NCBI GenBank assembly: GCA_016185125.1
Contig: JACPOC010000034.1
Coordinates: forward strand, 1-64,000
Direction: 5' to 3'
Source: Bacteroidota bacterium
Lineage (GTDB): Bacteria; Bacteroidota; Bacteroidia; B-17B0; Aurantibacillaceae
Length of the DNA stretch: 64,000 bases
Of the stretch, positions 1 to 64,000 are shown piece by piece. Within the stretch, counting starts at the first letter, position 1. Each line of letters begins with the position of its first letter. A program made the translations under genes and the position numbers. The notes beneath the pieces are model-generated. The model was not told the DNA's origin and did not search any database. It saw nothing but the letters and a program-made list of their open reading frames with translations.

Positions 1-381
1 AAAATTTATATATTTGTGTACGGAAAAGAAAACCTGAGAAGACAGTGGTTGCTTTGCGACCCTGTTTTCAAAGGAAATAATTTAATTTTAACGACGAAAT
101 ATTCTTTCTAGGGTTCTTTATTAATCATAGGAGGATTTCCGCAAAAAAGCACAGATAATTTTAAATGGAAAGTTCAGTTTGTCTGGCCTTTTAAAGTTAA
201 TTATTTAATTGAAGAAGTAGCGGAAGATTATTCTCATACCGTGGTGGGGCATCCGGATAAAAAATTTCTTTATATCATGTCGCGCGAAAAAACTATGAAT
301 GAAGAATTATATAAAACGCTTGCCAAACGTTATAAAGAAAATGGGTACGATATGTCCTTATTGATAAAAGTTCCGCAATAA
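1..381 (+). pseudogene. Truncated Blc-type lipocalin (3' part only)
   Basis: From about position 121 the frame reads like the C-terminal half of a bacterial lipocalin (Blc/apolipoprotein D type). It has a WPFKVNYLIEE strand, then GHPDKKFLYIMSR, then a YKENGYDMSLLIKVPQ end before TAA at 379-381. The same frame carries a TAG at 109-111, and the codons upstream do not look like the lipocalin N-terminus, so the signal peptide and first strands are absent. No in-frame ATG follows the stop. The left edge of the window cuts the region, so a rearrangement further left is possible. Lipocalins of this family are outer-membrane lipoproteins that bind hydrophobic ligands; this copy is probably inactive. 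Confidence 0.55.
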
Positions 382-382
382 A

Positions 383-1012
383 TTAATGGTACAATTTCAT
401 TTTTTTTAAAGCTTCTTCATCTCGTACTGCCAAAAATAACTCCCGCCAGGCTTCCTTAAAGCCATCATAAGCTAAAACAGAATAACCCATTACTTCCCGC
501 TCAATTTGATTATTTTCAGGATTAAAATACCAAGACTCATAAAAAATAATTTTATTAATTTGTGAAAGAAGCGAGGTTGAATCGCAATAATAAACTTTAT
601 TAATTTCTTCAACGCCGCTTGAACTGTACGATATCTGATCAATCGTGTCGCAAGTTTTAAACCATTTACCAAGTTCGGCGCTATTTAAAGGAGGCGAATC
701 CCAGCTTTTGTAAAGCAAAGATTTCGGGTCTTTTACCATTAACAAAACAGCTTTCTCCATCATTTTAAATTGTGAAGCATTTAAAAAAGTTGCCGGCCTA
801 GAATAAGATTGCGAAAACTCATACATCGATACCCTGCCACTATCGCTTCTTGCATAAGCAGTTTTTACCTGCATGGTATCTTTTAAAATAATTTCAGTTT
901 CTTTATACGGCGTTATCTCCAACCTGCCTTTTACCGTTGTGTTATCAGATTTTGTTTTTGGTGAACAGGAAATTATTATTACACCAACAAAAGCTATAAT
1001 TAAATTTTTCAT
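383..1012 (-). CDS. Hypothetical lipoprotein
   Basis: A 209-residue protein with a classic lipoprotein leader: MKN, a hydrophobic stretch, then an ISCSP lipobox with Cys near residue 16. It should be lipid-anchored in the cell envelope. The mature part is polar with no domain I recognise. It converges on the lipocalin remnant with only one base between the stops. Function unknown. Confidence 0.75.
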   Translation of the reverse strand: MKNLIIAFVGVIIISCSPKTKSDNTTVKGRLEITPYKETEIILKDTMQVKTAYARSDSGRVSMYEFSQSYSRPATFLNASQFKMMEKAVLLMVKDPKSLLYKSWDSPPLNSAELGKWFKTCDTIDQISYSSSGVEEINKVYYCDSTSLLSQINKIIFYESWYFNPENNQIEREVMGYSVLAYDGFKEAWRELFLAVRDEEALKKMKLYH

Positions 1013-1085
1013 ATTTCTAAAGATAGATAAAAATTAATATTACTAAAATATTTAAGTAATTTTATACTTTTATAAAAATTACGCT

Positions 1086-1853
1086 TTGTCATTAAAAATC
1101 ACATTCCTTGGTACAGGAACCTCTCAGGGTGTTCCGGTAATTGCCTGCGACTGTGAAGTATGTACGAGCACTAATGCCAAAGATAAACGCTTGCGAACAT
1201 CGGTATTAGTTGAAACTTCTACCACGCGCATTGTAATTGATACCGGCCCGGATTTTCGGCAACAATTATTACGTGAAAAAATAAAACGGCTTGACGCAGT
1301 TGTGTTTACGCATGAGCACAAAGATCATATTGCGGGATTAGATGAGGTGCGCGCTTTTAATTATTTCTGCAAAATAAAAATGCCGGTTTACGCTACAGAA
1401 CGCGTTGAAAAAGCTATCCGAAGTGAGTTTGCTTATATATTTGCCGAAGAAAAATATCCCGGCATTCCTGAAATTGAATTAAATACCATTGCTGATGAAA
1501 CTTTTACAATTGGTGATATGTTAATTGAGCCTTTAAATGTGTTGCATTATAAATTACCCATTAAAGGATTTAAAATAGAACACTTCGCTTATATTACTGA
1601 CGCAAATTTTATTTCGAATGAAGAAAAAAATAAATTGAAAAATTTAGACGTATTGGTATTAAATACATTAAGGCGCGAACCTCACATTTCTCATTTTACC
1701 TTAAACCAAGCCATTGAACTGGTGCAAGAACTAAAACCAAAGAAAGCCTATTTTACGCATATAGCTCATCAATTAGGATTGCATGACGAAGTTAGCAAAG
1801 AACTTCCGCCAAATATTGAACTGGCTTTTGATGGATTACAATTAATTATTTAA
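1086..1853 (+). CDS. MBL-fold metallohydrolase (PhnP-like)
   Basis: A 255-residue metallo-beta-lactamase-fold hydrolase. HEHKDH at residues 76-81 is the di-metal motif, and further His residues lie in the C-terminal half (for example FTHIAHQLG). The N-terminal GTGTSQGVPV followed by a CDCEVC cluster (21-26) resembles PhnP-type phosphodiesterases, where such cysteines hold a structural zinc. The substrate is likely a phosphodiester, but I cannot name it. The start is TTG: no ATG occurs between the upstream stops and the conserved LKITFLGTG. The next gene begins 2 bases after the stop, so the two form an operon. Confidence 0.85.
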   Translation: MSLKITFLGTGTSQGVPVIACDCEVCTSTNAKDKRLRTSVLVETSTTRIVIDTGPDFRQQLLREKIKRLDAVVFTHEHKDHIAGLDEVRAFNYFCKIKMPVYATERVEKAIRSEFAYIFAEEKYPGIPEIELNTIADETFTIGDMLIEPLNVLHYKLPIKGFKIEHFAYITDANFISNEEKNKLKNLDVLVLNTLRREPHISHFTLNQAIELVQELKPKKAYFTHIAHQLGLHDEVSKELPPNIELAFDGLQLII

Positions 1854-1855
1854 TT

Positions 1856-2329
1856 ATGGCTGAAGAATTAAGCATTACAGCAACCGGTAAAGAAGAAAAG
1901 TACAAACAATTACTTCCTCAGATAAAATCATTATTGCAAGGGGAAAGCGATTCGATTGCCAACATGGCCAACGTGTGTGCCGCTTTAAAATACGGAATGA
2001 ATTTTTTATGGGTAGGATTTTATCTTGTAAAAGAAAATGAACTGGTGCTGGGTCCGTTTCAAGGACCAATTGCATGCACGCGCATTTCCAAAGGAAAAGG
2101 CGTTTGCGGGAAAGCTTGGGAAACATCGGAAACCGTTATAGTGGAGGATGTTGAGCTTTTTCCCGGCCACATTGCATGCAGTTCTTTAAGTAAAAGTGAA
2201 ATTGTTATCCCCATTATTATAAACAATAAAGTAGTAGCAGTATTGGATGTTGATAGTGATGAATTAAGTTCATTTGATCAAATAGATCGGTACTTTTTAC
2301 AGGAAATCATCAACCTTATTTATCTGTAA
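1856..2329 (+). CDS. Free methionine-(R)-sulfoxide reductase (GAF domain)
   Basis: A 157-residue single GAF-domain protein of the fRMsr (MsrC/YebR) family, which reduces free methionine-R-sulfoxide in the cytosol. The three family cysteines are at 74, 84 and 108, giving spacings of 10 and 24, the same as Cys84/94/118 of the E. coli enzyme. The FLWVGFY and DVDSDE motifs are also typical. It lies 2 bases after the MBL hydrolase and is followed by a hairpin terminator. Strong family call; the full catalytic cysteine set is present. Confidence 0.93.
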   Translation: MAEELSITATGKEEKYKQLLPQIKSLLQGESDSIANMANVCAALKYGMNFLWVGFYLVKENELVLGPFQGPIACTRISKGKGVCGKAWETSETVIVEDVELFPGHIACSSLSKSEIVIPIIINNKVVAVLDVDSDELSSFDQIDRYFLQEIINLIYL

Positions 2330-2335
2330 AAAAAA

Positions 2336-2360
2336 ATCCCGCAATTACTTTTTGCAGGAT
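2336..2360. terminator. Bidirectional rho-independent terminator
   Basis: A 9-bp stem with one mismatch (ATCCCGCAA / TTGCAGGAT) and a 7-base loop. An A-run lies to the left and a T-rich stretch to the right, so it can end both the fRMsr operon and the converging gene. Confidence 0.7.
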
Positions 2361-2383
2361 TGTTCTTATTTTTTCCAAACAAC

Positions 2384-2707
2384 TTAATTTCCAAAAGGGA
2401 TCAATCGAACACCAATTACAAAAGGATATACTTCCGGGCCTTTACCTGAAGAAAATAAAGGAGTAATATTATATTCACTAAACACAGTAAAATTACTGTA
2501 GCCAACCGAAGCATGCGCTTTTACCTGAAATGGGCTCATGTTATAACTATCTTTACGAATCTTTGTGAATTCGTTACCACTAATTTCAAACTTTTGTTTT
2601 GTTTTGCTGCTGATCATAAACTGACCAATTACTCCCGCTGCAATATGAAAAGACTTTGAGGGTTTTCTACCGATATTGAATTCTAAAAGAATCGGAAACT
2701 GAAGCAT
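2384..2707 (-). pseudogene. C-terminal fragment of outer-membrane beta-barrel protein
   Basis: The 107 residues resemble the last strands of Bacteroidota outer-membrane beta-barrel proteins: EFNIG, FHIAAGVIGQF, NMSPFQVKAHASVGYSNFTVF, then PLF and YPFVIGVRLIPFGN at the end. There is no signal peptide, and the usual N-terminal barrel half is missing. The 112 bases upstream hold no continuation. Such a fragment could not form a full barrel, so I read it as a gene remnant. A short genuine protein is possible but less likely. Confidence 0.6.
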
Positions 2708-2819
2708 GGTTGATTTTAGAATATTTTTATTATATGTAAGACGAAGTTAAAGCCATAAAGTTCCAGTTCACACGATTTTTTAATTAACTCTTTATCAAAA
2801 AGGTATAAGGAAAACTCAA

Positions 2820-3467
2820 TTATTTTTTCAGTAATTTAAAGGCATGGCTCCATTTACCCTCGCGCATTCCCGGGATACACCAAAGCATGGCCAGCGGTTC
2901 AATAGCCCGGGCGGCTTCTGCCATTCCCATATCTTCAACTTCCCACCCAAATTTTAAAAGAATGGTTTGAACCTCTTTTTTGGCATCCTCATTATTACCG
3001 CAAATAAACATACCGGGCTTTAATCCGTCAAAATTAGGATCTACCATCAAAGAACTTCCTACAGATGAAAATGCTTTTACAAAATGTGCTTTAGTATTCA
3101 TAGATTGAAGATCTTCCATTAATGAATTTTCTAAAGACGTAAAATATTTTAAAACACCATTTTGCGGCGGACTGTCGGCTATGGGATTGGTTGTATCAAT
3201 AACAGTTTTACCTGAAAAATTTTCTATTCCGCATTGCTCTATAACGTTTCGGGCTATGCTTCCTTTAACTGCCAAAATTATTATCTCCGCAGATTTGGCT
3301 GTTTCTGAAAATCCTGCCGTTTTTATAGAACCACCAATTTCAGTTATAAGAGCTGCTCGTTTTTCTTCACTTCTTGAAGCAATGGTAGTATCATAACCAT
3401 ACTTTAAAAAACCTTTACCCAAAGCTTTGCCTACTGCTCCGGAACCAATTATTCCTATTTTTTTCAT
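2820..3467 (-). CDS. NADPH-dependent F420 reductase-like oxidoreductase
   Basis: A 215-residue Rossmann-fold protein. The N-terminal KKIGIIGSGAVGKALG carries the GxGxxG dinucleotide loop (8-13), followed by ASRSEEK, where a basic residue after strand 2 favours NADP. VIDTTNP and VKAFSSVG match the F420-dependent NADP reductase/NAD(P)-binding family common in Bacteroidota, which often act on other substrates there. A -7-like box (TATCTTTG on the minus strand, 3493-3500) lies 25 bases upstream. Monocistronic; substrate unknown. Confidence 0.8.
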   Translation of the reverse strand: MKKIGIIGSGAVGKALGKGFLKYGYDTTIASRSEEKRAALITEIGGSIKTAGFSETAKSAEIIILAVKGSIARNVIEQCGIENFSGKTVIDTTNPIADSPPQNGVLKYFTSLENSLMEDLQSMNTKAHFVKAFSSVGSSLMVDPNFDGLKPGMFICGNNEDAKKEVQTILLKFGWEVEDMGMAEAARAIEPLAMLWCIPGMREGKWSHAFKLLKK

Positions 3468-3539
3468 TCTTACAAATTTTGATTGTGTAAAACAAAGATA
3501 ATGTAATTAGACAAATAGAACTTAAGTTTTAAGCCTTTT

Positions 3540-5876
3540 CTATTCTAAAACAATGCGTTTTACTTCAGTTTTTTTATTGATAGTTATTTCAATAAAATAC
3601 ACGCCTTTTGCGTAACTGCTCAGATCAATTGTTCCCTTATAGTTTTTCGATTTTAAATGCAATACCTGTGTATCTAACTGTTCACCTACAACAGATTTAA
3701 TTCTAAGATACAGGGTTCCAATTTCTTTTGGCCCATCAATATTAAAAGTAATTAGTCCGTTGCTTGGATTTGGGAATACATCTAATTTAAAAGTGCTTGC
3801 GCCAGCGGTTTTTATACCTGTAACAACAGGGGATACAATGTTAGAATAAGAAGTGTAATACTGATTATCCGGCGATAGCTGAACCTTGATTTGATAAAAA
3901 TATTTTTGTGCGGATAATGTTATATTGTAACTTGTGTGAGATAAAGATGTGGAATCATATAGCGTAAGACTTGCTGCGGATGTTCCTCTTAAAATATAAT
4001 GCTTGTTATATGAATTGATAAACCCTTCGTATTTATTCCAGTTTAATTGCTGATTATTACTTCCGCTTTGCGTTAAAAAAATTGTTTTATGATAGGTGCT
4101 AACCTCCGATTCCGTTCCGCAAGTATCCACCGCGGTTACTTTGTAATATACCGCGCTGGTATCTTCTATAGCTAAACTATCAGAAAATATTCCATCCCAA
4201 GTATTGGTGGGCGTAAAAGAAGCCAATGGAGTAAGATTGCTTTTATCAACACCTTTATAAACATTAAACTTTGAAATACCATATTCGTTGTTAAACAAAA
4301 TTAATTTATTTTTTCCGTTTACATTGTTGTATGATGCAGAAACAAAAGTAGGTTTCATACATATTTTACTTTCAATTTTAGTTGGTAATGAATAAGCTAT
4401 GCACCCCGAAGGCTGCGTAACTTTTACCCGATAAACACCTGTTTGATCCACACTGATACTTTGAGTTGTTTTTCCGTTAGACCACAGATAAGATGAATAT
4501 CCTGATCCTGCGTCAAGTAAAAATGATGTTGCCGGACAAAGGTATTTGGTAAGCCATGGGATCTGCTCGCCGTTAATTAATGGCGGCGTACAGGGCACAT
4601 CGTTTAAGGCCATTATAAACGAACCTGATGCAGCATTGCCGTAATTAGTTACGTATACAGTATCAGAACCAATAACGGCATAAGGAGCCCCGTAAATATA
4701 TCCTGAGATAAAAATTACCCCCGCACTACTTTTAGTTATATGCGTTAAAGCAACATTCGTCAAACGGGTTTCGCCAACTATTACATTGTTCTTATCGAGT
4801 TTTTTAATAACCTGATAGCCCGGCTGGTTACTCTGACAAGGGCAACCATTAGCGCCTTCGGTTCCTATCAGATATAGATTTTGATTATTGCAAAATGTTT
4901 CCGCATAAGCTCCGTCGGTATTTGTTCCAGTCCAATTTGCGATTCCGGTGGAGCTTGATAAACGCCTGATAACGCCATTTCCTCCGTATTTGCCTGAACA
5001 AAAACTCGGATAATAAGCGTCGCCATTTTCTGATACTGATAATCCTCCATAAGAATATCCATAATAACAAGCGCCGCTAATTATAAATTTAGACCATGTT
5101 ATTGCATACGATGGATTCAGTTTATAAATATAAACACCTTCCTCGGGCGCGTTTAAAGTGTCGTTATTCCAAAATTTACCTTCGCGCCAAGCGGCTAAAA
5201 TATAGTTGCCTGTGGAATCAGTTTTAATTTCCAATCCCTTATTACCATAATTTCTTTCTATTAAAAAATCAATCATTTTATGATCCATTAAATTGCCGGA
5301 TAAATTAAAACCAGCCAGCAAAAGTGTTTTTTGAGCATTAACGGCTACATAATTTTTATTTACAAATAAGGAATCGGTTAAGGAACCTGTAAGTACAAGC
5401 TTGGTTTTATTTTTATTAAATGTTAAGTCATTGCCCGCATCCAAACCCGAGGCGCCAAAGGTGGAGATCCAAAGTACCTGACCATTATTGTTCATTTTTC
5501 CAATCATTCCATCTTCATTTCCTTTTGATGAAATAGTAATTCCGTTTATAATGTGATTTCCTGAAAAAGACCCGGCGAAATAAAAATACTGAGCTCCATC
5601 GTAAATTAAATTTTTGATCCAAAAAGTACCCGGCCATTTTTTAGAAAAAAGCATCGAACCGTTAGACGAATATTTTTGAAGAAATGATCCTGTAGTATCT
5701 ACAACATTGCTATAATATGCTTCTGTTTTTGAACCGAAATGATAAACACTTCCCAACGCATCTGTTATTAACCCTCTGGTTTTTGTAAATGCTGTGTTTT
5801 TGGCCCACGATATTTGTTGGCCCGGTACAATTCGAACTAACAACAGAAGCAGCGATAAAAGATATAATTTTTTCAT
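3540..5876 (-). CDS. Large secreted protein with T9SS type A sorting domain
   Basis: A 778-residue exported protein. It has an N-terminal signal peptide (MKKLYLLSLLLLLVRIVPGQ) and a C-terminal domain with FPNPSNG, then GVYFIEITI and KRIVLE. This is the type IX secretion sorting signal that is removed or lipid-anchored at the surface. The middle resembles beta-propeller/SBBP-type repeats, followed by an Ig-like segment (YLWSNGKTTQSISVDQTG) and a fibronectin-like region. Many glycosylated or adhesive surface proteins have this plan. Ligand unknown. Confidence 0.88.
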   Translation of the reverse strand: MKKLYLLSLLLLLVRIVPGQQISWAKNTAFTKTRGLITDALGSVYHFGSKTEAYYSNVVDTTGSFLQKYSSNGSMLFSKKWPGTFWIKNLIYDGAQYFYFAGSFSGNHIINGITISSKGNEDGMIGKMNNNGQVLWISTFGASGLDAGNDLTFNKNKTKLVLTGSLTDSLFVNKNYVAVNAQKTLLLAGFNLSGNLMDHKMIDFLIERNYGNKGLEIKTDSTGNYILAAWREGKFWNNDTLNAPEEGVYIYKLNPSYAITWSKFIISGACYYGYSYGGLSVSENGDAYYPSFCSGKYGGNGVIRRLSSSTGIANWTGTNTDGAYAETFCNNQNLYLIGTEGANGCPCQSNQPGYQVIKKLDKNNVIVGETRLTNVALTHITKSSAGVIFISGYIYGAPYAVIGSDTVYVTNYGNAASGSFIMALNDVPCTPPLINGEQIPWLTKYLCPATSFLLDAGSGYSSYLWSNGKTTQSISVDQTGVYRVKVTQPSGCIAYSLPTKIESKICMKPTFVSASYNNVNGKNKLILFNNEYGISKFNVYKGVDKSNLTPLASFTPTNTWDGIFSDSLAIEDTSAVYYKVTAVDTCGTESEVSTYHKTIFLTQSGSNNQQLNWNKYEGFINSYNKHYILRGTSAASLTLYDSTSLSHTSYNITLSAQKYFYQIKVQLSPDNQYYTSYSNIVSPVVTGIKTAGASTFKLDVFPNPSNGLITFNIDGPKEIGTLYLRIKSVVGEQLDTQVLHLKSKNYKGTIDLSSYAKGVYFIEITINKKTEVKRIVLE

Positions 5877-6016
5877 GAATTACCCATTCAGCTATTTACA
5901 TAGGTAAATTTACGAGGTAAAGAGAAAGCCTTTTTAAAACTTCGGTAAGAACGCTTTTTGGTTCGTTATAAGCGCATTAAGTTGTTTTAGAAAAAAGGCG
6001 AATAAGAAAATATAAG

Positions 6017-6373
6017 TTAAAAAGTTACCTGATAAACATCGGTTTTGTTACGTAAAATCCCTAATACTTCAAAGCCGCCTTCCTGAGGAATAATTTCTTT
6101 GAGATCGAAGATAGAACATCCTTTACTAAGACCTTCAAATACCAGTGTAAAACCTTTGCCATCATTAATAGTCCATTGCGGAGCAAAAGAAATATTAAAA
6201 GCGGTTATAAGCTTGGCGCGTTTACCGGTTTCGTTTTCAATTAAAAATGTGCTGGGCCAAATCCGGTACGCGTAATCAACCGGACAAGAGCAGTGAACGA
6301 TGGTTTGCCGCTCTTCACTCACCAGAATTTTTACTTCCGTAATTTCTTCAATGTCTACTTCTATTTCAACCAT
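6017..6373 (-). CDS. Hypothetical cytosolic protein
   Basis: A 118-residue protein without signal peptide or membrane segment, starting MVEIEVDIEEI. It has a CSCP pair near residue 30 and a strand-rich composition (FNISFAPQWTI, GFTLVFEGL). I do not recognise the family. It lies 45 bases downstream of the CDGSH gene on the same strand and may be co-transcribed with it. Confidence 0.6.
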   Translation of the reverse strand: MVEIEVDIEEITEVKILVSEERQTIVHCSCPVDYAYRIWPSTFLIENETGKRAKLITAFNISFAPQWTINDGKGFTLVFEGLSKGCSIFDLKEIIPQEGGFEVLGILRNKTDVYQVTF

Positions 6374-6418
6374 TTTAAAGATATAGAAATAATGATTTTA
6401 TTTTAAATCAGAAGTATT

Positions 6419-6640
6419 TTATTTTTTTGGAGGCAGTGCAAAAGCAACAGCCTCATGCTCAAAATGGCCATTGTGTGATCCATCGCAAAAAGGCTTGTTT
6501 TTTGAAAGGCCGCAGCGGCAAACCGACACTACTTCTCTTCCGCCTAAATCGTAAGCTGCACCGCTTTTATCTACAATTTCAAAATCACCTTCTATTCGAA
6601 TAGAACCATTATTGTTTACTGTTATTTTTGTTTTAGCCAT
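6419..6640 (-). CDS. CDGSH iron-sulfur domain protein
   Basis: A 73-residue protein with one complete CDGSH motif. CRCGLSKNKPFCDGSH at 41-56 supplies Cys41, Cys43, Cys52 and His56, the three-Cys one-His ligand set of a labile [2Fe-2S] cluster (mitoNEET-like fold). Likely a small cytosolic redox or cluster-transfer protein. The N-terminal half forms the short beta extension seen in bacterial members. Confidence 0.92.
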   Translation of the reverse strand: MAKTKITVNNNGSIRIEGDFEIVDKSGAAYDLGGREVVSVCRCGLSKNKPFCDGSHNGHFEHEAVAFALPPKK

Positions 6641-6780
6641 AATAATTTATTTTAAATATAAGAAAATTATGCTGAAATACAGTTACCTAAAGTAAAACAC
6701 TCAAAGCTTTGCAACTTAGCCGAGTTAATTGAAAATTTAATGAGAATAAGCCTTTTGAAGGCTTTTAATTAATTATTCGG

Positions 6781-7758
6781 TTATATTAATAAACTTTCTA
6801 ACCCTGCCCTAAATTCCTGGCCTTCTTGCACTTCCTTATCTGAATATATTTTTAGCGAATGTCCGCTTTTTGTTTCGGCCAGCAACTCGTAACATTTACC
6901 ATTATAACTGCAATGGTTAATAGTAACCGGTATTTTGAGAGCCGACTTGCTTGGCTTTAAATTTATTTTATCGGGCCGTATTACCGTTTTTGATTTCAAT
7001 TGATCGCCTTTTTCAACATCTTCCTTTCTGATGATATTATAATCTCCTAATAATCCTGCCAGCTTTACATTTTTAGGCTGATAAAAAACCTTCCACTTCT
7101 CCCCTGTTTGAATGATCTTTCCGCAATCAAGCACAGCAATTCTATCGGCATATTTAAGCGCTTCTTCGGCTACGTGCGTTATAAGTATTACCGAAGTTTT
7201 GTGACGTTTTACTTCTTTTATAATAAAGGAAAATAATTTATCCGTTAAAATTTTATCCAGATTACTAAAGGGCTCATCAAGCAATAGAACTTCCGGTATC
7301 AAGGCAAGCGCGCGGGCAATGGCCACTCGTTGTTTTTGTCCGGAAGATAAAAAACGGGCTTTTGTATTGCGCAAGCTCAGCAGCTCTAGTAACTTTAAAA
7401 GCTGCGACGATCGTTTTTGTTTGGCTTCGGTGGTGTAGCCAATCAATTTATCCCAGATGTTTTCTTCTACGGTATGATTATCGAGCACATAAAAATCCTG
7501 ACTTACCAAACTCATGGCCTTATGCCCCGGAATTAAATTGTAAGAAGGGCCTAATACTCTTTCTTTATGTATGTACACATCGCCTTCGTGCAGATCTTCC
7601 AAGCCATAAATACATTTTAGCAAAGTAGTTTTACCACTTCCGCTTTTTCCAACCAAAGCCAAAATTTCGCCTTTGCTGAGTTTAAGCGTTACGTTTCTAA
7701 TACCCTTAAAATAATTTTGATTGTTGTAATTGAACGATATGTTATTAACCTGTAAAAT
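6781..7758 (-). CDS. ABC transporter ATP-binding protein with TOBE domain
   Basis: The ATPase subunit of an importer of the CysA/FbpC/PotA type. It has Walker A GKSGSGKT, signature LSSGQKQRVAIARA, Walker B VLLLDEPFS, H-loop LITHV, and a C-terminal TOBE-like region. The obvious ORF begins inside Walker A, but the frame continues upstream with a normal ABC N-terminus (LQVNNISFNY, then KGIRNVTLKLSKGE). No ATG, GTG or TTG exists there. The best start is ATT at 7758-7756, directly after the TAA of the upstream gene, implying translational coupling and a rare AUU start. No permease is adjacent, so the substrate is unknown. Confidence 0.82.
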   Translation of the reverse strand: MLQVNNISFNYNNQNYFKGIRNVTLKLSKGEILALVGKSGSGKTTLLKCIYGLEDLHEGDVYIHKERVLGPSYNLIPGHKAMSLVSQDFYVLDNHTVEENIWDKLIGYTTEAKQKRSSQLLKLLELLSLRNTKARFLSSGQKQRVAIARALALIPEVLLLDEPFSNLDKILTDKLFSFIIKEVKRHKTSVILITHVAEEALKYADRIAVLDCGKIIQTGEKWKVFYQPKNVKLAGLLGDYNIIRKEDVEKGDQLKSKTVIRPDKINLKPSKSALKIPVTINHCSYNGKCYELLAETKSGHSLKIYSDKEVQEGQEFRAGLESLLI

Positions 7759-7759
7759 T

Positions 7760-8605
7760 TTAACGGAGTAAGGTTAAATTGTTCATAATCTTATAGCTTT
7801 TACCATCAAAACCAACAGCTTCAATTACATAAAAATAAACGCCCGACTGACAAGGTTGTCCACTGGTGGTGTAGCCATCCCAAAAACCGTTAACTTTATC
7901 CCAACTGGCAATAATAGTTCCATAACGGTTATAAATCCACACATTCATGCTCGCTATGCCTCGTGCAATAGGTTTAAATATATCGTTGGTGTTATCGTTA
8001 TTGGGCGTAAAAATATTTGGAGCAGTTACGCCTGATGAATCAGAAATAAAAAATTTGTAATAAGCGGTATCGTTGCAACCGTTAGTTCCGGTAGCCACTA
8101 CCATAATACTGTAAGATCCGCTGGCTGTATAATTTTTAACGGTGTTTAAAGTAGAGTCTTTTCCTGCCAATCCCGGCACATCACTAAAAACCCAATAATT
8201 TTTAATAAAGTTGGTGGAGTAATTGGTAAGAACTAATTGAGTTGGAAATCCGCTTGAAGTTAAACTCGCATTAAAAATAGCTTCGGCAGATTGGGTAACG
8301 TTAATTAAGCGTGTGGAAATAGTAGTGCCTGTTGCATTGCTAACTTGTAAAGTAGCGGTGTAAGCACCCGGGCGGCCAAACGTAAAACTAACAAAAGAAC
8401 TGTTTAAATCGGGCAAAGCAGTAACGGATAAAGTAGGGCTAATTGACCAGCTAAACGCCGTTGGTGTGTTGGTAGTAAGGGTACTAAACGTAACAGAAGT
8501 TCCGGTACAAATTGTTGATGAAGGAATTACAATGGTAGCCGAAGGAACCTGCGCTTTTAAAAACACAGATGTTAAAAGGAGAAAAATTAATATAAACTTG
8601 TTCAT
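7760..8605 (-). CDS. Gliding-motility-associated C-terminal domain protein (T9SS type B)
   Basis: A 281-residue secreted protein with a signal peptide (MNKFILIFLLLTSVFLKAQ), a PKD-like central domain (SFTFGRPGAYTATLQVSN), and a C-terminal gliding-associated (CHU_C) domain. Its markers are APNIFTPNNDNTNDIF, WIYNRYG, WDGYTTSGQPCQSGVYFY. This domain directs secretion through the type IX system by the type B route. It is shorter than most family members. The ABC gene starts at its stop codon. Confidence 0.88.
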   Translation of the reverse strand: MNKFILIFLLLTSVFLKAQVPSATIVIPSSTICTGTSVTFSTLTTNTPTAFSWSISPTLSVTALPDLNSSFVSFTFGRPGAYTATLQVSNATGTTISTRLINVTQSAEAIFNASLTSSGFPTQLVLTNYSTNFIKNYWVFSDVPGLAGKDSTLNTVKNYTASGSYSIMVVATGTNGCNDTAYYKFFISDSSGVTAPNIFTPNNDNTNDIFKPIARGIASMNVWIYNRYGTIIASWDKVNGFWDGYTTSGQPCQSGVYFYVIEAVGFDGKSYKIMNNLTLLR

Positions 8606-8612
8606 AAAACCA

Positions 8613-9635
8613 CTATAAATTTACTAAAAATTCTAATGTGTTTACATTATCGGCAAAATCTGTTATAACAGGCTTTTGTGAATAACCAAACGGTATCCTC
8701 CCCTGCCCTATTACACACTGAATCTCCGGTTCGTGCGCCTTTAAATAATCGTTAACCTCCGTATCATTTTTATAATAGCTAAAATACAAAGTGCCCACAG
8801 GCGAATGAAGGTCTTCACTTTCTTTAATCATTAAAAAGTTATTATCCAGAAATTTGTGCTGAGACAGTAGATAAACCGAGCGGTGATATTCGTAATTATT
8901 GCCGTATTTTTTATTTTCGAGCACATAACCAAAATCTACAATGGATTCGAAAAAAGTATTAAAGCTGTAATTTTGGGGCACCAGCAGCTTACTCACATTT
9001 CGGCAGCCCAAGCCAAAATAAAGGAAAATATCATCACCCAGGGCTTTCAGTTGTTCTTTAGATTCTTTTCCTGTTAAAATTGCAAGCGAAGTTCTGTTTT
9101 TACGGATAATATTCGGGTACTTCCCAAAATAATACTCAAAATAACCGGCCGTGTTGTTGCTTCCGGTGGCAATAATGGCATCGAATTTACCCAATCGGCC
9201 TTCTCCGAAAAATATAAAAGATTCAAATTCGGGTTGGTAATGCACCAACAGTTTAATAAAAAATGGCATCAGTACATCATCATCGGCAGATAGTTTTATT
9301 AAGGCTTTATGTCCGGATAAAAGGATACACATAATATCGTGAAAGCCAACCATAGGCAGGTTTCCGGCACAAATAAGAGCTACTGTTTTTGAAGTTTTTG
9401 CTTCTTTATTATTGCAAAACGCATCAAGATCTTTATCAATAAGCATATCTCCAATATTGCGGATGGCCCGGTTTACAAAATTGGGGCTAAACCAGCCGTT
9501 ATGTACATAAGCCAGTTCAATTATCTGCTTTAAACCTTCGTGCAAGTGTGCTTCGGAAGCATTGGGGGAAGTATAATGACGGTTAATGAACAAGCCAATC
9601 TTTGCAAAAGCCTCAATTCTTTGTTTTAAATTCAT
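8613..9635 (-). CDS. LuxC-like acyl-CoA reductase
   Basis: A 340-residue cytosolic enzyme of the LuxC acyl-CoA reductase family, which reduces fatty acyl-CoA or acyl thioesters to aldehydes with NAD(P)H. An aldehyde-dehydrogenase-like fold is suggested by CAGNLPMVGFHD, GHKALIKLS, ATGSNNTAGYFEYYF and the catalytic-Cys segment GLGCRNVSKL. I chose MNLKQRIEAF as start (9635). The longer frame to 9695 would cross the divergent ferredoxin promoter and adds an unconserved hydrophobic tail. A redox link with the divergent ferredoxin is inference only. Confidence 0.85.
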   Translation of the reverse strand: MNLKQRIEAFAKIGLFINRHYTSPNASEAHLHEGLKQIIELAYVHNGWFSPNFVNRAIRNIGDMLIDKDLDAFCNNKEAKTSKTVALICAGNLPMVGFHDIMCILLSGHKALIKLSADDDVLMPFFIKLLVHYQPEFESFIFFGEGRLGKFDAIIATGSNNTAGYFEYYFGKYPNIIRKNRTSLAILTGKESKEQLKALGDDIFLYFGLGCRNVSKLLVPQNYSFNTFFESIVDFGYVLENKKYGNNYEYHRSVYLLSQHKFLDNNFLMIKESEDLHSPVGTLYFSYYKNDTEVNDYLKAHEPEIQCVIGQGRIPFGYSQKPVITDFADNVNTLEFLVNL

Positions 9636-9655
9636 CTTTTTAGGTCGTATATTTG
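9620..9655 (+). promoter_or_regulatory. Ferredoxin promoter
   Basis: TATATTTG at 9648-9655 matches the Bacteroidota -7 box TAnnTTTG exactly. TTTG at 9620-9623 could be the -33 element, though its 24-base spacing is slightly long. It lies about 33 bases before the ferredoxin ATG and overlaps the start of the divergent acyl-CoA reductase. Confidence 0.6.
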
Positions 9656-9688
9656 CAATCTTGTTTAAAAACAAAACTACATAAAAAA

Positions 9689-10039
9689 ATGGCAATTAAA
9701 ATTACCGATGAGTGTATAAATTGCGGGGCATGCGAGCCTGAGTGTCCGAATAACGCTATATACGAAGGTGGCGCGGAATGGCGTTTTGCTGATGGTACGG
9801 GCGTTAAAGGTAATTTTCATGGAGCAAACAGTGGTTTGGATGTTAATGCCGAAGACCCCCAGGTGCCAAAAAGTATGGATGTTTATTTTATTGTTTCAGA
9901 TAAATGTACCGAATGCGTGGGCTTTCATGACGAGCCCCAATGTGCCGCCGTTTGCCCTGTTGATTGCTGCATTAAGGATGAAGATAATGTGGAAACCGAA
10001 GAGCAATTGCTTGCTAAAAAAGCATCTTTGCATTTGTAA
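9689..10039 (+). CDS. 2[4Fe-4S] ferredoxin
   Basis: A 116-residue ferredoxin. Cluster I is [14 protein letters not shown] (Cys9, 12, 15, 19). Cluster II has the longer [18 protein letters not shown] spacing (CxxC-x8-C-x3-CP) typical of Allochromatium-type dicluster ferredoxins, which have very low potentials. A C-terminal helix follows. ATG at 9689 is preferred over an upstream in-frame ATG because it sits just before [13 protein letters not shown] and after the -7 box. It acts as a cytosolic electron carrier; its partners cannot be identified here. Confidence 0.95.
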
Positions 10040-10065
10040 ATTTTATTTTTTTTTAAAATATTTTC

Positions 10066-10524
10066 ATGCCCAAAATACTATTTGTTTGTTTAGGAAATAT
10101 ATGCCGTTCGCCCCTGGCAGAAGGCATTATGTTACATCTAAAGAAAAAACACGATCTTAAACTAGAAATAGATTCGGCCGGAACTGCACATTATCATATT
10201 GGTGAAGCCCCTGACTCGCGCACCATTGCCAATGCTAAAAAAAACGGCGTCGATTTAAGTCAATTAAGAGCGCGACAGTTTCAATCTTCTGATTTTGAAG
10301 AGTTTGATCAGATACTGGTAATGGATAAAAGCAATTTGGAAAATGTTGTGAAGCTGGCAAAAAATGAATCTCATAAACGTAAAGTTTCTTTATTCTTAAA
10401 CTCAATGTATCCGGATAAAAATCTGGAAGTACCTGATCCTTATTACGGAACCGAAAAACATTTTGAGGAAGTTTTTCAGCTCGTTTACAAAGCCTGCGAC
10501 CATTTGCGGCAGAATTACCGTTAG
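10066..10524 (+). CDS. Low-molecular-weight protein-tyrosine phosphatase
   Basis: A 152-residue phosphatase with the N-terminal P-loop VCLGNICRS (catalytic Cys8, Arg14) and the acid loop DPYYG near the C-terminus that supplies the general acid Asp. Length and motif order match the LMW-PTP family. It starts 26 bases after the ferredoxin and may be co-transcribed. The substrate may be a phosphotyrosine protein such as a capsule kinase, but no such kinase lies nearby. Confidence 0.93.
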   Translation: MPKILFVCLGNICRSPLAEGIMLHLKKKHDLKLEIDSAGTAHYHIGEAPDSRTIANAKKNGVDLSQLRARQFQSSDFEEFDQILVMDKSNLENVVKLAKNESHKRKVSLFLNSMYPDKNLEVPDPYYGTEKHFEEVFQLVYKACDHLRQNYR

Positions 10525-10585
10525 TTAAAAGGTAAATCTTTTGTCATTTTCCTTATTATACTTATCTTGTTGTCTTTAAATTTCT

Positions 10586-12991
10586 ATGATAAAAAGACTC
10601 GCGTACCTTATACTTAAATTCAGGCTTGCACTCATTATTGGTATTTTACTAATAACAGCTTTAATGGGCTTTTTTGCGAGTAAAATTGAAATCACTTACA
10701 ACTTTGCCCGCCTTTTGCCAGATAACGATTCAACCAGTATGGATTACGACTTATTCAAGCAAAAGTTTGGACAAGATGGCACCGTATTAGTTATTGGCGT
10801 TGAAAAAAGTCAGCTTAAAACAATAAAAAATTATCAGGAGTGGGCAAAGCTTGGTAATAATATAAAACAGTTGCAAGGTATTAAAGGAGTAGTTTCAATA
10901 GCCAGGCTCAACGAGCTGCTTTTAAATGACAGTTTAGGGAAATTTGAATTTACTCCTATTAAAGAATCTAATCCAAAAACTCAGGAAGAGTTGGATGAAT
11001 TAATGGTGAAAATCAATTCCCTTAAATTTTATGAAGGAATTGTACATAACGAAAAAACCAACGCTTCGTTAATGGCCGTAACGTTTAATGAAAAAGAACT
11101 GAATTCAAAACGGCGCCTTGAAATTGTAGATAATATTAAAATTGAAATTAAAAAATTTAACCATGCCACTCAAATAGAAACGCATCAATCGGGCTTACCG
11201 TTTATTCGCACCACGGTAATGCGCAAAATCAGAAACGAAACTACTTTTTTTCTTGGTGTGGCTTTATTAGTAACGGCTTTGCTTTTGTTAGCATTTTTCC
11301 GCTCGTTATATCCTGTACTATTTTCGCTGCTGGTTATTATTTGTGGTGTGGTTACAACTTTAGGAACCATTGTGCTCTGCGGCTATAAACTATCCGTTTT
11401 ATCAGGCTTAATTCCTCCTTTAATAATTGTTATAGGAGTTCCTAATTGCATTCTCATTCTTAATAAATTTCATACCGAAATTGCTGAAGGGAAAACCAAG
11501 ATCAAAGCACTCCACTTAGCCGTTCAACGCTCCATTGTTTCTTTATTTTTTGCCAACATTACCACTTCCATTGGCTTCGCGGTATTTTGCGCTATTGATA
11601 ATCAAATTCTTTTTGAATTCGGATTAGTTGCTTCCATAAACGTTTTAGCTACTTTTTTATATTCTATTATATTGGTTCCGGCTATTTTCAGTTATTTACC
11701 TACTCCTAAAGCCAGGCATTTAAAACATCTGGACGGACGACGATTAACCGCGATACTTGATAAAGTTGCGGTAATAACTCAGGAACACCGTAAAGCAATT
11801 TACTTTACGGTAATAGGTATTTGTATTGTGAGTTTAATTGGTTTGCTTAAGATCAGAGCTTTTGGTTATGTGGTGGATGATATTCCAAAATCAGATGTAT
11901 TAATTACCGATCTTAAATACTTCGAAAAAAATTACGGTGGCGTATTACCTTTTGAAATAACGATTGATACGAAAAAAGAAAAAGGCGTGTTTGCCAATAG
12001 TGCCCGTTGCTTGTACCGTATTAATCGCGCGCAAAAATTAATTGCGCAATATCCCGAATTTTCCCGTCCTCTTTCTATTGTGGATGGTGTAAAATTCCTT
12101 TATCAGAGTTACAAAGGCGGTGATAAAAAATATTATAAACTACCGCCGGTAACTGAATTAAAAAATATTGCGGAGTATGTAAAACAGGAAAAAGAGAAAA
12201 AGAATCAACTCGCTACTTTTATCGACAGCACGCAGCAATTTACACGCATTTCAGTTCAAATTGCAGACTGCGGATCTACGCGCGTAAAAGAGTTAGTGAA
12301 AGAATTAAAACCGCGCTTAGACAGTGTTTTTAATTATAACGACGATGAAAATAAATGGTTCAGTACAGAGGAGCAATACAATGTAAAAATTACAGGTAAC
12401 AGCATTGTGTTTTTAAAGGGCAATGAATTTTTGGTGAACAATCTGATAGAAAGTGTGGTATTAGCCATTGTTTTAATTGCGTTGTTAATGCTTACACTTT
12501 TTACCTCGTTTAGAATGATTTTGATCTCCACCATACCAAGCCTGGTTGCTTTACTTATTACCGCAGGCTTAATGGGCTATTTAGGAATCCCTTTAAAACC
12601 AAGCACCATTTTAGTTTTTAGTATAGCTTTTGGAATTAGCAGCGATGGTACTCTTTATTTTTTAACCAAATACCGTCACGAAATTAAAAAGAACAAGCTC
12701 AGCATTGGTAATGCGGTGCGCTTAACCATTAGCGAAACGGGCATCAGTATGGTTTACACGGCAATTGTATTATTTTTTGGTTTCGGCATGTTTTCTTTAT
12801 CAGGTTTTGGTGGAACACAAGCACTGGGAGTTTTAATTTCCTTTACTTTAATTGTTGCCTATTGCGCTAACTTGATATTGTTACCGGCGTTTTTATTGTC
12901 GTTGGAGAAAAAGCTAACAGATAAAGAATTTATTCAAAGCAAAGGCATCATTGATAACGATCTTATGCTGGAAGACAAGGATGATGAGTAA
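10586..12991 (+). CDS. RND superfamily (MMPL-type) transporter
   Basis: An 801-residue inner-membrane protein with the duplicated RND plan. It has an N-terminal transmembrane helix, a periplasmic loop domain with FARLLPDND, a first five-helix bundle (about 215-385), a second periplasmic domain and a second bundle (about 640-780). The two halves carry related helices (GLIPPLIIVIGV and FSIAFGISSDGTLYFL). Family members export lipids or hydrophobic compounds using the proton gradient. No membrane-fusion or outer-membrane partner is adjacent. Confidence 0.88.
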   Translation: MIKRLAYLILKFRLALIIGILLITALMGFFASKIEITYNFARLLPDNDSTSMDYDLFKQKFGQDGTVLVIGVEKSQLKTIKNYQEWAKLGNNIKQLQGIKGVVSIARLNELLLNDSLGKFEFTPIKESNPKTQEELDELMVKINSLKFYEGIVHNEKTNASLMAVTFNEKELNSKRRLEIVDNIKIEIKKFNHATQIETHQSGLPFIRTTVMRKIRNETTFFLGVALLVTALLLLAFFRSLYPVLFSLLVIICGVVTTLGTIVLCGYKLSVLSGLIPPLIIVIGVPNCILILNKFHTEIAEGKTKIKALHLAVQRSIVSLFFANITTSIGFAVFCAIDNQILFEFGLVASINVLATFLYSIILVPAIFSYLPTPKARHLKHLDGRRLTAILDKVAVITQEHRKAIYFTVIGICIVSLIGLLKIRAFGYVVDDIPKSDVLITDLKYFEKNYGGVLPFEITIDTKKEKGVFANSARCLYRINRAQKLIAQYPEFSRPLSIVDGVKFLYQSYKGGDKKYYKLPPVTELKNIAEYVKQEKEKKNQLATFIDSTQQFTRISVQIADCGSTRVKELVKELKPRLDSVFNYNDDENKWFSTEEQYNVKITGNSIVFLKGNEFLVNNLIESVVLAIVLIALLMLTLFTSFRMILISTIPSLVALLITAGLMGYLGIPLKPSTILVFSIAFGISSDGTLYFLTKYRHEIKKNKLSIGNAVRLTISETGISMVYTAIVLFFGFGMFSLSGFGGTQALGVLISFTLIVAYCANLILLPAFLLSLEKKLTDKEFIQSKGIIDNDLMLEDKDDE

Positions 12992-13168
12992 ATAATATTT
13001 GTTTACATCTACGACATACTCAGTAACTGAAGGGTCGCCCTAGAGCCGGAAATATTTAAAGAAAGTGCAATAATAACTATAATGCAGATTTTATTTACTT
13101 ATTTGAAATGCTGCTTCAAAGGGTTTTAAAAAGACTTAAAATTAACGCACTTATTTAAATTTAAACAA
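12992..13168. other. Intergenic region, no gene seen
   Basis: Between the RND transporter and the tRNA-side terminator I see no ORF, RNA or repeat. It is AT-rich spacer to the left of the integrated element. Confidence 0.5.
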
Positions 13169-13195
13169 AAAAGCCTCTTTTTTACAGAGGCTTTT
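13169..13195. terminator. Terminator left of the element (probably the original tRNA terminator)
   Basis: A perfect 10-bp stem (AAAAGCCTCT / AGAGGCTTTT) with a 7-base loop. Before the element integrated, this would have lain just downstream of the tRNA-Glu transcript, so it was probably its native terminator. It can also end RND transporter transcripts. Confidence 0.75.
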
Positions 13196-13218
13196 AAATT
13201 GTATCTTACTTACTATCA

Positions 13219-13240
13219 GCTACTTATGTAGCCCGTACGG
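13219..13240. repeat. Left attachment site (displaced tRNA 3' end)
   Basis: A 22-bp copy of the sequence at 25477-25498, with one mismatch at 13227. The perfectly shared core GTAGCCCGTACGG is at 13228-13240. The right-hand copy is tRNA-Glu acceptor sequence, so this is the displaced chromosomal fragment. Confidence 0.88.
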
Positions 13241-13354
13241 CTCAATACTCTCATCTTTCCAATATGTCAATTTTTACCTGATTGCCCTGTTGACAAGGCT
13301 TTTGTCGTTTTCGTGATGCAACCAAAATCATCAAAAAGCAATCGAAGTGTGGAT

Positions 13355-13378
13355 ATGTTTTACCCGATGTTTTACCTA
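13355..13378 (+). promoter_or_regulatory. Left arm-type integrase sites
   Basis: Two adjacent copies of TGTTTTACC(T/C): 13356-13366 and 13368-13378. The same 11-mer occurs in tandem at 25421-25442 near the other end, in the same orientation. Their positions inside both att sites suggest arm-binding sites for the integrase N-terminal domain. The left pair also lies 19 bases upstream of the integrase -7 box, so binding could repress it. Confidence 0.65.
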
Positions 13379-13396
13379 TATCTTCGTTTTACAAAC

Positions 13397-13404
13397 TAAT
13401 TTTG
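13397..13404 (+). promoter_or_regulatory. Integrase -7 box, 4 bases before ATG
   Basis: TAATTTTG matches TAnnTTTG and is followed by only GACT before the integrase ATG at 13409. The transcript would be leaderless or nearly so. Confidence 0.6.
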
Positions 13405-13408
13405 GACT

Positions 13409-14614
13409 ATGGTAAGTACAAAAATAATCGCTCGTAAAGATAAGAAAAATTCTAATAATGAGGTTCCTTTATTTATTCGTTTAACTGCAAAACGCAAATC
13501 GAACTATATTTCGTTAGGTATAAACATCAATATTGACTATTGGGATGATAAAGCAATGCAAGTAAAAAGAGGTCATCCAAACATGGCTAGAATTAATAAT
13601 TTTCTTACAACCCAGCTTGCTGATTTACAATCAAAAGCAATTGAATCAGAAACTAAAATTAAGAATGATACTACTACAGTTAAAAAATTACTTAAAGGCA
13701 ACGAAAAAGTCGACTTTCTAAAATTCTTTAAAGAGAGCAATGATAAACTTTTAGCAAAGGATAAAATCAACTCTCACCGGAGAGCCAATTCAGTTTATAT
13801 AAAAATTAAAGATTATGTGGGCGATAACATTTTATACTTTGAAGACATTAATGTAAAATGGCTCACTGATTACGAGTTTTATTTAACGACAACAAAGAAG
13901 AATGCTCCAAATACAGTTTATACTGAAATGAAAGCTATTAGGAAAATAATTAATCTAGCCATAAACGAAGATGCCATTACAATGGTAAAATCTCCTTTCT
14001 CCAAGTATAAATTAAAATGGGAACAAGTAGATAAAAATTACCTTACTGAAGGTGAATTACTGGCGTTAGACACTTTAATATTACCTTCCGGATCATGTAT
14101 GCAAGTGCATAGAGATATTTATATCTTTGCCGCTTATACCGGAGGACTAAGAATATCCGATATTTTTCAATTAAGATGGCGTGATATTGATGGAGAAAAA
14201 GTCAGTCTTAAAACTCAAAAAACTGGTTCAGTTGTTTCTATAAAGCTTCCAAATAAATCAAAAGAAATATTGGCAAAATATAAATCTTATGGGGCCAGTC
14301 ACAATAGCTACGTCTTCCCTATTCTATCTAAATATGAAAATTTAGACAATGAAACTGAAAGATTGAGAGTCATTTCAGCAGCAAATTCTTATGTCAATAA
14401 AGATTTAACCAAACTTGCTAAATTAGCTTGCATTGATAAGCACATTCATTTTCATACTTCCCGTCATACCTTTGCCACCAGAGCCCTAAGAAAAGGCATG
14501 AGAATCGAATATGTTTCAAAATTATTAGGCCACTCAAACATCAAAACAACCCAGATTTACACCAAAATTGTAAATGAAGAACTTGATAAAGCAATGGACG
14601 TTTTTAATGATTAA
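13409..14614 (+). CDS. Tyrosine recombinase / integrase
   Basis: A 401-residue integrase of the Bacteroidota phage/ICE type. It has an N-terminal arm-binding domain (MVSTKIIARKDKKN... NYISLGI), a SAM-like core-binding domain (about 110-200), and the catalytic domain. The catalytic residues are recognisable: Arg in TGGLRISDIF, HTSRHTF (HxxR), His in LLGHSNIKTT, and the nucleophile Tyr in QIYTKI. It should integrate and excise the surrounding element at the tRNA-Glu 3' end. It lies next to the displaced att copy rather than the intact tRNA. A relic of a second integrase 3' end follows. Confidence 0.93.
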   Translation: MVSTKIIARKDKKNSNNEVPLFIRLTAKRKSNYISLGININIDYWDDKAMQVKRGHPNMARINNFLTTQLADLQSKAIESETKIKNDTTTVKKLLKGNEKVDFLKFFKESNDKLLAKDKINSHRRANSVYIKIKDYVGDNILYFEDINVKWLTDYEFYLTTTKKNAPNTVYTEMKAIRKIINLAINEDAITMVKSPFSKYKLKWEQVDKNYLTEGELLALDTLILPSGSCMQVHRDIYIFAAYTGGLRISDIFQLRWRDIDGEKVSLKTQKTGSVVSIKLPNKSKEILAKYKSYGASHNSYVFPILSKYENLDNETERLRVISAANSYVNKDLTKLAKLACIDKHIHFHTSRHTFATRALRKGMRIEYVSKLLGHSNIKTTQIYTKIVNEELDKAMDVFND

Positions 14615-14702
14615 AATCTATACATTATCTGAACTTATATAGTAAACGCCACTTTTCTGAACATGTTTTGCCGATATGTTCATTTTTTAACAAAAAACTG
14701 AA

Positions 14703-14780
14703 CATATTAAAACAACTCAGATTTACACCAAAATCGTAAATGAAGAACTTGATAAAGCCATGGATGTGTTTAATGATTAA
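14703..14780 (+). pseudogene. Relic 3' end of a second integrase
   Basis: Reads HIKTTQIYTKIVNEELDKAM... then DVFND and stop, the same 25 C-terminal residues as the intact integrase just upstream. Seven codons differ and all but one change is synonymous (N to H at the first position), so it derives from a related functional gene rather than a recent copy. It is probably left by an earlier or tandem element. Confidence 0.8.
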
Positions 14781-14797
14781 TGCCGTAAAACTCTCCG

Positions 14798-14901
14798 CAT
14801 TATATTCCGCAAAACTTACCCATTTAATTCAAAACATATATTCATAAACTACTGATTATCATTATTTTAAATAAATTACATATTCCTCATTATATTCCGC
14901 A
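14798..14901 (+). repeat. 14-bp direct repeat upstream of fic
   Basis: CATTATATTCCGCA occurs at 14798-14811 and again at 14888-14901, 90 bp apart, in the fic promoter region. It could be a regulator binding site; no regulator gene is identified. Confidence 0.5.
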
Positions 14902-14911
14902 TTTTATTCCT

Positions 14912-14919
14912 TAAATTTG
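14912..14919 (+). promoter_or_regulatory. fic -7 box, 4 bases before ATG
   Basis: TAAATTTG fits TAnnTTTG and ends four bases before the fic ATG, the same layout as the integrase promoter. A leaderless message is likely. Confidence 0.55.
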
Positions 14920-14923
14920 CCTA

Positions 14924-16144
14924 ATGTCTGAATTGAAATTATACCGCGTACCGAGTTCAATGACTCCTTTGTTTCCTGAAAAAGATGGGGAGCTGCGTGA
15001 GCTTGCGGCAGAACTTTTAAAGAATTCGGCTAAACTAACCGGTTCATTTAATCCTGTTACTCGCTTAGCTATTGCTAAGCTCATTGAGCCAATGAATAGT
15101 TATTATTCTAATCTCATTGAAGGACATTTTACTCATCCTTTGGATATCGAAAAAGCTCTAAAAAAAGATTATTCTAAAGAACCAAAAAAGAAATTACTGC
15201 AATTAGAAAGTCAGGCGCATGTAATTGTTAATCATAGCATGAAAGAAAAACTGACATCAATGGATGATGCCTACACATGGGAATTCATTAGTTGGTTGCA
15301 CAAGAGTTTTTATGATCACATGCCTATTGAATTTAGAACGGTTAAAGATAAAGGCGGAAATGATATTTTATTAGTACCTGGCAATAAACGAATAACAGAA
15401 GTAGAAGTTGGAAATCACATTGCTCCTGCGGCTGAATCTTTGGATGTTTTTTTAAAGTTTTTTGAAGATGGCTATAGTAGAAAAAAAATATCGGATCCAC
15501 TTCAACGCATCATAGCCATTGCTGCTTCACATCATCGTTTAGCTTGGATTCACCCGTTTTTGGATGGTAACGGACGTGTTGTAAGATTGTTCAGTGAAGC
15601 TGCTTGCATCATCGAAAAAATTGATGGTGAAGGTCTTTGGTCTATATCAAGGGGTTTAGCCGTAAATAACAAAGATTATTATTCAGCCTTGCGAAATGCA
15701 GATATGAAACGTTGGAATGATTATGATGGGCACGGAAATTTATCAGATAAATTTTTAATAGAGTTTTGTAGTTTCTTTTTAAAGAGCGCCATTGATCAAA
15801 CTAATTTTATGCTTTCATTACTGGAACCTGAAAAACTAACGAGTCGAATAAAAGAATTTGTTGACTTAATGGTGACACGTGGAGAAATCAGAAAAGAAAG
15901 CATCTATATTTTAGAAGAAGCTCTGTTTAAAGGAAAAGTATCTAAAGGGGATATGGAACGCTTAACCGGTAAATCTGAAAACCTGGCAAGGGGTATTATG
16001 AAGGATTTATTGGATAAAGAATTGCTAGTAAATGAATCTTCTGAACTACGATCTCCGGTAATGATAAACTTTCCCATTAGATACGCCCCTTACATTTTCC
16101 CTAAACTATTCCCTAAAGATGTGGAAGCAACAATGGGTGATTAA
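14924..16144 (+). CDS. Fic family protein, class II with intramolecular inhibitory helix
   Basis: A 406-residue Fic protein, an enzyme family that usually transfers AMP from ATP to a hydroxyl side chain of a target protein. The active-site loop HPFLDGNGR is complete at 210-218 (catalytic His210, with the Asn/Arg for phosphate binding). The N-terminal segment contains S62-NLI-E66-G67, the (S/T)xxxE(G/N) inhibitory motif of class II, where the Glu blocks ATP gamma-phosphate. The C-terminal part (about 310-400) looks like a winged-helix DNA-binding domain. It is cargo of the element; a role in stress, defence or element maintenance is inference. Confidence 0.92.
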   Translation: MSELKLYRVPSSMTPLFPEKDGELRELAAELLKNSAKLTGSFNPVTRLAIAKLIEPMNSYYSNLIEGHFTHPLDIEKALKKDYSKEPKKKLLQLESQAHVIVNHSMKEKLTSMDDAYTWEFISWLHKSFYDHMPIEFRTVKDKGGNDILLVPGNKRITEVEVGNHIAPAAESLDVFLKFFEDGYSRKKISDPLQRIIAIAASHHRLAWIHPFLDGNGRVVRLFSEAACIIEKIDGEGLWSISRGLAVNNKDYYSALRNADMKRWNDYDGHGNLSDKFLIEFCSFFLKSAIDQTNFMLSLLEPEKLTSRIKEFVDLMVTRGEIRKESIYILEEALFKGKVSKGDMERLTGKSENLARGIMKDLLDKELLVNESSELRSPVMINFPIRYAPYIFPKLFPKDVEATMGD

Positions 16145-16166
16145 ATACAAAATATTTTATCAACAA

Positions 16167-16191
16167 AAATTGCTACATTTTGTAGCAATTT
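16167..16191. terminator. Perfect 11-bp palindrome after fic
   Basis: AAATTGCTACA / TGTAGCAATTT with a 3-base loop, 23 bases after the fic stop. The T-tract is weak, so it may be a terminator or an operator for the next gene. Confidence 0.5.
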
Positions 16192-16269
16192 AATGCTATA
16201 TTTATAAACATTAACATTTTATTTAACTGTTTTGCTTTAATTTAGTAGAACAGTTTTTTTGTTTTTGTT

Positions 16270-17208
16270 ATGTACACTTTTGTTATTTGTTCGCCTTTTG
16301 TAGAACACCCAATCGTTGATGTCGCTCACTTTGATGCCGGAGAATTTGATATAGCCATTTTTGAAGATGGCCAGGCATCCAATTTCCTGAATAAAAGTAA
16401 ATTCAACAGAGATCAGTATTGTAAATGTTTGTTACACAAACTATTTACAATACCTAAGTCCAAAATAAAGCCATTCATCCAATACCAATGCGATAAGATG
16501 GCAGAGCCTATTGTATGGCTTAATAAACTCGAAAAACTAATTGACTTAAACCGTGAGCTATTCAATTCAAAGGAACAAATTACAAAGTTTGATAAAGCGC
16601 TAATGATCATTGAAGTTTTGCGCGATGCCATTGAACAAAAGAGTCAAGTGCCTGATACTAAATTTAACTTCGTTAAATTAAAATCAAACATCAAGGAATA
16701 TAACTACGAAGAAAAAGTTTCCTGTTTAATGGAAGCGAAGACAGAATATTTGCAAAACAAACCTAAAATTATTGATGCAAGTGAGATTCCTTTTGATGAA
16801 AAAATAAATTTGGAATTGGACTTAATAAAGTCCCAACAAAAATTATCTAAAAAACAAAACACTACTAATAATCAAGAACTTAATAGTCCTAAAAGTCCTA
16901 CAAAAAACACAAAAAGTCCTACAGAAAGTTGTAGAACTTCCGTAGGACTTTTTCAATTTAACTGCCAAACAAATGTTTTTGTAGATGTATTTTTTCAACT
17001 CACAAAAGAAATTACAATTGACGGAAAACCTTTGCTAAATGCAGGCTTTAATGAGTTAGCGCAATTCATAACTGATAATTTTATAGATAAAAACGGAAAG
17101 GCATTAAGTTTAAATACAGTAAAAACAATTCTCAACACTTCGAGACCTGAAAAACGACCCTCCCAAGAAAAAAGAATCAAATTGAACGTCAAAGACTTAT
17201 CAAATTAA
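16270..17208 (+). CDS. RteC-like protein of a mobile element
   Basis: A 312-residue protein. The C-terminal 100 residues (FFQLTKEITI... LSLNTVKTILN, then SRPEKRP) resemble RteC and related proteins of Bacteroidota conjugative and mobilizable elements, which regulate excision and transfer. The N-terminal half has helical segments. A linker at about 205-235 (NSPKSPTKNTKSPTES) is encoded by repeated AGTCCTA sequence and a long hairpin at 16911-16953. I am fairly sure of the mobile-element link, less of the exact family. Confidence 0.65.
   Translation: MYTFVICSPFVEHPIVDVAHFDAGEFDIAIFEDGQASNFLNKSKFNRDQYCKCLLHKLFTIPKSKIKPFIQYQCDKMAEPIVWLNKLEKLIDLNRELFNSKEQITKFDKALMIIEVLRDAIEQKSQVPDTKFNFVKLKSNIKEYNYEEKVSCLMEAKTEYLQNKPKIIDASEIPFDEKINLELDLIKSQQKLSKKQNTTNNQELNSPKSPTKNTKSPTESCRTSVGLFQFNCQTNVFVDVFFQLTKEITIDGKPLLNAGFNELAQFITDNFIDKNGKALSLNTVKTILNTSRPEKRPSQEKRIKLNVKDLSN
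16911..16953. repeat. Long intragenic palindrome
   Basis: Perfect 12-bp outer arms (AAAAAGTCCTAC at 16911-16922, GTAGGACTTTTT at 16942-16953) enclose an inner, nearly complementary stem (GAAAGTT / AACTTCC). The hairpin lies within the coding sequence and maintains the frame. Further AGTCCTA copies flank it (about 16884, 16893 and 17211). Confidence 0.75.
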
Positions 17209-17292
17209 AAAGTCCTAAAGTGGTCCTACAGAGACCAATAGACTTTTCTCATCTGCGCACATTTGCTCCATAATCTTAAAACCAAAAAGAAA

Positions 17293-17394
17293 ATGGAAGC
17301 AATCATCTTATCAAAAGAACAATTTAGCAGTTTAACAAACTCAATTGAAGAAATTAAAAGAGTCGTAATCAAGTTTAGGTTCTATTCCCACTAA
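17293..17394 (+). pseudogene. Truncated excisionase/HTH-type gene start
   Basis: An ATG-initiated 33-codon frame begins MEAIILSKEQFSSLTNSIEE, which resembles the N-terminus of small helix-turn-helix (excisionase-like) proteins of Bacteroidota elements. The DNA-binding part is missing. After about 17366 the sequence instead matches the interior of the DUF2357 gene in another frame, so this is a deletion remnant. Confidence 0.55.
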
Positions 17395-17494
17395 AATTGA
17401 TAGTACTAGAAAGAAAGAATCAATAGATACAGCAGAAAATAGATTTATTAAACATGCGTTAGAAGAATTTTTATTTTTCTGTGAAAATTGCGAA

Positions 17495-18973
17495 GTGAAA
17501 TTTGAAAAGTATTCAAGTGCAAAACTTGAATCAAACATTCTAGCAAATAAGATTTCAAATTTATTAAATCAATCTTTCTTTAAAGAGATTTCAAGACCAA
17601 CTTCATTAAAATTAAATAGTCCGGTTCTTCAAAGAAAAAGCGGTTATAGAGAGGTATTGAATGCTTGGTTAAAATTTGACTTAGCAGCTAAGCTAATTTG
17701 GCACGGTGGTGATAATGTATATGATGCTGGTAAAAAAGACATTGCTGCTTTATATGAATATTGGCTTTTCTTTACGTTGTTAGATATTTTGAAAGATGTA
17801 TTTGAAATTGAGCCAAAAAGTATAAATGAATTAATTCAGTTTGATAAAGGTAAACTTTCATTGAATTTGAAACAAGGAACAGCCATTGCTTTAAAGGGTG
17901 TTTACAAATCAGTTTCAAGAAATTTAAACATTCAGTTTTCATATAATCGTTCCTTTGGTGGTGGAAAGACATATCCAGACGGCGGGAGTTATACTACAAC
18001 ACTTCGCCCAGATTATACTTTATCAATTTGGCCTGAGGAAATAAAGAATTCTAAAGAGGCTGAAATAAAAGAACTAATCACTCATATACATTTTGATGCA
18101 AAATATAAAGTAAATAATTTTTATGATTTAATTTCTAAACCTCAAGGTGAAGAGCTATCAAAAGATGATGAAGAAAAACTATTAAAGGAAGAGGAAGAAG
18201 AAACAAAATCAGGTAATTTCAAAAATCAGGATCTTTTAAAAATGCATGCTTACAAAGATGCTATCAGAAGAACAGGTGGAGCTTATGTATTGTATCCAGG
18301 AGAGGGAGAAGATGAACCTTTCCGAGGTTTTCATGAATTAATACCAGGATTAGGGGCATTTGTAATTAAACCAAATGGGAAGGATAATGACAAAGAACAT
18401 TTAAAATCATTCATAAAGAAAGTCGTAAACAACTTCCTTGATAGAGCATCACAAAGAGAATATACTGCTGTTAAAACTTATGACATTCACAAAGAATTTA
18501 AAGATGATAGCGATATACTTAATGAGCCTATTCCAGAATATATTAGTGGAGTAAAATTAATTCCGAGTGAAGCATTTGTTTTAGTGGGTTATTATAAGGA
18601 TAAAAATCATTTGGATTGGATTATTGATAGCAAACTTTACAATGTTCGTTATGGTGATAAATATGAATTGAGTGCTAATGAAATTGGCTCAAAATATCTT
18701 TTACTATACTCTAAAGATCAAACAGAATCTAATAAATTTTACAAGCTTAGTTCAAAAGGTCCAAAAGTTTATACAGATACCGAATTAAAAGATGATTTGA
18801 AATATAAAACCAAACCATCACAGCCAATGTATTTAGTATACACTATTGATGATAACATTGAAAAAGAATTTGAAAATTTAGAATTCGATTTAATCAAAAT
18901 TAAAAATCTAGGGGTTAACAAAAGACCTATATCAATTGACCTTGAACATTTATTAAAAAAGGCAAAGATTTAG
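17495..18973 (+). CDS. DUF2357/DUF524 PD-(D/E)XK nuclease, 5'-truncated
   Basis: A 492-residue frame beginning at GTG. Conserved sequence continues upstream in the same frame to 17369 (SIPTKIDSTRKKE, then ENRFIKHALEEF), with no start codon before a TAA at 17366-17368. The N-terminal DUF2357 region has therefore been removed. The nuclease core is intact: Glu88 in YEYW, RPDYTL at 171-176 and FDAKYK at 200-205. In complete loci this protein is the nuclease partner of an McrB-like AAA GTPase in modification-dependent restriction. No such ATPase is present, so it is probably a defunct restriction component. Confidence 0.75.
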   Translation: MKFEKYSSAKLESNILANKISNLLNQSFFKEISRPTSLKLNSPVLQRKSGYREVLNAWLKFDLAAKLIWHGGDNVYDAGKKDIAALYEYWLFFTLLDILKDVFEIEPKSINELIQFDKGKLSLNLKQGTAIALKGVYKSVSRNLNIQFSYNRSFGGGKTYPDGGSYTTTLRPDYTLSIWPEEIKNSKEAEIKELITHIHFDAKYKVNNFYDLISKPQGEELSKDDEEKLLKEEEEETKSGNFKNQDLLKMHAYKDAIRRTGGAYVLYPGEGEDEPFRGFHELIPGLGAFVIKPNGKDNDKEHLKSFIKKVVNNFLDRASQREYTAVKTYDIHKEFKDDSDILNEPIPEYISGVKLIPSEAFVLVGYYKDKNHLDWIIDSKLYNVRYGDKYELSANEIGSKYLLLYSKDQTESNKFYKLSSKGPKVYTDTELKDDLKYKTKPSQPMYLVYTIDDNIEKEFENLEFDLIKIKNLGVNKRPISIDLEHLLKKAKI

Positions 18974-19060
18974 TGACAGAATATCTGTTGTTTAGTTATA
19001 GCCTTTTTTAAGTTACACTATATCCAAAATTAATACTAAACATAAAAGTCATAATTAATA

Positions 19061-20839
19061 ATGCCACATTTACTTACAGAAATTACAATTAAAAACTTCA
19101 GGTCAATAAAAAACGAATCATTTGAGTTGTCTGCATTTACACCTCTTGTTGGCTATAATAACGCAGGAAAATCAAATATGCTTGAAGCTATAAAATGGCT
19201 TTTAAGAAAAACTTCCTTGTCAGACAACTCCTTCAATGACATTACACAAGAGGTTGAAATAGAAGGAAAAATAATTGGAATTACAGCAGCTATTCTAGCA
19301 CAGTTACCAGCAAATCAAAGTGCTTCAATTCAACCTTTTTTATTTACAGATTCTCTATATATTAAAAGAGTTCAGCCCTTGTCAAATGTTGGAGTTGCTC
19401 AAATTAAATTATTAGTAAAAGACCCTGCAAGCTTTGGAACAGCAACAGAATGGAGAGCGAATCCTACTGGTTTAGATCAGGCAATACAAGTGTTGTTTCC
19501 AGAACCAATTCATATAGGTGCAATGGAGAATTCGGAAGAAGATGTAAGTAAAAGTAAAAACACAACTACAATCGGTAAATTACTTGCAGAGATAATTGGC
19601 CCAATACAAGCAAGTTATAGCACTCAAGTTCAAACTGCATTAGATGGTATAAAAGAACTCTTAGATGCCGACGGTACTTCTAGGGCATCAGAATTAAATG
19701 ATTTTGACACAGCTGTAAATAGTAAAGTTGAGTCATTCTTTCCTGGAGTAAGTATTAAAGTACATGTGCCAACACCTGAATTGAAAGAAGTGTTTTCTAA
19801 AGGAACTATTAAAGTATTTGAAAATCTAAATCCAACAGGTAAAGATGTCTCTGCTTTGGGCCATGGAGCACAAAGGTCTATTCAAATGGCTTTAGTTCAA
19901 CACTTGGCAGACATCAAAAGGGGAGTTAGTGCACAAGCATCAAATACAATACTTTTAATTGATGAGCCTGAATTGTATTTACATCCACAAGCAATTGAGG
20001 TTTTAAGAGATGCACTTAAAACGCTTTCAAATCAAGGATATCAGGTGATTTTTTCTACGCATTCTCCTTTTATGATAACATCTAAAGATGTAGAAAACAC
20101 GTTGTTAATTAGAAAAAATGATACGCTAGGAACTCATAAAAGAAATTCTTTGAGAACAGCAATCACAACAGTTGCAGCTGCCCATCCTAGTCAATTAGCA
20201 ATCATATTTTCATTAAGTAATTCATCAAATATTCTTTTTGCTGAAAAAGTAATTTTAGCTGAAGGTAAAACTGAGAATAGATTGCTACCAAAGATTATCC
20301 AAAAAGTAACTAGTCGCACATTAGGTCTTCATAAAACAGCATTAGTTCCAATTGACGGATCAGGTAGTACAAGAAAAACAATTGAAGTTTTAACAGCAAT
20401 GGCAATTCCAACTAAAGCAATTGTTGATCTTGATTATGCTTTAAAAGAAGGTGAAAGCCAAGGTTTTTTAACTGCTGGTGACGCTGATGTAGCGGCAATT
20501 AAAGCTCATCTTGCCGTAATCGCTCCCTCACATTCAATAAATTTAAATGGTGGTTGGCCAACAAAAGCTGGCAGCGCGATGATAGCTTCAGAAGCATTTT
20601 CTTTACTAGCTAGAGAGCCAGCAATTCAATCAAATCTTATTTCGTTAAAAGCTAAGATGCAAACCGCTGGAATTTATATTTGGACTAAGGGAGCTATTGA
20701 AGACCATTTGGGAGGTGTATCAAAGGATGAAGTGGGTTGGGCAAATTTCAACTCAAGACTTGAAACTGAAGCTTTGAATGTTATTTTACCAACAGATCAT
20801 GCTGAGATAAATGATTTAGTAACATGGTTGTTATCATAA
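19061..20839 (+). CDS. OLD-family ATP-dependent nuclease (ABC ATPase-TOPRIM)
   Basis: A 592-residue protein. The N-terminal ABC-type ATPase has Walker A GYNNAGKSN (31-39), a signature-like GHGAQRSIQMAL, Walker B ILLIDEPELYLHP and H-loop STHSPFM. A C-terminal TOPRIM nuclease follows (ILAEGKTENRLLP with the catalytic Glu, later DLDYAL). This is the plan of OLD (overcoming lysogenization defect) nucleases used in phage defence. No UvrD-like helicase follows, so it is a single-gene (class 1) type rather than Gabija. It lies 87 bases after the DUF2357 gene and may form a defence pair with it by location only. Confidence 0.9.
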   Translation: MPHLLTEITIKNFRSIKNESFELSAFTPLVGYNNAGKSNMLEAIKWLLRKTSLSDNSFNDITQEVEIEGKIIGITAAILAQLPANQSASIQPFLFTDSLYIKRVQPLSNVGVAQIKLLVKDPASFGTATEWRANPTGLDQAIQVLFPEPIHIGAMENSEEDVSKSKNTTTIGKLLAEIIGPIQASYSTQVQTALDGIKELLDADGTSRASELNDFDTAVNSKVESFFPGVSIKVHVPTPELKEVFSKGTIKVFENLNPTGKDVSALGHGAQRSIQMALVQHLADIKRGVSAQASNTILLIDEPELYLHPQAIEVLRDALKTLSNQGYQVIFSTHSPFMITSKDVENTLLIRKNDTLGTHKRNSLRTAITTVAAAHPSQLAIIFSLSNSSNILFAEKVILAEGKTENRLLPKIIQKVTSRTLGLHKTALVPIDGSGSTRKTIEVLTAMAIPTKAIVDLDYALKEGESQGFLTAGDADVAAIKAHLAVIAPSHSINLNGGWPTKAGSAMIASEAFSLLAREPAIQSNLISLKAKMQTAGIYIWTKGAIEDHLGGVSKDEVGWANFNSRLETEALNVILPTDHAEINDLVTWLLS

Positions 20840-20955
20840 GACAAAAAAAATTCCTTCGTCTTTACATAAAGTAAACTTTCTAATCAAAACATTTTTATGC
20901 GAATTATATCACTTTTCGATATAGTTGTAATAAAATAGTTCTTCTACTGCTTTCA

Positions 20956-21079
20956 TTATATGTATTTGCATATAAATTGAGCAATTATATAAATATTATA
21001 TGCTTATGCATATAATCTAACTATTCGATTTTCGTATAATAGATCAGTAAATAATATAAACTATACAGTTTTCGTATAA
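20956..21079. repeat. AT-rich palindromes and iteron-like direct repeats
   Basis: TTATATG/CATATAA (20956-20975), a 9-bp ATTATATGC/GCATATAAT hairpin (20995-21016), and TTTTCGTATAA at 21029 and 21069, spaced 40 bp. A related TTTTCGATATAG lies near 20913. The arrangement resembles replication or regulatory iterons. Confidence 0.55.
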
Positions 21080-21418
21080 AATAGTAACAGGTAAAGTGGT
21101 GTTCCTCAGCAGGTGCAAAGCAACAAGCCTCGCCAAACCAAAATAGCACATGCTCTGCTTAATCTTTTCAAGGCATTTCGCATAAGCTATTTTGCCAAAG
21201 GTTGCTGAAGCAAGTTTGTCATGGTTGTTGCAATTTACACGTGCTTTCGTCACGGTAGCCTACTTTGCCCTTCAAGTAACTTCATTCACTCCGTTCCATT
21301 TCACCCGTTACATCCGCTACGCTACTTACACTGGGTTTCATTTCACTTCATTCATTCAGTCACTTTCAGTCCACCGGCTACCAACTTTTCAGCTCGCCTG
21401 CATAGTCGTTCGGGCTTC

Positions 21419-21467
21419 GTGCATTTTTGTAATTTGTTGCAATGAAAATATGCAACAAAAAATGCAC
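21419..21467. repeat. Large imperfect hairpin 1
   Basis: Outer arms GTGCATTTTT (21419-21428) and AAAAATGCAC (21458-21467) enclose inner arms TTGTTGCA (21434-21441) and TGCAACAA (21451-21458). Confidence 0.75.
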
Positions 21468-21470
21468 TCG

Positions 21471-21533
21471 TGTTGTCTATCGTGTGGCATAAATTAAGGT
21501 AGATTAATTTATTATTTTGCCACACTTGCAACA
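21471..21533. repeat. Large nested hairpin 2
   Basis: Three nested complementary arm pairs: TGTTG/CAACA outermost, GTGTGGCA (21482-21489)/TGCCACAC (21518-21525), and AAATTAA (21491-21497)/TTAATTT (21504-21510). It is adjacent to hairpin 1. Confidence 0.75.
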
Positions 21534-21740
21534 TAGTTTGCATCCGCTCTCGTGCCTCAAGCTCCCATGCTGCACACCCTCTCTCCACTCGCAGGTGGCT
21601 CGCCGCACAACGGATTGCAAATCATTTCATTTCGTTCGTGCCTCACTTCATTTCATTTTTTGCAACCGTTTTCCCGACACACGCTCAAGGCTGTTTTACC
21701 TTTCACTTTCCAATTGAAGAATGCAATAACCAATTATGCT

Positions 21741-22394
21741 TTAAAGATTCTTATACAACTTTACCAATTTTTCTCTTGTCTCATCTTTTAAATTTCCATA
21801 ATACTCCAATCCTGGAATTTTATCATTTAAATAAGCTTTTTCGGTAAGAAGCTGCAAATAAAGATTAAGAGGTTCCACATCCAATTCAATTGTCAATATT
21901 TGCCCACCATTATAAATTTCATGGTTTACATTTTTGACCCAAAAAGTCTCAAAACCTAAAATGGGTTTAACAAATGAAAAAGTAAATTTCTCTCCTGCTC
22001 TAGGTATGACACCTAATCCTACACGAAAATAAACGCGCTCACCAAAACAGTTAATTAATACCTGACAAAGCTTTCTGTTACGATCCACAAACTTGCTCGG
22101 GTCATCAACATTTAACTTAAATATTGCAAAATAAATATCTCGTAAATCTGTACCTATATGAGAGTATGGGATTCCAGCCATTTTATAAATTTCCTTTAAA
22201 TCAGGAAACTCTTTTCCGGTACTAGTTAAAACTGGTTCGTACGATAGGATCCAATGCAACAATTTTTCATAGGTTTCTTCTTTTTTAAAATTTCGTAGAA
22301 GCCCACAGTAATGCGTATTATTCATTAGTGCTTCCAAAAAATCCTTGCTATTGCCTTTATACTTAAATCCGTTATCTATTATTACTTTTCCCAT
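21741..22394 (-). CDS. Hypothetical protein of the element
   Basis: A 217-residue soluble protein starting MGKVIIDNGFKYKGN. It has an alpha-helical first half (FLEALMNN, LLHWILSYEP) and a C-terminal helix DETREKLVKLYKNL. I recognise no domain. It stands alone on the minus strand between the palindrome-rich region and the basic ORF. The long clean frame in an AT-rich setting supports it as real. Confidence 0.65.
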   Translation of the reverse strand: MGKVIIDNGFKYKGNSKDFLEALMNNTHYCGLLRNFKKEETYEKLLHWILSYEPVLTSTGKEFPDLKEIYKMAGIPYSHIGTDLRDIYFAIFKLNVDDPSKFVDRNRKLCQVLINCFGERVYFRVGLGVIPRAGEKFTFSFVKPILGFETFWVKNVNHEIYNGGQILTIELDVEPLNLYLQLLTEKAYLNDKIPGLEYYGNLKDETREKLVKLYKNL

Positions 22395-22704
22395 CTTTTT
22401 AATATAAAATTATACATAAATAAAGTTTAGCTAATGGCTAAGCTCATTCGCAACTTCTATTACAAAAATAAAAAAAGAGGCGCAATTTAAGGCTTTCCAC
22501 TTTCGGTTTTCAAGGTCAAGCCTTTCAGGTTTTGCAAAAATAATCTCCACCCTACGGGTAGTATTTTTTTTGTCAAAAACCTTGCACAACCTCCGTTGCC
22601 AGCCTTTTCAAATTGCTTTCTTTTTTCATTTTTTTCGGGCTTTTCTTTAGCTCGTTTTTTTGCTTTTTTCTTTGTTTTCAATTAATCAAAAAATCACAGC
22701 ATAG
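22395..22704. other. Intergenic region with possible basic ORF
   Basis: Holds the low-confidence 64-residue ORF described separately and AT-rich flanks. No terminator or promoter stands out. Confidence 0.4.
22487..22681 (-). CDS. Possible small highly basic protein
   Basis: A 64-residue frame: the N-terminal third is almost all Lys, Glu and Arg, followed by GGCARFLTKKILPVGWRLF and LKGLTLKTESGKP. From memory, similar sequence recurs near mobile genes in Bacteroidota, but I cannot verify this. It could instead be noncoding or a transfer-related DNA site. Low confidence. Confidence 0.3.
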   Translation of the reverse strand: MKTKKKAKKRAKEKPEKNEKRKQFEKAGNGGCARFLTKKILPVGWRLFLQNLKGLTLKTESGKP

Positions 22705-22740
22705 GTGGAAAAAGGGAAACAAACCCTTAAAAAAATAGTT

Positions 22741-23166
22741 ATGCTAAAAAACAAAATCAAAACCCACAAATCCGGTAAAATGTACAATCAACCGCACTTC
22801 TTTATTTTAAACAAAGGTTTAAATTCTGGTAAGCCATTCAATCATTATGTTGTCAATTCGTTTGTGTTTTTGGCGGATAACAAAGCAGAAAAAGAGTTTT
22901 ACTATTTCTTATTATTAGGCCTATGGGAGCTTCGTTTCTTTCGCAAACATCTTAAGGGTTCCGTAATTGAATATGTGCGCTTAGGCGATGTTATTGATGT
23001 TATAGATGAAACTTTAAACTCAGTTAATAGTGGCAATCGTTCATTTTCTGATGTTCAAAATACCTTAGCGCAAATTGAGGCTCATCAAATAAATCTTCAA
23101 GCGCAATTAGATCATTTAATGCAATTGCGTAAAGCTCTATTTTATAAATATTTAAAAAGTAAGTAA
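22741..23166 (+). CDS. Conserved hypothetical (DUF6943-like)
   Basis: A 141-residue protein from ATG at 22741; a longer GTG start at 22705 exists but adds only a short basic tail. KSGKMYNQPHFFILNKGLNSG, VVNSFVFLADN and FYYFLLLGLW...FRKHLKGSVI fit a Bacteroidota conserved-hypothetical family I associate with DUF6943, with moderate certainty. The C-terminal part is a predicted coiled coil (TLAQIEAHQINLQAQLDHL). It converges on the small-gene cluster across a shared terminator. Confidence 0.65.
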   Translation: MLKNKIKTHKSGKMYNQPHFFILNKGLNSGKPFNHYVVNSFVFLADNKAEKEFYYFLLLGLWELRFFRKHLKGSVIEYVRLGDVIDVIDETLNSVNSGNRSFSDVQNTLAQIEAHQINLQAQLDHLMQLRKALFYKYLKSK

Positions 23167-23175
23167 ATAAAAAAA

Positions 23176-23198
23176 GCCCTGCACATTTTGTGCAGGGC
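23176..23198. terminator. Shared bidirectional terminator
   Basis: A perfect 10-bp stem GCCCTGCACA / TGTGCAGGGC with a 3-base loop, flanked by an A-run on the left. It separates the converging DUF6943-like gene and the small-gene cluster. Confidence 0.85.
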
Positions 23199-23217
23199 CT
23201 TACAGATTAATTTAAAA

Positions 23218-23403
23218 TTACTTAAACCTCTTGACTAACCACTTCAACAACAGCGACACGCTAAAACTAACCACTGCACCAAGTGAAGCAAGGATAACTG
23301 TTTTTAAAATATCTGATGAACCAACGTTCACTGCTACGGTTAAGACCGTTCCGGAAACAGTACCCAGGATAGTTCCGTTTTCTATGTTGTTGTGTGTTGA
23401 CAT
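23218..23403 (-). CDS. Small membrane protein (cluster gene 5)
   Basis: A 61-residue protein. After a short polar N-terminus (MSTHNNIENGT) it has one or two hydrophobic segments (GTVLTVAVNVGS; TVILASLGAVVSFSVSLLL) and a basic tail KWLVKRFK. It resembles small coat or holin-like proteins only in general form. Last gene of the minus-strand cluster, 3 bases after the 90-residue gene. Confidence 0.65.
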   Translation of the reverse strand: MSTHNNIENGTILGTVSGTVLTVAVNVGSSDILKTVILASLGAVVSFSVSLLLKWLVKRFK

Positions 23404-23406
23404 AAA

Positions 23407-23679
23407 TTAGTGATTGTGTTTTCCGGCATCAGCCTTTGTTAGTTTTGAACCTGCTCTGGCAGTCACATTAGGTGTGGTAAAACATTCATCCACTTTGAAT
23501 GAATCAATTCGCACTTCCATATTATCTTTTAAAATAATACTGTCTTTTGCCGAAGCCGATTTGATAGCTTTTGCACTGGCTTCAAAAGTGTCAATCAATT
23601 CACCACTTTTTTTGTCAAGGGTTCTGATTTTAACTTCAACCTCTAAAGTACTTTTTACTGTTTTTTCTTGTTCTAACAT
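23407..23679 (-). CDS. KADAG-motif protein, single repeat (cluster gene 4)
   Basis: A 90-residue soluble protein with a strand-rich body (STLEVEVKIRTLDKKSGEL). Its C-terminus, GSKLTKADAGKHNH, carries the same AKLTKADAG-type motif found three times in the neighbouring 112-residue protein. The body shows no known domain. Function unknown; sharing a short motif across adjacent genes suggests a common partner or modification. Confidence 0.7.
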   Translation of the reverse strand: MLEQEKTVKSTLEVEVKIRTLDKKSGELIDTFEASAKAIKSASAKDSIILKDNMEVRIDSFKVDECFTTPNVTARAGSKLTKADAGKHNH

Positions 23680-23879
23680 GATTTTAATTTTATTGATTAA
23701 ACATTTTTTAAACTAATCCTGAATCAGCTTTAGTGAATTTTGCGCCACAACGCTCGTGAACATTCACATCGATATCAGGAATAATTCCTGCATCGGCTTT
23801 TGTTATTTTAGCAGTTACCCAAATCTCATGGGATAATTCAGCGTTATACCCTGCATCAGCTTTGGTTAATTTTGCGCCA
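23423..23879 (-). repeat. Four copies of the KADAG-coding sequence
   Basis: Related stretches of about 29 bases at 23423, 23718, 23787 and 23850 encode the motif. Three lie in the 112-residue gene (spacing 69 and 63 bases), one at the end of the 90-residue gene. Confidence 0.75.
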
Positions 23880-24046
23880 TCACAAGTGATGTTCAAAATA
23901 ATTTTACCAACACAAGGATCATCTTGCGATTCGTGGTTCATGATTTTTATTTCTTGTTGCTCATGTGCAACTTCGTTAGCACATGGAATTACTTGCAACT
24001 CAACTTTTGTTTGAGTTTTTTCGATTTGATTTTTTTCTTCAGTCAT
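23708..24046 (-). CDS. KADAG-motif protein, three repeats (cluster gene 3)
   Basis: A 112-residue protein. After a polar N-terminal region (about 1-45) it has three repeats: GAKLTKADAGYN, TAKITKADAGII and GAKFTKADSGLV, spaced about 21-23 residues, the last at the very C-terminus. The intervening segments are strand-like and contain scattered Cys (PCANE, DDPCVG, ITCDG, ERCGAK). No signal peptide. No known family recognised. Confidence 0.72.
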   Translation of the reverse strand: MTEEKNQIEKTQTKVELQVIPCANEVAHEQQEIKIMNHESQDDPCVGKIILNITCDGAKLTKADAGYNAELSHEIWVTAKITKADAGIIPDIDVNVHERCGAKFTKADSGLV

Positions 24047-24073
24047 TTTGATAATGATTTTAATAATTAGTAT

Positions 24074-24301
24074 TCAATTAGTTTTTTCTTTTTCGCCTTC
24101 GCTTGTTGTTACAGCTTGGCTTACCGCAGTCGCTACGCTTCCTGCTACAATTAAGTAACCTCCAATGGTTACTACAATTGCAGGGATTGCAATAGGGGAG
24201 GCAATGATTACGCCACCTGCGGCAGCTAATCCTAGTCCAACATTTCTTAATATTTTAAAGAACTTTGGCGTTGGTGCTTTTAATCTATCAATGAGTTTCA
24301 T
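24074..24301 (-). CDS. Small two-helix membrane protein (cluster gene 2)
   Basis: A 75-residue protein with a basic N-terminus (MKLIDRLKAPTPKFFKILRN), a glycine/alanine-rich hydrophobic hairpin (GLAAAGGVIIASP, then AIVVTIGGYLIVAGS) and a charged C-terminal tail. It should insert in the membrane. Resembles holins or minor virion membrane proteins in layout only. Confidence 0.68.
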   Translation of the reverse strand: MKLIDRLKAPTPKFFKILRNVGLGLAAAGGVIIASPIAIPAIVVTIGGYLIVAGSVATAVSQAVTTSEGEKEKTN

Positions 24302-24336
24302 TGTTTCTTTTTTTAATGATTAATAAATTGATTTTA

Positions 24337-24366
24337 AAAGCCCTGGGCATAAATGCCTAGGGCTTT
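24337..24366 (-). terminator. Terminator or attenuator after cluster gene 1
   Basis: A 13-bp stem with one G-T wobble (AAAGCCCTGGGCA / TGCCTAGGGCTTT) and a 4-base loop, just downstream of the 249-residue gene. It should reduce read-through into the four smaller genes, so the first gene may be expressed more strongly. Confidence 0.8.
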
Positions 24367-24370
24367 AATT

Positions 24371-25120
24371 TTAAGATACTTCAACAACGCTTAACGCATT
24401 GTAGGTTCCGTTTTTTAATGAGTACTGAACGGTGTTTACCATTTGGAAGAACTCAATTTGTAATAAAAACAAATTAGTTCCTGCACCGGTCGGTGCAGCA
24501 GTAGGAGTTAAAACAACGTTACTTGATATAGCGTTAATCGGAACGTTTACTACGTTCGAAAACTTAACATCTGAAACATTGTTTGTGAAATCCACTTTAC
24601 CCCAGGCACCTTTAATTGCCATATGAGTTGCTCCAATTGGATATGCAATATCATTAATTGGAACAAGCCCATTGATGGTTATGATTCCTGTTGCCGGAGC
24701 TACAGTAAAAGGTTTGTATAAGATGCTGCCTAAAATTGCTTTATCATTGAAATTAAAGCCTTTTAACAAAGCTTTAGCAGTTGGTAAAGCAATGGCAACA
24801 CCCACAGCTCTTTTGCCTCTTACAGAAGTTGCATCAAGGTTTTTGATGTCTGTCATTAACTTCGTTAATCGTGAGGTTACACGATTATCTGAAGCTGTCA
24901 TCATCATAGGTCTTAATGCACTTCTCATTAGCTTTCCGGAACTGGCAGATGATCCAAATTCAGCTCCGTTTTCACGTGTGCGAATAAAAGCGGCATCGTT
25001 TGCAATGCGTGAAGCATCTACGCCACCTTTCTCACGAGCTAAATGGCCATCCTGAGTTTTGTAAAAGGAAATATCTCCGATTTTCCCTTTTAACTTGATG
25101 ATTCCTTTTTGTCTTGCCAT
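24371..25120 (-). CDS. Conserved hypothetical, 249 residues (cluster gene 1)
   Basis: The N-terminus MARQKGIIKLKGKIGDISFY followed by KTQDGHLAREKGGVD and FIRTRENGAEFG is strongly patterned. The first half is basic and helical, with repeated Arg/Lys. The second half is strand-rich (YKPFTVAPATGIITI, GAWGKVDFTNNVSDV) and ends VEVS. I recall similar proteins in Bacteroidota genomes annotated only as hypothetical. Its own promoter and terminator suggest strong expression. A structural or DNA-associated role is plausible, but no function is known. Confidence 0.75.
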   Translation of the reverse strand: MARQKGIIKLKGKIGDISFYKTQDGHLAREKGGVDASRIANDAAFIRTRENGAEFGSSASSGKLMRSALRPMMMTASDNRVTSRLTKLMTDIKNLDATSVRGKRAVGVAIALPTAKALLKGFNFNDKAILGSILYKPFTVAPATGIITINGLVPINDIAYPIGATHMAIKGAWGKVDFTNNVSDVKFSNVVNVPINAISSNVVLTPTAAPTGAGTNLFLLQIEFFQMVNTVQYSLKNGTYNALSVVEVS

Positions 25121-25153
25121 GATTGTGATTTTTAAATTGATTTACATTTTGTC

Positions 25154-25172
25154 AACTGCTGCGCAGTCAGTT
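25154..25172. repeat. Palindrome upstream of cluster gene 1
   Basis: AACTG, the 8-bp palindrome CTGCGCAG, T and CAGTT form an imperfect dyad 34 bases upstream of the 249-residue gene. Possible operator or leader hairpin. Confidence 0.5.
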
Positions 25173-25224
25173 TTCAAAATGGTCAAACTTCATTCTTATC
25201 GCGAATAGAAATCGTTTGACATTA

Positions 25225-25232
25225 CAAAACTA
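25225..25232 (-). promoter_or_regulatory. Candidate promoter of the small-gene cluster
   Basis: On the minus strand this reads TAGTTTTG, matching TAnnTTTG, 104 bases before the 249-residue ORF. A TTG at 25249-25251 gives a somewhat short -33 spacing (16 bases). Confidence 0.45.
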
Positions 25233-25419
25233 AATCAAATGAAAGCCCCAACCATAAAACCGTTGTGTTTGCATTATTTGCAAACGTTCCGCATCAAAAA
25301 GGAAAATAACTGTTATAGTAAGTACATATTTACTCCATACCATAGGTATAGATAAAGTATGAAGCGATAGTTTTTGAAGCAGAAGAGGTTTAAGGGGTGA
25401 AAAGTTATTAACAGAAATC

Positions 25420-25442
25420 GTGTTTTACCTATGTTTTACCTA
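25420..25442 (+). promoter_or_regulatory. Right arm-type integrase sites
   Basis: Two perfect tandem copies of TGTTTTACCTA (25421-25431, 25432-25442), matching the pair at 13356-13378. They lie 44-65 bases inside the right att core. Confidence 0.65.
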
Positions 25443-25449
25443 AAAATGA

Positions 25450-25474
25450 AAAACCCACGACTGGCGTGGGTTTT
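25450..25474. terminator. Element-borne terminator next to tRNA-Glu
   Basis: A perfect 10-bp stem AAAACCCACG / CGTGGGTTTT with a 5-base loop. It lies 12 bases beyond the tRNA 3' end in the direction of tRNA transcription and would replace the native terminator at 13169-13195. Confidence 0.85.
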
Positions 25475-25476
25475 AT

Positions 25477-25498
25477 GCTACTTAAGTAGCCCGTACGG
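25477..25498. repeat. Right attachment site (within tRNA-Glu)
   Basis: The 22-bp copy matching 13219-13240 with one mismatch. The core GTAGCCCGTACGG covers the acceptor 3' strand and part of the T arm of tRNA-Glu. Confidence 0.88.
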
Positions 25499-25558
25499 GA
25501 ATCGAACCCGTGTTTCATCCGTGAAAGGGACGTGTCCTGACCCCTAGACGAACGGGCC
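25487..25558 (-). tRNA. tRNA-Glu (UUC)
   Basis: A full cloverleaf on the minus strand. The acceptor GGCCCGT pairs with ACGGGCT. The D stem GTCT/GGAC, anticodon stem CGTCC/GGATG with loop CTTTCAC (anticodon TTC) and T stem ACGGG/CCCGT around TTCGATT all fold. CCA is not encoded. Its 3' end is the integration site of the element to the left, and the tRNA remains intact. Confidence 0.96.
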
Positions 25559-25710
25559 TTGTTTTTATGCCTCAAGGCAGGCGCCAAACGTTAAAATTTG
25601 GATTGCAAAGGTACAAAGAAATTTATAATATCAAAACAAATTCAGAATATTTTTTATTGGTTCAAATTTCCTCGCGTATGGTTTCTTCCTAAAAAAGGTA
25701 CGGAAAATAA

Positions 25711-27063
25711 CTAAAATGAGGTGTATAGCACTCTCCCTACAAAAAAGTAAATTGTTATGCCAATGATGTCGTTTAAGGTGGTAACAAAAGGCCCTGTGGC
25801 TAAAGCCGGATTAATTTTAAAACGGTTCATGGTTAAGGGCACAAAAGTTCCTAAAAAAGAAGCGCATAAAATAACGGTGAATAATGCAACACTCACCGTG
25901 GCCGCCAGCTTCCAGTTTTCAATTAGCAAAGCGTAGCCCCAAATTAATCCCGAACAAATGGTTCCGTTAATTATCCCTACTCCTAACTCTTTAAATAATT
26001 TTGAGGTTATATTATCGCCCAGCAAGGTATTATTGGCCAAACCCTGCACAATGATGGCACTGCTTTGCACCCCCACATTACCACCCATGGCTCCAATTAA
26101 TGGAATAAAAAAAGCCATTTCAGGATGTATTTTAAGATGGTTTTCGTAAGTACCAATAATACGCGATCCAACAATTCCGCCACACATTCCAACTAATAAC
26201 CATGGAATCCGCGCACGTGAGAGTCGCCATAAATGATCGTTCGTATCTACATCATCCGAAATACCGCTCATGCGCTGTATACTTTCTTCAGCCGCCTCGG
26301 TAATCACATCCACAATGTCGTCGATGGTAATACGCCCTACGAGTCTTCCAAACTGATCTACTACCGGTAAAACCACTAAGTCATATTTTTGCATGATCTC
26401 CGCAATTTCTTCACTGGTGGTACTTGTTTTTACATACTGAATATCGGGATCCTGAATTTCTTCAATGCGAGCTAAAGGATGCGATATGATTAATTTTTTT
26501 AAGGAAAGCATTCCAATGAGCCGCTCGTTGTTATCCACCACATACACGGCGTACATTACATCCACATTATCTGTTTGCCTTCGTATCTCTTCAATACAAG
26601 CAGTTACTGTTTCAAACCCATACACACTTACTAATTCCTTTGCCATTAAGGAACCCGCGGTGCCTTCCTCATAATTGATAAGCTCGGCAATGTCACTGGC
26701 CTGATCAAGATCTTCAATATGTGAAAGAACTTCTTCCTGAATGTTCTGCGGCAATTCTGAAATAACATCGGCCGCGTCATCACTGTCCATGTTATCAATC
26801 TGCTCGGCAATTTGCTTCGAACTAAAAGTGGCTAATAAACGCTCGCGCGTATCATCGTCAAGCTCTAATAAAACTTTGGGTGCGGTTTCATCATCCAACA
26901 GTTCATATATATACGCGGCTTCGGTTACACGCAGTAAATTGATAATTTCGGCAATATCCGGCGCATACAGTTCATGCAGCTGTTCATTAAGATATGCGGC
27001 ATTTTTTTCTTCAATGGCATCTCTTAACTTTTCTAAATATTCTGAGGTTAGTTCAAATTGCAT
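25711..27063 (-). CDS. mgtE: Magnesium transporter MgtE
   Basis: A 450-residue magnesium channel. The N-terminal superhelical domain has repeated LLRVTE, LLELDDDTRERLL and DSDDAADVISELP units (about 1-130). Tandem CBS domains (about 130-255) sense Mg2+. The C-terminal five-helix pore domain includes PLIGAMGGNVGVQSS and PFVTTLNDIIG. Length and order match the family. It is monocistronic with its own promoter 16 bases before the ATG. Confidence 0.95.
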   Translation of the reverse strand: MQFELTSEYLEKLRDAIEEKNAAYLNEQLHELYAPDIAEIINLLRVTEAAYIYELLDDETAPKVLLELDDDTRERLLATFSSKQIAEQIDNMDSDDAADVISELPQNIQEEVLSHIEDLDQASDIAELINYEEGTAGSLMAKELVSVYGFETVTACIEEIRRQTDNVDVMYAVYVVDNNERLIGMLSLKKLIISHPLARIEEIQDPDIQYVKTSTTSEEIAEIMQKYDLVVLPVVDQFGRLVGRITIDDIVDVITEAAEESIQRMSGISDDVDTNDHLWRLSRARIPWLLVGMCGGIVGSRIIGTYENHLKIHPEMAFFIPLIGAMGGNVGVQSSAIIVQGLANNTLLGDNITSKLFKELGVGIINGTICSGLIWGYALLIENWKLAATVSVALFTVILCASFLGTFVPLTMNRFKINPALATGPFVTTLNDIIGITIYFFVGRVLYTSF

Positions 27064-27079
27064 GATTAAAAAGCCTTTG

Positions 27080-27087
27080 CAAAAGTA
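27080..27087 (-). promoter_or_regulatory. mgtE -7 box
   Basis: Reads TACTTTTG on the minus strand, matching TAnnTTTG, with 16 bases to the mgtE ATG. Confidence 0.5.
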
Positions 27088-27090
27088 AAA

Positions 27091-27615
27091 CTATTTATTA
27101 AGATTTAGTTGCTTAAAGGCCAATTTTATCCTGCTAATAATGGCGGGTGGCTGTGGATGTTGTTTTAAGTCTTGTAAAAGTAATACTAATTCATTTATAA
27201 GCTCAGGATGTTGAGAGCAAATATTACATGCCACCGTGATAGAAAATGCCCGAACAGCTATTGGGGCTTTGAGATCTTGTATAAATTTAAAACAAATGTC
27301 AATTAATTCCGACTGGTTTTTTTCAGGAATTGACAAAGTTTGAAAGATGCGTAGAATATTTCTAGGAATGGCCGGATGCTGATTGGTAATTTTTAATTTC
27401 TGAATAAGCAAACCAATTTTAGGCTGTATGAATTGGGGATAGACGATTGCGATTTCACTCAAAGGCCAACCTGCACATTGTGACAAACGAGATTCACCAT
27501 TCAAAAAAATGTCAAATAATTCATTAAACTTTTCCCGATCCTTACCCACATAATTAATTATGCGGAGAGTTTGAAGTTTACTGTGCTCTTTCCGTATGGC
27601 CTCTTTTAAATCCAT
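27091..27615 (-). CDS. HEAT-like repeat protein
   Basis: A 174-residue all-helical protein with tandem helix pairs of HEAT/armadillo type (for example PLSEIAIVYPQFIQPKIGLLIQKL and VRAFSITVACNICSQHPELI). Probably a protein-binding scaffold of unknown role. Its ATG overlaps the stop of the upstream EamA gene by 10 bases, so the two are translationally coupled. Confidence 0.75.
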   Translation of the reverse strand: MDLKEAIRKEHSKLQTLRIINYVGKDREKFNELFDIFLNGESRLSQCAGWPLSEIAIVYPQFIQPKIGLLIQKLKITNQHPAIPRNILRIFQTLSIPEKNQSELIDICFKFIQDLKAPIAVRAFSITVACNICSQHPELINELVLLLQDLKQHPQPPAIISRIKLAFKQLNLNK

Positions 27616-28550
27616 AATACAATAGTATTACTCCATATTAAAACGAAAACACCACTCACAGCCAATACACAAGCAAAAAAAGCGGCAACTGTTATCTTTT
27701 CTTTATAAAAATAATAATTGAGAGGTAATACAAATACAGGAATCAAAGCGAAAATAGTTTGTGCTTCCGCAACTTTTAAATAAGTTATTGCTACGAGGGA
27801 TAAACTCACTCCCAATACCGGACCCAAAATTGTTCCGGCCAGCATATATTTAAAGCCCTTATTTTGATTTGAGAAAATGATCTTTGAACTTTTGATAAAA
27901 CTTTTACTGAAAAGCGAAATAAGCATGGCTCCAACAAAGGCGAATAATAATCTGATCCACACTGCTTGCAACGTAGGAATTTCAATTAGTTCGGTTGTTT
28001 TTTGAAATCCCAGTTTGGTAAGCACTAAACCGCAACCCTGACAAAGTGCTCCGGTAATCCCATAAAATATTCCTGATTTGTTTCTGGAAAAACCTTTGCT
28101 TACCGAATCTTCAGCATCTTTTTTTGAAAGGGTTAACCAAACTACACCGCTAAGCGTTATGCCCATGCCCATAATACCAACAAAATTAATTTCTTCCTTC
28201 AAAATGAGGGAACCTAAAATTAAAGTTGAACAAGGTGCTATGGTTGTATATAAACTTCCTAATTTTGGTCCTAATATTTTAAAAGAATTGAAGGAACAAA
28301 AATCGCCGATGGTAAAGCCGATGACGCCTGACAAGCCTAAATAAAAATAGTTGTGAAAGGTTGGGTTTACCGCAAGCGCATAAGGGGATATCCAATAATA
28401 ACAGCAGGCAATAATGCTGATAAAAATCCAGGCAAGCAATAAACGGTATTGATTCAGCGCTGCGGTCCCAAAACGTTTAGCGGCTTCAGTAAAAGGAAAA
28501 ATCCCTAAACTCCAGCAGAGTGTTGTAATGAGGGCAAGGAATATTCCCAT
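27606..28550 (-). CDS. EamA/DMT-family transporter
   Basis: A 314-residue inner-membrane protein with ten hydrophobic helices in two EamA repeats (first from ITTLCWSLGIFPFTEAAK, second from GIFYGITGALCQGCGLVLTK). These drug/metabolite transporters export or import small metabolites; the substrate is not predictable. It overlaps the HEAT-like gene downstream and follows the YggS gene by 27 bases. Confidence 0.85.
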   Translation of the reverse strand: MGIFLALITTLCWSLGIFPFTEAAKRFGTAALNQYRLLLAWIFISIIACCYYWISPYALAVNPTFHNYFYLGLSGVIGFTIGDFCSFNSFKILGPKLGSLYTTIAPCSTLILGSLILKEEINFVGIMGMGITLSGVVWLTLSKKDAEDSVSKGFSRNKSGIFYGITGALCQGCGLVLTKLGFQKTTELIEIPTLQAVWIRLLFAFVGAMLISLFSKSFIKSSKIIFSNQNKGFKYMLAGTILGPVLGVSLSLVAITYLKVAEAQTIFALIPVFVLPLNYYFYKEKITVAAFFACVLAVSGVFVLIWSNTIVLWI

Positions 28551-28577
28551 TTAGTTCAGTAGTGCAGTTTTTTGTTA

Positions 28578-29243
28578 TTAGTGATTAATATAAGTTCGAT
28601 TTCCGAAAATGGAACTGCCTAAACGTACCATGTTACTGCCGCACTCAATTGCCAGCGGATAATCGCCACTCATTCCAAAGCTAAGAACCGTTAGTTTTGG
28701 ATTAATAGCTAACATCCTAGTCTGGAAATTTTTAAGAGCCCTAAATTCGGTTTTAATTTGTTCATTGCTATCTGTATTGGAAGCCATAGCCATAAAACCT
28801 TTTACATTAATGTTTTTCAATTCTTTAATTTCTTCTGAGCTTAATAATTCTTCGCATTCTTTATAATCAAGGCCAAACTTCGTTTCTTCTTTTGCAATAA
28901 AAAGTTGAAGCAAACAATTTACAATTATATTAATTTTTTCAGCTTGTTTGTTTATTTCCTTTAACAGTTTAACGCTATCAACTCCATGGATAAGATACAC
29001 AAAGGGAACAATTAATTTTACTTTATTCGTTTGTAAATGACCTATAAAATGCCAATGGATATCTTTTGGAAGTTGCTCGTGTTTATCTACAAGCTCTTGA
29101 ACGTAATTCTCACCAAAATCTTTATGCCCGGCCTCATAAACTTGTAAAATTAATTCAATAGGTTTGGTTTTAGAAACAGCAACCAAGGTAACGGTTTGAG
29201 GAAGGTGACCCTTTATTTTAAGAAAATTTTCTTGAACTGTCAT
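28578..29243 (-). CDS. YggS/PROSC-family PLP homeostasis protein
   Basis: A 221-residue PLP-binding protein with an alanine-racemase-like barrel. VAVSKTKP holds the PLP lysine (about residue 25). DFGENYVQELVDK, WHFIGHLQTNK, KFGLDYKE and LSFGMSGDYPLAIECGSNMVRLGSSIFG are the family signatures. It buffers pyridoxal phosphate and affects amino-acid pools. First gene of a probable three-gene run. Confidence 0.93.
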   Translation of the reverse strand: MTVQENFLKIKGHLPQTVTLVAVSKTKPIELILQVYEAGHKDFGENYVQELVDKHEQLPKDIHWHFIGHLQTNKVKLIVPFVYLIHGVDSVKLLKEINKQAEKINIIVNCLLQLFIAKEETKFGLDYKECEELLSSEEIKELKNINVKGFMAMASNTDSNEQIKTEFRALKNFQTRMLAINPKLTVLSFGMSGDYPLAIECGSNMVRLGSSIFGNRTYINH

Positions 29244-29433
29244 TTTAGATTATATTCTTATTCCTATTAAACAAACATCGGGCATTATGTATCTCAATTT
29301 ACCTTTAAGTTGCATAACAAAAAACCTTCTCTTATGACAAATATAACTCTGTTTCTCAAATTATCTCCAAGTCAAAACGTTTAAAGTTTACAAAACTTGT
29401 AAAAGAAAAACAAACTGATAAAGTTTCCAAATA

Positions 29434-29523
29434 GGCTCACTCAATTACCCGTGGTTTAGGTGAAAATACCCGCCATTTAGGTTATATGATTAAAAATTTA
29501 GGATCGGAGCTTAAATTTTTGGC
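29434..29523 (+). repeat. Remnant of a 21-bp periodic repeat
   Basis: TTTAGG recurs at 29455, 29476 and 29497, exactly 21 bp apart, with a degenerate fourth copy at 29518. Read in one frame the units give (R/K)-x-L-G-x-x-x heptads. The same period and core occur in the large array at about 42 kb. Flanking sequence from 29244 is AT-rich with no gene. Confidence 0.7.
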
Positions 29524-29585
29524 TTCCAATTAAAATGAAGGAAATCCCAACTACCAACTGGCACATAATTTTTATAATTCAAAAT

Positions 29586-30044
29586 ATGTGGATTAAATTA
29601 AGAGCCTGGTTGCATAAAAAAAACATTCCTTTAAGATTGGTGCTTGCCGTATTGGCGGGTATTGTTATCTCAAAACTATTAATGGCAATTACGCATTACA
29701 TCTTATACTTTATGGATATATTTCCAGCCCCTAATAAACCCATGTTTAACACCGAGTTGTTATGGGTTGCTTTAGTGTTTCATAGTTTTTACGCAGTGGT
29801 TAGCGCTTATTTTACAGCTCAAATAGCTAAAGAAAGAGCCTCTAAAGCTGCCTTTGTTTTAGGCACCAAGGAAGCTATTGTATGGTTAATTGGCATTGTG
29901 CTTTTATGGAATCAGGCGCCTGCCTGGTTTAATATAACCAAGGCTGTGCTTGGTATTCCTTTAGCGGTTTTTGGGGGCCGGATTTACAAATGGCATAAAA
30001 AACGTGTAGAAAATAATATGTTATTAAAAGCGCCACAAACATAA
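29586..30044 (+). CDS. Small multi-pass membrane protein
   Basis: A membrane protein with four predicted helices (LVLAVLAGIVISKLLMAI, LLWVALVFHSFYAVV, AIVWLIGIVLLW, AVLGIPLAVFGGRIY) and a basic N-terminus. I chose ATG at 29586 (MWIKLRAWLHKKN). An upstream ATG at 29535 adds 17 residues directly abutting the repeat remnant. Family not recognised. Confidence 0.65.
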   Translation: MWIKLRAWLHKKNIPLRLVLAVLAGIVISKLLMAITHYILYFMDIFPAPNKPMFNTELLWVALVFHSFYAVVSAYFTAQIAKERASKAAFVLGTKEAIVWLIGIVLLWNQAPAWFNITKAVLGIPLAVFGGRIYKWHKKRVENNMLLKAPQT

Positions 30045-30100
30045 ATTCTGAAATTTTTATGTAAGTAAATTGCTTAGGAAGTATACAAAAAAGAAGCCTA

Positions 30101-30253
30101 AACAAAAATAATTTTACCGAAGTTCAGCGTACTACCGTGTCATCAACATTTGTAGGAGGCTTAGCAAGTAACGCCGTGTATTGGTTTAGAGTGTTATTAA
30201 TACAAGCCCCTGGTGATAAACTTTCGGAAGCCAAGGGAATTGTTACTTCCTGA
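30101..30253 (+). pseudogene. Possible gene remnant
   Basis: An open frame without start reads NFTEVQRTTVSSTFVGGLAS, then NAVYWFRVLLIQAPGDKLSE, then stop. The codon pattern looks protein-like, and the segment recalls the end of a membrane transporter, but this is weak. Confidence 0.3.
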
Positions 30254-30276
30254 TTACAGATAAATATGATCAAAAA

Positions 30277-30311
30277 AAAATCCCGCTTAGTAAAAAACTA
30301 AACGGGATTTT
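30277..30311. terminator. Bidirectional terminator
   Basis: Stem AAAATCCCG / CGGGATTTT extended by an inner TTAG/CTAA pair, flanked by A and T runs. It lies after the M43 protease gene on the minus strand. Confidence 0.85.
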
Positions 30312-30327
30312 CAATTAAAAAAGGTTT

Positions 30328-32502
30328 TTACTCAATAATTAATTTTTTACTCATTTTAGCACCGTTAACGCTCAGGTTAACAAAATAAATGCCGGGGCTT
30401 AAGCTGTTGTTTTTGTTAATAGTAATACTTTGCTCGCCCGGGGCGGCATTTATAGCGGCAGAAGGAAGAACTTTTCTTCCTAAAACATCCATTACATCTA
30501 AACTCACAAAAGCGGCGTCGTTTAATTTAAATTTAACAAGCGCTTCGCCATTAGAAGGGTTAGGGTAAAGGCTAAATTTAACGCTTTTAAAAAGTTCGTT
30601 AACACCCACCGAGCTGCTGCCCGAAAAATTAATATCATCCAGGTAAATGTTGTTTCCACCGCTACCGGCAGTGCTTCTTTGAAAAGAAAAACGAAGCATT
30701 ACTGAAGCTGAATTAGCGTAAGTGTTCCAGTTAGGATAAATATTAAGGTTTACATGCGTCCATTGCGATAAAGTAGGCACAAAGGGTGCAGTAGAAACCC
30801 CACCCGAAAGGGAAGCCAGCAAGCTCGCAGATGGCCCGTAAATTATTCCCCAAGTGGCGCCGCAATCTTTTGAAGCCTCCACTCTAAATAAATCGTTGGT
30901 GGTAGAGCTGTAACGCGCATAGGCAACTTTAAAGGTAAAGGTATCGGCAGGGTTATTTACAATGTCAATTAAAGGCATATTTAAAATATCAGTTTCGCCG
31001 GCCGGAGATGTGGTTCCGTCTAAAAACATAGAATTAGCACCCGTTAAGGCCGCGGAATTTGTAAGTGCCCAGGTAACGTTGGCGTTTGGATTGGTAATTG
31101 ACCAGTTGGCCGGAAGGCCGGCTTCAAAACTTTCGGTATAAGGTAAAGAAAGTGCTGCACCGGGATTAATTACTGTAACCGTTCTGGTTGTTACGCTGCT
31201 GCCATTGCTGTTAGATACTGTTAAAGATACTGTTGCTACACCCGCGCTTGCAAAAGTTGCACTTGTAATGGCAGAGGAAGGTGATGCAAAGCTAAGGCCT
31301 GTTGTACCCGTCCACGAATAAGAAGTAATGCTGCCGTTGTAAGAATAATCTTTAAACGATAAAGAACTACCCACACAAACCGTGTAGGAATTGGTAGTGG
31401 ATATAAATTCGGCTATGGGCGCGCAGTTACCCGAGCCTGCAATATCTGTAAATGCCAAATTGCCGGCAGAGATTAAATTGTTTCTTCCGCCCACTGTAGA
31501 TTGTAACGCAGTGCGCATGCGGGTTGTTTGGCCTTGGGTAAAATTTTTAGCGCATGAAGAATAATCCATAAAGTTCTGCACATTTTGAAAATAATTATTG
31601 CTGTTGCCCGGATTAGGCGAGGTACAAGTATAAGCTGTGTTGGTAGAACTGGCGGGGCAAGTACTAAAATTACCTTTAGTATCCGGTGTATCGGAAACAC
31701 CATCGCCGCCGGAGGTTGAACCACAGGAAACACCGGGGTTATTGGTGCTGCCAAAGGTGTGTGATAAATTTAACCAGTGCCCTGCTTCGTGTGATAAAGA
31801 GCGCGCGTTTAAGCCGCTTAAAAAACCATTGTGATAAACGATACAATCGTGAAGATTTCCTGTGCCCCATGTTCCGGGCAAATAGGTATAGCCTACAATA
31901 GTGCCGGGACCGGGATTAGCCGCAACAATCTGTTTTACAATAATAATGTTCATGTATTTTGTAGGATCCCAAACCAATCCGTTATAATAAGCCGAAGAGC
32001 CGCCCGCGCCTGACTGGCTCCAGTCTGTTCTGGTATCGTATAAATGTCTAATTCCATTGGTGCAATTTCCGTTAGGATCTTTTTTAGCCAATACAAACAC
32101 AATATCGCTATTAACATAAAGGGATTTAAATGGGGCGAAAATCTGTGCCGTATCAGAACCCGTGCGTGCGTAATCGCTGTTCATTTGTTTTAAGGCCGCA
32201 ATTATTAATGCGTCGGATACATTTTCGCTTCCTCCGGTATGCAACACATGAAATACAACCGGTACGGTATACTGTACAAGTGCTACTTTATTTACTTTAA
32301 GATTTGCTTCTGCTTCCAAATAACTTTTTTGAAGTTTAAACTGTTCGCTCTGATACTTAGCGCGTGCTTCCGGAAATTCTTTAAAGTGCTGCTCCATAGC
32401 GTCAAAGGTATTACATGGCTGTATGGATTGAGATTGTGCAAAACCCGTGAAAGAGCTTATTAGTGCCAAACTCAGAGCAATTGTAGATAACTGTATTTTC
32501 AT
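30328..32502 (-). CDS. Secreted M43 (pappalysin-type) zinc metalloprotease, T9SS substrate
   Basis: A 724-residue exported protease. It has a signal peptide (TIALSLALISSFTGFAQ), then a catalytic domain with LSHEAGHWLNLSHTFG (HExxHxxxxxH zinc ligands, metzincin type) and a Met-turn NFMDYSSC. A PKD domain (PIAEFISTTNSYTVCVGSSL), a MAM/jelly-roll-like segment and a C-terminal sorting domain (LYPNPSNGEALVKF, SKKLIIE) follow. Probably degrades external proteins. Confidence 0.92.
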   Translation of the reverse strand: MKIQLSTIALSLALISSFTGFAQSQSIQPCNTFDAMEQHFKEFPEARAKYQSEQFKLQKSYLEAEANLKVNKVALVQYTVPVVFHVLHTGGSENVSDALIIAALKQMNSDYARTGSDTAQIFAPFKSLYVNSDIVFVLAKKDPNGNCTNGIRHLYDTRTDWSQSGAGGSSAYYNGLVWDPTKYMNIIIVKQIVAANPGPGTIVGYTYLPGTWGTGNLHDCIVYHNGFLSGLNARSLSHEAGHWLNLSHTFGSTNNPGVSCGSTSGGDGVSDTPDTKGNFSTCPASSTNTAYTCTSPNPGNSNNYFQNVQNFMDYSSCAKNFTQGQTTRMRTALQSTVGGRNNLISAGNLAFTDIAGSGNCAPIAEFISTTNSYTVCVGSSLSFKDYSYNGSITSYSWTGTTGLSFASPSSAITSATFASAGVATVSLTVSNSNGSSVTTRTVTVINPGAALSLPYTESFEAGLPANWSITNPNANVTWALTNSAALTGANSMFLDGTTSPAGETDILNMPLIDIVNNPADTFTFKVAYARYSSTTNDLFRVEASKDCGATWGIIYGPSASLLASLSGGVSTAPFVPTLSQWTHVNLNIYPNWNTYANSASVMLRFSFQRSTAGSGGNNIYLDDINFSGSSSVGVNELFKSVKFSLYPNPSNGEALVKFKLNDAAFVSLDVMDVLGRKVLPSAAINAAPGEQSITINKNNSLSPGIYFVNLSVNGAKMSKKLIIE

Positions 32503-32514
32503 TTTTGTATGGTT

Positions 32515-33489
32515 TTATTTTTTTATTTTGTCTAATTGATTAAGGGCCATCATTTGCTTAATGTTATTTTGCATACCGTCAATACTTCCATCTAAAAATA
32601 TAACGTTGCCTTTACCTTCTTGAGCAAAGTTTTTAATTGCTTCCGTCCACATACTAAATACGATTAAAGAAGAATCAAGGTTGGCTTCTTCCATTTCTTT
32701 GGCGGCTCCGGCCATACCTTTGGCAACTTCCTGCCTGAACAAAGCAATACCCTGCCCTTTTAATTGCGAGGCATCTTTTTCGGCCTGCGCAGAAATCTTA
32801 ATAAAATTACCTTCGGCTTCAGCAGCCTTTGTTCGGGTAATTAATAAGGCCTGCCCTTCGTTTTCGGCAGCCGATTTAAGGTTGTTACTTGCAACCACTT
32901 TTGCCATAGAGCGCATTACTTCTTCATCAAAAGTAATATCGTTTAGTTGAAGATCAATTAAATGATAGCCCCAGTTTTCGAGGGTAAGATCGAGTTGCTC
33001 TTTTACCGCTTCTACAATATCTCGCCTTAAAATTAAAACTTCCGATTGCTTTTTGGTTGCTACAAAAGCTCTTACCGAACCTTCTACCGAGCGCACCAGC
33101 GCCTGCATAAAATTACGTTCGTCAATAAACTTAAAAGCCACATTTTTAATAGTTTCTTCATCGCTGTTAATTACAGAATACAGAAGCATGGCGGTAAAGT
33201 TAACGTTTGCCTGATCGATGGTAACAGCCTGAAAGCCCAACTCTGAACTTCGGTTTTGTACGGATATTTTTTTAAACACTTTTTCAATAAAAGGAATTTT
33301 AAAATTTAATCCAGGCCTTAAAATACGGCTGAATTTTCCGAAAATGGTGGTGATGGCAATGGTACCTTGCTGCACCGTAACAAAGGAGAGCAAAAGTGTT
33401 AATAATATTAAAACAACGCTAAAAATCAAAAAGGGGGATAACATAAATAATCTATATTTGTTATAAAGATAGTAAATTTTACTTTTCAT
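32515..33489 (-). CDS. SPFH/Band 7 family membrane protein
   Basis: A 324-residue stomatin/prohibitin-like protein. One N-terminal membrane helix (LIFSVVLILLTLLLSFVTV) is followed by an SPFH domain (GTIAITTIFGKFSRILRPGL through the NDITFDEEV region), then a long coiled coil (KSAAENEGQALLITRTKAAE). The domain scaffolds membrane microdomains and often protects membrane proteases. It lies 12 bases downstream of the M43 start region on the same strand. Divergent from the TPR gene with 18 bases between starts. Confidence 0.85.
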   Translation of the reverse strand: MKSKIYYLYNKYRLFMLSPFLIFSVVLILLTLLLSFVTVQQGTIAITTIFGKFSRILRPGLNFKIPFIEKVFKKISVQNRSSELGFQAVTIDQANVNFTAMLLYSVINSDEETIKNVAFKFIDERNFMQALVRSVEGSVRAFVATKKQSEVLILRRDIVEAVKEQLDLTLENWGYHLIDLQLNDITFDEEVMRSMAKVVASNNLKSAAENEGQALLITRTKAAEAEGNFIKISAQAEKDASQLKGQGIALFRQEVAKGMAGAAKEMEEANLDSSLIVFSMWTEAIKNFAQEGKGNVIFLDGSIDGMQNNIKQMMALNQLDKIKK

Positions 33490-33507
33490 TCATAATCCAT
33501 ATTAAAA

Positions 33508-34596
33508 TTGGCAAAATTCATTCATAAGCGGTTATTTTCCGTGATATTTTTTTTTACTGCTTTAATTGTTAATGCGCAAGAAAAGACCAATGTTAACGAC
33601 TCTGTTGCGGAATTTGAAAAAACTTACGCAAAAGCATTAAAATTAATAGATTCATTAAAATACAAAGAAGCCGAGCCTGTGTTAAAAAAGGTTCTTAAAG
33701 AAAATAAAGAATTTTATAAAGCGCATACTAAGCTTGCTTATGTTTATTTAAAGCAGAAGAATTTTAAGGAGGCTGAAAAATCTATAAAAAAATCGGAAGC
33801 CATTATGCCCGCTGATTTTGAAACTCAAAAGATAAAAGCCATTAATTTTTACATGAATAATAAATTTAAGGAAAGTAAAAGTGCTATAGACACCGCTCTA
33901 ACTCTTGCAAGTTCTCAAAAAATGGATGAAGATGCGGAGTTGTTATATTACCGGGCGCAACTCATGTTTAAAGGAAAAAGCTATAAATCTGCACTTGAAA
34001 CCTGCGATAACGTTTTAGAATTAAAGCCCAAATACATGGAAGCTTTGCTGTTGAGAGCCGAAATACGTTTTGCTACAAAAGAATATAATTATTGCATAAA
34101 AGATCTTAACCAAGCCATTAAAATGATGCCTGCCGAAAAACCGGATTATTCGGCCTATAAATTAAGAGCCAAATGCAAATTTGAAATGAAGGATTTTAGG
34201 GGCGCGGTAAACGATTGGAATGTTTATATGGATGGTGTTCCGGGAGAAGAAGAAGCTTTAATTTCAAGGGCTGCGGCTTTAATTAATGTAAATGATAACA
34301 GCAAGGCAATTACCGATTTGGACGAAGCTATTAAAATAAATAAGAAAAATGCGGTGAGTTATTGTTACCGCGGGGTAGCCAAAGGAGGAAATAAAAGTTA
34401 TACCGAGGCTTTAAAAGATTTGGATGAATCTATAAAACTTAAATTTGATTATGGCGCGGCTTATGTTAACAGAGCGGCAATAAAAATGGCTTTAAAACAA
34501 AAAGAGGAAGCCTGTAAAGACCTTCAAAAAGCCGAAAGTTTGGGCGATGACTTGGCTGTGAAATTGCTTGAGCAATATTGCAAAAGTCCTAATTGA
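33508..34596 (+). CDS. Secreted TPR-repeat protein
   Basis: A 362-residue protein starting at TTG, with a signal peptide (RLFSVIFFFTALIVNAQ). At least six TPR units follow, such as KEAEPVLKKVLKENKEFYKA, KSALETCDNVLELKPKYMEA and TEALKDLDESIKLKFDYGAA. A protein-protein scaffold in the periplasm. No ATG lies upstream before the divergent gene, so TTG is preferred. Confidence 0.8.
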   Translation: MAKFIHKRLFSVIFFFTALIVNAQEKTNVNDSVAEFEKTYAKALKLIDSLKYKEAEPVLKKVLKENKEFYKAHTKLAYVYLKQKNFKEAEKSIKKSEAIMPADFETQKIKAINFYMNNKFKESKSAIDTALTLASSQKMDEDAELLYYRAQLMFKGKSYKSALETCDNVLELKPKYMEALLLRAEIRFATKEYNYCIKDLNQAIKMMPAEKPDYSAYKLRAKCKFEMKDFRGAVNDWNVYMDGVPGEEEALISRAAALINVNDNSKAITDLDEAIKINKKNAVSYCYRGVAKGGNKSYTEALKDLDESIKLKFDYGAAYVNRAAIKMALKQKEEACKDLQKAESLGDDLAVKLLEQYCKSPN

Positions 34597-34612
34597 AATT
34601 GAAATAGTAATA

Positions 34613-34999
34613 CTAATTTAATTTTGCCGGTACCACCATATTAAATTGAGGAATGGTTACTTTAAACTGTTTTTCATCCATCATTCGGTGCATGGTATAA
34701 TATCCGCCCATACAGCCAATTTCGGTTACTAAATTGCAACCGCTGTTGTACTCAAATTTTTCACCGGGTTCAATAACGGGGGTTTCGCCCACTACTCCTT
34801 CTCCATCCACCGTTCTCACCTCAGCATTACTGTCCACAATATCCCAATGCCGTTTTAAAAGTTGAACAGATGTGTCTCCTTTATTTTGTATGGTAACAAA
34901 ATAAACAAAAAAGTAATGGTTTTCCCTAGGCACGCTTTGCTGCGGATAATATTTTACATCTACCGATATTTCAATATTATGTGTAGTTGTTTTTACCAT
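34613..34999 (-). CDS. apaG: ApaG family protein
   Basis: A 128-residue ApaG protein with an immunoglobulin/fibronectin-like fold: NHYFFVYFVTIQNKGDTSVQL, LKRHWDIVDSNAEVRTVDG, GEGVVGETPVIEPGE, and YNSGCNLVTEIGCMGGYY. Full-length and typical. ApaG affects cobalt/magnesium tolerance and diadenosine tetraphosphate metabolism in enterobacteria; its exact role here is unknown. Confidence 0.93.
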   Translation of the reverse strand: MVKTTTHNIEISVDVKYYPQQSVPRENHYFFVYFVTIQNKGDTSVQLLKRHWDIVDSNAEVRTVDGEGVVGETPVIEPGEKFEYNSGCNLVTEIGCMGGYYTMHRMMDEKQFKVTIPQFNMVVPAKLN

Positions 35000-35139
35000 G
35001 ATAATGCAATATTAAAACCTTTTTGTGAGATGCAATAATTTGTTTGCAGCTCAAATGAGTCACTTCAAAAATAAAGCCCGCTAAAATAATAGAAAAACAG
35101 TAAGATTATGTGGAAAATTTTCTTCATTATCACCAAACA

Positions 35140-35169
35140 AAAAAGCCCAATCTTCCAATCGGGCTTTTT
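35140..35169 (-). terminator. Terminator of the ribosomal operon
   Basis: Stem AAAAAGCCC / GGGCTTTTT (35140-35148 and 35161-35169), just after the rplI stop, with flanking A and T runs. Confidence 0.85.
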
Positions 35170-35188
35170 AAAAATATAAAGTTTGAAA

Positions 35189-35635
35189 TTACTCAGCTAC
35201 TACTTCAAAGTTTACCGTAGCGGCAACTTCTTTAAATAAGCGTACTTTTGCTTTGTAAGAACCTAATGCTTTAATAGCATCGCCTTCAATTTCAATGTTT
35301 TTACGCTCCACGTTGTATCCGGCTTTTTGCAAAGCTTCTGCAACCTGAATGGTAGTAACAGATCCAAAGATTTTGCCATTTTCGCCGGCTTTAGCACCCA
35401 CCTGAATAGAAACGGTTGAAAGTTTTTCAACATTAGCGGCTGCTTCCTTGCGGAATTTTTCTTCTTTAAAAGAGGTTTGCTTTAATACTTCGGCGTGCAT
35501 TTTTTTAGCACTGCTGGTAGCTAAAACAGCTAAGCCCTGAGGTAATAAAAAATTACGTCCGTAACCGTTACGCACAGTTACCATATCATTTTTGTAGCCT
35601 AAACCTTTAACATCTTGTTTTAAAATAATTTCCAT
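35189..35635 (-). CDS. rplI: 50S ribosomal protein L9
   Basis: A 148-residue L9. MEIILKQDVKGLGYKNDMVTV, then GYGRNFLLPQGLA, is the family start. A long connecting helix and the C-terminal domain (IKALGSYKAKVRLF) follow. Third gene of the rpsF-rpsR-rplI operon. Confidence 0.97.
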   Translation of the reverse strand: MEIILKQDVKGLGYKNDMVTVRNGYGRNFLLPQGLAVLATSSAKKMHAEVLKQTSFKEEKFRKEAAANVEKLSTVSIQVGAKAGENGKIFGSVTTIQVAEALQKAGYNVERKNIEIEGDAIKALGSYKAKVRLFKEVAATVNFEVVAE

Positions 35636-35655
35636 GTTGTTTTTCCTCCTTTAAA

Positions 35656-35922
35656 TTATTTCATTAAATCAGCTACATAAGGCATTAACGATAAGTGACG
35701 GGCGCGCTTTACAGCCTGAGCCACTTTACGTTGAAACTTTAAAGAAGTTCCGGTTAAGCGGCGCGGTAACAATTTACCTTGCTCGTTAATAAACTTCAAT
35801 AAAAAATCAGGATCCTTATAATCAATATATTTTATTCCGCTTTTTTTAAAGCGACAGTATTTTTTCTTTTTCGCCTCTACTGTAGGAGGGTTTAAATATC
35901 TGATGTCGTTTGGTGATGCCAT
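35656..35922 (-). CDS. rpsR: 30S ribosomal protein S18
   Basis: An 88-residue S18: [20 protein letters not shown], then [20 protein letters not shown] and [14 protein letters not shown]-like ending. Middle gene of the operon, 20 bases from rplI and 26 from rpsF. Confidence 0.97.
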
Positions 35923-35948
35923 TTTTACACGATTAATTTGTTAAACAA

Positions 35949-36320
35949 CTACGCGTTAGCGCTTTCTTTCTTTTTGGTTTTTGCCTCAGCTACTCTTCCT
36001 TTACGCTTATCGGCGTAAGCAACAGCGTGCTTATCTAAGGATACGGTAAGGAAACGTAAAATACGTTCATCACGCTTATAAGTTACTTCTAACTTATTAA
36101 TGATTTCCTCGCCTTCACCTGCAAATTCAAATAAGTGGTAAAAACCGGTTGTTTTTTTTTGAATTGGATAGGCTAGTTTCTTTAGCCCCCAAAATTCCTC
36201 GTTAACTATTTTACCGCCTAAGTCGGTAATAGTTTTTTTAATTTTCTTCGCGGCCTCCTTTGCCTGATCATCAGACAAAACGGGAGTTAAAATGAAGACC
36301 GTCTCATAACGTTTTTCCAT
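35949..36320 (-). CDS. rpsF: 30S ribosomal protein S6
   Basis: A 123-residue S6: [40 protein letters not shown] and [15 protein letters not shown]. The C-terminus is a basic tail. First gene of the operon; a well-formed promoter lies 22 bases upstream. Confidence 0.97.
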
Positions 36321-36342
36321 TGTTTAATTTTAAATTGGGGTG

Positions 36343-36374
36343 CAAATGTAGTGAATTATATGAAAATACGCAAA
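36343..36374 (-). promoter_or_regulatory. rpsF operon promoter
   Basis: On the minus strand TTTG (36374-36371), 20 bases, then TACATTTG (36350-36343). This is a textbook match to the Bacteroidota -33/-7 consensus, 22 bases before the rpsF ATG. Confidence 0.75.
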
Positions 36375-36474
36375 AAAATACAGATAAAACAGATATTTAT
36401 TTTTATCTAATTGCCTTAAAACCAAAAACCTCTCCATTTTATTGAAGAGGCTGATCTTATTAATTTTTTAAAAC

Positions 36475-37425
36475 CTAAATGTATTTTTTAGTTTCGTGGT
36501 CAAAAGCGCTTTCAGTAATAGCCACTCCGTCTCTAAAACAAGCCACTCCGCCCCAACTAAAAATCTTTTTCTGGTAAACCCAGGCCATTTCATCCTTTAC
36601 AACCACCCGTTGAATAATTACCATGCCTTGACCCTGAATGATTTCTTCGGTTACTCCGGGCTTGTAACGTTGTAATAAAGCTGCAATTCTATCGCTTTTA
36701 GGAATTTTAACCATGGTAAGATCATTTACAGGCGGCTTTTCTTTACCAGAATTATTTATGTTAGATGTTTGGCCGATAATGGATTTTTCAACTTTGGGCG
36801 GTTGCTGTGCCACTTTATCGGGCTCAATTGCTTTAGGCTCTTCAACAGCCAGGGCGGTTTTTTCAACAGGGCTTACGCTGGCAACATTGGCGTTTTGCTT
36901 TTCTAATCGTTTGGCTTTTCCGGCAGCGGCAAGCATAGCTCTTTTTTCGTCTCTTCTTAATTCATCTACCAAGGCAAGCATGTGCTTTAAATAGGCTTTG
37001 TCGTATTCAAAATTATCTTTTTTAACATTAAAGTAATACTTGTTCATAGGCTGGTTAAATACCGAATAATCAACCCCTTCAAAATATTCAAACAACTCTA
37101 CATCGGCTACTATTACCGGAAACTTTTTTTGCGCACTTTCGGCAGGTACACCAACGGTGCTTACAGTGTACATTTTTTTAACATAATCTTTTTTGGAGAT
37201 TGTAACTATATATTCCGAACCTAAAGGCAAATACAAATTATAACTTCCGTCAATATCCGTTAAAAACGAAGTAAAAGGTTTACCGTCGCGCATAACATTT
37301 ACCAAGGCGCCCTGTAAAGTTCTGTTAGAGCATAAAATAGTTCCTTCAACATCTAAAGACACATATTGAGATTTGAGAAAGCCAAGATGAGCCAAAAACG
37401 CTAATAATAATGTAATTTTTTTCAT
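36475..37425 (-). CDS. Secreted protein with carboxypeptidase regulatory-like domain
   Basis: A 316-residue protein. It has a signal peptide (KKITLLLAFLAHLGFLKSQ) and a carboxypeptidase-regulatory-like beta sandwich (EGTILCSNRTLQGALVNVMR, FLTDIDGSYNLYLPLGSEY). A helical, charged middle and a C-terminal segment with VIIQRVVVKDEMAWVYQKKI follow. Probably a periplasmic or surface structural protein. No enzyme motif seen. Confidence 0.75.
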   Translation of the reverse strand: MKKITLLLAFLAHLGFLKSQYVSLDVEGTILCSNRTLQGALVNVMRDGKPFTSFLTDIDGSYNLYLPLGSEYIVTISKKDYVKKMYTVSTVGVPAESAQKKFPVIVADVELFEYFEGVDYSVFNQPMNKYYFNVKKDNFEYDKAYLKHMLALVDELRRDEKRAMLAAAGKAKRLEKQNANVASVSPVEKTALAVEEPKAIEPDKVAQQPPKVEKSIIGQTSNINNSGKEKPPVNDLTMVKIPKSDRIAALLQRYKPGVTEEIIQGQGMVIIQRVVVKDEMAWVYQKKIFSWGGVACFRDGVAITESAFDHETKKYI

Positions 37426-37605
37426 CTGCTTCCTCTTTGCGCCGTAAAATTAATCATTTTTACGGCATGTTATTACACAATTAAATACAAAAAATACGCC
37501 AGTTAACGATAGTTTTGGGGTAGTTAAAGCCATTTTTTAGTTAATTCTACTTTTTTAACATATAATTTAACATCAATTATTTATTTACCTTTAATTTTTT
37601 AAATT

Positions 37606-40600
37606 ATGCGTGTATATATAAGTCTTCCACTCCTCTTTTCCATTTTTTTTGTGGCCTTCATTTCCACACTTTTTTCTCAAACTGAGTATATTGATTACCG
37701 TTCTTCCACAAATCCGCTATATTGGAAAAACCGAAAACCCTTTGAAGGTTATTGGCAGCAAGATGTTCACTATAATATTAAGGCAAACCTTAACGATAGT
37801 ACCGATATTTTAACCGGTAAAGAAGAACTCATTTATTGGAACAATTCGCCCTACGATATTTCGTACGTTTATTTTCATTTATATAATAACGCGCAAAACA
37901 AAGATTCTTATGCGGCAGATCTTTATAAAAACAACGATTACAATTTAAAATTCAGTAAATACCGCGCCGAAAATTTGGGAACCAAAGTAACTAAAATAAA
38001 TGCCTTGGGTCAAGAATTAAAAACCGAGTTAGACAACACCATTTTAAAAGTTTATCTGCCCAAGCCTGTAAAATCGGGCGAATCGGTGACTTTTAATATT
38101 GATTTTGAAACTTATTTTGATAAAGAAGCTATTCGCAACCGCATGAAACTTTTTAAAACTTTTGGAAACAAACATTTTGATATTGTTCACTGGTATCCGC
38201 GCATTGCAGTTATCGATCGGAAATTTGCCTGGACCACCGATCAGCACATGGATCATGAATTTTATGCCGATTTTGGTTCCTTTTATGTTGAAATGACGCT
38301 TCCAAATAATTATATAGGCGATGGAACGGGTGTTTTAATTAACGAACAAGAAGTACTTCCCGATACTTTAAGAAAAAAACTCGACATCAGTAATTTCCTG
38401 AAAAAACCATTTAATTCTCCTCCATCCACAATCATTAAAAAAGATGGAAGCACAAAAACCTGGAAATTCAGCGCCATCAACGTTCACGATTTTGCTTTTA
38501 CCGCCGACCCTACTTATCGCATTGGCGAAACTAACTGGAACGGCGTAAGATGCATTGCCCTTGTTCAGGAACCTCATGCCGCCGGATGGTACAATGCCTC
38601 GGCCTACATTGCAAAAGTTTTAGAAGTTAACTCTTATAATATAGGCCCTTATCATTACCCAAAAATGATTTGCGCCGATGCTCAGGATGGGATGGAATAT
38701 CCTATGCTAACCTTGGATGGCGGCTGGGATCCAAATTACCGTTCGTTATTTGTACATGAAATGACGCACAATTGGTTTTTTGGAATGCTGGGAACCAACG
38801 AAACTTACCGCGCCTTTATGGACGAAGGTTTTACTCAGTTTTACACCGCCGATACCTATCAGTTTATTGATGGGCCTATTGAATTGGAACCTGAACCAAA
38901 AAGCAAATATCTGCAACGTTTTACCGATAGAAAGCGCGTGCTGGATAATGAAATTTACAACAGTTATTTTAATAATACGGTTGTGAAAAACGAAGAAGTT
39001 ACCCTCAACACCCACAGCGATGATTTTAACGGAGGAATAAGGCACGGCGGAGGTTACGGACAAGTTTACACCAAAACAGCGGCCATGCTAAAAAATATGG
39101 AATATGTTTTAGGTCGCGCATTGTTTGATAAAGCCATGCAACATTATTTTAACCAGTGGAAAATTTGTCACCCTTATCCGGAAGATTTTCGCAATTCTAT
39201 TATAATGTACACAGGTATTGATTTAAACTGGTTTTTTGATCAATGGCTCGAAACTTCCAAAACAATAGATTACTCCATTGGAAAAATAAAACGTAAAAAA
39301 AATGATGTTTACGAAATTACTTTTAAAAGAAAAGGCAGCATGCAAATGCCCATTGATTTTGTGGTGATAGATAAAAATGATTCGGCAAGGCATTATTACA
39401 TACCAAACACCTGGTTCGAAAAACCTACAAAAGCCACTACCCTGCCCCGATGGATTGGCTGGGGACCCAAGCTGAAACCAACTTACACAGCAACACTTAA
39501 TATCGGAACTAAAATTAAAAATGTAATTATCGATCCTTCTTATCGTTTAGCCGATGTGGATATGACCAACAATGTAAAACACGGAAAGTTGGATCTGAAA
39601 TTTGATTCCAAAGTTTATAATCCATCCAATTGGAAACAGTACGAAATGCGCATAAGGCCGGGGCTTTGGTACAACGGTTACGACGGTGTAAAATTTGGTG
39701 TTGTAACCAGCGGCGATTATTTAAAAACAAAACATGTATTTGAATTGGGCGCATGGTTAAGCAGCGGCTTAGGACAAGCTTACGTGGATAGCTCTTCCAA
39801 TAGAAATTTAATTCCTTCGATGGCAGACAGCAGTTTTTCCATCAACCGATTTAATAAAATTTCGTTTTTGTTTGATTATAAAACATCCTTAAATAAATTC
39901 ATAAAAAAATCGAATGTTTATTTACAATTAAAATCGTTAGACGGTTTAGATGGCGGAACCATTGGTTTTGAAAAGAAAAGTAATAACGACAGAACAAGAA
40001 TTTACACGCATTTAAAAGCCATGCTGCGCGATATGCCTCATGATATGGTTTACCTGATCAATGGCAGCGAATGGGATTACCGCAAATTAAACAGTGCGGT
40101 GCATGTTGGGTTGGAACATACTTATAGATACAAAAGAGGAACCGGAAATATTTTAATGAATGTGCGAACAGCGGCCTTTACCAACGATTACGATTTTTCT
40201 TCAGCCAATATTACTACTGTAAATAAAAATGATCTTGGAAAAATAAATATTAATACCCGGGTATTTGCTCAAATTGGCTTTGGAACTAAACTTCCTTCCG
40301 AATCCATGTTATTTACCGCAGGCGCCAACAACGAGGAGCTGATGGATAATAAATACACCCGATCCATGGGCATCATTCCTCCTAACTGGGGCGGTTTTGG
40401 CGCTACCACCAATCATTTTACAGCGGGTGGAGGTTTGGGCTTAAGAGGATATTCCGGTTATTTATTACCTGAATTAAATAAAGACGGTTCTTACAATTTT
40501 AATTACAAAGGCATAACGGGTGCCGCGTTTAATACTGAAATTGAATTTGGTGAGTTGTTTAAATTCATCAATCCTAAATTTTTAAAGAACAGTATAAAAA

Positions 40601-40851
40601 TTCAACCCTATGCTTTTGCGGATGCAGGAATTATAAATACCAATAAGCCGGGAGCGCCAAATGTTATGAGTGATGTAATGATGGATGCAGGATTAGGAAC
40701 AACTTTTAGCATTGTAAAATGGGGCGCTTTGTACAACATTAAACCATTAACCATTCGTTTCGACTTTCCTTTTTTTGTTAGTCGTTTACCTTACGCCGAA
40801 AAAGACTACGTTCAGTTTAGATGGATGGTGGGGATAAATAAAGCTTTTTGA
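37606..40851 (+). CDS. M1-family metallopeptidase with C-terminal barrel-like domain
   Basis: A 1081-residue exported protein. After a signal peptide, the M1 aminopeptidase domain has GMEYPMLTLDGG (the exopeptidase-loop equivalent) and HEMTHNW with an 18-residue gap to Glu (FMDEGFTQ), the full HExxH-x18-E zinc site. The last 400 residues contain RPGLWYNGYDGVKFG, GGGLGLRGYSGYLLPE, PYAFADAGII and LTIRFDFPFF, resembling an Omp85/BamA-type barrel with its LRGY loop. This suggests an outer-membrane-anchored peptidase. The gene is followed closely by crcB. Confidence 0.85.
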   Translation: MRVYISLPLLFSIFFVAFISTLFSQTEYIDYRSSTNPLYWKNRKPFEGYWQQDVHYNIKANLNDSTDILTGKEELIYWNNSPYDISYVYFHLYNNAQNKDSYAADLYKNNDYNLKFSKYRAENLGTKVTKINALGQELKTELDNTILKVYLPKPVKSGESVTFNIDFETYFDKEAIRNRMKLFKTFGNKHFDIVHWYPRIAVIDRKFAWTTDQHMDHEFYADFGSFYVEMTLPNNYIGDGTGVLINEQEVLPDTLRKKLDISNFLKKPFNSPPSTIIKKDGSTKTWKFSAINVHDFAFTADPTYRIGETNWNGVRCIALVQEPHAAGWYNASAYIAKVLEVNSYNIGPYHYPKMICADAQDGMEYPMLTLDGGWDPNYRSLFVHEMTHNWFFGMLGTNETYRAFMDEGFTQFYTADTYQFIDGPIELEPEPKSKYLQRFTDRKRVLDNEIYNSYFNNTVVKNEEVTLNTHSDDFNGGIRHGGGYGQVYTKTAAMLKNMEYVLGRALFDKAMQHYFNQWKICHPYPEDFRNSIIMYTGIDLNWFFDQWLETSKTIDYSIGKIKRKKNDVYEITFKRKGSMQMPIDFVVIDKNDSARHYYIPNTWFEKPTKATTLPRWIGWGPKLKPTYTATLNIGTKIKNVIIDPSYRLADVDMTNNVKHGKLDLKFDSKVYNPSNWKQYEMRIRPGLWYNGYDGVKFGVVTSGDYLKTKHVFELGAWLSSGLGQAYVDSSSNRNLIPSMADSSFSINRFNKISFLFDYKTSLNKFIKKSNVYLQLKSLDGLDGGTIGFEKKSNNDRTRIYTHLKAMLRDMPHDMVYLINGSEWDYRKLNSAVHVGLEHTYRYKRGTGNILMNVRTAAFTNDYDFSSANITTVNKNDLGKININTRVFAQIGFGTKLPSESMLFTAGANNEELMDNKYTRSMGIIPPNWGGFGATTNHFTAGGGLGLRGYSGYLLPELNKDGSYNFNYKGITGAAFNTEIEFGELFKFINPKFLKNSIKIQPYAFADAGIINTNKPGAPNVMSDVMMDAGLGTTFSIVKWGALYNIKPLTIRFDFPFFVSRLPYAEKDYVQFRWMVGINKAF

Positions 40852-40869
40852 TTAAATCGTAGATTACTT

Positions 40870-41223
40870 ATGAATTTTTTATTAGTTTTTATAGGCGGCG
40901 GAATCGGTAGCGTTTTACGTTATCTGATAGGAATTGGTTTTCAAAAAACAAATTTCAGCCTTCCTATTTCCACTTTAATTTCAAATGTTACAGCTTGCCT
41001 TATTTTTGCCCTTACAGTTAATTTTATTGAATCAAAATGCGAAACTTCCTCACCCCTTAAACTATTAGTTTTAACCGGTATTTGCGGTGGCTTAAGCACT
41101 TTCTCCACTTTTGGCTATGAAACTTTTTTACTCTTAAAACAGCAAAATTACTTGTGGATGCTCCTAAACATTTTTTTAAGCGTCATTCTCTGTCTTTCTT
41201 GTTTTTTTTTAATTAAAAAATAA
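40870..41223 (+). CDS. crcB: Fluoride channel CrcB/Fluc
   Basis: A 117-residue four-helix fluoride exporter: GGGIGSVLRYLIG near the start, ISNVTACLIFALT, and GICGGLSTFSTFGYETF, the pore signature. It functions as an antiparallel dimer. It starts 18 bases after the M1 gene, and no fluoride riboswitch is seen in that gap. The next gene starts immediately after its stop. Confidence 0.93.
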   Translation: MNFLLVFIGGGIGSVLRYLIGIGFQKTNFSLPISTLISNVTACLIFALTVNFIESKCETSSPLKLLVLTGICGGLSTFSTFGYETFLLLKQQNYLWMLLNIFLSVILCLSCFFLIKK

Positions 41224-41883
41224 ATGTATTTTAAAAAGCGGAAAGATCTTGTATTTATTATTCTTGCCGGTTTTTTTGTAACCAACGCTATTGTTGCTGA
41301 ATTAATTGGCGGTAAACTGGTTCAGTTTTTCGGTTTATTTACGCAAAGCATCGGCATAATATTATGGCCTGTAATTTTTATCCTCACTGATCTTATTAAC
41401 GAATATTACGGAAAAGACGGGGTTCGCAAACTCACTTATATAACGGTTGGGCTTATTACCTACACGTTTATTTTACTTACCGTGGCATTAAACATTCCTG
41501 CTGTGGGCTTTAGTCCGGTTAATGATGCAGTTTTTAAAGCGGTATTCGGGCAAAGCCAGTGGATCATTGTAGGAAGCATCACTGCTTTTCTTCTCTCGCA
41601 ATTAGTAGACGTTTATGTTTTTTGGATGTTTAAAAACAGAACAGGCGGAAAAATGATTTGGTTAAGAGCCACCGGAAGTACAGTGGTGAGTCAGTTAGTG
41701 GACACTTTTGTAGTTCAATACGTAGCTTTTGTGTTACCCGGCAAATGGGCTTTTGATGAATTTATTACCAATGCCAGCTGGGGTTATGCGTTTAAATTGT
41801 TGGTGGCGGTGTGTTTAATTCCGCTGATATATTTGGGGCATTATGTGATTGGGAAGTTTTTGAAGAAGGATATTCAAGTATGA
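41224..41883 (+). CDS. Queuosine precursor transporter (YhhQ/VUT family)
   Basis: A 219-residue inner-membrane protein with six to seven helices. The SIGIILWPVIFILTDLINEY, YGKDGVR and SQLVDVYVFWMFKNRTGGK motifs are characteristic of the family that imports preQ0/preQ1 for queuosine synthesis. ATG follows the crcB TAA with no gap, so the two are coupled. Confidence 0.92.
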   Translation: MYFKKRKDLVFIILAGFFVTNAIVAELIGGKLVQFFGLFTQSIGIILWPVIFILTDLINEYYGKDGVRKLTYITVGLITYTFILLTVALNIPAVGFSPVNDAVFKAVFGQSQWIIVGSITAFLLSQLVDVYVFWMFKNRTGGKMIWLRATGSTVVSQLVDTFVVQYVAFVLPGKWAFDEFITNASWGYAFKLLVAVCLIPLIYLGHYVIGKFLKKDIQV

Positions 41884-41974
41884 TGAAAGGAAAAAATAAA
41901 GCTGCAGACCTCACAGATTACGCAGAATAAAATAAGATGGGAATAATGGGAATTCCTTTTGCTCTTATTAATCG

Positions 41975-42905
41975 TTTACCTAAACGCCGGAGTATAAACA
42001 AGCGTTGTTTAGGTTAAACTATGCGTTGTTTAGGTTAAACTACGCGTTGTTTAGCTTTTAAAGCCAAATTTTTGGTACAAATATGCAAACGTTTAGCTCT
42101 TATACCTAAAATTTTAGCGGCGCTGCTTAAAAGGCGGAGTTCCTTGCCTAAATTTTTGATTATAGAACCTAAACAACGAATGTTTTTACCTAAACGCCGG
42201 AGTATAAACAAGCGTTGTTTAGGTTAAACTATGCGTTGTTTAGGTTAAACTACGCGTTGTTTAGCTTTTAAAACCAAATTTTTGGTACAAATATGCAAAC
42301 GTTTAGCTCTTATACCTAAAATTTTAGCGGCGCTGCTTAAAAGGCGGAGTTCCTTGCCTAAATTTTTGATTATAGAACCTAAACAACGGATGTTTTTACC
42401 TAAACGCCGGAGTATAAACAAGCGTTGTTTAGCTCAAACTATGCGTTGTTTAGGTTAAACTACGCGTTGTTTAGCTTTTAAAGCCAAATTTTTGATAAAA
42501 ATATTCAAACGTTTAGCTCTTATACCTAAAATTTTAGCGGCGCTGCTTAAAATGCGGAGTTCCTTGCCTAAATTTTTAATCATAGAACCTAAACAACGGA
42601 TGTTTTTACCTAAACAACGGGTATAAATGAGGCGTTGTTTAGGTTAAACTATGCGTTGTTTAGCTCAAACTACGCGTTGTTTAGCTTTTACAGCCAAATT
42701 TTTGGTACAAATATTCAAACTTTTAGCTCTTATACCTAAAATTTTAGCGGAGCTGCTTAAAAGGCGGAGTTCCTTGCCTAAATTTTTGATTATACAACCT
42801 AAACAACGGATGTTTTTACCTAAACGCCGCAGTATAAACAAGCGTTGTTTAGCTCAAACTAAGCGTTGTTTGGCCGTGCAAGCCAAAATTTTACCATACA
42901 CACCC
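41975..42905. repeat. 210-bp higher-order tandem repeat built of 21-bp units
   Basis: The phrase AGTATAAACA recurs at 41991, 42201, 42411, (42621) and 42831, an exact 210-bp period over more than four copies. Each copy divides into ten 21-bp subunits such as GCGTTGTTTAGG plus 9 bases, and CCTAAACAACG plus 10 bases. Copies 1 and 2 are almost identical, and later copies diverge. One frame gives (K/R)-x-L-x-x-x heptads but is broken by stops in several copies. The open frame at 42651-42947 is therefore probably not a gene. The region from 41884 to 41974 is plain spacer. Confidence 0.92.
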
Positions 42906-42967
42906 AAACACCCGGCTTTTATGCGCAAAAAAATTAACAAACATTAGTGTTTGTATTAATTTTATTT

Positions 42968-42975
42968 TATATTTG
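42968..42975 (+). promoter_or_regulatory. -7 box of the surface-protein gene
   Basis: TATATTTG matches TAnnTTTG and lies 18 bases before ATG at 42994. It supports that ATG, not the later ATG at 43068, as the original start. Confidence 0.6.
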
Positions 42976-43009
42976 TGCTATAAAACATTATACATGAAAA
43001 ACTCCCTCA

Positions 43010-43023
43010 CCCCCCCCCCCCCC
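43010..43023 (+). repeat. Run of 14 C, candidate phase-variation tract
   Basis: A homopolymer of 14 C lies five codons after ATG 42994. With 14 C the frame stops at 43042-43044. With 12 or 15 C it joins the downstream frame and supplies a complete signal peptide. Confidence 0.8.
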
Positions 43024-43067
43024 GCAAGGGAAAACAAGCTGTAAGCGGCTTTAAATACTTAATAATA

Positions 43068-44792
43068 ATGCTTTTTATAAGCGCAACTATTAAAAGTCAA
43101 ACCACCACCTTTACCGCAACCAATGTGAGGGTAACCGATACTTTAAGGACCATGAACGTAATGTATGCCCAAACAGTTCGGGCAAACGATACTTTACGTT
43201 GTATGAGTGGGGTTGTTGCAGAAAAGGATGTAAGAGTAGACGGAACACTTAATTTAACAGGCGATATTAACGCCCCAATTACTTCAACAGCTAATTTAGG
43301 GGAAGTAGTTGCAAAAGGTCAACTAACGGTTGCCGGCAATGCTACGTTTAATGGCGGCTTAAAACTTGCTCCTTTAACCGGCACAAGCGACAGGCTTTTG
43401 TATGTAGACCCGCTGGGTAATTTAAAAACTTCGGCTTCTACCGCCGCAACAGGACCTTTTTGGGAAACTATAGGAAATGCCGGCACTAACCCCTCAATTA
43501 ATTCTTTGGGAACCATAGATCAACAAGACCTTGTAATAAAAACAAGCGATAGTGAACGCATGCGGGTACTTGCAAATGGCGACATCTATTTTAGAACCGG
43601 AGCGGGTATGGTTTTAAAGTCCGCACCCAATATACTTAATCCGCCCTTTTCAGAAATTTTGGTTGGTATAGGAACTCAAAACCCGGTACGCTCTTTTCAT
43701 ATTTACACCGAGCATATAAGTGTTGTAAACCCTAACCCAGACCCCAACTTTTTGGCGGGTACGCACAACGGTATGCGCCTTGAAGATGTATCCGGCACAA
43801 CATTGCTTCCTGTAAAAAGCATTTGGGATATTTTACCTCATAACAAAAATTTGCTGTTTAGCAAAGCAGACCCTGCCGACCCTCACGTATTAAATGTAAA
43901 AATGATAATTGCCGATAATGGCAATGTAGGAATTGGGAATACCGCGCCCCTTGCTAAGTTACACGTAAGCGGTACCGGAATATTTTCGGGCAAAGTAGGT
44001 ATTGGCACCAATGCCCCAACCGGAAAACTGGAAGTGGTGGAAACTGCACAGGATCAGTATGGTTTGGTGGTTGGCGATTTATCGGGCAAAAGTTTAATGG
44101 TGGTGCCTAATTTAGGAACCGCCGGTTACAATCCTTTAAGCAATAGTGCAGATGTTGGTATTATTTTCAGAAACCAGAATGGCAATCCCGGAAACGCGGG
44201 CTTAACCATTGCGCCTCACAGTGCGGTAAATTCAGGGATACGGATTACTTCAACAGGTTATTTGGGAGTAGGCACTTCTAATCCCACTTCAAAGTTAACA
44301 GTAGACGCTGCAGGTGGCGAGGGCTTAGGGATAATATGTATGCCCACCCCAAATACCAAGGCAATTTCGGTATTTAACAACAATTCTCATCAATATGTTT
44401 TTTCGGTATATCCCAGTGGATATACCCATATAGGAAGTTTAACCACCGCTAACCCGGCCGCAGGATATAAGCTAACTGTTGACGGTAAAATAGGATCGCG
44501 CGAGGTATTGGTTAGCCTGCAGAACCCATGGCCCGATTATGTGTTCGAAAAAAACTATAAGTTAACATCATTAGATGCTGTACAAGCCTACGTAAAAGAA
44601 AACAAACACCTGCCAAACATACCGGCTGCCGCCGAATTAAACAAAAACGAATGCAGCCTTAATTTGGGGCAAATGCAAAGCAAGCAAATGGAAAAAATAG
44701 AAGAGCTTTATTTGTATTTGTTTGAAATGAAAAAAGAAATGGAAGAGTTGAAGAAGGAAAACGCTCTGCTAAAGAAGGCAATAATGAAATAA
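43068..44792 (+). CDS. Phase-variable surface protein with tail-fiber-like C-terminus
   Basis: A 574-residue frame starting MLFISATIKSQ. With the upstream ATG 42994 and 12 or 15 C in the tract, the product would begin MKNSLTPPPP, then RKGKQAVSGFKYLIIMLFIS, a complete signal peptide. The mature part has repeated beta-helix-like units (NGNVGIGNTAPLAKLHVSGTG, GKVGIGTNAPTGKLEV, LGVGTSNPTSKLTV). The C-terminal region (WPDYVFEKNYKLTSLDAVQA, ENKHLPNIPAA, a coiled coil) is a chaperone-like end common in Bacteroidota surface proteins. As assembled, export is doubtful. Confidence 0.82.
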   Translation: MLFISATIKSQTTTFTATNVRVTDTLRTMNVMYAQTVRANDTLRCMSGVVAEKDVRVDGTLNLTGDINAPITSTANLGEVVAKGQLTVAGNATFNGGLKLAPLTGTSDRLLYVDPLGNLKTSASTAATGPFWETIGNAGTNPSINSLGTIDQQDLVIKTSDSERMRVLANGDIYFRTGAGMVLKSAPNILNPPFSEILVGIGTQNPVRSFHIYTEHISVVNPNPDPNFLAGTHNGMRLEDVSGTTLLPVKSIWDILPHNKNLLFSKADPADPHVLNVKMIIADNGNVGIGNTAPLAKLHVSGTGIFSGKVGIGTNAPTGKLEVVETAQDQYGLVVGDLSGKSLMVVPNLGTAGYNPLSNSADVGIIFRNQNGNPGNAGLTIAPHSAVNSGIRITSTGYLGVGTSNPTSKLTVDAAGGEGLGIICMPTPNTKAISVFNNNSHQYVFSVYPSGYTHIGSLTTANPAAGYKLTVDGKIGSREVLVSLQNPWPDYVFEKNYKLTSLDAVQAYVKENKHLPNIPAAAELNKNECSLNLGQMQSKQMEKIEELYLYLFEMKKEMEELKKENALLKKAIMK

Positions 44793-44815
44793 TCTCACTT
44801 TTTAATTTTTGAGCA

Positions 44816-45206
44816 ATGAAACCCTTTATTAAAACAATTTTTATTACCTCAGTGTTGTTGGTTGTGGGGTGTGAAAGATCTCGCAATTGCAAAGGGGATA
44901 AATTAGAGGGTGACATTATTACTGAATATGAATTAAATCCTTGTTATGAACTTCACCGATATAGGTATTGATTTTAGTAAGTATAGTTTGATTGGGAAGC
45001 AGACATATAGCGCCTGCAGAGGTAAAACTCAAAAAAATGTTGTTATAGATCATGTTGCAAAAACTATTGAATATACCATCGCCATTACTATTTGTAAAAG
45101 CAGATCTTGTTCAAAAACGTATTTGAGTAATAACAACTTGGTGATTATTCCTAAGGTAAATAATAAATACATTTTAAAAACTAAAATTATTGAACAGAAT
45201 CTATAG
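44816..45206 (+). pseudogene. Frameshifted lipoprotein gene
   Basis: The first frame (ATG 44816) has a lipoprotein leader with VVGCE lipobox and ends early at a TGA near 44973. The second frame (from ATG 44946 to 45206) continues with FTDIGIDFSKYSLIGKQTYS and a plausible strand-rich body. Joined by a frameshift near 44945 they make one lipoprotein of about 130 residues, similar in pattern to the next gene (NIDFNSYSVIFVS). It may be a true mutation or a sequencing indel. Confidence 0.6.
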
Positions 45207-45684
45207 AATATTTAAAAAAATAGTCATCATTTTGCTCATTATTAATGTATGTATGTTATTGTCGTGCCGAAAAAAATGTAAAAAAAGCGATTATTACAGT
45301 TTAGATGATCCACTAATTGACTTAACTAATGATGTTAGTCCTACACCTAATAATAACACAAACAGTAATAATATATATTTGTTTACCGATTCAGCCGCGT
45401 TGTATTCTAATTTTAGTTTACCGCCATCGTATGATAACATAGATTTTAATTCTTATTCGGTAATTTTTGTTAGTTTAACAAGTAAAGAAATGCCTAACAA
45501 ATATATCGAAAACATTCGTTTTTCTTTAGCAGATGAGGGTTCTAATTATGTGTTAACAATAACTTTTTGCACTTACAAAAAAAATAGCTTGGGGTATAGA
45601 CGCAGTTATAAAATGTACTCTTTAATTAAATCAAATAAGCTGGTAAATAAACCTATTACAATTATAAGAAAAAATGAATATTAA
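45190..45684 (+). CDS. Hypothetical lipoprotein
   Basis: A 164-residue protein starting at TTG 45190, with a hydrophobic leader and MLLSCRKK lipobox. The body has IDFNSYSVIFVSLTSKEMP and YVLTITFCTYKK strands. No ATG is better placed, and its start overlaps the preceding frame. It overlaps the next gene by 11 bases, so it is co-translated with the protease and may act with it, perhaps as an inhibitor or chaperone (inference). Confidence 0.65.
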   Translation: MNRIYRIFKKIVIILLIINVCMLLSCRKKCKKSDYYSLDDPLIDLTNDVSPTPNNNTNSNNIYLFTDSAALYSNFSLPPSYDNIDFNSYSVIFVSLTSKEMPNKYIENIRFSLADEGSNYVLTITFCTYKKNSLGYRRSYKMYSLIKSNKLVNKPITIIRKNEY

Positions 45685-47170
45685 AATTTTTGTTGTATTT
45701 AGTTTGGCTGCTAAAATAGCAACAGCTCAACTTGCGTTGCCTTGCAATAACAACCTGTATTGTGACCCTGCGTATTTAAATCCTATACCGGCAGACGTTT
45801 ATACGAAGAATGCTAGATCAGTCATGATGATCTATACACCTAATGGCGGTGGGCAATGTACAGCTACCCTATTACGCCAAATAGTTGGTGATGATAATCA
45901 ACAGCAAAATATTATTATAACAGCAAGGCATTGTATTCATCAAGGTGATAATGGATTTGGACCCCTTGCAGATATAAATAATATGGAAATTGAATTCAAT
46001 TACTCTAACCCAGATTGCAATGTTGTTCCAAATCCTCCTTATAAGACGGGTCGATATAAGTTAAAAGGAGCAACTCTTATTGATGAGAGCTTATTTAACG
46101 ATATCGCAATCCTTAAATTAAATCAGCCCATCCCCCCCCATTTTCAGCCGTATTATAGTGGTTGGACTGCATCGCCATTAATATCTCCTTCAGGTGCATA
46201 TTTTGATATTCATCATGCGGCAGAGGATATAAAAAAAATTAGTTCCACTACCATACCAATCGCGCTTAATGCCCCGATCCCATACCGAATCAATGCTATT
46301 TGGACAAATGGGGTAACTGAACAGGGATCATCTGGTTCCGCACTTTTTAATTATAACCGTCGCGTTATTGGAGCAGCCTCTTTTGGACTATCGAACAACA
46401 ACAATTGTTCAAACGGAGTTTATGTAAATTTTGGCAGATTTCTCCTTTTTTGGATGGGAAGCCCTGCCACTCGTAGTGTTCTGCGGCCAAATAATAATAA
46501 CAACCCTTTTATTCTTGGCAATTCGGGCGGAGAAATTGAATGTTACAAAGGCGATTTAAATTTAAATGGTAAGTATTGGCCCGCAGGCGATTATCAGCCA
46601 AATAATATTATAACTATAAAATGTGAAGGCAATATGTTTTTGGCTCAACCGGGTGGTTCAACAAATAACCTCACAGTATATCCCGGCGCTGAGTTTAATT
46701 TTGAGGCAGGCGGTCAAATTATAAAAGCGCAGCCCGGTTTTTACGCCATGGCAGGTTCTATTGTTTCCATAAAACCTAACATGGCCTGTACCCCCATGCG
46801 GATGATGAACAGCATTGATCCTTCTGACATTGACTCTAACAGCGTAAATTATTATTATGATGAATCAAAGGGAGAATTACCTAAAGAAGGAATGTATTCC
46901 GCGAAGCCTGTTTCTACCTTACAAATATTCCCTAACCCAAACAAAGGTGTTTTTAAGGTTAAAAGTTTAGGCTATAAAACCGAGCCTCATACCTTTGAGC
47001 TGATTGATGTAAATGGTAGAATCATCTATTCCGTTTCTTCCAATTATTTTGATAACGGCGAAGAAGAATCCTTTTCATTTACCGATTTACCCGGCGGAGT
47101 ATATATGCTTAAAATTGAAAACGAAGTTTCTAAAAACGCGGAGTATAAAAGGGTAATTATTCAAAAATAA
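45674..47170 (+). CDS. Secreted trypsin-like serine protease, T9SS substrate
   Basis: A 498-residue protein. After a signal peptide (VFSLAAKIATAQ), a chymotrypsin-fold domain has TARHCI (His), NDIAILKL (Asp) and EQGSSGSALF (Ser), the full triad, in the style of lysyl-endopeptidase-like enzymes. A linker with GGEIECYKGDLNLNGKYW follows. The C-terminal sorting domain (IFPNPNKGVFKVKS, YKRVIIQK) directs type IX secretion. Cleavage specificity unknown. Confidence 0.87.
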   Translation: MNIKIFVVFSLAAKIATAQLALPCNNNLYCDPAYLNPIPADVYTKNARSVMMIYTPNGGGQCTATLLRQIVGDDNQQQNIIITARHCIHQGDNGFGPLADINNMEIEFNYSNPDCNVVPNPPYKTGRYKLKGATLIDESLFNDIAILKLNQPIPPHFQPYYSGWTASPLISPSGAYFDIHHAAEDIKKISSTTIPIALNAPIPYRINAIWTNGVTEQGSSGSALFNYNRRVIGAASFGLSNNNNCSNGVYVNFGRFLLFWMGSPATRSVLRPNNNNNPFILGNSGGEIECYKGDLNLNGKYWPAGDYQPNNIITIKCEGNMFLAQPGGSTNNLTVYPGAEFNFEAGGQIIKAQPGFYAMAGSIVSIKPNMACTPMRMMNSIDPSDIDSNSVNYYYDESKGELPKEGMYSAKPVSTLQIFPNPNKGVFKVKSLGYKTEPHTFELIDVNGRIIYSVSSNYFDNGEEESFSFTDLPGGVYMLKIENEVSKNAEYKRVIIQK

Positions 47171-47241
47171 AACTATCCCAACACAATAAACCGAGCCTCC
47201 AACCGTTATTATCGTATATAAACCCATAAAAACACATAGCC

Positions 47242-47718
47242 ATGCCTTTTAAAGACGTTATTAAACAGCATTTCAGCGAGCAAAATCACAACAAGTTTAA
47301 CAAGCTAATGGCCGATATGGAGGCTTTGTTGCAGCATCATTTGCATACCCTTAGCGAGGAAGAAAACCAACAATACGGTAAAATTAACGAGCAAAACAAA
47401 CTGTTTGTAAATAAAGTAAGGGATTACCACAATAGCCAACCTGCCCTCAGCAGCCCCGATGTGGATTGGAAAGAATTTGATAAAGACGCCGAAGACCGCC
47501 TTTTTTTGGAAACCTCGGCCATGCGCCTTGAAGCGCTTGCCAAAAGCATGATGGAAACCAAACGCCTGCACGATTACGATAATTATAACAATGCGCGCAT
47601 TGATTATAAATACACCAAATACAAGGCCGAAACAGATGAAACCCTCGCTTTTAAAAGCAAAGCCGAGGACCTAAAACAGTTTTTTCCGGGCACAGGAAGC
47701 GGTAAAAGCGATAGTTAA
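47242..47718 (+). CDS. Hypothetical helical protein
   Basis: A 158-residue, highly charged all-helical protein without signal peptide: KQHFSEQNHNKFNKLMADME, HHLHTLSEEENQQYGKI. Long amphipathic helices suggest a coiled coil or bundle. No family recognised. It lies in its own unit after the protease. Confidence 0.6.
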   Translation: MPFKDVIKQHFSEQNHNKFNKLMADMEALLQHHLHTLSEEENQQYGKINEQNKLFVNKVRDYHNSQPALSSPDVDWKEFDKDAEDRLFLETSAMRLEALAKSMMETKRLHDYDNYNNARIDYKYTKYKAETDETLAFKSKAEDLKQFFPGTGSGKSDS

Positions 47719-47889
47719 AACGATTTCTACCGCAGCGATTTATCGATATAGCAATGGCACGCAGATAACACAGATCAAGCAGATTTATATAATTAGTAAA
47801 TCTTCTTCGACCTCAGAGATTGCTTCGCTAAAGCACTCGCAAAGACGGGGTAAAACCATACCGCCTCGTCAGCGATTTTCTCTCGAAGC

Positions 47890-49125
47890 TTATTTTTTTC
47901 TTTGGTGAAATTTTGATTTTCCTTTGCCACCGCCCCCTTTGGAAGGGCCATGCCTTGAAAAGGCTTTCTTTTTATTTGCTTCGGGATTATATTCCGGTCC
48001 GGGACCTAATTCGGGAGGAATAGGCATTTTAGGAACTTCAATTCCCATTAAAGCTTCAATATGAAAAAACTTCATTTGATCGCGTTCATTAATAAACGTA
48101 ATGGCTACACCCGCTTTGGATGCGCGCGCGGTTCTGCCAATACGGTGAATATAATCTTCCGGATCAGGCGGCGCATCGTAGTTTACTACCAGGCTTATTC
48201 CATCTACATCAATACCGCGCGATAAAATATCTGTTCCAATTAAAATACGTAAACGTTTTCCTTTAAAATCACGCATGATCTCTTCGCGTTCTGCCTGCTC
48301 CAAATCTGATGAAAATGCTTTAACAGAACCAAGAGGTCTTAATACCTTTTCCAATGCTTTTACATTTTCTTTGGTGGAAGAAAAAATAATAACCGATTGA
48401 TAATCTTCATTCTTTAAAATACCTTTAATTAAAGCTTCTTTTTGATGGTCATGCACCACGTAAGCCTGCTGAACAATGCCTGCCGCCGGTTTAGAGATGG
48501 CAATATTTATTTGCTCAGGATTATTTGAAATTTCGTTGGCCAGCGAGCGGATTTTTGGAGGCATGGTTGCTGAAAACATAATGGTTTGTCGGTTTTTGGG
48601 AAGATAATTGATAATGGTTTTCAAATCATCAATAAAACCCATGTCCATCATCCTGTCTGCTTCATCTAAAACCAAATGCTGTAAATGTTCAAAATTCATT
48701 TTACCCGATTGCAGTAAAGCAATCAATCGGCCGGGAGTAGCGCAAACAATATCCACACCTTCTTCAAGTGCGTGGCGCTGTTTTTCCCAGGTAATGCCAT
48801 CATTTCCTCCATAAATAGCAATAGAGCCTACAGAACAAAAATAACCCATGCCATCAATCTGCTGATCGATTTGAAGCACTAATTCGCGTGTGGGCGCAAT
48901 GATTAAGGTATTTAAATGCCGCGTTGGCGCTTTTAAAATGTGATGTATGATGGGCAACAAATAAGCAGCGGTTTTACCCGTACCGGTTTGTGCACAGGCA
49001 ATAAGATCTTTATTATTTAATATAACCGGAATAGCTTGTTCCTGAATAGGGGTGGGCTGCTTGTAACCCATGCTGTAAAGCCCTTCCAATAAGGACTCAT
49101 CAAATTTAAAATCGTCGAATGTCAA
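47890..49125 (-). CDS. DEAD-box RNA helicase (RhlE-like)
   Basis: A 411-residue helicase with all core motifs: Q motif (PTPIQEQAIP), I AQTGTGKT, Ia PTRELVLQ, Ib TPGRL, II DEAD (LDEADRMMDMGF), III SAT, V-type GTDILSRGIDV and VI HRIGRTAR. The C-terminal tail is basic and Gly/Lys-rich (KGGGGKGKSKFHQRKK), typical for RNA binding in ribosome assembly or RNA decay. It starts at TTG, since no ATG precedes MTFDDFKFDE. Confidence 0.93.
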   Translation of the reverse strand: MTFDDFKFDESLLEGLYSMGYKQPTPIQEQAIPVILNNKDLIACAQTGTGKTAAYLLPIIHHILKAPTRHLNTLIIAPTRELVLQIDQQIDGMGYFCSVGSIAIYGGNDGITWEKQRHALEEGVDIVCATPGRLIALLQSGKMNFEHLQHLVLDEADRMMDMGFIDDLKTIINYLPKNRQTIMFSATMPPKIRSLANEISNNPEQINIAISKPAAGIVQQAYVVHDHQKEALIKGILKNEDYQSVIIFSSTKENVKALEKVLRPLGSVKAFSSDLEQAEREEIMRDFKGKRLRILIGTDILSRGIDVDGISLVVNYDAPPDPEDYIHRIGRTARASKAGVAITFINERDQMKFFHIEALMGIEVPKMPIPPELGPGPEYNPEANKKKAFSRHGPSKGGGGKGKSKFHQRKK

Positions 49126-49177
49126 AATTTTTTTGTTTAATTAAGCGATGAAGATACGGTTTTTATGCGAGTATTTC

Positions 49178-49942
49178 TTATAAAGCATCCTTAGGAAAAT
49201 TCTCCTCATCATCGCGGTAATGTTCGCGGGTATTAACAGGAATTGTTCCTTTTTTACGGTGCATTCGCATTTGAAAAACATCTACCAGAAAAGCAAAGCC
49301 CATACTAAAATAAATATATCCTTTAGGTATTTCTCTGCCAAAACCTTCGGCAATAAGCGTAAAACCTATAAGTAAAAGAAAGGAAAGTGCCAGCATTTTA
49401 AAAGCAGGATGTTTGTTTACAAATTTACTGATGAGTTCCGACGCTACCAACATCATCCCTACAGAAGCAATTACGGCCACATACATTACCCAGGGTTCTT
49501 TTACAAGCCCCACCGCTGTTATGATCGAGTCGATGGAAAATACAAGATCCATAATTAATATCTGAATCACCACTTTAGCCAAGGTAGCGTTCTTTAAATT
49601 TTTACTTTTATCGCCCTCCTCTCCTTCCATTTTATGAAATATTTCTGTGCTGCTTTTATACATTAAAAACAAACCTCCGGCCAATAGAATAAGGTCTTTA
49701 ACCGAAAAACCTTGGTCAAAAACAACAAATAAATCATTTTCAAAGTGAAGGAATACCGATATTAAAACCAGCAGCAAAATACGCAGAACACCGGCCAGCA
49801 ACAGACCAACTCTGCGCGCTTTTTTCTGCTTTTTTTGAGGCAGTTTATTGGCTAAAATAGAGATGAAAATGATGTTATCAATCCCCAGAACAGCTTCCAG
49901 GGCAATGAGCGTAACAAGAGAAATAATTAATTCGTAATCCAC
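49178..49942 (-). CDS. TerC-family membrane protein
   Basis: A 254-residue inner-membrane protein with seven helices. ALEAVLGIDNIIFISILANK and MDLVFSIDSIITAVGLV carry the paired acidic (DN, DS) motifs of the TerC metal-handling family, linked to manganese export or tellurite resistance. The C-terminus is basic cytosolic tail. It starts at GTG. Confidence 0.9.
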   Translation of the reverse strand: MDYELIISLVTLIALEAVLGIDNIIFISILANKLPQKKQKKARRVGLLLAGVLRILLLVLISVFLHFENDLFVVFDQGFSVKDLILLAGGLFLMYKSSTEIFHKMEGEEGDKSKNLKNATLAKVVIQILIMDLVFSIDSIITAVGLVKEPWVMYVAVIASVGMMLVASELISKFVNKHPAFKMLALSFLLLIGFTLIAEGFGREIPKGYIYFSMGFAFLVDVFQMRMHRKKGTIPVNTREHYRDDEENFPKDAL

Positions 49943-49987
49943 AGTTTGTCACCTACAAAGTTTATACCCGTTTAAATTAAAGCTCAA

Positions 49988-51040
49988 TTAAGACTCTTCA
50001 TTTACATAATACAATTTCATAAATTTAAGACCTTTTTCATCATCGTAACCTTTTTCAACGTAATCGTGGCGGCCGTGAATATAAACGTGAAAATTTTTAT
50101 CGAGCTTAATAACGCTCTTCATGTATTTTTGATTTTTTTTAACTGCCGTTTGTGATACATCAAATTCATCAATAGCTGTTAAATCCAATCTCTTGTTAAA
50201 ATCCTGACGGTAATCATTAAAGGCTGTAATTAATTTAGGCTCCACTAAAACATCTTTTTCAAAATCCTTTACATTAAATTTTTCTTTTTCTTTAAAATAA
50301 CCGGTGCTTTTGTTCAGCATCATCATCTGATCCTGCTTTTCCACATTATTGGCCTCGGTTAAAACTTCCTCACAAAAACCGCGGGAAGCATCAATAAAAT
50401 TTTTGGTGTGATAATACGCGTTGGCTTTAATTGTTGCGTTTAAAAAATCCTCTTCCCAATACAAAGCAATTTCGGCGCTTCGGTTATTGTTGTCGATAAT
50501 ACTCAGTTTGTATCCTTTGTTTTTTTCAGTATTGAAAACTAAACAGCCTTTATCGAGTTTATTAATATTAATTCCGTTATCGCAATCCACATCAAATTCA
50601 TCCACATGCTGATAAACTTTTAAATAACTTTCCTTATTTTCTGTTTTAAAAAATCCAATGGCGTCACACAATTCTCCATCCACAACAGCGTCTCTGAAAT
50701 AACAGGTATAAAATTCCCCGCCTTTTATTTTTGGGTGCATACTTTGGTTATATAAATGCTCAGCGGCTAACTTAGATTGCTCGATAAAAACACTTCTGGA
50801 TTTAAAAATATCTTCACTAACATTGGCCACACTGTTTAACGAAACATCTAATTTTCCCTTAAACTGATGATAAATATCTGTTTTAAAAGGCGATAAAAAA
50901 TAACGAAGGATAGTTTCTTTTACAAAATCATCCTTAAATTTTATTTCTTTATCGCTTAAAGTTAACTCTTCGCCTAAACCTTTGTTGCCTACATAATGAA
51001 TTACAAAATGAGTAAGCTCTGCCCTTGAAAAATCTATCAT
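49988..51040 (-). CDS. Nucleoid-associated protein (NdpA/YejK family)
   Basis: A 350-residue cytosolic protein of the 37-kDa nucleoid-associated (NdpA) family. The N-terminal half has FSRAELTHFVIHYVGNKG and the central HLYNQSMHPKIKGGEFYTCY and FRDAVVDGELCDAIGFFK segments. Probably binds DNA. Members are also found among anti-phage nuclease loci, but this one is in a core setting. Confidence 0.8.
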   Translation of the reverse strand: MIDFSRAELTHFVIHYVGNKGLGEELTLSDKEIKFKDDFVKETILRYFLSPFKTDIYHQFKGKLDVSLNSVANVSEDIFKSRSVFIEQSKLAAEHLYNQSMHPKIKGGEFYTCYFRDAVVDGELCDAIGFFKTENKESYLKVYQHVDEFDVDCDNGININKLDKGCLVFNTEKNKGYKLSIIDNNNRSAEIALYWEEDFLNATIKANAYYHTKNFIDASRGFCEEVLTEANNVEKQDQMMMLNKSTGYFKEKEKFNVKDFEKDVLVEPKLITAFNDYRQDFNKRLDLTAIDEFDVSQTAVKKNQKYMKSVIKLDKNFHVYIHGRHDYVEKGYDDEKGLKFMKLYYVNEES

Positions 51041-51169
51041 ATTTATATTAATTTAACGGTTTTAAATATATACTTCCTAAACACCATACTTTTAACAATA
51101 TTTAAACAAGTTTTAAGTACTCTGGCAAGTTATCTGTATTATAGACTATGAAAAGTCTGTTTTAAAAAT

Positions 51170-51177
51170 TAAATTTG
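51170..51177 (+). promoter_or_regulatory. Protease -7 box, 4 bases before ATG
   Basis: TAAATTTG followed by TTTT and ATG at 51182. Same geometry as the integrase, fic and argS boxes. Confidence 0.6.
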
Positions 51178-51181
51178 TTTT

Positions 51182-53308
51182 ATGCAAAAAGTTATCTCAA
51201 TGTTTAGCGTTAAGTCCATGATAATTGCAAGTGTTATTGCTCTATCATCATTTACCGCTTTTAAATATGTATTTGATAAAAACGATGTGATCTTCGAATT
51301 ACTTCTGGGAAGTTTAGGCGCTAACCATTATAATCAGGTAAAAATAGACGATACCTTCAGCGAAAAGGTGTATGATCTTTACATGAAGCGGCTCGACGCC
51401 GGTAAAAAGTTTTTAATTCAGGAAGATGTGGATGCCTTAGCCAAATACAGAAGAGATATTGATGATCAGATTCAAAGCCAGCGTCATGATTTCTATAAAA
51501 AATCTGTTGAACTTATTAATAAACGTATTAAGGAAAAGGAATTATGGGCAAAGGAACTTTTATCCGCGCCTTTAGATTATACGCTAAATGACGAATATGA
51601 AACAGATGGTGAAAAAACTTCTTTTGCAAAAACAGAAGCCGATCTTAAAAAGGAATGGAAGAAAATGCTAAAATATCAGGTTTTATCGCGTATTGACGAT
51701 GCCATGAATGCTCAGGAAAAAGCCTTAGAGAAAAAAGACACAGTATTTAAAGTGCGCACATTTGATTCTATTGAAGTAGATGCGCGACGCAAAACCGTAA
51801 AAAGCAATCAGGATCTTTATAAATTCTTAAATAAAATTACAGCGCGCGACAGATTTTCGCAATTTGCAAATGCCATTGCAGGAGTTTACGATCCGCATAC
51901 CGAATATTTTGCACCGAAAGAAAAAAAGAAATTCGACCAAGCCATGAGCGGACAATTTGAAGGCATTGGCGCTCGTCTTCAGCAAAAAGACGGATTTTTA
52001 AGAGTAAGCGAAATTATTGTGGGAAGTCCGAGTTTTAAACAAGGTGAATTAAAAGCAGGCGACGATATTATGAAAGTTGGCCAGGGAAATGCCGACCCTA
52101 TTGATGTAACCAATATGGATATGGATGATGCCATTGAATTGATAAAAGGAAAAAAAGGAACAGAAGTAAGATTAACAGTTAAGAAAAGTGATGGATCTAT
52201 TAAAGTAATACCTATTATACGCGATATCATTGAAATAGAAGAAACATTTGCAAAAAGCGCCATCCTTGATAACAAAACTAAAGTGGGCTATATTTATCTG
52301 CCTTCTTTTTACACAGATTTTACCCGAACAGGCACTGCCCGCCATTGCTCGCAGGATGTACGTAAAGAAATTGAAAAACTGAAAAAACAAGGCGCAAAAA
52401 GTTTAATTATTGATGTGCGTGATAACGGTGGCGGATCGCTTCAGGAAGTAATTGAAATGGCCGGCTTGTTCTTTCCTAAGGGGCCGGTTGTTCAGGTTAA
52501 GGGGAAAAACAATATGCGAACCGTTATGGAAGATAAAAACCCTGATGTTGCATGGGATGGTCCATTAGCGGTAATGATTAACCATAACAGCGCCAGCGCC
52601 AGCGAAATTTTAGCGGCAGCCATTCAGGATTATAAACGTGGAGTAATTGTGGGAACACCAAGCTTCGGCAAAGGAACTGTTCAATCATTTTATGACCTTG
52701 ATAATTATTTATTGCCGCAGTTTGACACCATTAAACCGGTTGGCCAGATTAAAATTACACATCAGAAATTTTACAGAATAAACGGGGGGGCAACTCAGCT
52801 TAAAGGAGTTGTGCCGGATGTATTATTACCGGACCCTTATGCGATGCTTGATTTAGGCGAAAAAGAACTGGATTATCCAATGGCTTGGGATGAGATAACC
52901 AAAGCCGACTACACTCAATTTACTTCCATTAATTATCCATCTCTAATTAAAGCAAGTCAGGCACGCATTAAAAAAAGCCCTCAATTTGCTTTGGTAGAGC
53001 AGCAATCAAAAGAAATCAAATCTAAAAAAGATGATACCAAATATAATCTTAATCTTGATAAATTTCGTGCCGAATTAAAAGAGTATCGCGATCAAAATAA
53101 AAAATATGAAGATCTCAGAAAAGAAATAACCGGATTTAAAGTTTCCATTCTTGATGAAGATAAAATGCGTTTTGGAAATGATACTACTAAGATTGGCAAG
53201 GAAAACCGTTGGGCCAAAAACATAAGCAAGGATATTTATATTTATGAAGCCTCAAACGTTGTAAGTGAAATAAAGATGCAGCCTTCGGTGGCTAATAAAG
53301 CAGAGTAA
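51182..53308 (+). CDS. C-terminal processing peptidase (Prc/Tsp, S41)
   Basis: A 708-residue periplasmic protease. It has an N-terminal membrane anchor or signal (SMIIASVIALSSFTAFKYVF), a helical N-domain, a PDZ domain (about 255-345, FEGIGARLQQKDGFLRVSEI), and an S41 catalytic core with nucleophile Ser in NSASASEILAAAIQDY and Lys in FGKGTVQSF. The C-terminal domain is the DUF3340-type extension. It degrades misfolded or tagged envelope proteins. Confidence 0.92.
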   Translation: MQKVISMFSVKSMIIASVIALSSFTAFKYVFDKNDVIFELLLGSLGANHYNQVKIDDTFSEKVYDLYMKRLDAGKKFLIQEDVDALAKYRRDIDDQIQSQRHDFYKKSVELINKRIKEKELWAKELLSAPLDYTLNDEYETDGEKTSFAKTEADLKKEWKKMLKYQVLSRIDDAMNAQEKALEKKDTVFKVRTFDSIEVDARRKTVKSNQDLYKFLNKITARDRFSQFANAIAGVYDPHTEYFAPKEKKKFDQAMSGQFEGIGARLQQKDGFLRVSEIIVGSPSFKQGELKAGDDIMKVGQGNADPIDVTNMDMDDAIELIKGKKGTEVRLTVKKSDGSIKVIPIIRDIIEIEETFAKSAILDNKTKVGYIYLPSFYTDFTRTGTARHCSQDVRKEIEKLKKQGAKSLIIDVRDNGGGSLQEVIEMAGLFFPKGPVVQVKGKNNMRTVMEDKNPDVAWDGPLAVMINHNSASASEILAAAIQDYKRGVIVGTPSFGKGTVQSFYDLDNYLLPQFDTIKPVGQIKITHQKFYRINGGATQLKGVVPDVLLPDPYAMLDLGEKELDYPMAWDEITKADYTQFTSINYPSLIKASQARIKKSPQFALVEQQSKEIKSKKDDTKYNLNLDKFRAELKEYRDQNKKYEDLRKEITGFKVSILDEDKMRFGNDTTKIGKENRWAKNISKDIYIYEASNVVSEIKMQPSVANKAE

Positions 53309-53362
53309 TTTAATTACATTTTAAAATTTAAACCCTTTTCGTGAACGGCGAAAAGGTTTTTT

Positions 53363-54192
53363 TTATGGTGTTGGAAATTCTTCCTTAAGTCCGGTACTTT
53401 CACGAATCTGCAAAAAACTAATAGTGCCTCCCACAACTGCCAATGCCGGCCCAAACATCATTCCAATGATACTTCCCGCTAAAAAAGGAAGGGCGAGAAA
53501 AAAGCTGTACACAAATCCAATTCCGCAGGCATAACCTTTGTTTTGTTTAATGAATTGTGTGCTCTCTGCGATTTTAAATTTATGACGTTCACTGTTATAG
53601 TCCAATAAAGTAAAGCCAACATAATACCAGCCTAAAAATAAAACGAATGGCGTTGTAATTATAACCAACGGCGGGAAAATAAGCGTTAGCAAAAAACAAG
53701 CGAACATGAAAAAATATTCAAGCAACATGTTCCGTAAACTGATGCCAATGCCTCTGATAACATCTTTAATTAATTGAATGAAGGAGAACGGAAATTTTCT
53801 ACCACTTAGTTTTTCTTCAGCACTTTCTGAAAGCAAAGCAAAAACAGGTGAAAGGAGCATTAATAGAAAATATTTGATAAACGTTCCGCTTAAAAACCAG
53901 AACAAAACTTTTAAAACAATGCCTATTAAAAAACTGATCTTAGTTACTAAAAAAGGCCGTGCCCACGAAAGCCAATGACCATTTTCTGGAATGGATTCTG
54001 CGTTCACGTAATGGCTCAGCCACTCTGATAGACCCCCGGCGAGAATGAATAAACCATAAATACTGGCCACCCATAAAAGCACCCACAGAATTAAAGGAAT
54101 GAACATATAAGGCCATAAATCTTTTTCGAACAACACGCCAAACGCTTTGAAGCATTACCAATAGCTTTGAAAAAATCGGAAAAGAATCTCAT
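53363..54192 (-). CDS. EI24-domain membrane protein with apparent frameshift
   Basis: A membrane protein with six helices and EI24/CysZ-like pattern (FIKYFLLMLLSPVFALLSES, PFVLFLGWYYVG, ALPFLAGSIIGMMFGPALAV). The uninterrupted frame covers 53363-54136. The expected start, MRFFSDFFKAIGNASK, lies at 54192 in the other frame; adding one A in the run near 54146-54148 would join them (…NASKAFGVLFEKD). So the gene is either recently broken or carries a sequencing indel. Confidence 0.72.
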
Positions 54193-54280
54193 AATAAAAT
54201 GCCACTAATTACATTATTTTACACAAATATTTTTCTTTAGGTTGCGTTGTATATCCGGGTGAATGGATGTCGAAATAAAT

Positions 54281-56062
54281 TTACATTTTTTCGGGTACCG
54301 GAATACCTAATAAATTCATTGCATTTGCAATAGTTTGCGCACTTGCTTTTGCCAACTGCAAACGAAAAAGTTTAATATTTTCATCTTCCTCTTTTAAAAT
54401 TGAGTACTCATGATAAAAACGATTAAAAGTTTTCGTGATCTCGTAAACATAATTTGCAATTAAAGAAGGACTGAATGTTTTTCCGCTTTCTTCTACTACT
54501 CCCTTAAAATCATAGATCCATTTTATTATCTCCTTCTCCAACGAGTTAAACTCCACGGTTGCAAAAAAGGCATCAAACTTTACATCTGCTTTGCGCAAAA
54601 CAGATTTTATCCGAGCATGCGTGTATTGAATAAAAGGTCCGGTGTTGCCGTTAAAGTCAATACTCTCTTTTGGATTGAAAAGCATTTTCTTTTTTGGATC
54701 CACCTTTAACATAAAATATTTTAATGCGCCTGAACCAATTGTAGCATATAATTCCTGTAACTCAGCTTCAGTAAATTCCGCAACTTTTCCAAGATCTTTG
54801 GTTGTTTCTTCAGCGGTGTCAAACATTTCTTTAAGCAGATCATCCGCATCTACCACCGTACCTTCACGACTTTTCATTTTTCCTTCAGGAAGCTCCACCA
54901 TGCCGTAACTCAGGTGATAACATTCTTTTGCCCAATCGTATCCCAATTTATTAAGGATCTTAAACAACACTTTAAAGTGATAATCCTGTTCGTTACCAAC
55001 GGTGTATATCAATTGTTTTAGTGCCGGAAATTCTTTAAACCGTTCTATGGCTGTGCCAATATCCTGAGTAATATAAACGCTGGTACCATCACTGCGCAAC
55101 ACAATCTTTTCGTCTAAACCTTCATTGGTAAGATCAATAGCCACGCTGCCGTTTTCTTTTCTGTAAAAAATATTTTTAGCCAGACCTTCCTGAATTATTT
55201 CCTTACCTAAAATATACGTATTGCTTTCATAATATGTTTTATCAAAATCAACTCCAACCGTTTTATAGGTAACGGCAAATCCTTCATACACCCAACCGTT
55301 CATCATTTTCCAAAGATCAACCGTTGCCTTATCTCCTGCTTCCCATTTCAATAACATATCCTGACACTCCAGCATCAATAAGGCTAACTTTTCAGCTTCC
55401 TCCTTTTTTTTACCGGCCCCCACTAACTCTTCAATTTGTTTTTTGTATTCTTTATCAAAAAGTACATAATACTTGCCTACCAGATGATCGCCTTTCATTC
55501 CTGAACTTTCAGGCGTTTCGTTATTGCCCCATTTTTTCCAAGCAAGCATGCTTTTACAAATATGAATGCCTCGGTCGTTAACAATACTTACTTTAATAAC
55601 TTTATGTCCGTTAGCCTTTAAAATATTGGCAACCGAATAGCCCAACAATAAATTTCGGATATGTCCCAAATGCAAAGGCTTATTAGTATTTGGAGAAGCA
55701 TATTCCACCATAACGGTTCGGCCACTGCTGTTCGCATCTTTCATTCCTATAGTTGTGCAATCTTTAACCGAATTAAAATAACTCAGCCAAAAATCATTGG
55801 ACAATGAAATATTTAAAAAACCTTTTACAATATTAAAATCTGCCACTTGCTTCTCGTTCTTCTCCAAATAAGTGCCAATATCCTGTCCTACTTGTTCAGG
55901 AGATTTTTTTGTTTCTTTTATATATGGAAAAGTTACCAATGTAAAATCACCTTCAAATTCTTTTCTTGTCTTTTGAAAAATAATATCCGTGGCGTTTATA
56001 TTGTAAAGCTCTTGTAATGCTTTTTGTACGGAATTGAATAAAACTTTTTCAGCGCTGATCAT
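54281..56062 (-). CDS. argS: Arginine-tRNA ligase
   Basis: A 593-residue class Ia synthetase. The N-terminal additional domain precedes the HIGH-type HLGHIRN (in NKPLHLGHIRNLLLGYS), the KMSKS-equivalent EGKMKSREGTVV, and the C-terminal DALR anticodon domain (YVYEITKTFNRFYHEY). Full-length. A -7 box lies exactly 4 bases before the ATG. Confidence 0.97.
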   Translation of the reverse strand: MISAEKVLFNSVQKALQELYNINATDIIFQKTRKEFEGDFTLVTFPYIKETKKSPEQVGQDIGTYLEKNEKQVADFNIVKGFLNISLSNDFWLSYFNSVKDCTTIGMKDANSSGRTVMVEYASPNTNKPLHLGHIRNLLLGYSVANILKANGHKVIKVSIVNDRGIHICKSMLAWKKWGNNETPESSGMKGDHLVGKYYVLFDKEYKKQIEELVGAGKKKEEAEKLALLMLECQDMLLKWEAGDKATVDLWKMMNGWVYEGFAVTYKTVGVDFDKTYYESNTYILGKEIIQEGLAKNIFYRKENGSVAIDLTNEGLDEKIVLRSDGTSVYITQDIGTAIERFKEFPALKQLIYTVGNEQDYHFKVLFKILNKLGYDWAKECYHLSYGMVELPEGKMKSREGTVVDADDLLKEMFDTAEETTKDLGKVAEFTEAELQELYATIGSGALKYFMLKVDPKKKMLFNPKESIDFNGNTGPFIQYTHARIKSVLRKADVKFDAFFATVEFNSLEKEIIKWIYDFKGVVEESGKTFSPSLIANYVYEITKTFNRFYHEYSILKEEDENIKLFRLQLAKASAQTIANAMNLLGIPVPEKM

Positions 56063-56066
56063 AAAA

Positions 56067-56074
56067 CAAATGTA
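56067..56074 (-). promoter_or_regulatory. argS -7 box, 4 bases before ATG
   Basis: Reads TACATTTG on the minus strand, then TTTT, then ATG at 56062. Leaderless transcription is likely. Confidence 0.65.
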
Positions 56075-56103
56075 GTGATTGTTAGCAGTTAGGGATATTA
56101 TTT

Positions 56104-57075
56104 TTAAATTCTGATTATCGAAATATCAATGTCGTTCATGCATTTAAAATGCCCTTTGGGACACTTGTTATAACCGAGTTTAGAACAAGGGCGGCATGAA
56201 AGTCCTTCAACTTCCAAAATTTGATTATCAGGATGCGGCTTGTAGGGACTCATTCCAAACTCCGGAACTGTGTTTCCCCAAACAGAAATAGTTCGCTTGT
56301 TAAACGCCGCGGCCATGTGCATCAATCCTGTATCGGAAGTAATTACCAGGTTACATTGCTTGATGACGGAAGCACTCTGATTAAGCGTTAAGGCGCCGCA
56401 TAAATTAATAATGTGCGGAAAATATTTTTTTAACTCTTCACTAATTCCTTTTTCCATAGAACCGCCTAATAATATAATCGGTGTGTTAATCAAACTGCAA
56501 AACTCTTTAAGTTTATTTAAAGGAATTTGTTTGGTGAAATAAGAGCCACCCAACACAATTACCGAGTAGTTAGTAACCGCATTTTTTAAATACAAGGTCT
56601 TCACATCTACAAAATCATTTATACTTACAAAATAATCCAGGCCTTTATTATCATCTATTACACCAAGAGCTGCAATGGTTTCCATATAACGCTGCACAAT
56701 GTGCTTATCGGGCAGGGCGCTTCGCAGTTTAAATCTTACCGCTAAAAACTTCTGCACGTTTATTTTATCAAAAGAAAAAGATTTTGTACGAAGATAGGTT
56801 TTTAACCGTGCGCTTCTTATGTTCTTATGAAGGTCGATGATCAGATCGAATTTTTCTTCTTTTAATTCCTTATAAATTTCACGCACATCATTTTGAAAGG
56901 AATGCAGCTTATTCAAATACGGGTTACTGCTCAGGGTTTCTTTAAAAGCCGCTTTGGTAACGTAATGAATACACACTTCAGGAATCTGCATTTTTAAACA
57001 GCGAATAACAGGCGAAGTAAGAATAATATCTCCGATAGAACTAAACCTGACTATAAGTATTTTTTTAGGTTGCAT
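56104..57075 (-). CDS. Glycosyltransferase family 9 (heptosyltransferase-like)
   Basis: A 323-residue cytosolic transferase: KKILIVRFSSIGDIILTSPV at the N-terminus, and SDTGLMHMAAAFNKRTISVWG with the GT9 sugar-nucleotide site. A C-terminal CRPCSKLGYNKCPKGHFKCM Cys pattern is seen in some Bacteroidota members. It adds heptose or a related sugar to the LPS core. The ATG overlaps the stop of the upstream EamA gene (TAATG), so they are coupled. Confidence 0.9.
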   Translation of the reverse strand: MQPKKILIVRFSSIGDIILTSPVIRCLKMQIPEVCIHYVTKAAFKETLSSNPYLNKLHSFQNDVREIYKELKEEKFDLIIDLHKNIRSARLKTYLRTKSFSFDKINVQKFLAVRFKLRSALPDKHIVQRYMETIAALGVIDDNKGLDYFVSINDFVDVKTLYLKNAVTNYSVIVLGGSYFTKQIPLNKLKEFCSLINTPIILLGGSMEKGISEELKKYFPHIINLCGALTLNQSASVIKQCNLVITSDTGLMHMAAAFNKRTISVWGNTVPEFGMSPYKPHPDNQILEVEGLSCRPCSKLGYNKCPKGHFKCMNDIDISIIRI

Positions 57076-57974
57076 TAAGTATTTGCTTTCAACAAATTCT
57101 TTTCAGTAATATTTTTTAAATACGAATTTAAGAAAACCGCCAATAAGATGATGAGAACTCCCAAATAGAAAGTAGGCTTCACTTCCTTGTTCTCTTTAAA
57201 AAATAAAATAGCCCATATAATACCGTAAACCGTTTCTAAATTTACAGTTAAAACAATGGTATACGGACTGATGTGTTTTGCAAGATTAACCGCTGCCAGA
57301 AAAGGAAAAACAGTGCATACTAAACTCAGAAGTAATAAGCCGATAATAGAAGGCTGATCTAACTGAAAAAACGCAGGTTGAAAGCTTCCGTTAAAAGCAA
57401 GAAAAATAGTTAAGCCAATTAAAGCTGCGCTGAGTTCGTAAAAGCTAATGGCTCCTGAAGAAACTCGTTTAACCATTAAACCATTGAGTACACCAAATAG
57501 CGAAGATGTAAGTGCGGCAAAAATACCCAATACAATGCCCAGCCAAAATTTTGTTTCGATAGAAAAAATCAGACCAATGGCACCGATAATTATAAGTCCT
57601 ATAACAATTTCATACATTCGTATTTTTCGTTTGTAAAGTATAGGCTCAATAATGGAGCTGAACAAAGTGCCGGTGCTGAATGCTACCATAGTAACACTGA
57701 TGTTGGAAACCTTGATGGCACCGTAAAACCCAAGCCAGTGCACCAGAATAATTAAGCCAATGCCCCATAATTTAAGCAGGTCTTTTTTATTAACGGCCAA
57801 ACTTTGTTTTGCAATTTTTAAATAAATAAACATGGCAAAAACCGTTATAAGAATTCGAAACCAAACCAACTGCCAGGTATCCGCGGTAATATATCTGCCT
57901 AATACCGGAGAAAAGCCCCAAATAAAAACAATTAAATGAAGCAGTAAATAATGTTTATTTATACCTTTATACAA
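57075..57974 (-). CDS. EamA/DMT-family transporter
   Basis: A 299-residue ten-helix transporter with two EamA repeats (HLIVFIWGFSPVLGRYI, TGTLFSSIIEPILYKRK; then GVLNGLMVKRVSSGAISFYE, VNLETVYGIIWAILFFKE). The longer open frame to 58070 would overlap the divergent cysteine desulfurase, so I chose TTG at 57974 (MYKGINKHYLLLH). Substrate unknown; coupled to the GT9 gene. Confidence 0.85.
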   Translation of the reverse strand: MYKGINKHYLLLHLIVFIWGFSPVLGRYITADTWQLVWFRILITVFAMFIYLKIAKQSLAVNKKDLLKLWGIGLIILVHWLGFYGAIKVSNISVTMVAFSTGTLFSSIIEPILYKRKIRMYEIVIGLIIIGAIGLIFSIETKFWLGIVLGIFAALTSSLFGVLNGLMVKRVSSGAISFYELSAALIGLTIFLAFNGSFQPAFFQLDQPSIIGLLLLSLVCTVFPFLAAVNLAKHISPYTIVLTVNLETVYGIIWAILFFKENKEVKPTFYLGVLIILLAVFLNSYLKNITEKNLLKANT

Positions 57975-57999
57975 GAACGCAAATTTAGCTGAATAGCCC

Positions 58000-59133
58000 G
58001 TGATAAACAACTTAATATACTTTGATAATAATGCCACTACCAAAGTTAACGATGAAGTGCTCGCCGCCATGTTGCCTTACTTTACAGAAACCTATGGCAA
58101 CGCAGCAAGCAAGCTTCACGCGCAGGGCTGGGCCGCACAGGCTGCGGTAGAAACTGCCGGCAAACAAGTAGCAACACTTATTAATTGCCAAGACTCTGAA
58201 ATAATATTTACTTCGGGCGCAACGGAAGCTGTTAACCTTGCAATTAAAGGAATTTTTGAAGCATACGAAACAAAAGGCAAACACATTATAACTTGTAAAA
58301 CCGAACACAAAGCAGTATTAGATACTTGTGCCTATTTAGAAACAAAGGGAGCCGAGCTAACGTATCTGAATGTTAACCGCGAGGGTTTGATAGATTTGCA
58401 TGAACTGGAAAACGCAATAAGGCCGCAAACTATTTTGGTGAGTATTATGGCTGCCAATAACGAAACAGGTGTGATGCAACCTTTGGATCAGATATCGGAA
58501 ATTTGCAATAAGCATAAAATTATTTTTTTTAGCGATGCCACCCAATACGTTGGAAAAGAACGTTGTGATGTACAGGAAAAAGGTATTCATTGCATGGCAT
58601 TTAGCGCGCATAAAATGTACGGGTCAAAAGGCATGGGCGCTTTGTATGTAAGAAGAAAAAATCCGCAAATTAATTTAACAGAGCAAATACACGGAGGAGG
58701 ACATCAGAATCAGCGACGATCAGGCACGCTAAACGTTCCTTTGATTGTAGGATTTGGCAAAGCGGCAGAATTGTGTAGGGAAAATTATTGGAACAACAGC
58801 GCACATGTATCAAAACTAAAAAACTACTTTGAGCATCAATTGCTGGATATTGAAGGATTAAGAATAAACGGCACCACGCGCTCGCGTTTATATACAACCA
58901 GTAATATTACTTTTCCCCAAGAAATTAAAATAACATCGCTATTAAGTAAATATGCTTTTTCAAGCGGCTCGGCTTGCGGCAGCCATTTACCCGAACCCTC
59001 GCATGTATTAAAAGCAATGGGTTTACAGGAATTTGAAATTAAAAATTCTTTTCGCTTTTCATTTGGCGTGTATAATACTTTAGAGGAAGTTAAACTATTA
59101 ACGGAAGACATTTTAAAACTGGCGGAGGGGTGA
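58000..59133 (+). CDS. Cysteine desulfurase (NifS/IscS-like)
   Basis: A 377-residue PLP enzyme that takes sulfur from cysteine for Fe-S clusters or thiolation. YFDNNATT opens the family fold. HKMYGSKG within SAHKMYGSKGMGALY holds the PLP Lys, and SSGSACGSH has the catalytic Cys. The start is GTG at 58000, directly before MINNLIYFDNNATTKV. Divergent from the EamA gene with 25 bases between starts. No scaffold protein is adjacent. Confidence 0.93.
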   Translation: MINNLIYFDNNATTKVNDEVLAAMLPYFTETYGNAASKLHAQGWAAQAAVETAGKQVATLINCQDSEIIFTSGATEAVNLAIKGIFEAYETKGKHIITCKTEHKAVLDTCAYLETKGAELTYLNVNREGLIDLHELENAIRPQTILVSIMAANNETGVMQPLDQISEICNKHKIIFFSDATQYVGKERCDVQEKGIHCMAFSAHKMYGSKGMGALYVRRKNPQINLTEQIHGGGHQNQRRSGTLNVPLIVGFGKAAELCRENYWNNSAHVSKLKNYFEHQLLDIEGLRINGTTRSRLYTTSNITFPQEIKITSLLSKYAFSSGSACGSHLPEPSHVLKAMGLQEFEIKNSFRFSFGVYNTLEEVKLLTEDILKLAEG

Positions 59134-59316
59134 ATGGATTATAGCGTATCGAGAAGCTTGTCAATCGAGTAGCGACATTAGGAGCGTATCGAGAAGCTTG
59201 GGGGAAACATACAATGATTAAAGCCTTTGCAAGAAATCTATTTTGAAGAAAAGTGCAGTGCGACTTTTAAGCACTAAATAAATTCAGTGTAATTCAATAA
59301 GAAAATAAAACTTTAT
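59134..59316. repeat. Short dispersed-type direct repeats
   Basis: AGCGTATCGAGAAGCTTG occurs twice (about 59143 and 59182) with TCAATCGAGTAGCGA between. Such palindrome-like units are common between genes in this phylum. No gene is seen. Confidence 0.6.
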
Positions 59317-59937
59317 TTACGATTTTTTGCGTTGATTCAATTCATCACGAATTTTAGAGGCCATTTCGTATTGCTCATCATCCAAAGCGGTTTGAAGCAT
59401 GTTCTTTAATTCCTCAGTGCTTTTTTCTTTATACACTTCCTGAGAAGAGGAGGTACTCTTCACTTCCTGAGCATGTTCTTTTGGAACGGGTTGCTCAGTT
59501 TCCCCCGTAATTGCGGCTGCGGCATCATCATCCAATACAATACCTGCGCTTTTTAAAATAAATTCGTAAGTAAAAATAGGGCAATTGAACCTAACGGCTA
59601 AGGCAATGGCGTCGCTGGTACGTGCGTCAATCTCCACATCGCGGCTGCCATCGTTACAAAGAAGCTTGGCGTAAAAAATACCTTCCACCAAATTATAAAT
59701 AAGAACTTCGCTTACCTTTACATCAAAAGTTTCGGCAAATGCTTTAAAAAGATCATGCGTTAAAGGCCTGCTTGGACTCATTTTTTCAAGTTCAATGGCT
59801 ATAGCCTGAGCTTCGAAACCACCAATAATAATGGGTAATCTTCGGGTACCGGTACTTTCGCCCAAAACAAGGGCATAAGCACCGCTTTGCGTTTGGCTAT
59901 AGGACAATCCAACAATTTCTAACCTTACCTTCTTCAT
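59317..59937 (-). CDS. Bifunctional nuclease-domain protein with UVR motif
   Basis: A 206-residue protein. The N-terminal BFN (DUF151) domain (about 1-135) has RRLPIIIGGFEAQAIAIELE, SRPLTHDLF and DARTSDAIALAVRFNCPI. The C-terminal UVR motif (ELKNMLQTALDDEQYEMASK) resembles the UvrB-UvrC interaction helix. The function may be nucleic-acid cleavage or a DNA repair link. Own promoter 8 bases upstream of the ATG. Confidence 0.9.
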   Translation of the reverse strand: MKKVRLEIVGLSYSQTQSGAYALVLGESTGTRRLPIIIGGFEAQAIAIELEKMSPSRPLTHDLFKAFAETFDVKVSEVLIYNLVEGIFYAKLLCNDGSRDVEIDARTSDAIALAVRFNCPIFTYEFILKSAGIVLDDDAAAAITGETEQPVPKEHAQEVKSTSSSQEVYKEKSTEELKNMLQTALDDEQYEMASKIRDELNQRKKS

Positions 59938-59945
59938 TTAATAAT

Positions 59946-59953
59946 CAAATCTA
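59946..59953 (-). promoter_or_regulatory. BFN gene -7 box
   Basis: Reads TAGATTTG on the minus strand, 8 bases before the ATG at 59937. Confidence 0.5.
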
Positions 59954-59973
59954 ATTTAAGGAATAAATATCAT

Positions 59974-60954
59974 TTAATTTTGATTTGCCTTGAATTTTTT
60001 CACGGCCTCGGTAAGTTTAGGGATAATTGAGAAAGCATCGCCCACCACTCCGTAATCGGCAGATTTAAAAAAGGGTGCTTCCTTATCGTTATTAATTACC
60101 ACAATTGTTTTACTTCCATTAACACCGGCTAAATGTTGAATAGCACCCGAAATACCAATGGCAATGTATAAATTAGGACGAATAGCAACACCTGTTTGCC
60201 CCACATGTTCATGATGCGGCCGCCAGTGCATATCGGCAACCGGGCGCGAACAAGCGGTAGTAGCACCAAGCGCTTTGGCCAATTCTTCAACCATGGCCCA
60301 ATTTTCAGGACCTTTCATTCCGCGGCCAGCGCTAACAACAGTTTCAGCTTCAGGAAGTGGAATCATCCCACCAACCTGGTTTGATTTGGTTTCTTTAATG
60401 GTAATTCGTGATTTAACAGAAGAAAGATCAGGTGCGAACTCACTTACCGTTGCTTTATTTTCTCCAGATTTTACAGGAAAGCTGTTTGGTAATAATGAAA
60501 TTACTTTTACATCGCTATTAATAACATAAGTAGCAGTGGCTTTTCCTGAAAAAACGTTTTTCTTCACTTCAAGATGGTTGCCGTTTAAAACAGGATAATC
60601 AACCGCGCCGGCCACTAATCCCGCTTTTAGCTTTGCCGCTAAACGTGGGGCTACAGCTTTACCTACAATATCAAAAGCAAAAATAATAACTTTAGCACTT
60701 TCGGCTTTGGCAGCTTGTTCAAGAGCAGCGCTGATAAGCATGTTATCGTTATTTAAAACATCACTTTTTACGGATAATATTTTTGAGGCGCCTGCTTTTC
60801 CAATTTCTTCTAATTGAGAGGCATCGGCGTTGTTAACAAATGCAGTAACGGTAGATCCGCTAAGCTCAGCTATTTTAACAGCGTAATTGATTGTTTCTAA
60901 AGAAGATTTTTTTACGCGGCCTTTATTTATTTCGGTATAAACCAGTACTGACAT
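59974..60954 (-). CDS. etfA: Electron transfer flavoprotein alpha subunit
   Basis: A 326-residue subunit with the N-terminal ETF domain and the C-terminal FAD domain. Signatures: VVSAGRGMKGPENWAMVEEL, LGATTACSRPVADMHWRPHH, EHVGQTGVAIRPNLYIAIGI, SGAIQHLAGVNGSKTIVVIN. It passes electrons from acyl-CoA dehydrogenases to the quinone pool. Second gene of etfBA, 100 bases after etfB. Confidence 0.95.
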   Translation of the reverse strand: MSVLVYTEINKGRVKKSSLETINYAVKIAELSGSTVTAFVNNADASQLEEIGKAGASKILSVKSDVLNNDNMLISAALEQAAKAESAKVIIFAFDIVGKAVAPRLAAKLKAGLVAGAVDYPVLNGNHLEVKKNVFSGKATATYVINSDVKVISLLPNSFPVKSGENKATVSEFAPDLSSVKSRITIKETKSNQVGGMIPLPEAETVVSAGRGMKGPENWAMVEELAKALGATTACSRPVADMHWRPHHEHVGQTGVAIRPNLYIAIGISGAIQHLAGVNGSKTIVVINNDKEAPFFKSADYGVVGDAFSIIPKLTEAVKKFKANQN

Positions 60955-61054
60955 ATTTTTAATTTTAGATTTATAGAATTTTTTAATTTTAGAGTTATTT
61001 TCTTTTTGATTTAAGTCTCATTAATTTAATCTGTTTGCCAACAACTTCTAAAAT

Positions 61055-61798
61055 TTAAATAACCTTGGCTTCGGTATGCAATAAGCTTACCAGCTCATCC
61101 AGATTATCTTCTGTTATCATCTTGCAGGTTGTTCTTCCGGCGTTTAACGTGTAAGATTTAATAGAAGTTAAAGCGGTACTTCCGCTCGCGGGTATTACCT
61201 GTAAAGGCTTTGAACGTGCCGCCATAATTCCGCGCATGTTAGGAATACGTTGCTCTGCCATACCTTTGGCACAACTGATAACAACAGGCAATTCGCATTC
61301 AACAACCTGAGTGCCGCCATCAATTTCGTTTTCTACTGTAGCCTTATTTCCTGCAAGTTCTAATTTAGTAGCCAAGGAAATAAATGGAAGATCTAAAACT
61401 CCCGCTATCATTGCCCCTACTGACGATCCGTTATAATTGATAGTTTCCTTACCAACTAAAATTAAATCGTATCCGTTAGTTCTTGCGTAATTACCAATCT
61501 GCTCGGCTACAAAAAAAGCATCCTGACTTTCGGCATCAATTCTTACCGCATCGTCAGCACCTAAAGCAAAACCCTTGCGAATAGTTGCTTCGCTATCGGC
61601 CAAACCCACGTGAATAAGCGTCACTTTTTCAGCAAGATTGGCTTCCTTTAATTCGAGGGCGCGCACCAAAGCATACCACTCATCATAAGGATTAATTACA
61701 AAGGTTACTCCCGCATTATTAAATTTGGTATCACCATCTGTAAACTGAATTTTGGTAGTAGTATCGGGTACATTACTTATTGCAACTAAGATTTTCAT
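61055..61798 (-). CDS. etfB: Electron transfer flavoprotein beta subunit
   Basis: A 247-residue subunit that binds AMP: KILVAISNVPDTTTKIQFTD, NPYDEWYALVRALELKEAN, LILVGKETINYNGSSVGAMI and GMAEQRIPNMRGIMAARSKP. It partners with EtfA. A -7 box (TATTTTTG) lies 18 bases before the ATG. Confidence 0.95.
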   Translation of the reverse strand: MKILVAISNVPDTTTKIQFTDGDTKFNNAGVTFVINPYDEWYALVRALELKEANLAEKVTLIHVGLADSEATIRKGFALGADDAVRIDAESQDAFFVAEQIGNYARTNGYDLILVGKETINYNGSSVGAMIAGVLDLPFISLATKLELAGNKATVENEIDGGTQVVECELPVVISCAKGMAEQRIPNMRGIMAARSKPLQVIPASGSTALTSIKSYTLNAGRTTCKMITEDNLDELVSLLHTEAKVI

Positions 61799-61816
61799 TT
61801 TCTAAAAATTTGACTG

Positions 61817-61824
61817 CAAAAATA
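61817..61824 (-). promoter_or_regulatory. etfBA -7 box
   Basis: Reads TATTTTTG on the minus strand, matching TAnnTTTG; 18-base leader to etfB. Confidence 0.5.
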
Positions 61825-61935
61825 GCAAAATAATTGGGTTAGAAAAGCGAATTTTCGATGAATTTGCTATTAATTTTCGCACTATTACCTTCTCTTTTAA
61901 TTCGGAATAAAACGAATATTTTCAATAAAAAGGCC

Positions 61936-62532
61936 TCACAACAACACTTCCACTTTTCGTTCTTCAATCATCCTTTTAAGGTTGATAAGCGCATAACGCA
62001 TCCTGCCTAAAGCGGTGTTAATAGAAACATTGGTAAATTCGGCTATTTCCTTAAAACTCATATCGTAATAGGTTCGCAAAAGCACAACCTCCCGCTGATC
62101 GGCATCCAATTGATTGATTAAATTACGTATTTTATCTTTTAAAACATGTTTTTCTTCGGCAGAGCGGCTATGGTTTTCGATGAGCAAATTATTAAAAACG
62201 CAAACCTCATCCCCTTCGCTGTTGATATAAACCGGCATGGGCGGCATTTTTTTTAGAATTCTGAAATGATCGATGATAAGATTACGGGCAATGCGCATCA
62301 CCCATTGCGGAAATTTCCCTTCTTCGTTATACTGCCCGCGTTTAAGAGTGTGAATTACCTTATAAAAAGTATCCTGAAAAATATCCTCGGCTAATGAACG
62401 ATTTTTTACCACTAAAATAATGGAGGAGAAAATTTTGGCTTTGTGACGGTGTAATAATACGGATAAACAATCTTCGTTGCCATTTACATAGAGTTGCACC
62501 AACTCTTTATCATTTAATGATTGAATAGACAT
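61936..62532 (-). CDS. ECF-type RNA polymerase sigma factor
   Basis: A 198-residue sigma-70-family factor. Region 2 (EDIFQDTFYKVIHTLKRGQY, then FPQWVMRIARNLIIDHFR) binds core and the -10, and region 4 (REVVLLRTYYDMSFKEIAEF, TNVSINTALGRMRYALINLK) binds the -35. No anti-sigma gene is adjacent. Its 79-base leader from a strong promoter suggests mRNA-level control. Target genes unknown. Confidence 0.93.
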   Translation of the reverse strand: MSIQSLNDKELVQLYVNGNEDCLSVLLHRHKAKIFSSIILVVKNRSLAEDIFQDTFYKVIHTLKRGQYNEEGKFPQWVMRIARNLIIDHFRILKKMPPMPVYINSEGDEVCVFNNLLIENHSRSAEEKHVLKDKIRNLINQLDADQREVVLLRTYYDMSFKEIAEFTNVSINTALGRMRYALINLKRMIEERKVEVLL

Positions 62533-62611
62533 GTTTTTTACTTGCTGAATTAATTTTTAAACGCTAAGTAAATGTCTATTCTATGGCTTAAGATTTTAAA
62601 TGATTAGAGTG

Positions 62612-62641
62612 CAAATGTAAGACATATTGCTTGTTTACCAA
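62612..62641 (-). promoter_or_regulatory. Sigma-factor gene promoter
   Basis: On the minus strand TTG (62641-62639), 19 bases, TACATTTG (62619-62612). Good -33/-7 match; leader of about 75 bases. Confidence 0.65.
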
Positions 62642-62728
62642 AATTTAACGATTATTTTAACAACAGTAATGAGTGAATGATGCTTTTTATTGAGTGAAGA
62701 CCCCTTTAAGCTTAGGGAAAGAAAAAAA

Positions 62729-62825
62729 GGGCAAGCTACTTCCATCGCACCGCTCAACCATCTACCCTTGCTCCGTTCCCAGCCTGGGGGATTCAACAGG
62801 AGCTGGTCGTGAAAGACTTGCCCGC
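62729..62825 (-). ncRNA. ffs: Signal recognition particle RNA (4.5S type)
   Basis: On the minus strand the transcript begins with CGGGCAAG and ends with CTTGCCC, pairing end to end. It contains the SRP signature CAGGCTGGGAACGGAGCA with a GGAA tetraloop, which aligns with the E. coli CAGGTCCGGAAGGAAGCA Ffh-binding loop. The adjoining CCTGTTGAATCCCCC and AGCAAGGGTA stretches are typical of Bacteroidota SRP RNAs. A T-run follows. It binds Ffh and targets membrane proteins. Confidence 0.92.
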
Positions 62826-62827
62826 TG

Positions 62828-62854
62828 CAAAATTAATAAATTAATCACAAACAG
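62828..62854 (-). promoter_or_regulatory. ffs promoter
   Basis: On the minus strand a TTG, 19 bases, then TAATTTTG (62835-62828) immediately before the RNA. Matches the -33/-7 consensus. Confidence 0.65.
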
Positions 62855-62864
62855 CAAGCTTAAT

Positions 62865-64000
62865 TTACAAAATATTTATTCCAATTAAGGTAATATCATC
62901 TGTTTGCTGAAAATTTTGCTGCCACTTGCTTAATCTTTCTTCGAGTTGTTTTTTTTGCTGTGCAGGAGCTAAAACCGAAGTTTCACAAAGCCAGTGTTTT
63001 AATTTTTTAGTGGTGAGTTTTTTATCGTTTTGGCCTCCAAACTGGTCGGCCACTCCATCTGAAAATAGGAATACCCGCGAGTTTCTTTTTAATTCAAGTG
63101 CAATTTCTGTAAAGCTAATCACCGCATTATTATTGGCACTGATGTCAATTTTATCGCCTCTTACCTCATTCAGTTCATTACCCTCCACTATAAATAAAGG
63201 CCTGTTGGCGCCGGCATATAACCATTTATTGTTTGTATGTACAAGGCACGAAATTTCCATTCCGTCGTTAACAGCTTCCTCGTTTGTTTTTTGTCCCAAT
63301 AATCCCACAAAATGTGTATTTATTTGAGTTAAAAAATTGGCGGGACTTAATTTTTGTTCGCATAACTCTTTACACTTTTCAAGCGCTATAACGCTAAGAA
63401 TAGCACCCGGAACGCCATGCCCGGTACAATCTCCAACCAAATATAAAGTATAGTTTTGGTGAGAAAAAACATAATAAAAATCGCCACTTACAATGTTTTT
63501 TGGTTTATAAATTAAAAACGAATTTTCAGGTGTAATAAGTTGGCTAAAAAAATTTGGCAATAAATTTCTTTGCAGTTTAAGAGCGTATTCAATACTGTCG
63601 GTTATCTCTTTTTTTTGCTCGTAAAGAACATTGTTTTGCTGACTTATGGTTGCGTTTTTACTTTGTAATAATTTAGCTGTTTGTTTTTGTTGCCTAAAGC
63701 TATAGAAAAGAAATAATGCCACAATAAAAACTCCCGCGCCGCCGGCTACAAATAAATTTCGCTGAGCCGAAGTTCTTTCTATTTGTAATTCCTGTGTTAA
63801 ATTTTCGCTTTTAAGTCGGGTATTCTCTTCTTCTTTTTTAGCGGTTTGATAAGTAATATTTAACAAACTGGTTTGATGGCGGATATCTTCATTTGTAATT
63901 TCGTCGCTCAGTTTTTGAAATTCGATTTGGCTTTTATAAGCCCCTCGATAATCTTTTTTTAAAGCATAGTACCGCGACAACACTTCATAATAGTTTTTTA
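62865..64000 (-). CDS. SpoIIE-type PP2C phosphatase with TPR and coiled coil (partial)
   Basis: At least 372 residues, open past the right edge of the window, so the N-terminus is missing. Visible: the end of a TPR region (YYALKKDYRGAYKSQIEF), one membrane helix (FVAGGAGVFIVALFLFYSF), a coiled coil, then a SpoIIE phosphatase domain (about 150-370). GDFYYVF, GDCTGHGVPGAILSVIALEK, FSDGVADQFGG and DDITLIGI carry the metal-binding Asp residues. Such proteins dephosphorylate anti-anti-sigma factors or other regulators. Confidence 0.9.
   Translation of the reverse strand, partial: KNYYEVLSRYYALKKDYRGAYKSQIEFQKLSDEITNEDIRHQTSLLNITYQTAKKEEENTRLKSENLTQELQIERTSAQRNLFVAGGAGVFIVALFLFYSFRQQKQTAKLLQSKNATISQQNNVLYEQKKEITDSIEYALKLQRNLLPNFFSQLITPENSFLIYKPKNIVSGDFYYVFSHQNYTLYLVGDCTGHGVPGAILSVIALEKCKELCEQKLSPANFLTQINTHFVGLLGQKTNEEAVNDGMEISCLVHTNNKWLYAGANRPLFIVEGNELNEVRGDKIDISANNNAVISFTEIALELKRNSRVFLFSDGVADQFGGQNDKKLTTKKLKHWLCETSVLAPAQQKKQLEERLSKWQQNFQQTDDITLIGINIL

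Follow-up and report, generated by a model that had tools for sequence, protein, structure and literature searches.

The opa genes of Neisseria carry CTCTT pentamers in the region coding for the signal peptide; the copy number of the pentamer sets the reading frame, and the copies of the gene switch singly. Other surface genes, namely hmbR and nalP of Neisseria and a number in Campylobacter, are described in excerpts of the relevant reports as carrying a G/C homopolymer within the reading frame, where frameshifts turn expression on or off (PMC3786947, PMC3723659, PMC8355987), and it has been proposed that homopolymeric tracts serve prokaryotes generally as a means of regulation (PMC2831843). 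A 2025 review, in the part available, cites Bacteroides for invertase-mediated switching (PMC11868660). A literature search on slippage-driven phase variation in Bacteroidota did not return the layout described below, a weak absence since subscription papers were poorly covered. Slippage is itself a known mechanism; the novelty lies in its occurrence as a multi-copy cassette in this Bacteroidota lineage.

The locus lies on the forward strand of the window (the whole stretch of DNA analysed, 64 kb in length). A candidate -7 promoter box of the Bacteroidota TAnnTTTG type, TATATTTG (42968-42975), is followed after 18 bases by an ATG at 42994, from which a frame of 16 codons (42994-43044 with the stop codon) runs through a tract of 14 C (43010-43023) and would yield only the short product MKNSLTPPPPARENKL. 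Beyond the tract, a different frame encodes a signal peptide, KGKQAVSGFKYLIIMLFISATIKSQ (43026 to approximately 43100), whose hydrophobic core and n-region recur elsewhere in the genome, and the mature part of a fibre-like surface protein (43101-44792); this frame includes an ORF of 574 amino acids and is intact over 588 codons. The promoter box, start codon, tract, displaced signal peptide and early stop had all been proposed in the initial annotation and were confirmed by sequence and translation. Its further claim, that 12 or 15 C would join the two frames, held when the tract was varied by script, and 9 C proved equally effective: each of these three lengths gave a product of 597-599 residues from ATG 42994, and the remaining lengths within the range of 10-17 C gave only 15-20 residues. 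Tract length sets the frame of a downstream ORF that is itself intact.

Judged from this arrangement and the comparisons that follow, the locus is very probably a simple-sequence contingency locus, with translational phase variation by slippage. The polymerase would slip during replication on the poly-C tract, which forms proline codons between the start and the signal peptide, and gain or lose C residues. At 9, 12 or 15 C, the start would share its frame with the signal peptide, leading to synthesis and export of a fibre-like precursor of about 600 amino acids; at any other length, including the sequenced C14, translation would end after 15-20 codons and the gene would be off. Slippage rate and expression are matters that we infer, as is adhesive function.

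Between the TAA at 42981 and the tract, the signal-peptide frame was found to contain no ATG, GTG or TTG. Its first standard start codon is ATG 43068, and it could be argued that this is the true start and that the upstream ATG and the C run form a non-coding leader. Initiation there would, however, cut the signal peptide within its hydrophobic core and leave only MLFISATIKSQ, stripped of the basic n-region; moreover, the segment preceding ATG 43068 is conserved among the cassettes described below, and in-frame starts in relatives precede the whole signal peptide, so that we assign this explanation the lowest probability of those considered. One such relative, G006 (L026), has a related N-terminus with no tract and an in-frame start 5' of the complete signal peptide. 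In genes of this type, the signal peptide may be left out by gene callers: with the start called at 43068, an exported protein looks as if it had no export signal.

The tract itself is a repeat within the coding region whose unit is not a multiple of three and whose length is far above chance. Besides C14, the 64-kb window holds no run of nine or more C or G, and its six nine-C matches compare with a mean of 0.18 and a maximum of 3 in shuffled sequence. Across the 3.34-Mb genome, a first-order Markov model predicts 0.003 runs of at least 14, while runs of at least 10 occur at 8 sites against approximately 1.1 expected. Several other tracts were also observed. Two of C12-13 (G000:C43, L095 ~8793; G000:C16, L097 ~3850) have the common flank TTAATT-C12/13-(GC)ACAATAAACCCCAAC and lie just 3' of two unrelated ORFs, perhaps as parts of a dispersed element. 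G000:C43 also carries a tandem duplication of a lipoprotein-like ORF, the second copy of which (L095 7254-7994) has a G10 run within its frame and LKYST in place of the MKYST of the first. Poly-C runs of 9, 10 and 9 with similar flanks are packed into 53 bases of L001 (1479-1531; G000:C5:184609-184661).

A whole-genome search with a 131-base query region revealed that the unit of promoter, start, poly-C and signal peptide is present in four copies. In addition to that of the window, cassettes are located on contigs C23 (406-514; 92% identity to the window cassette), C17 (283-371; 88%) and C18 (20285-20377; 85%). In their alignment, TATATTTG and ATGAAAAAC are invariant and the signal peptide, n-region included, is common to all; the tracts are C14, C8 after CCCCTCCA (interrupted), C10 and C10, such that none of the four is in frame and all are off. 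The cassettes on contigs C23 and C17 precede fibre-like proteins truncated by the contig ends, and that on contig C18 precedes an intact frame of 1067 codons for a subtilase with sub-threshold Ig-like and T9SS-tail matches. As in opa, the repeat belongs to a family of surface genes with several copies and lies at the signal-peptide end of the gene. The layout is neither a lone accident nor a single sequencing slip. Cassettes that precede exported proteins of different kinds (adhesive fibres, subtilase) would switch independently, so that cells would come to differ in the set of surface proteins that they carry.

That all four cassettes are off could also indicate a pseudogene fixed in that state, as could the interrupted or short tracts of some relatives; a few family members with such tracts (C5, C6, CCCCTCCCCC) are not in frame and seem to have decayed rather than to be capable of switching. 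Against this, the long frames of both the fibre gene and the contig C18 subtilase are intact, many relatives likewise retain intact frames behind off tracts, and one or two slippage steps would restore the frame, making a fixed pseudogene extremely unlikely.

Among 40 genomes of the genus, the pattern ATGAAA-N5-30-A-C8 occurs at 11 places, compared with 1 for the reversed control pattern, and most of the 11 precede members of the gene family of the window fibre. With the gap lengthened, the pattern was found at 8 places, most of which again precede members of the family or signal peptides of a similar kind. Plain ATGA-N5-30-C9 was hardly above its control; the genus shows enrichment only for the form in which the start reads ATGAAA and the tract is preceded by an A, or at the level of the gene family. 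A protein-based scan of genome contigs returned no match. G014 has at least five genes that belong to the family or resemble it, and two of its contigs, G014:C14 and G014:C12, break off and start, respectively, within a C tract, which as evidence of length variation is suggestive only. Tract frames were counted in 24 family or family-like genes (19 in the genus and 5 in G037, a genome that belongs to another family), with one genome per species and in draft assemblies in which homopolymer length may be off by one: 7 were in frame with the downstream gene, and 10 and 7 were in the other two frames (chi-square p=0.69). Equal frame use alone would also arise if the upstream ATG were unrelated to the gene, but both the way the cassettes align and the existence of relatives that are in frame make this unlikely.

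Pentanucleotide repeats in known systems act through DNA slippage. In two homologous fibre genes the poly-C is replaced by repeats of this kind: G042 has (ACACA)14 and G023 (ACTCA)~5 after the start codon, the signal peptide lying in another frame in each case, and the G042 protein matches that of the window at E=8e-30. Poly-C and pentanucleotides have in common only a repeat unit whose length is not divisible by three, and their interchange is the strongest argument that slippage occurs on DNA. Long homopolymers can slip in RNA too, and slippage programmed at transcription or at the ribosome could, on this C run, bring some of the products back into frame with the DNA unchanged. Such a process would be expected to show a fixed offset, whereas the three offsets are used about equally, and the replacement of poly-C in homologues speaks against it further; we rejected programmed frameshifting on the ground that the offsets are not fixed, and give an RNA-level explanation next to no probability. 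DNA slippage remains our preferred account.

Beyond the genus, a TA-C9 version of the pattern was found at 48 places in 395 genomes of the class, clearly more often than the reversed control, and named genomes contain at least 119 stretches with the ATG-polyC pattern. Among the matches listed (80 loci, 81 matches), a long frame resembling a signal peptide lay 3' of the tract in 22 of 81 and on the other side in 5 of 81 (Fisher p=5e-4). Distinct loci combining tract and signal peptide numbered 57, picked by a crude hydrophobicity rule and so surely including a few that are not signal peptides; 17 were in frame and 40 were not, where one third would be expected in frame if length were free (p=0.67). 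The layout of start, poly-C and signal peptide was also seen in L246 (Thermoflexibacter ruber), L231, L186 and L254 (CAR bins), L206 (Treponema), and L240 and L255 (Verrucomicrobiales), some of them outside Bacteroidota, with tracts as long as C20.

Differences in length that change the frame were evident between both orthologues and paralogues. The same gene (79% DNA identity) has C12 and is in frame in Aequorivita antarctica but has C11 and is out of frame in A. capsosiphonis; an isolate of T. ruber has two off tracts, C13 and C14; and a single contig of the metagenome-assembled genome KatS3mg027 holds two fibre-type paralogues, one on with C16 and the other off with C12. These cases bear on the possibility that C14 is a homopolymer assembly error, and that an ordinary gene with a true tract of 15 (or 12) C is simply on. 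Runs of 14 are error-prone in assembly and one extra C restores the frame; yet errors would be needed in 17 of the 24 family members, including those with tracts of only 5-8 C, the cultured Aequorivita and T. ruber isolates show the same behaviour, and the 14-copy pentanucleotide of G042 is out of frame as well. We consider an assembly error to be very unlikely, and even with 15 C the layout would still be that of a slippage-prone switch.

Layout, frames, recurrence and free variation in length between paralogues and orthologues are thus legible in the assembled sequences themselves. Recurrence, free lengths and pentanucleotide replacement together fit DNA slippage and argue against programmed frameshifting or chance. 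The phase variation suggested by the initial annotation has gained strong support from comparison, through the four cassettes, the near-equal frames of the 24 loci, the C12/C11 pair of Aequorivita and the pentanucleotide replacements.

The protein encoded behind the tract had no match in Pfam or NCBIfam. It matched a PHROG tail fiber profile (3.9e-7) and, in the PDB, 8OND (Bd2133; E=2.3e-6) and 8OJN (E=0.009), matches that are modest because the region is repetitive. Available passages of the corresponding study identify these entries as the mosaic adhesive trimeric (MAT) fibres Bd2133 and Bd3182 of Bdellovibrio bacteriovorus (PMC10769870). The C-terminus carries a Bacteroidota domain (PDYVFEKNYKL..KHLPNIP..KIEEL) with a predicted terminal helix, for which an alignment of 18 relatives gave no meaningful Pfam or PDB match; an S74 chaperone/protease was matched in Pfam or PDB by neither the whole protein nor this domain. 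A beta-rich domain of about 130 amino acids after the signal peptide, of the MAT type, was not found by sequence, and an AlphaFold monomer model from three sequences was of low confidence (pLDDT 34.5), too poor to reveal one. Given the fibre matches and the lack of other domain matches, we describe the product as a fibre-like surface protein that appears to resemble the shafts of MAT and phage tail fibres and is probably adhesive, adhesion being an inference. In its surroundings, a 210-bp tandem repeat (41975-42871; 4.3 copies, 94%) with nested 21-mers (TAAACTAAGCGTTGTTTAGGT) lies directly 5' of the poly-C gene, and a trypsin-like protein with a T9SS sorting domain is encoded 0.9 kb 3' of it (45674-47170).

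There is a slightly better than even chance, in our view, that Bacteroidota own a widespread modular switch of promoter, start, repeat and signal peptide, in which poly-C and pentanucleotides are interchangeable and which has been copied before unrelated exported proteins (adhesive fibres, proteases and perhaps lipoproteins), to give each cell a random surface set. If so, it would contrast with the phase variation of the phylum as described to date, which is mainly by DNA inversion. Most known slippage switches come from pathogens and commensals that are adapted to a host. A multi-copy cassette in a Bacteroidota lineage for which most genomes are drafts may point to other uses of random surface diversity, such as phage evasion, attachment or predation.

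Among described systems, the MAT fibres of Bdellovibrio are like the window protein in their shaft and, according to the accessible text, in having the signal peptide first, a modular fibre and many paralogues; they differ in that the window protein has no detected S74 domain and ends in a different, Bacteroidota domain, and the sections available do not mention a poly-C switch (PMC10769870). With the invertible promoters of Bacteroides, as far as the review excerpt describes them (PMC11868660), the locus would share phase variation of Bacteroidota surface components, although switching there is by recombinase-driven inversion and here, as proposed, by replication slippage. The Neisseria hmbR and nalP and the Campylobacter genes are likewise reported to have a G/C homopolymer inside the reading frame, but belong to other phyla and encode other proteins, whereas promoter, start, tract and signal peptide are repeated here as a cassette. 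An analogy can also be drawn with opa, in which a slippage-prone repeat similarly marks the leader-peptide end of a multi-copy surface family. The differences are that the repeat of the window gene is poly-C, with pentamers in the G042 and G023 homologues, that it lies after the start codon but ahead of the signal peptide, and that in this Bacteroidota host the same type of cassette also fronts an unrelated exported protein. With opa-like placement but a poly-C tract, the gene would work like opa without being an opa gene.
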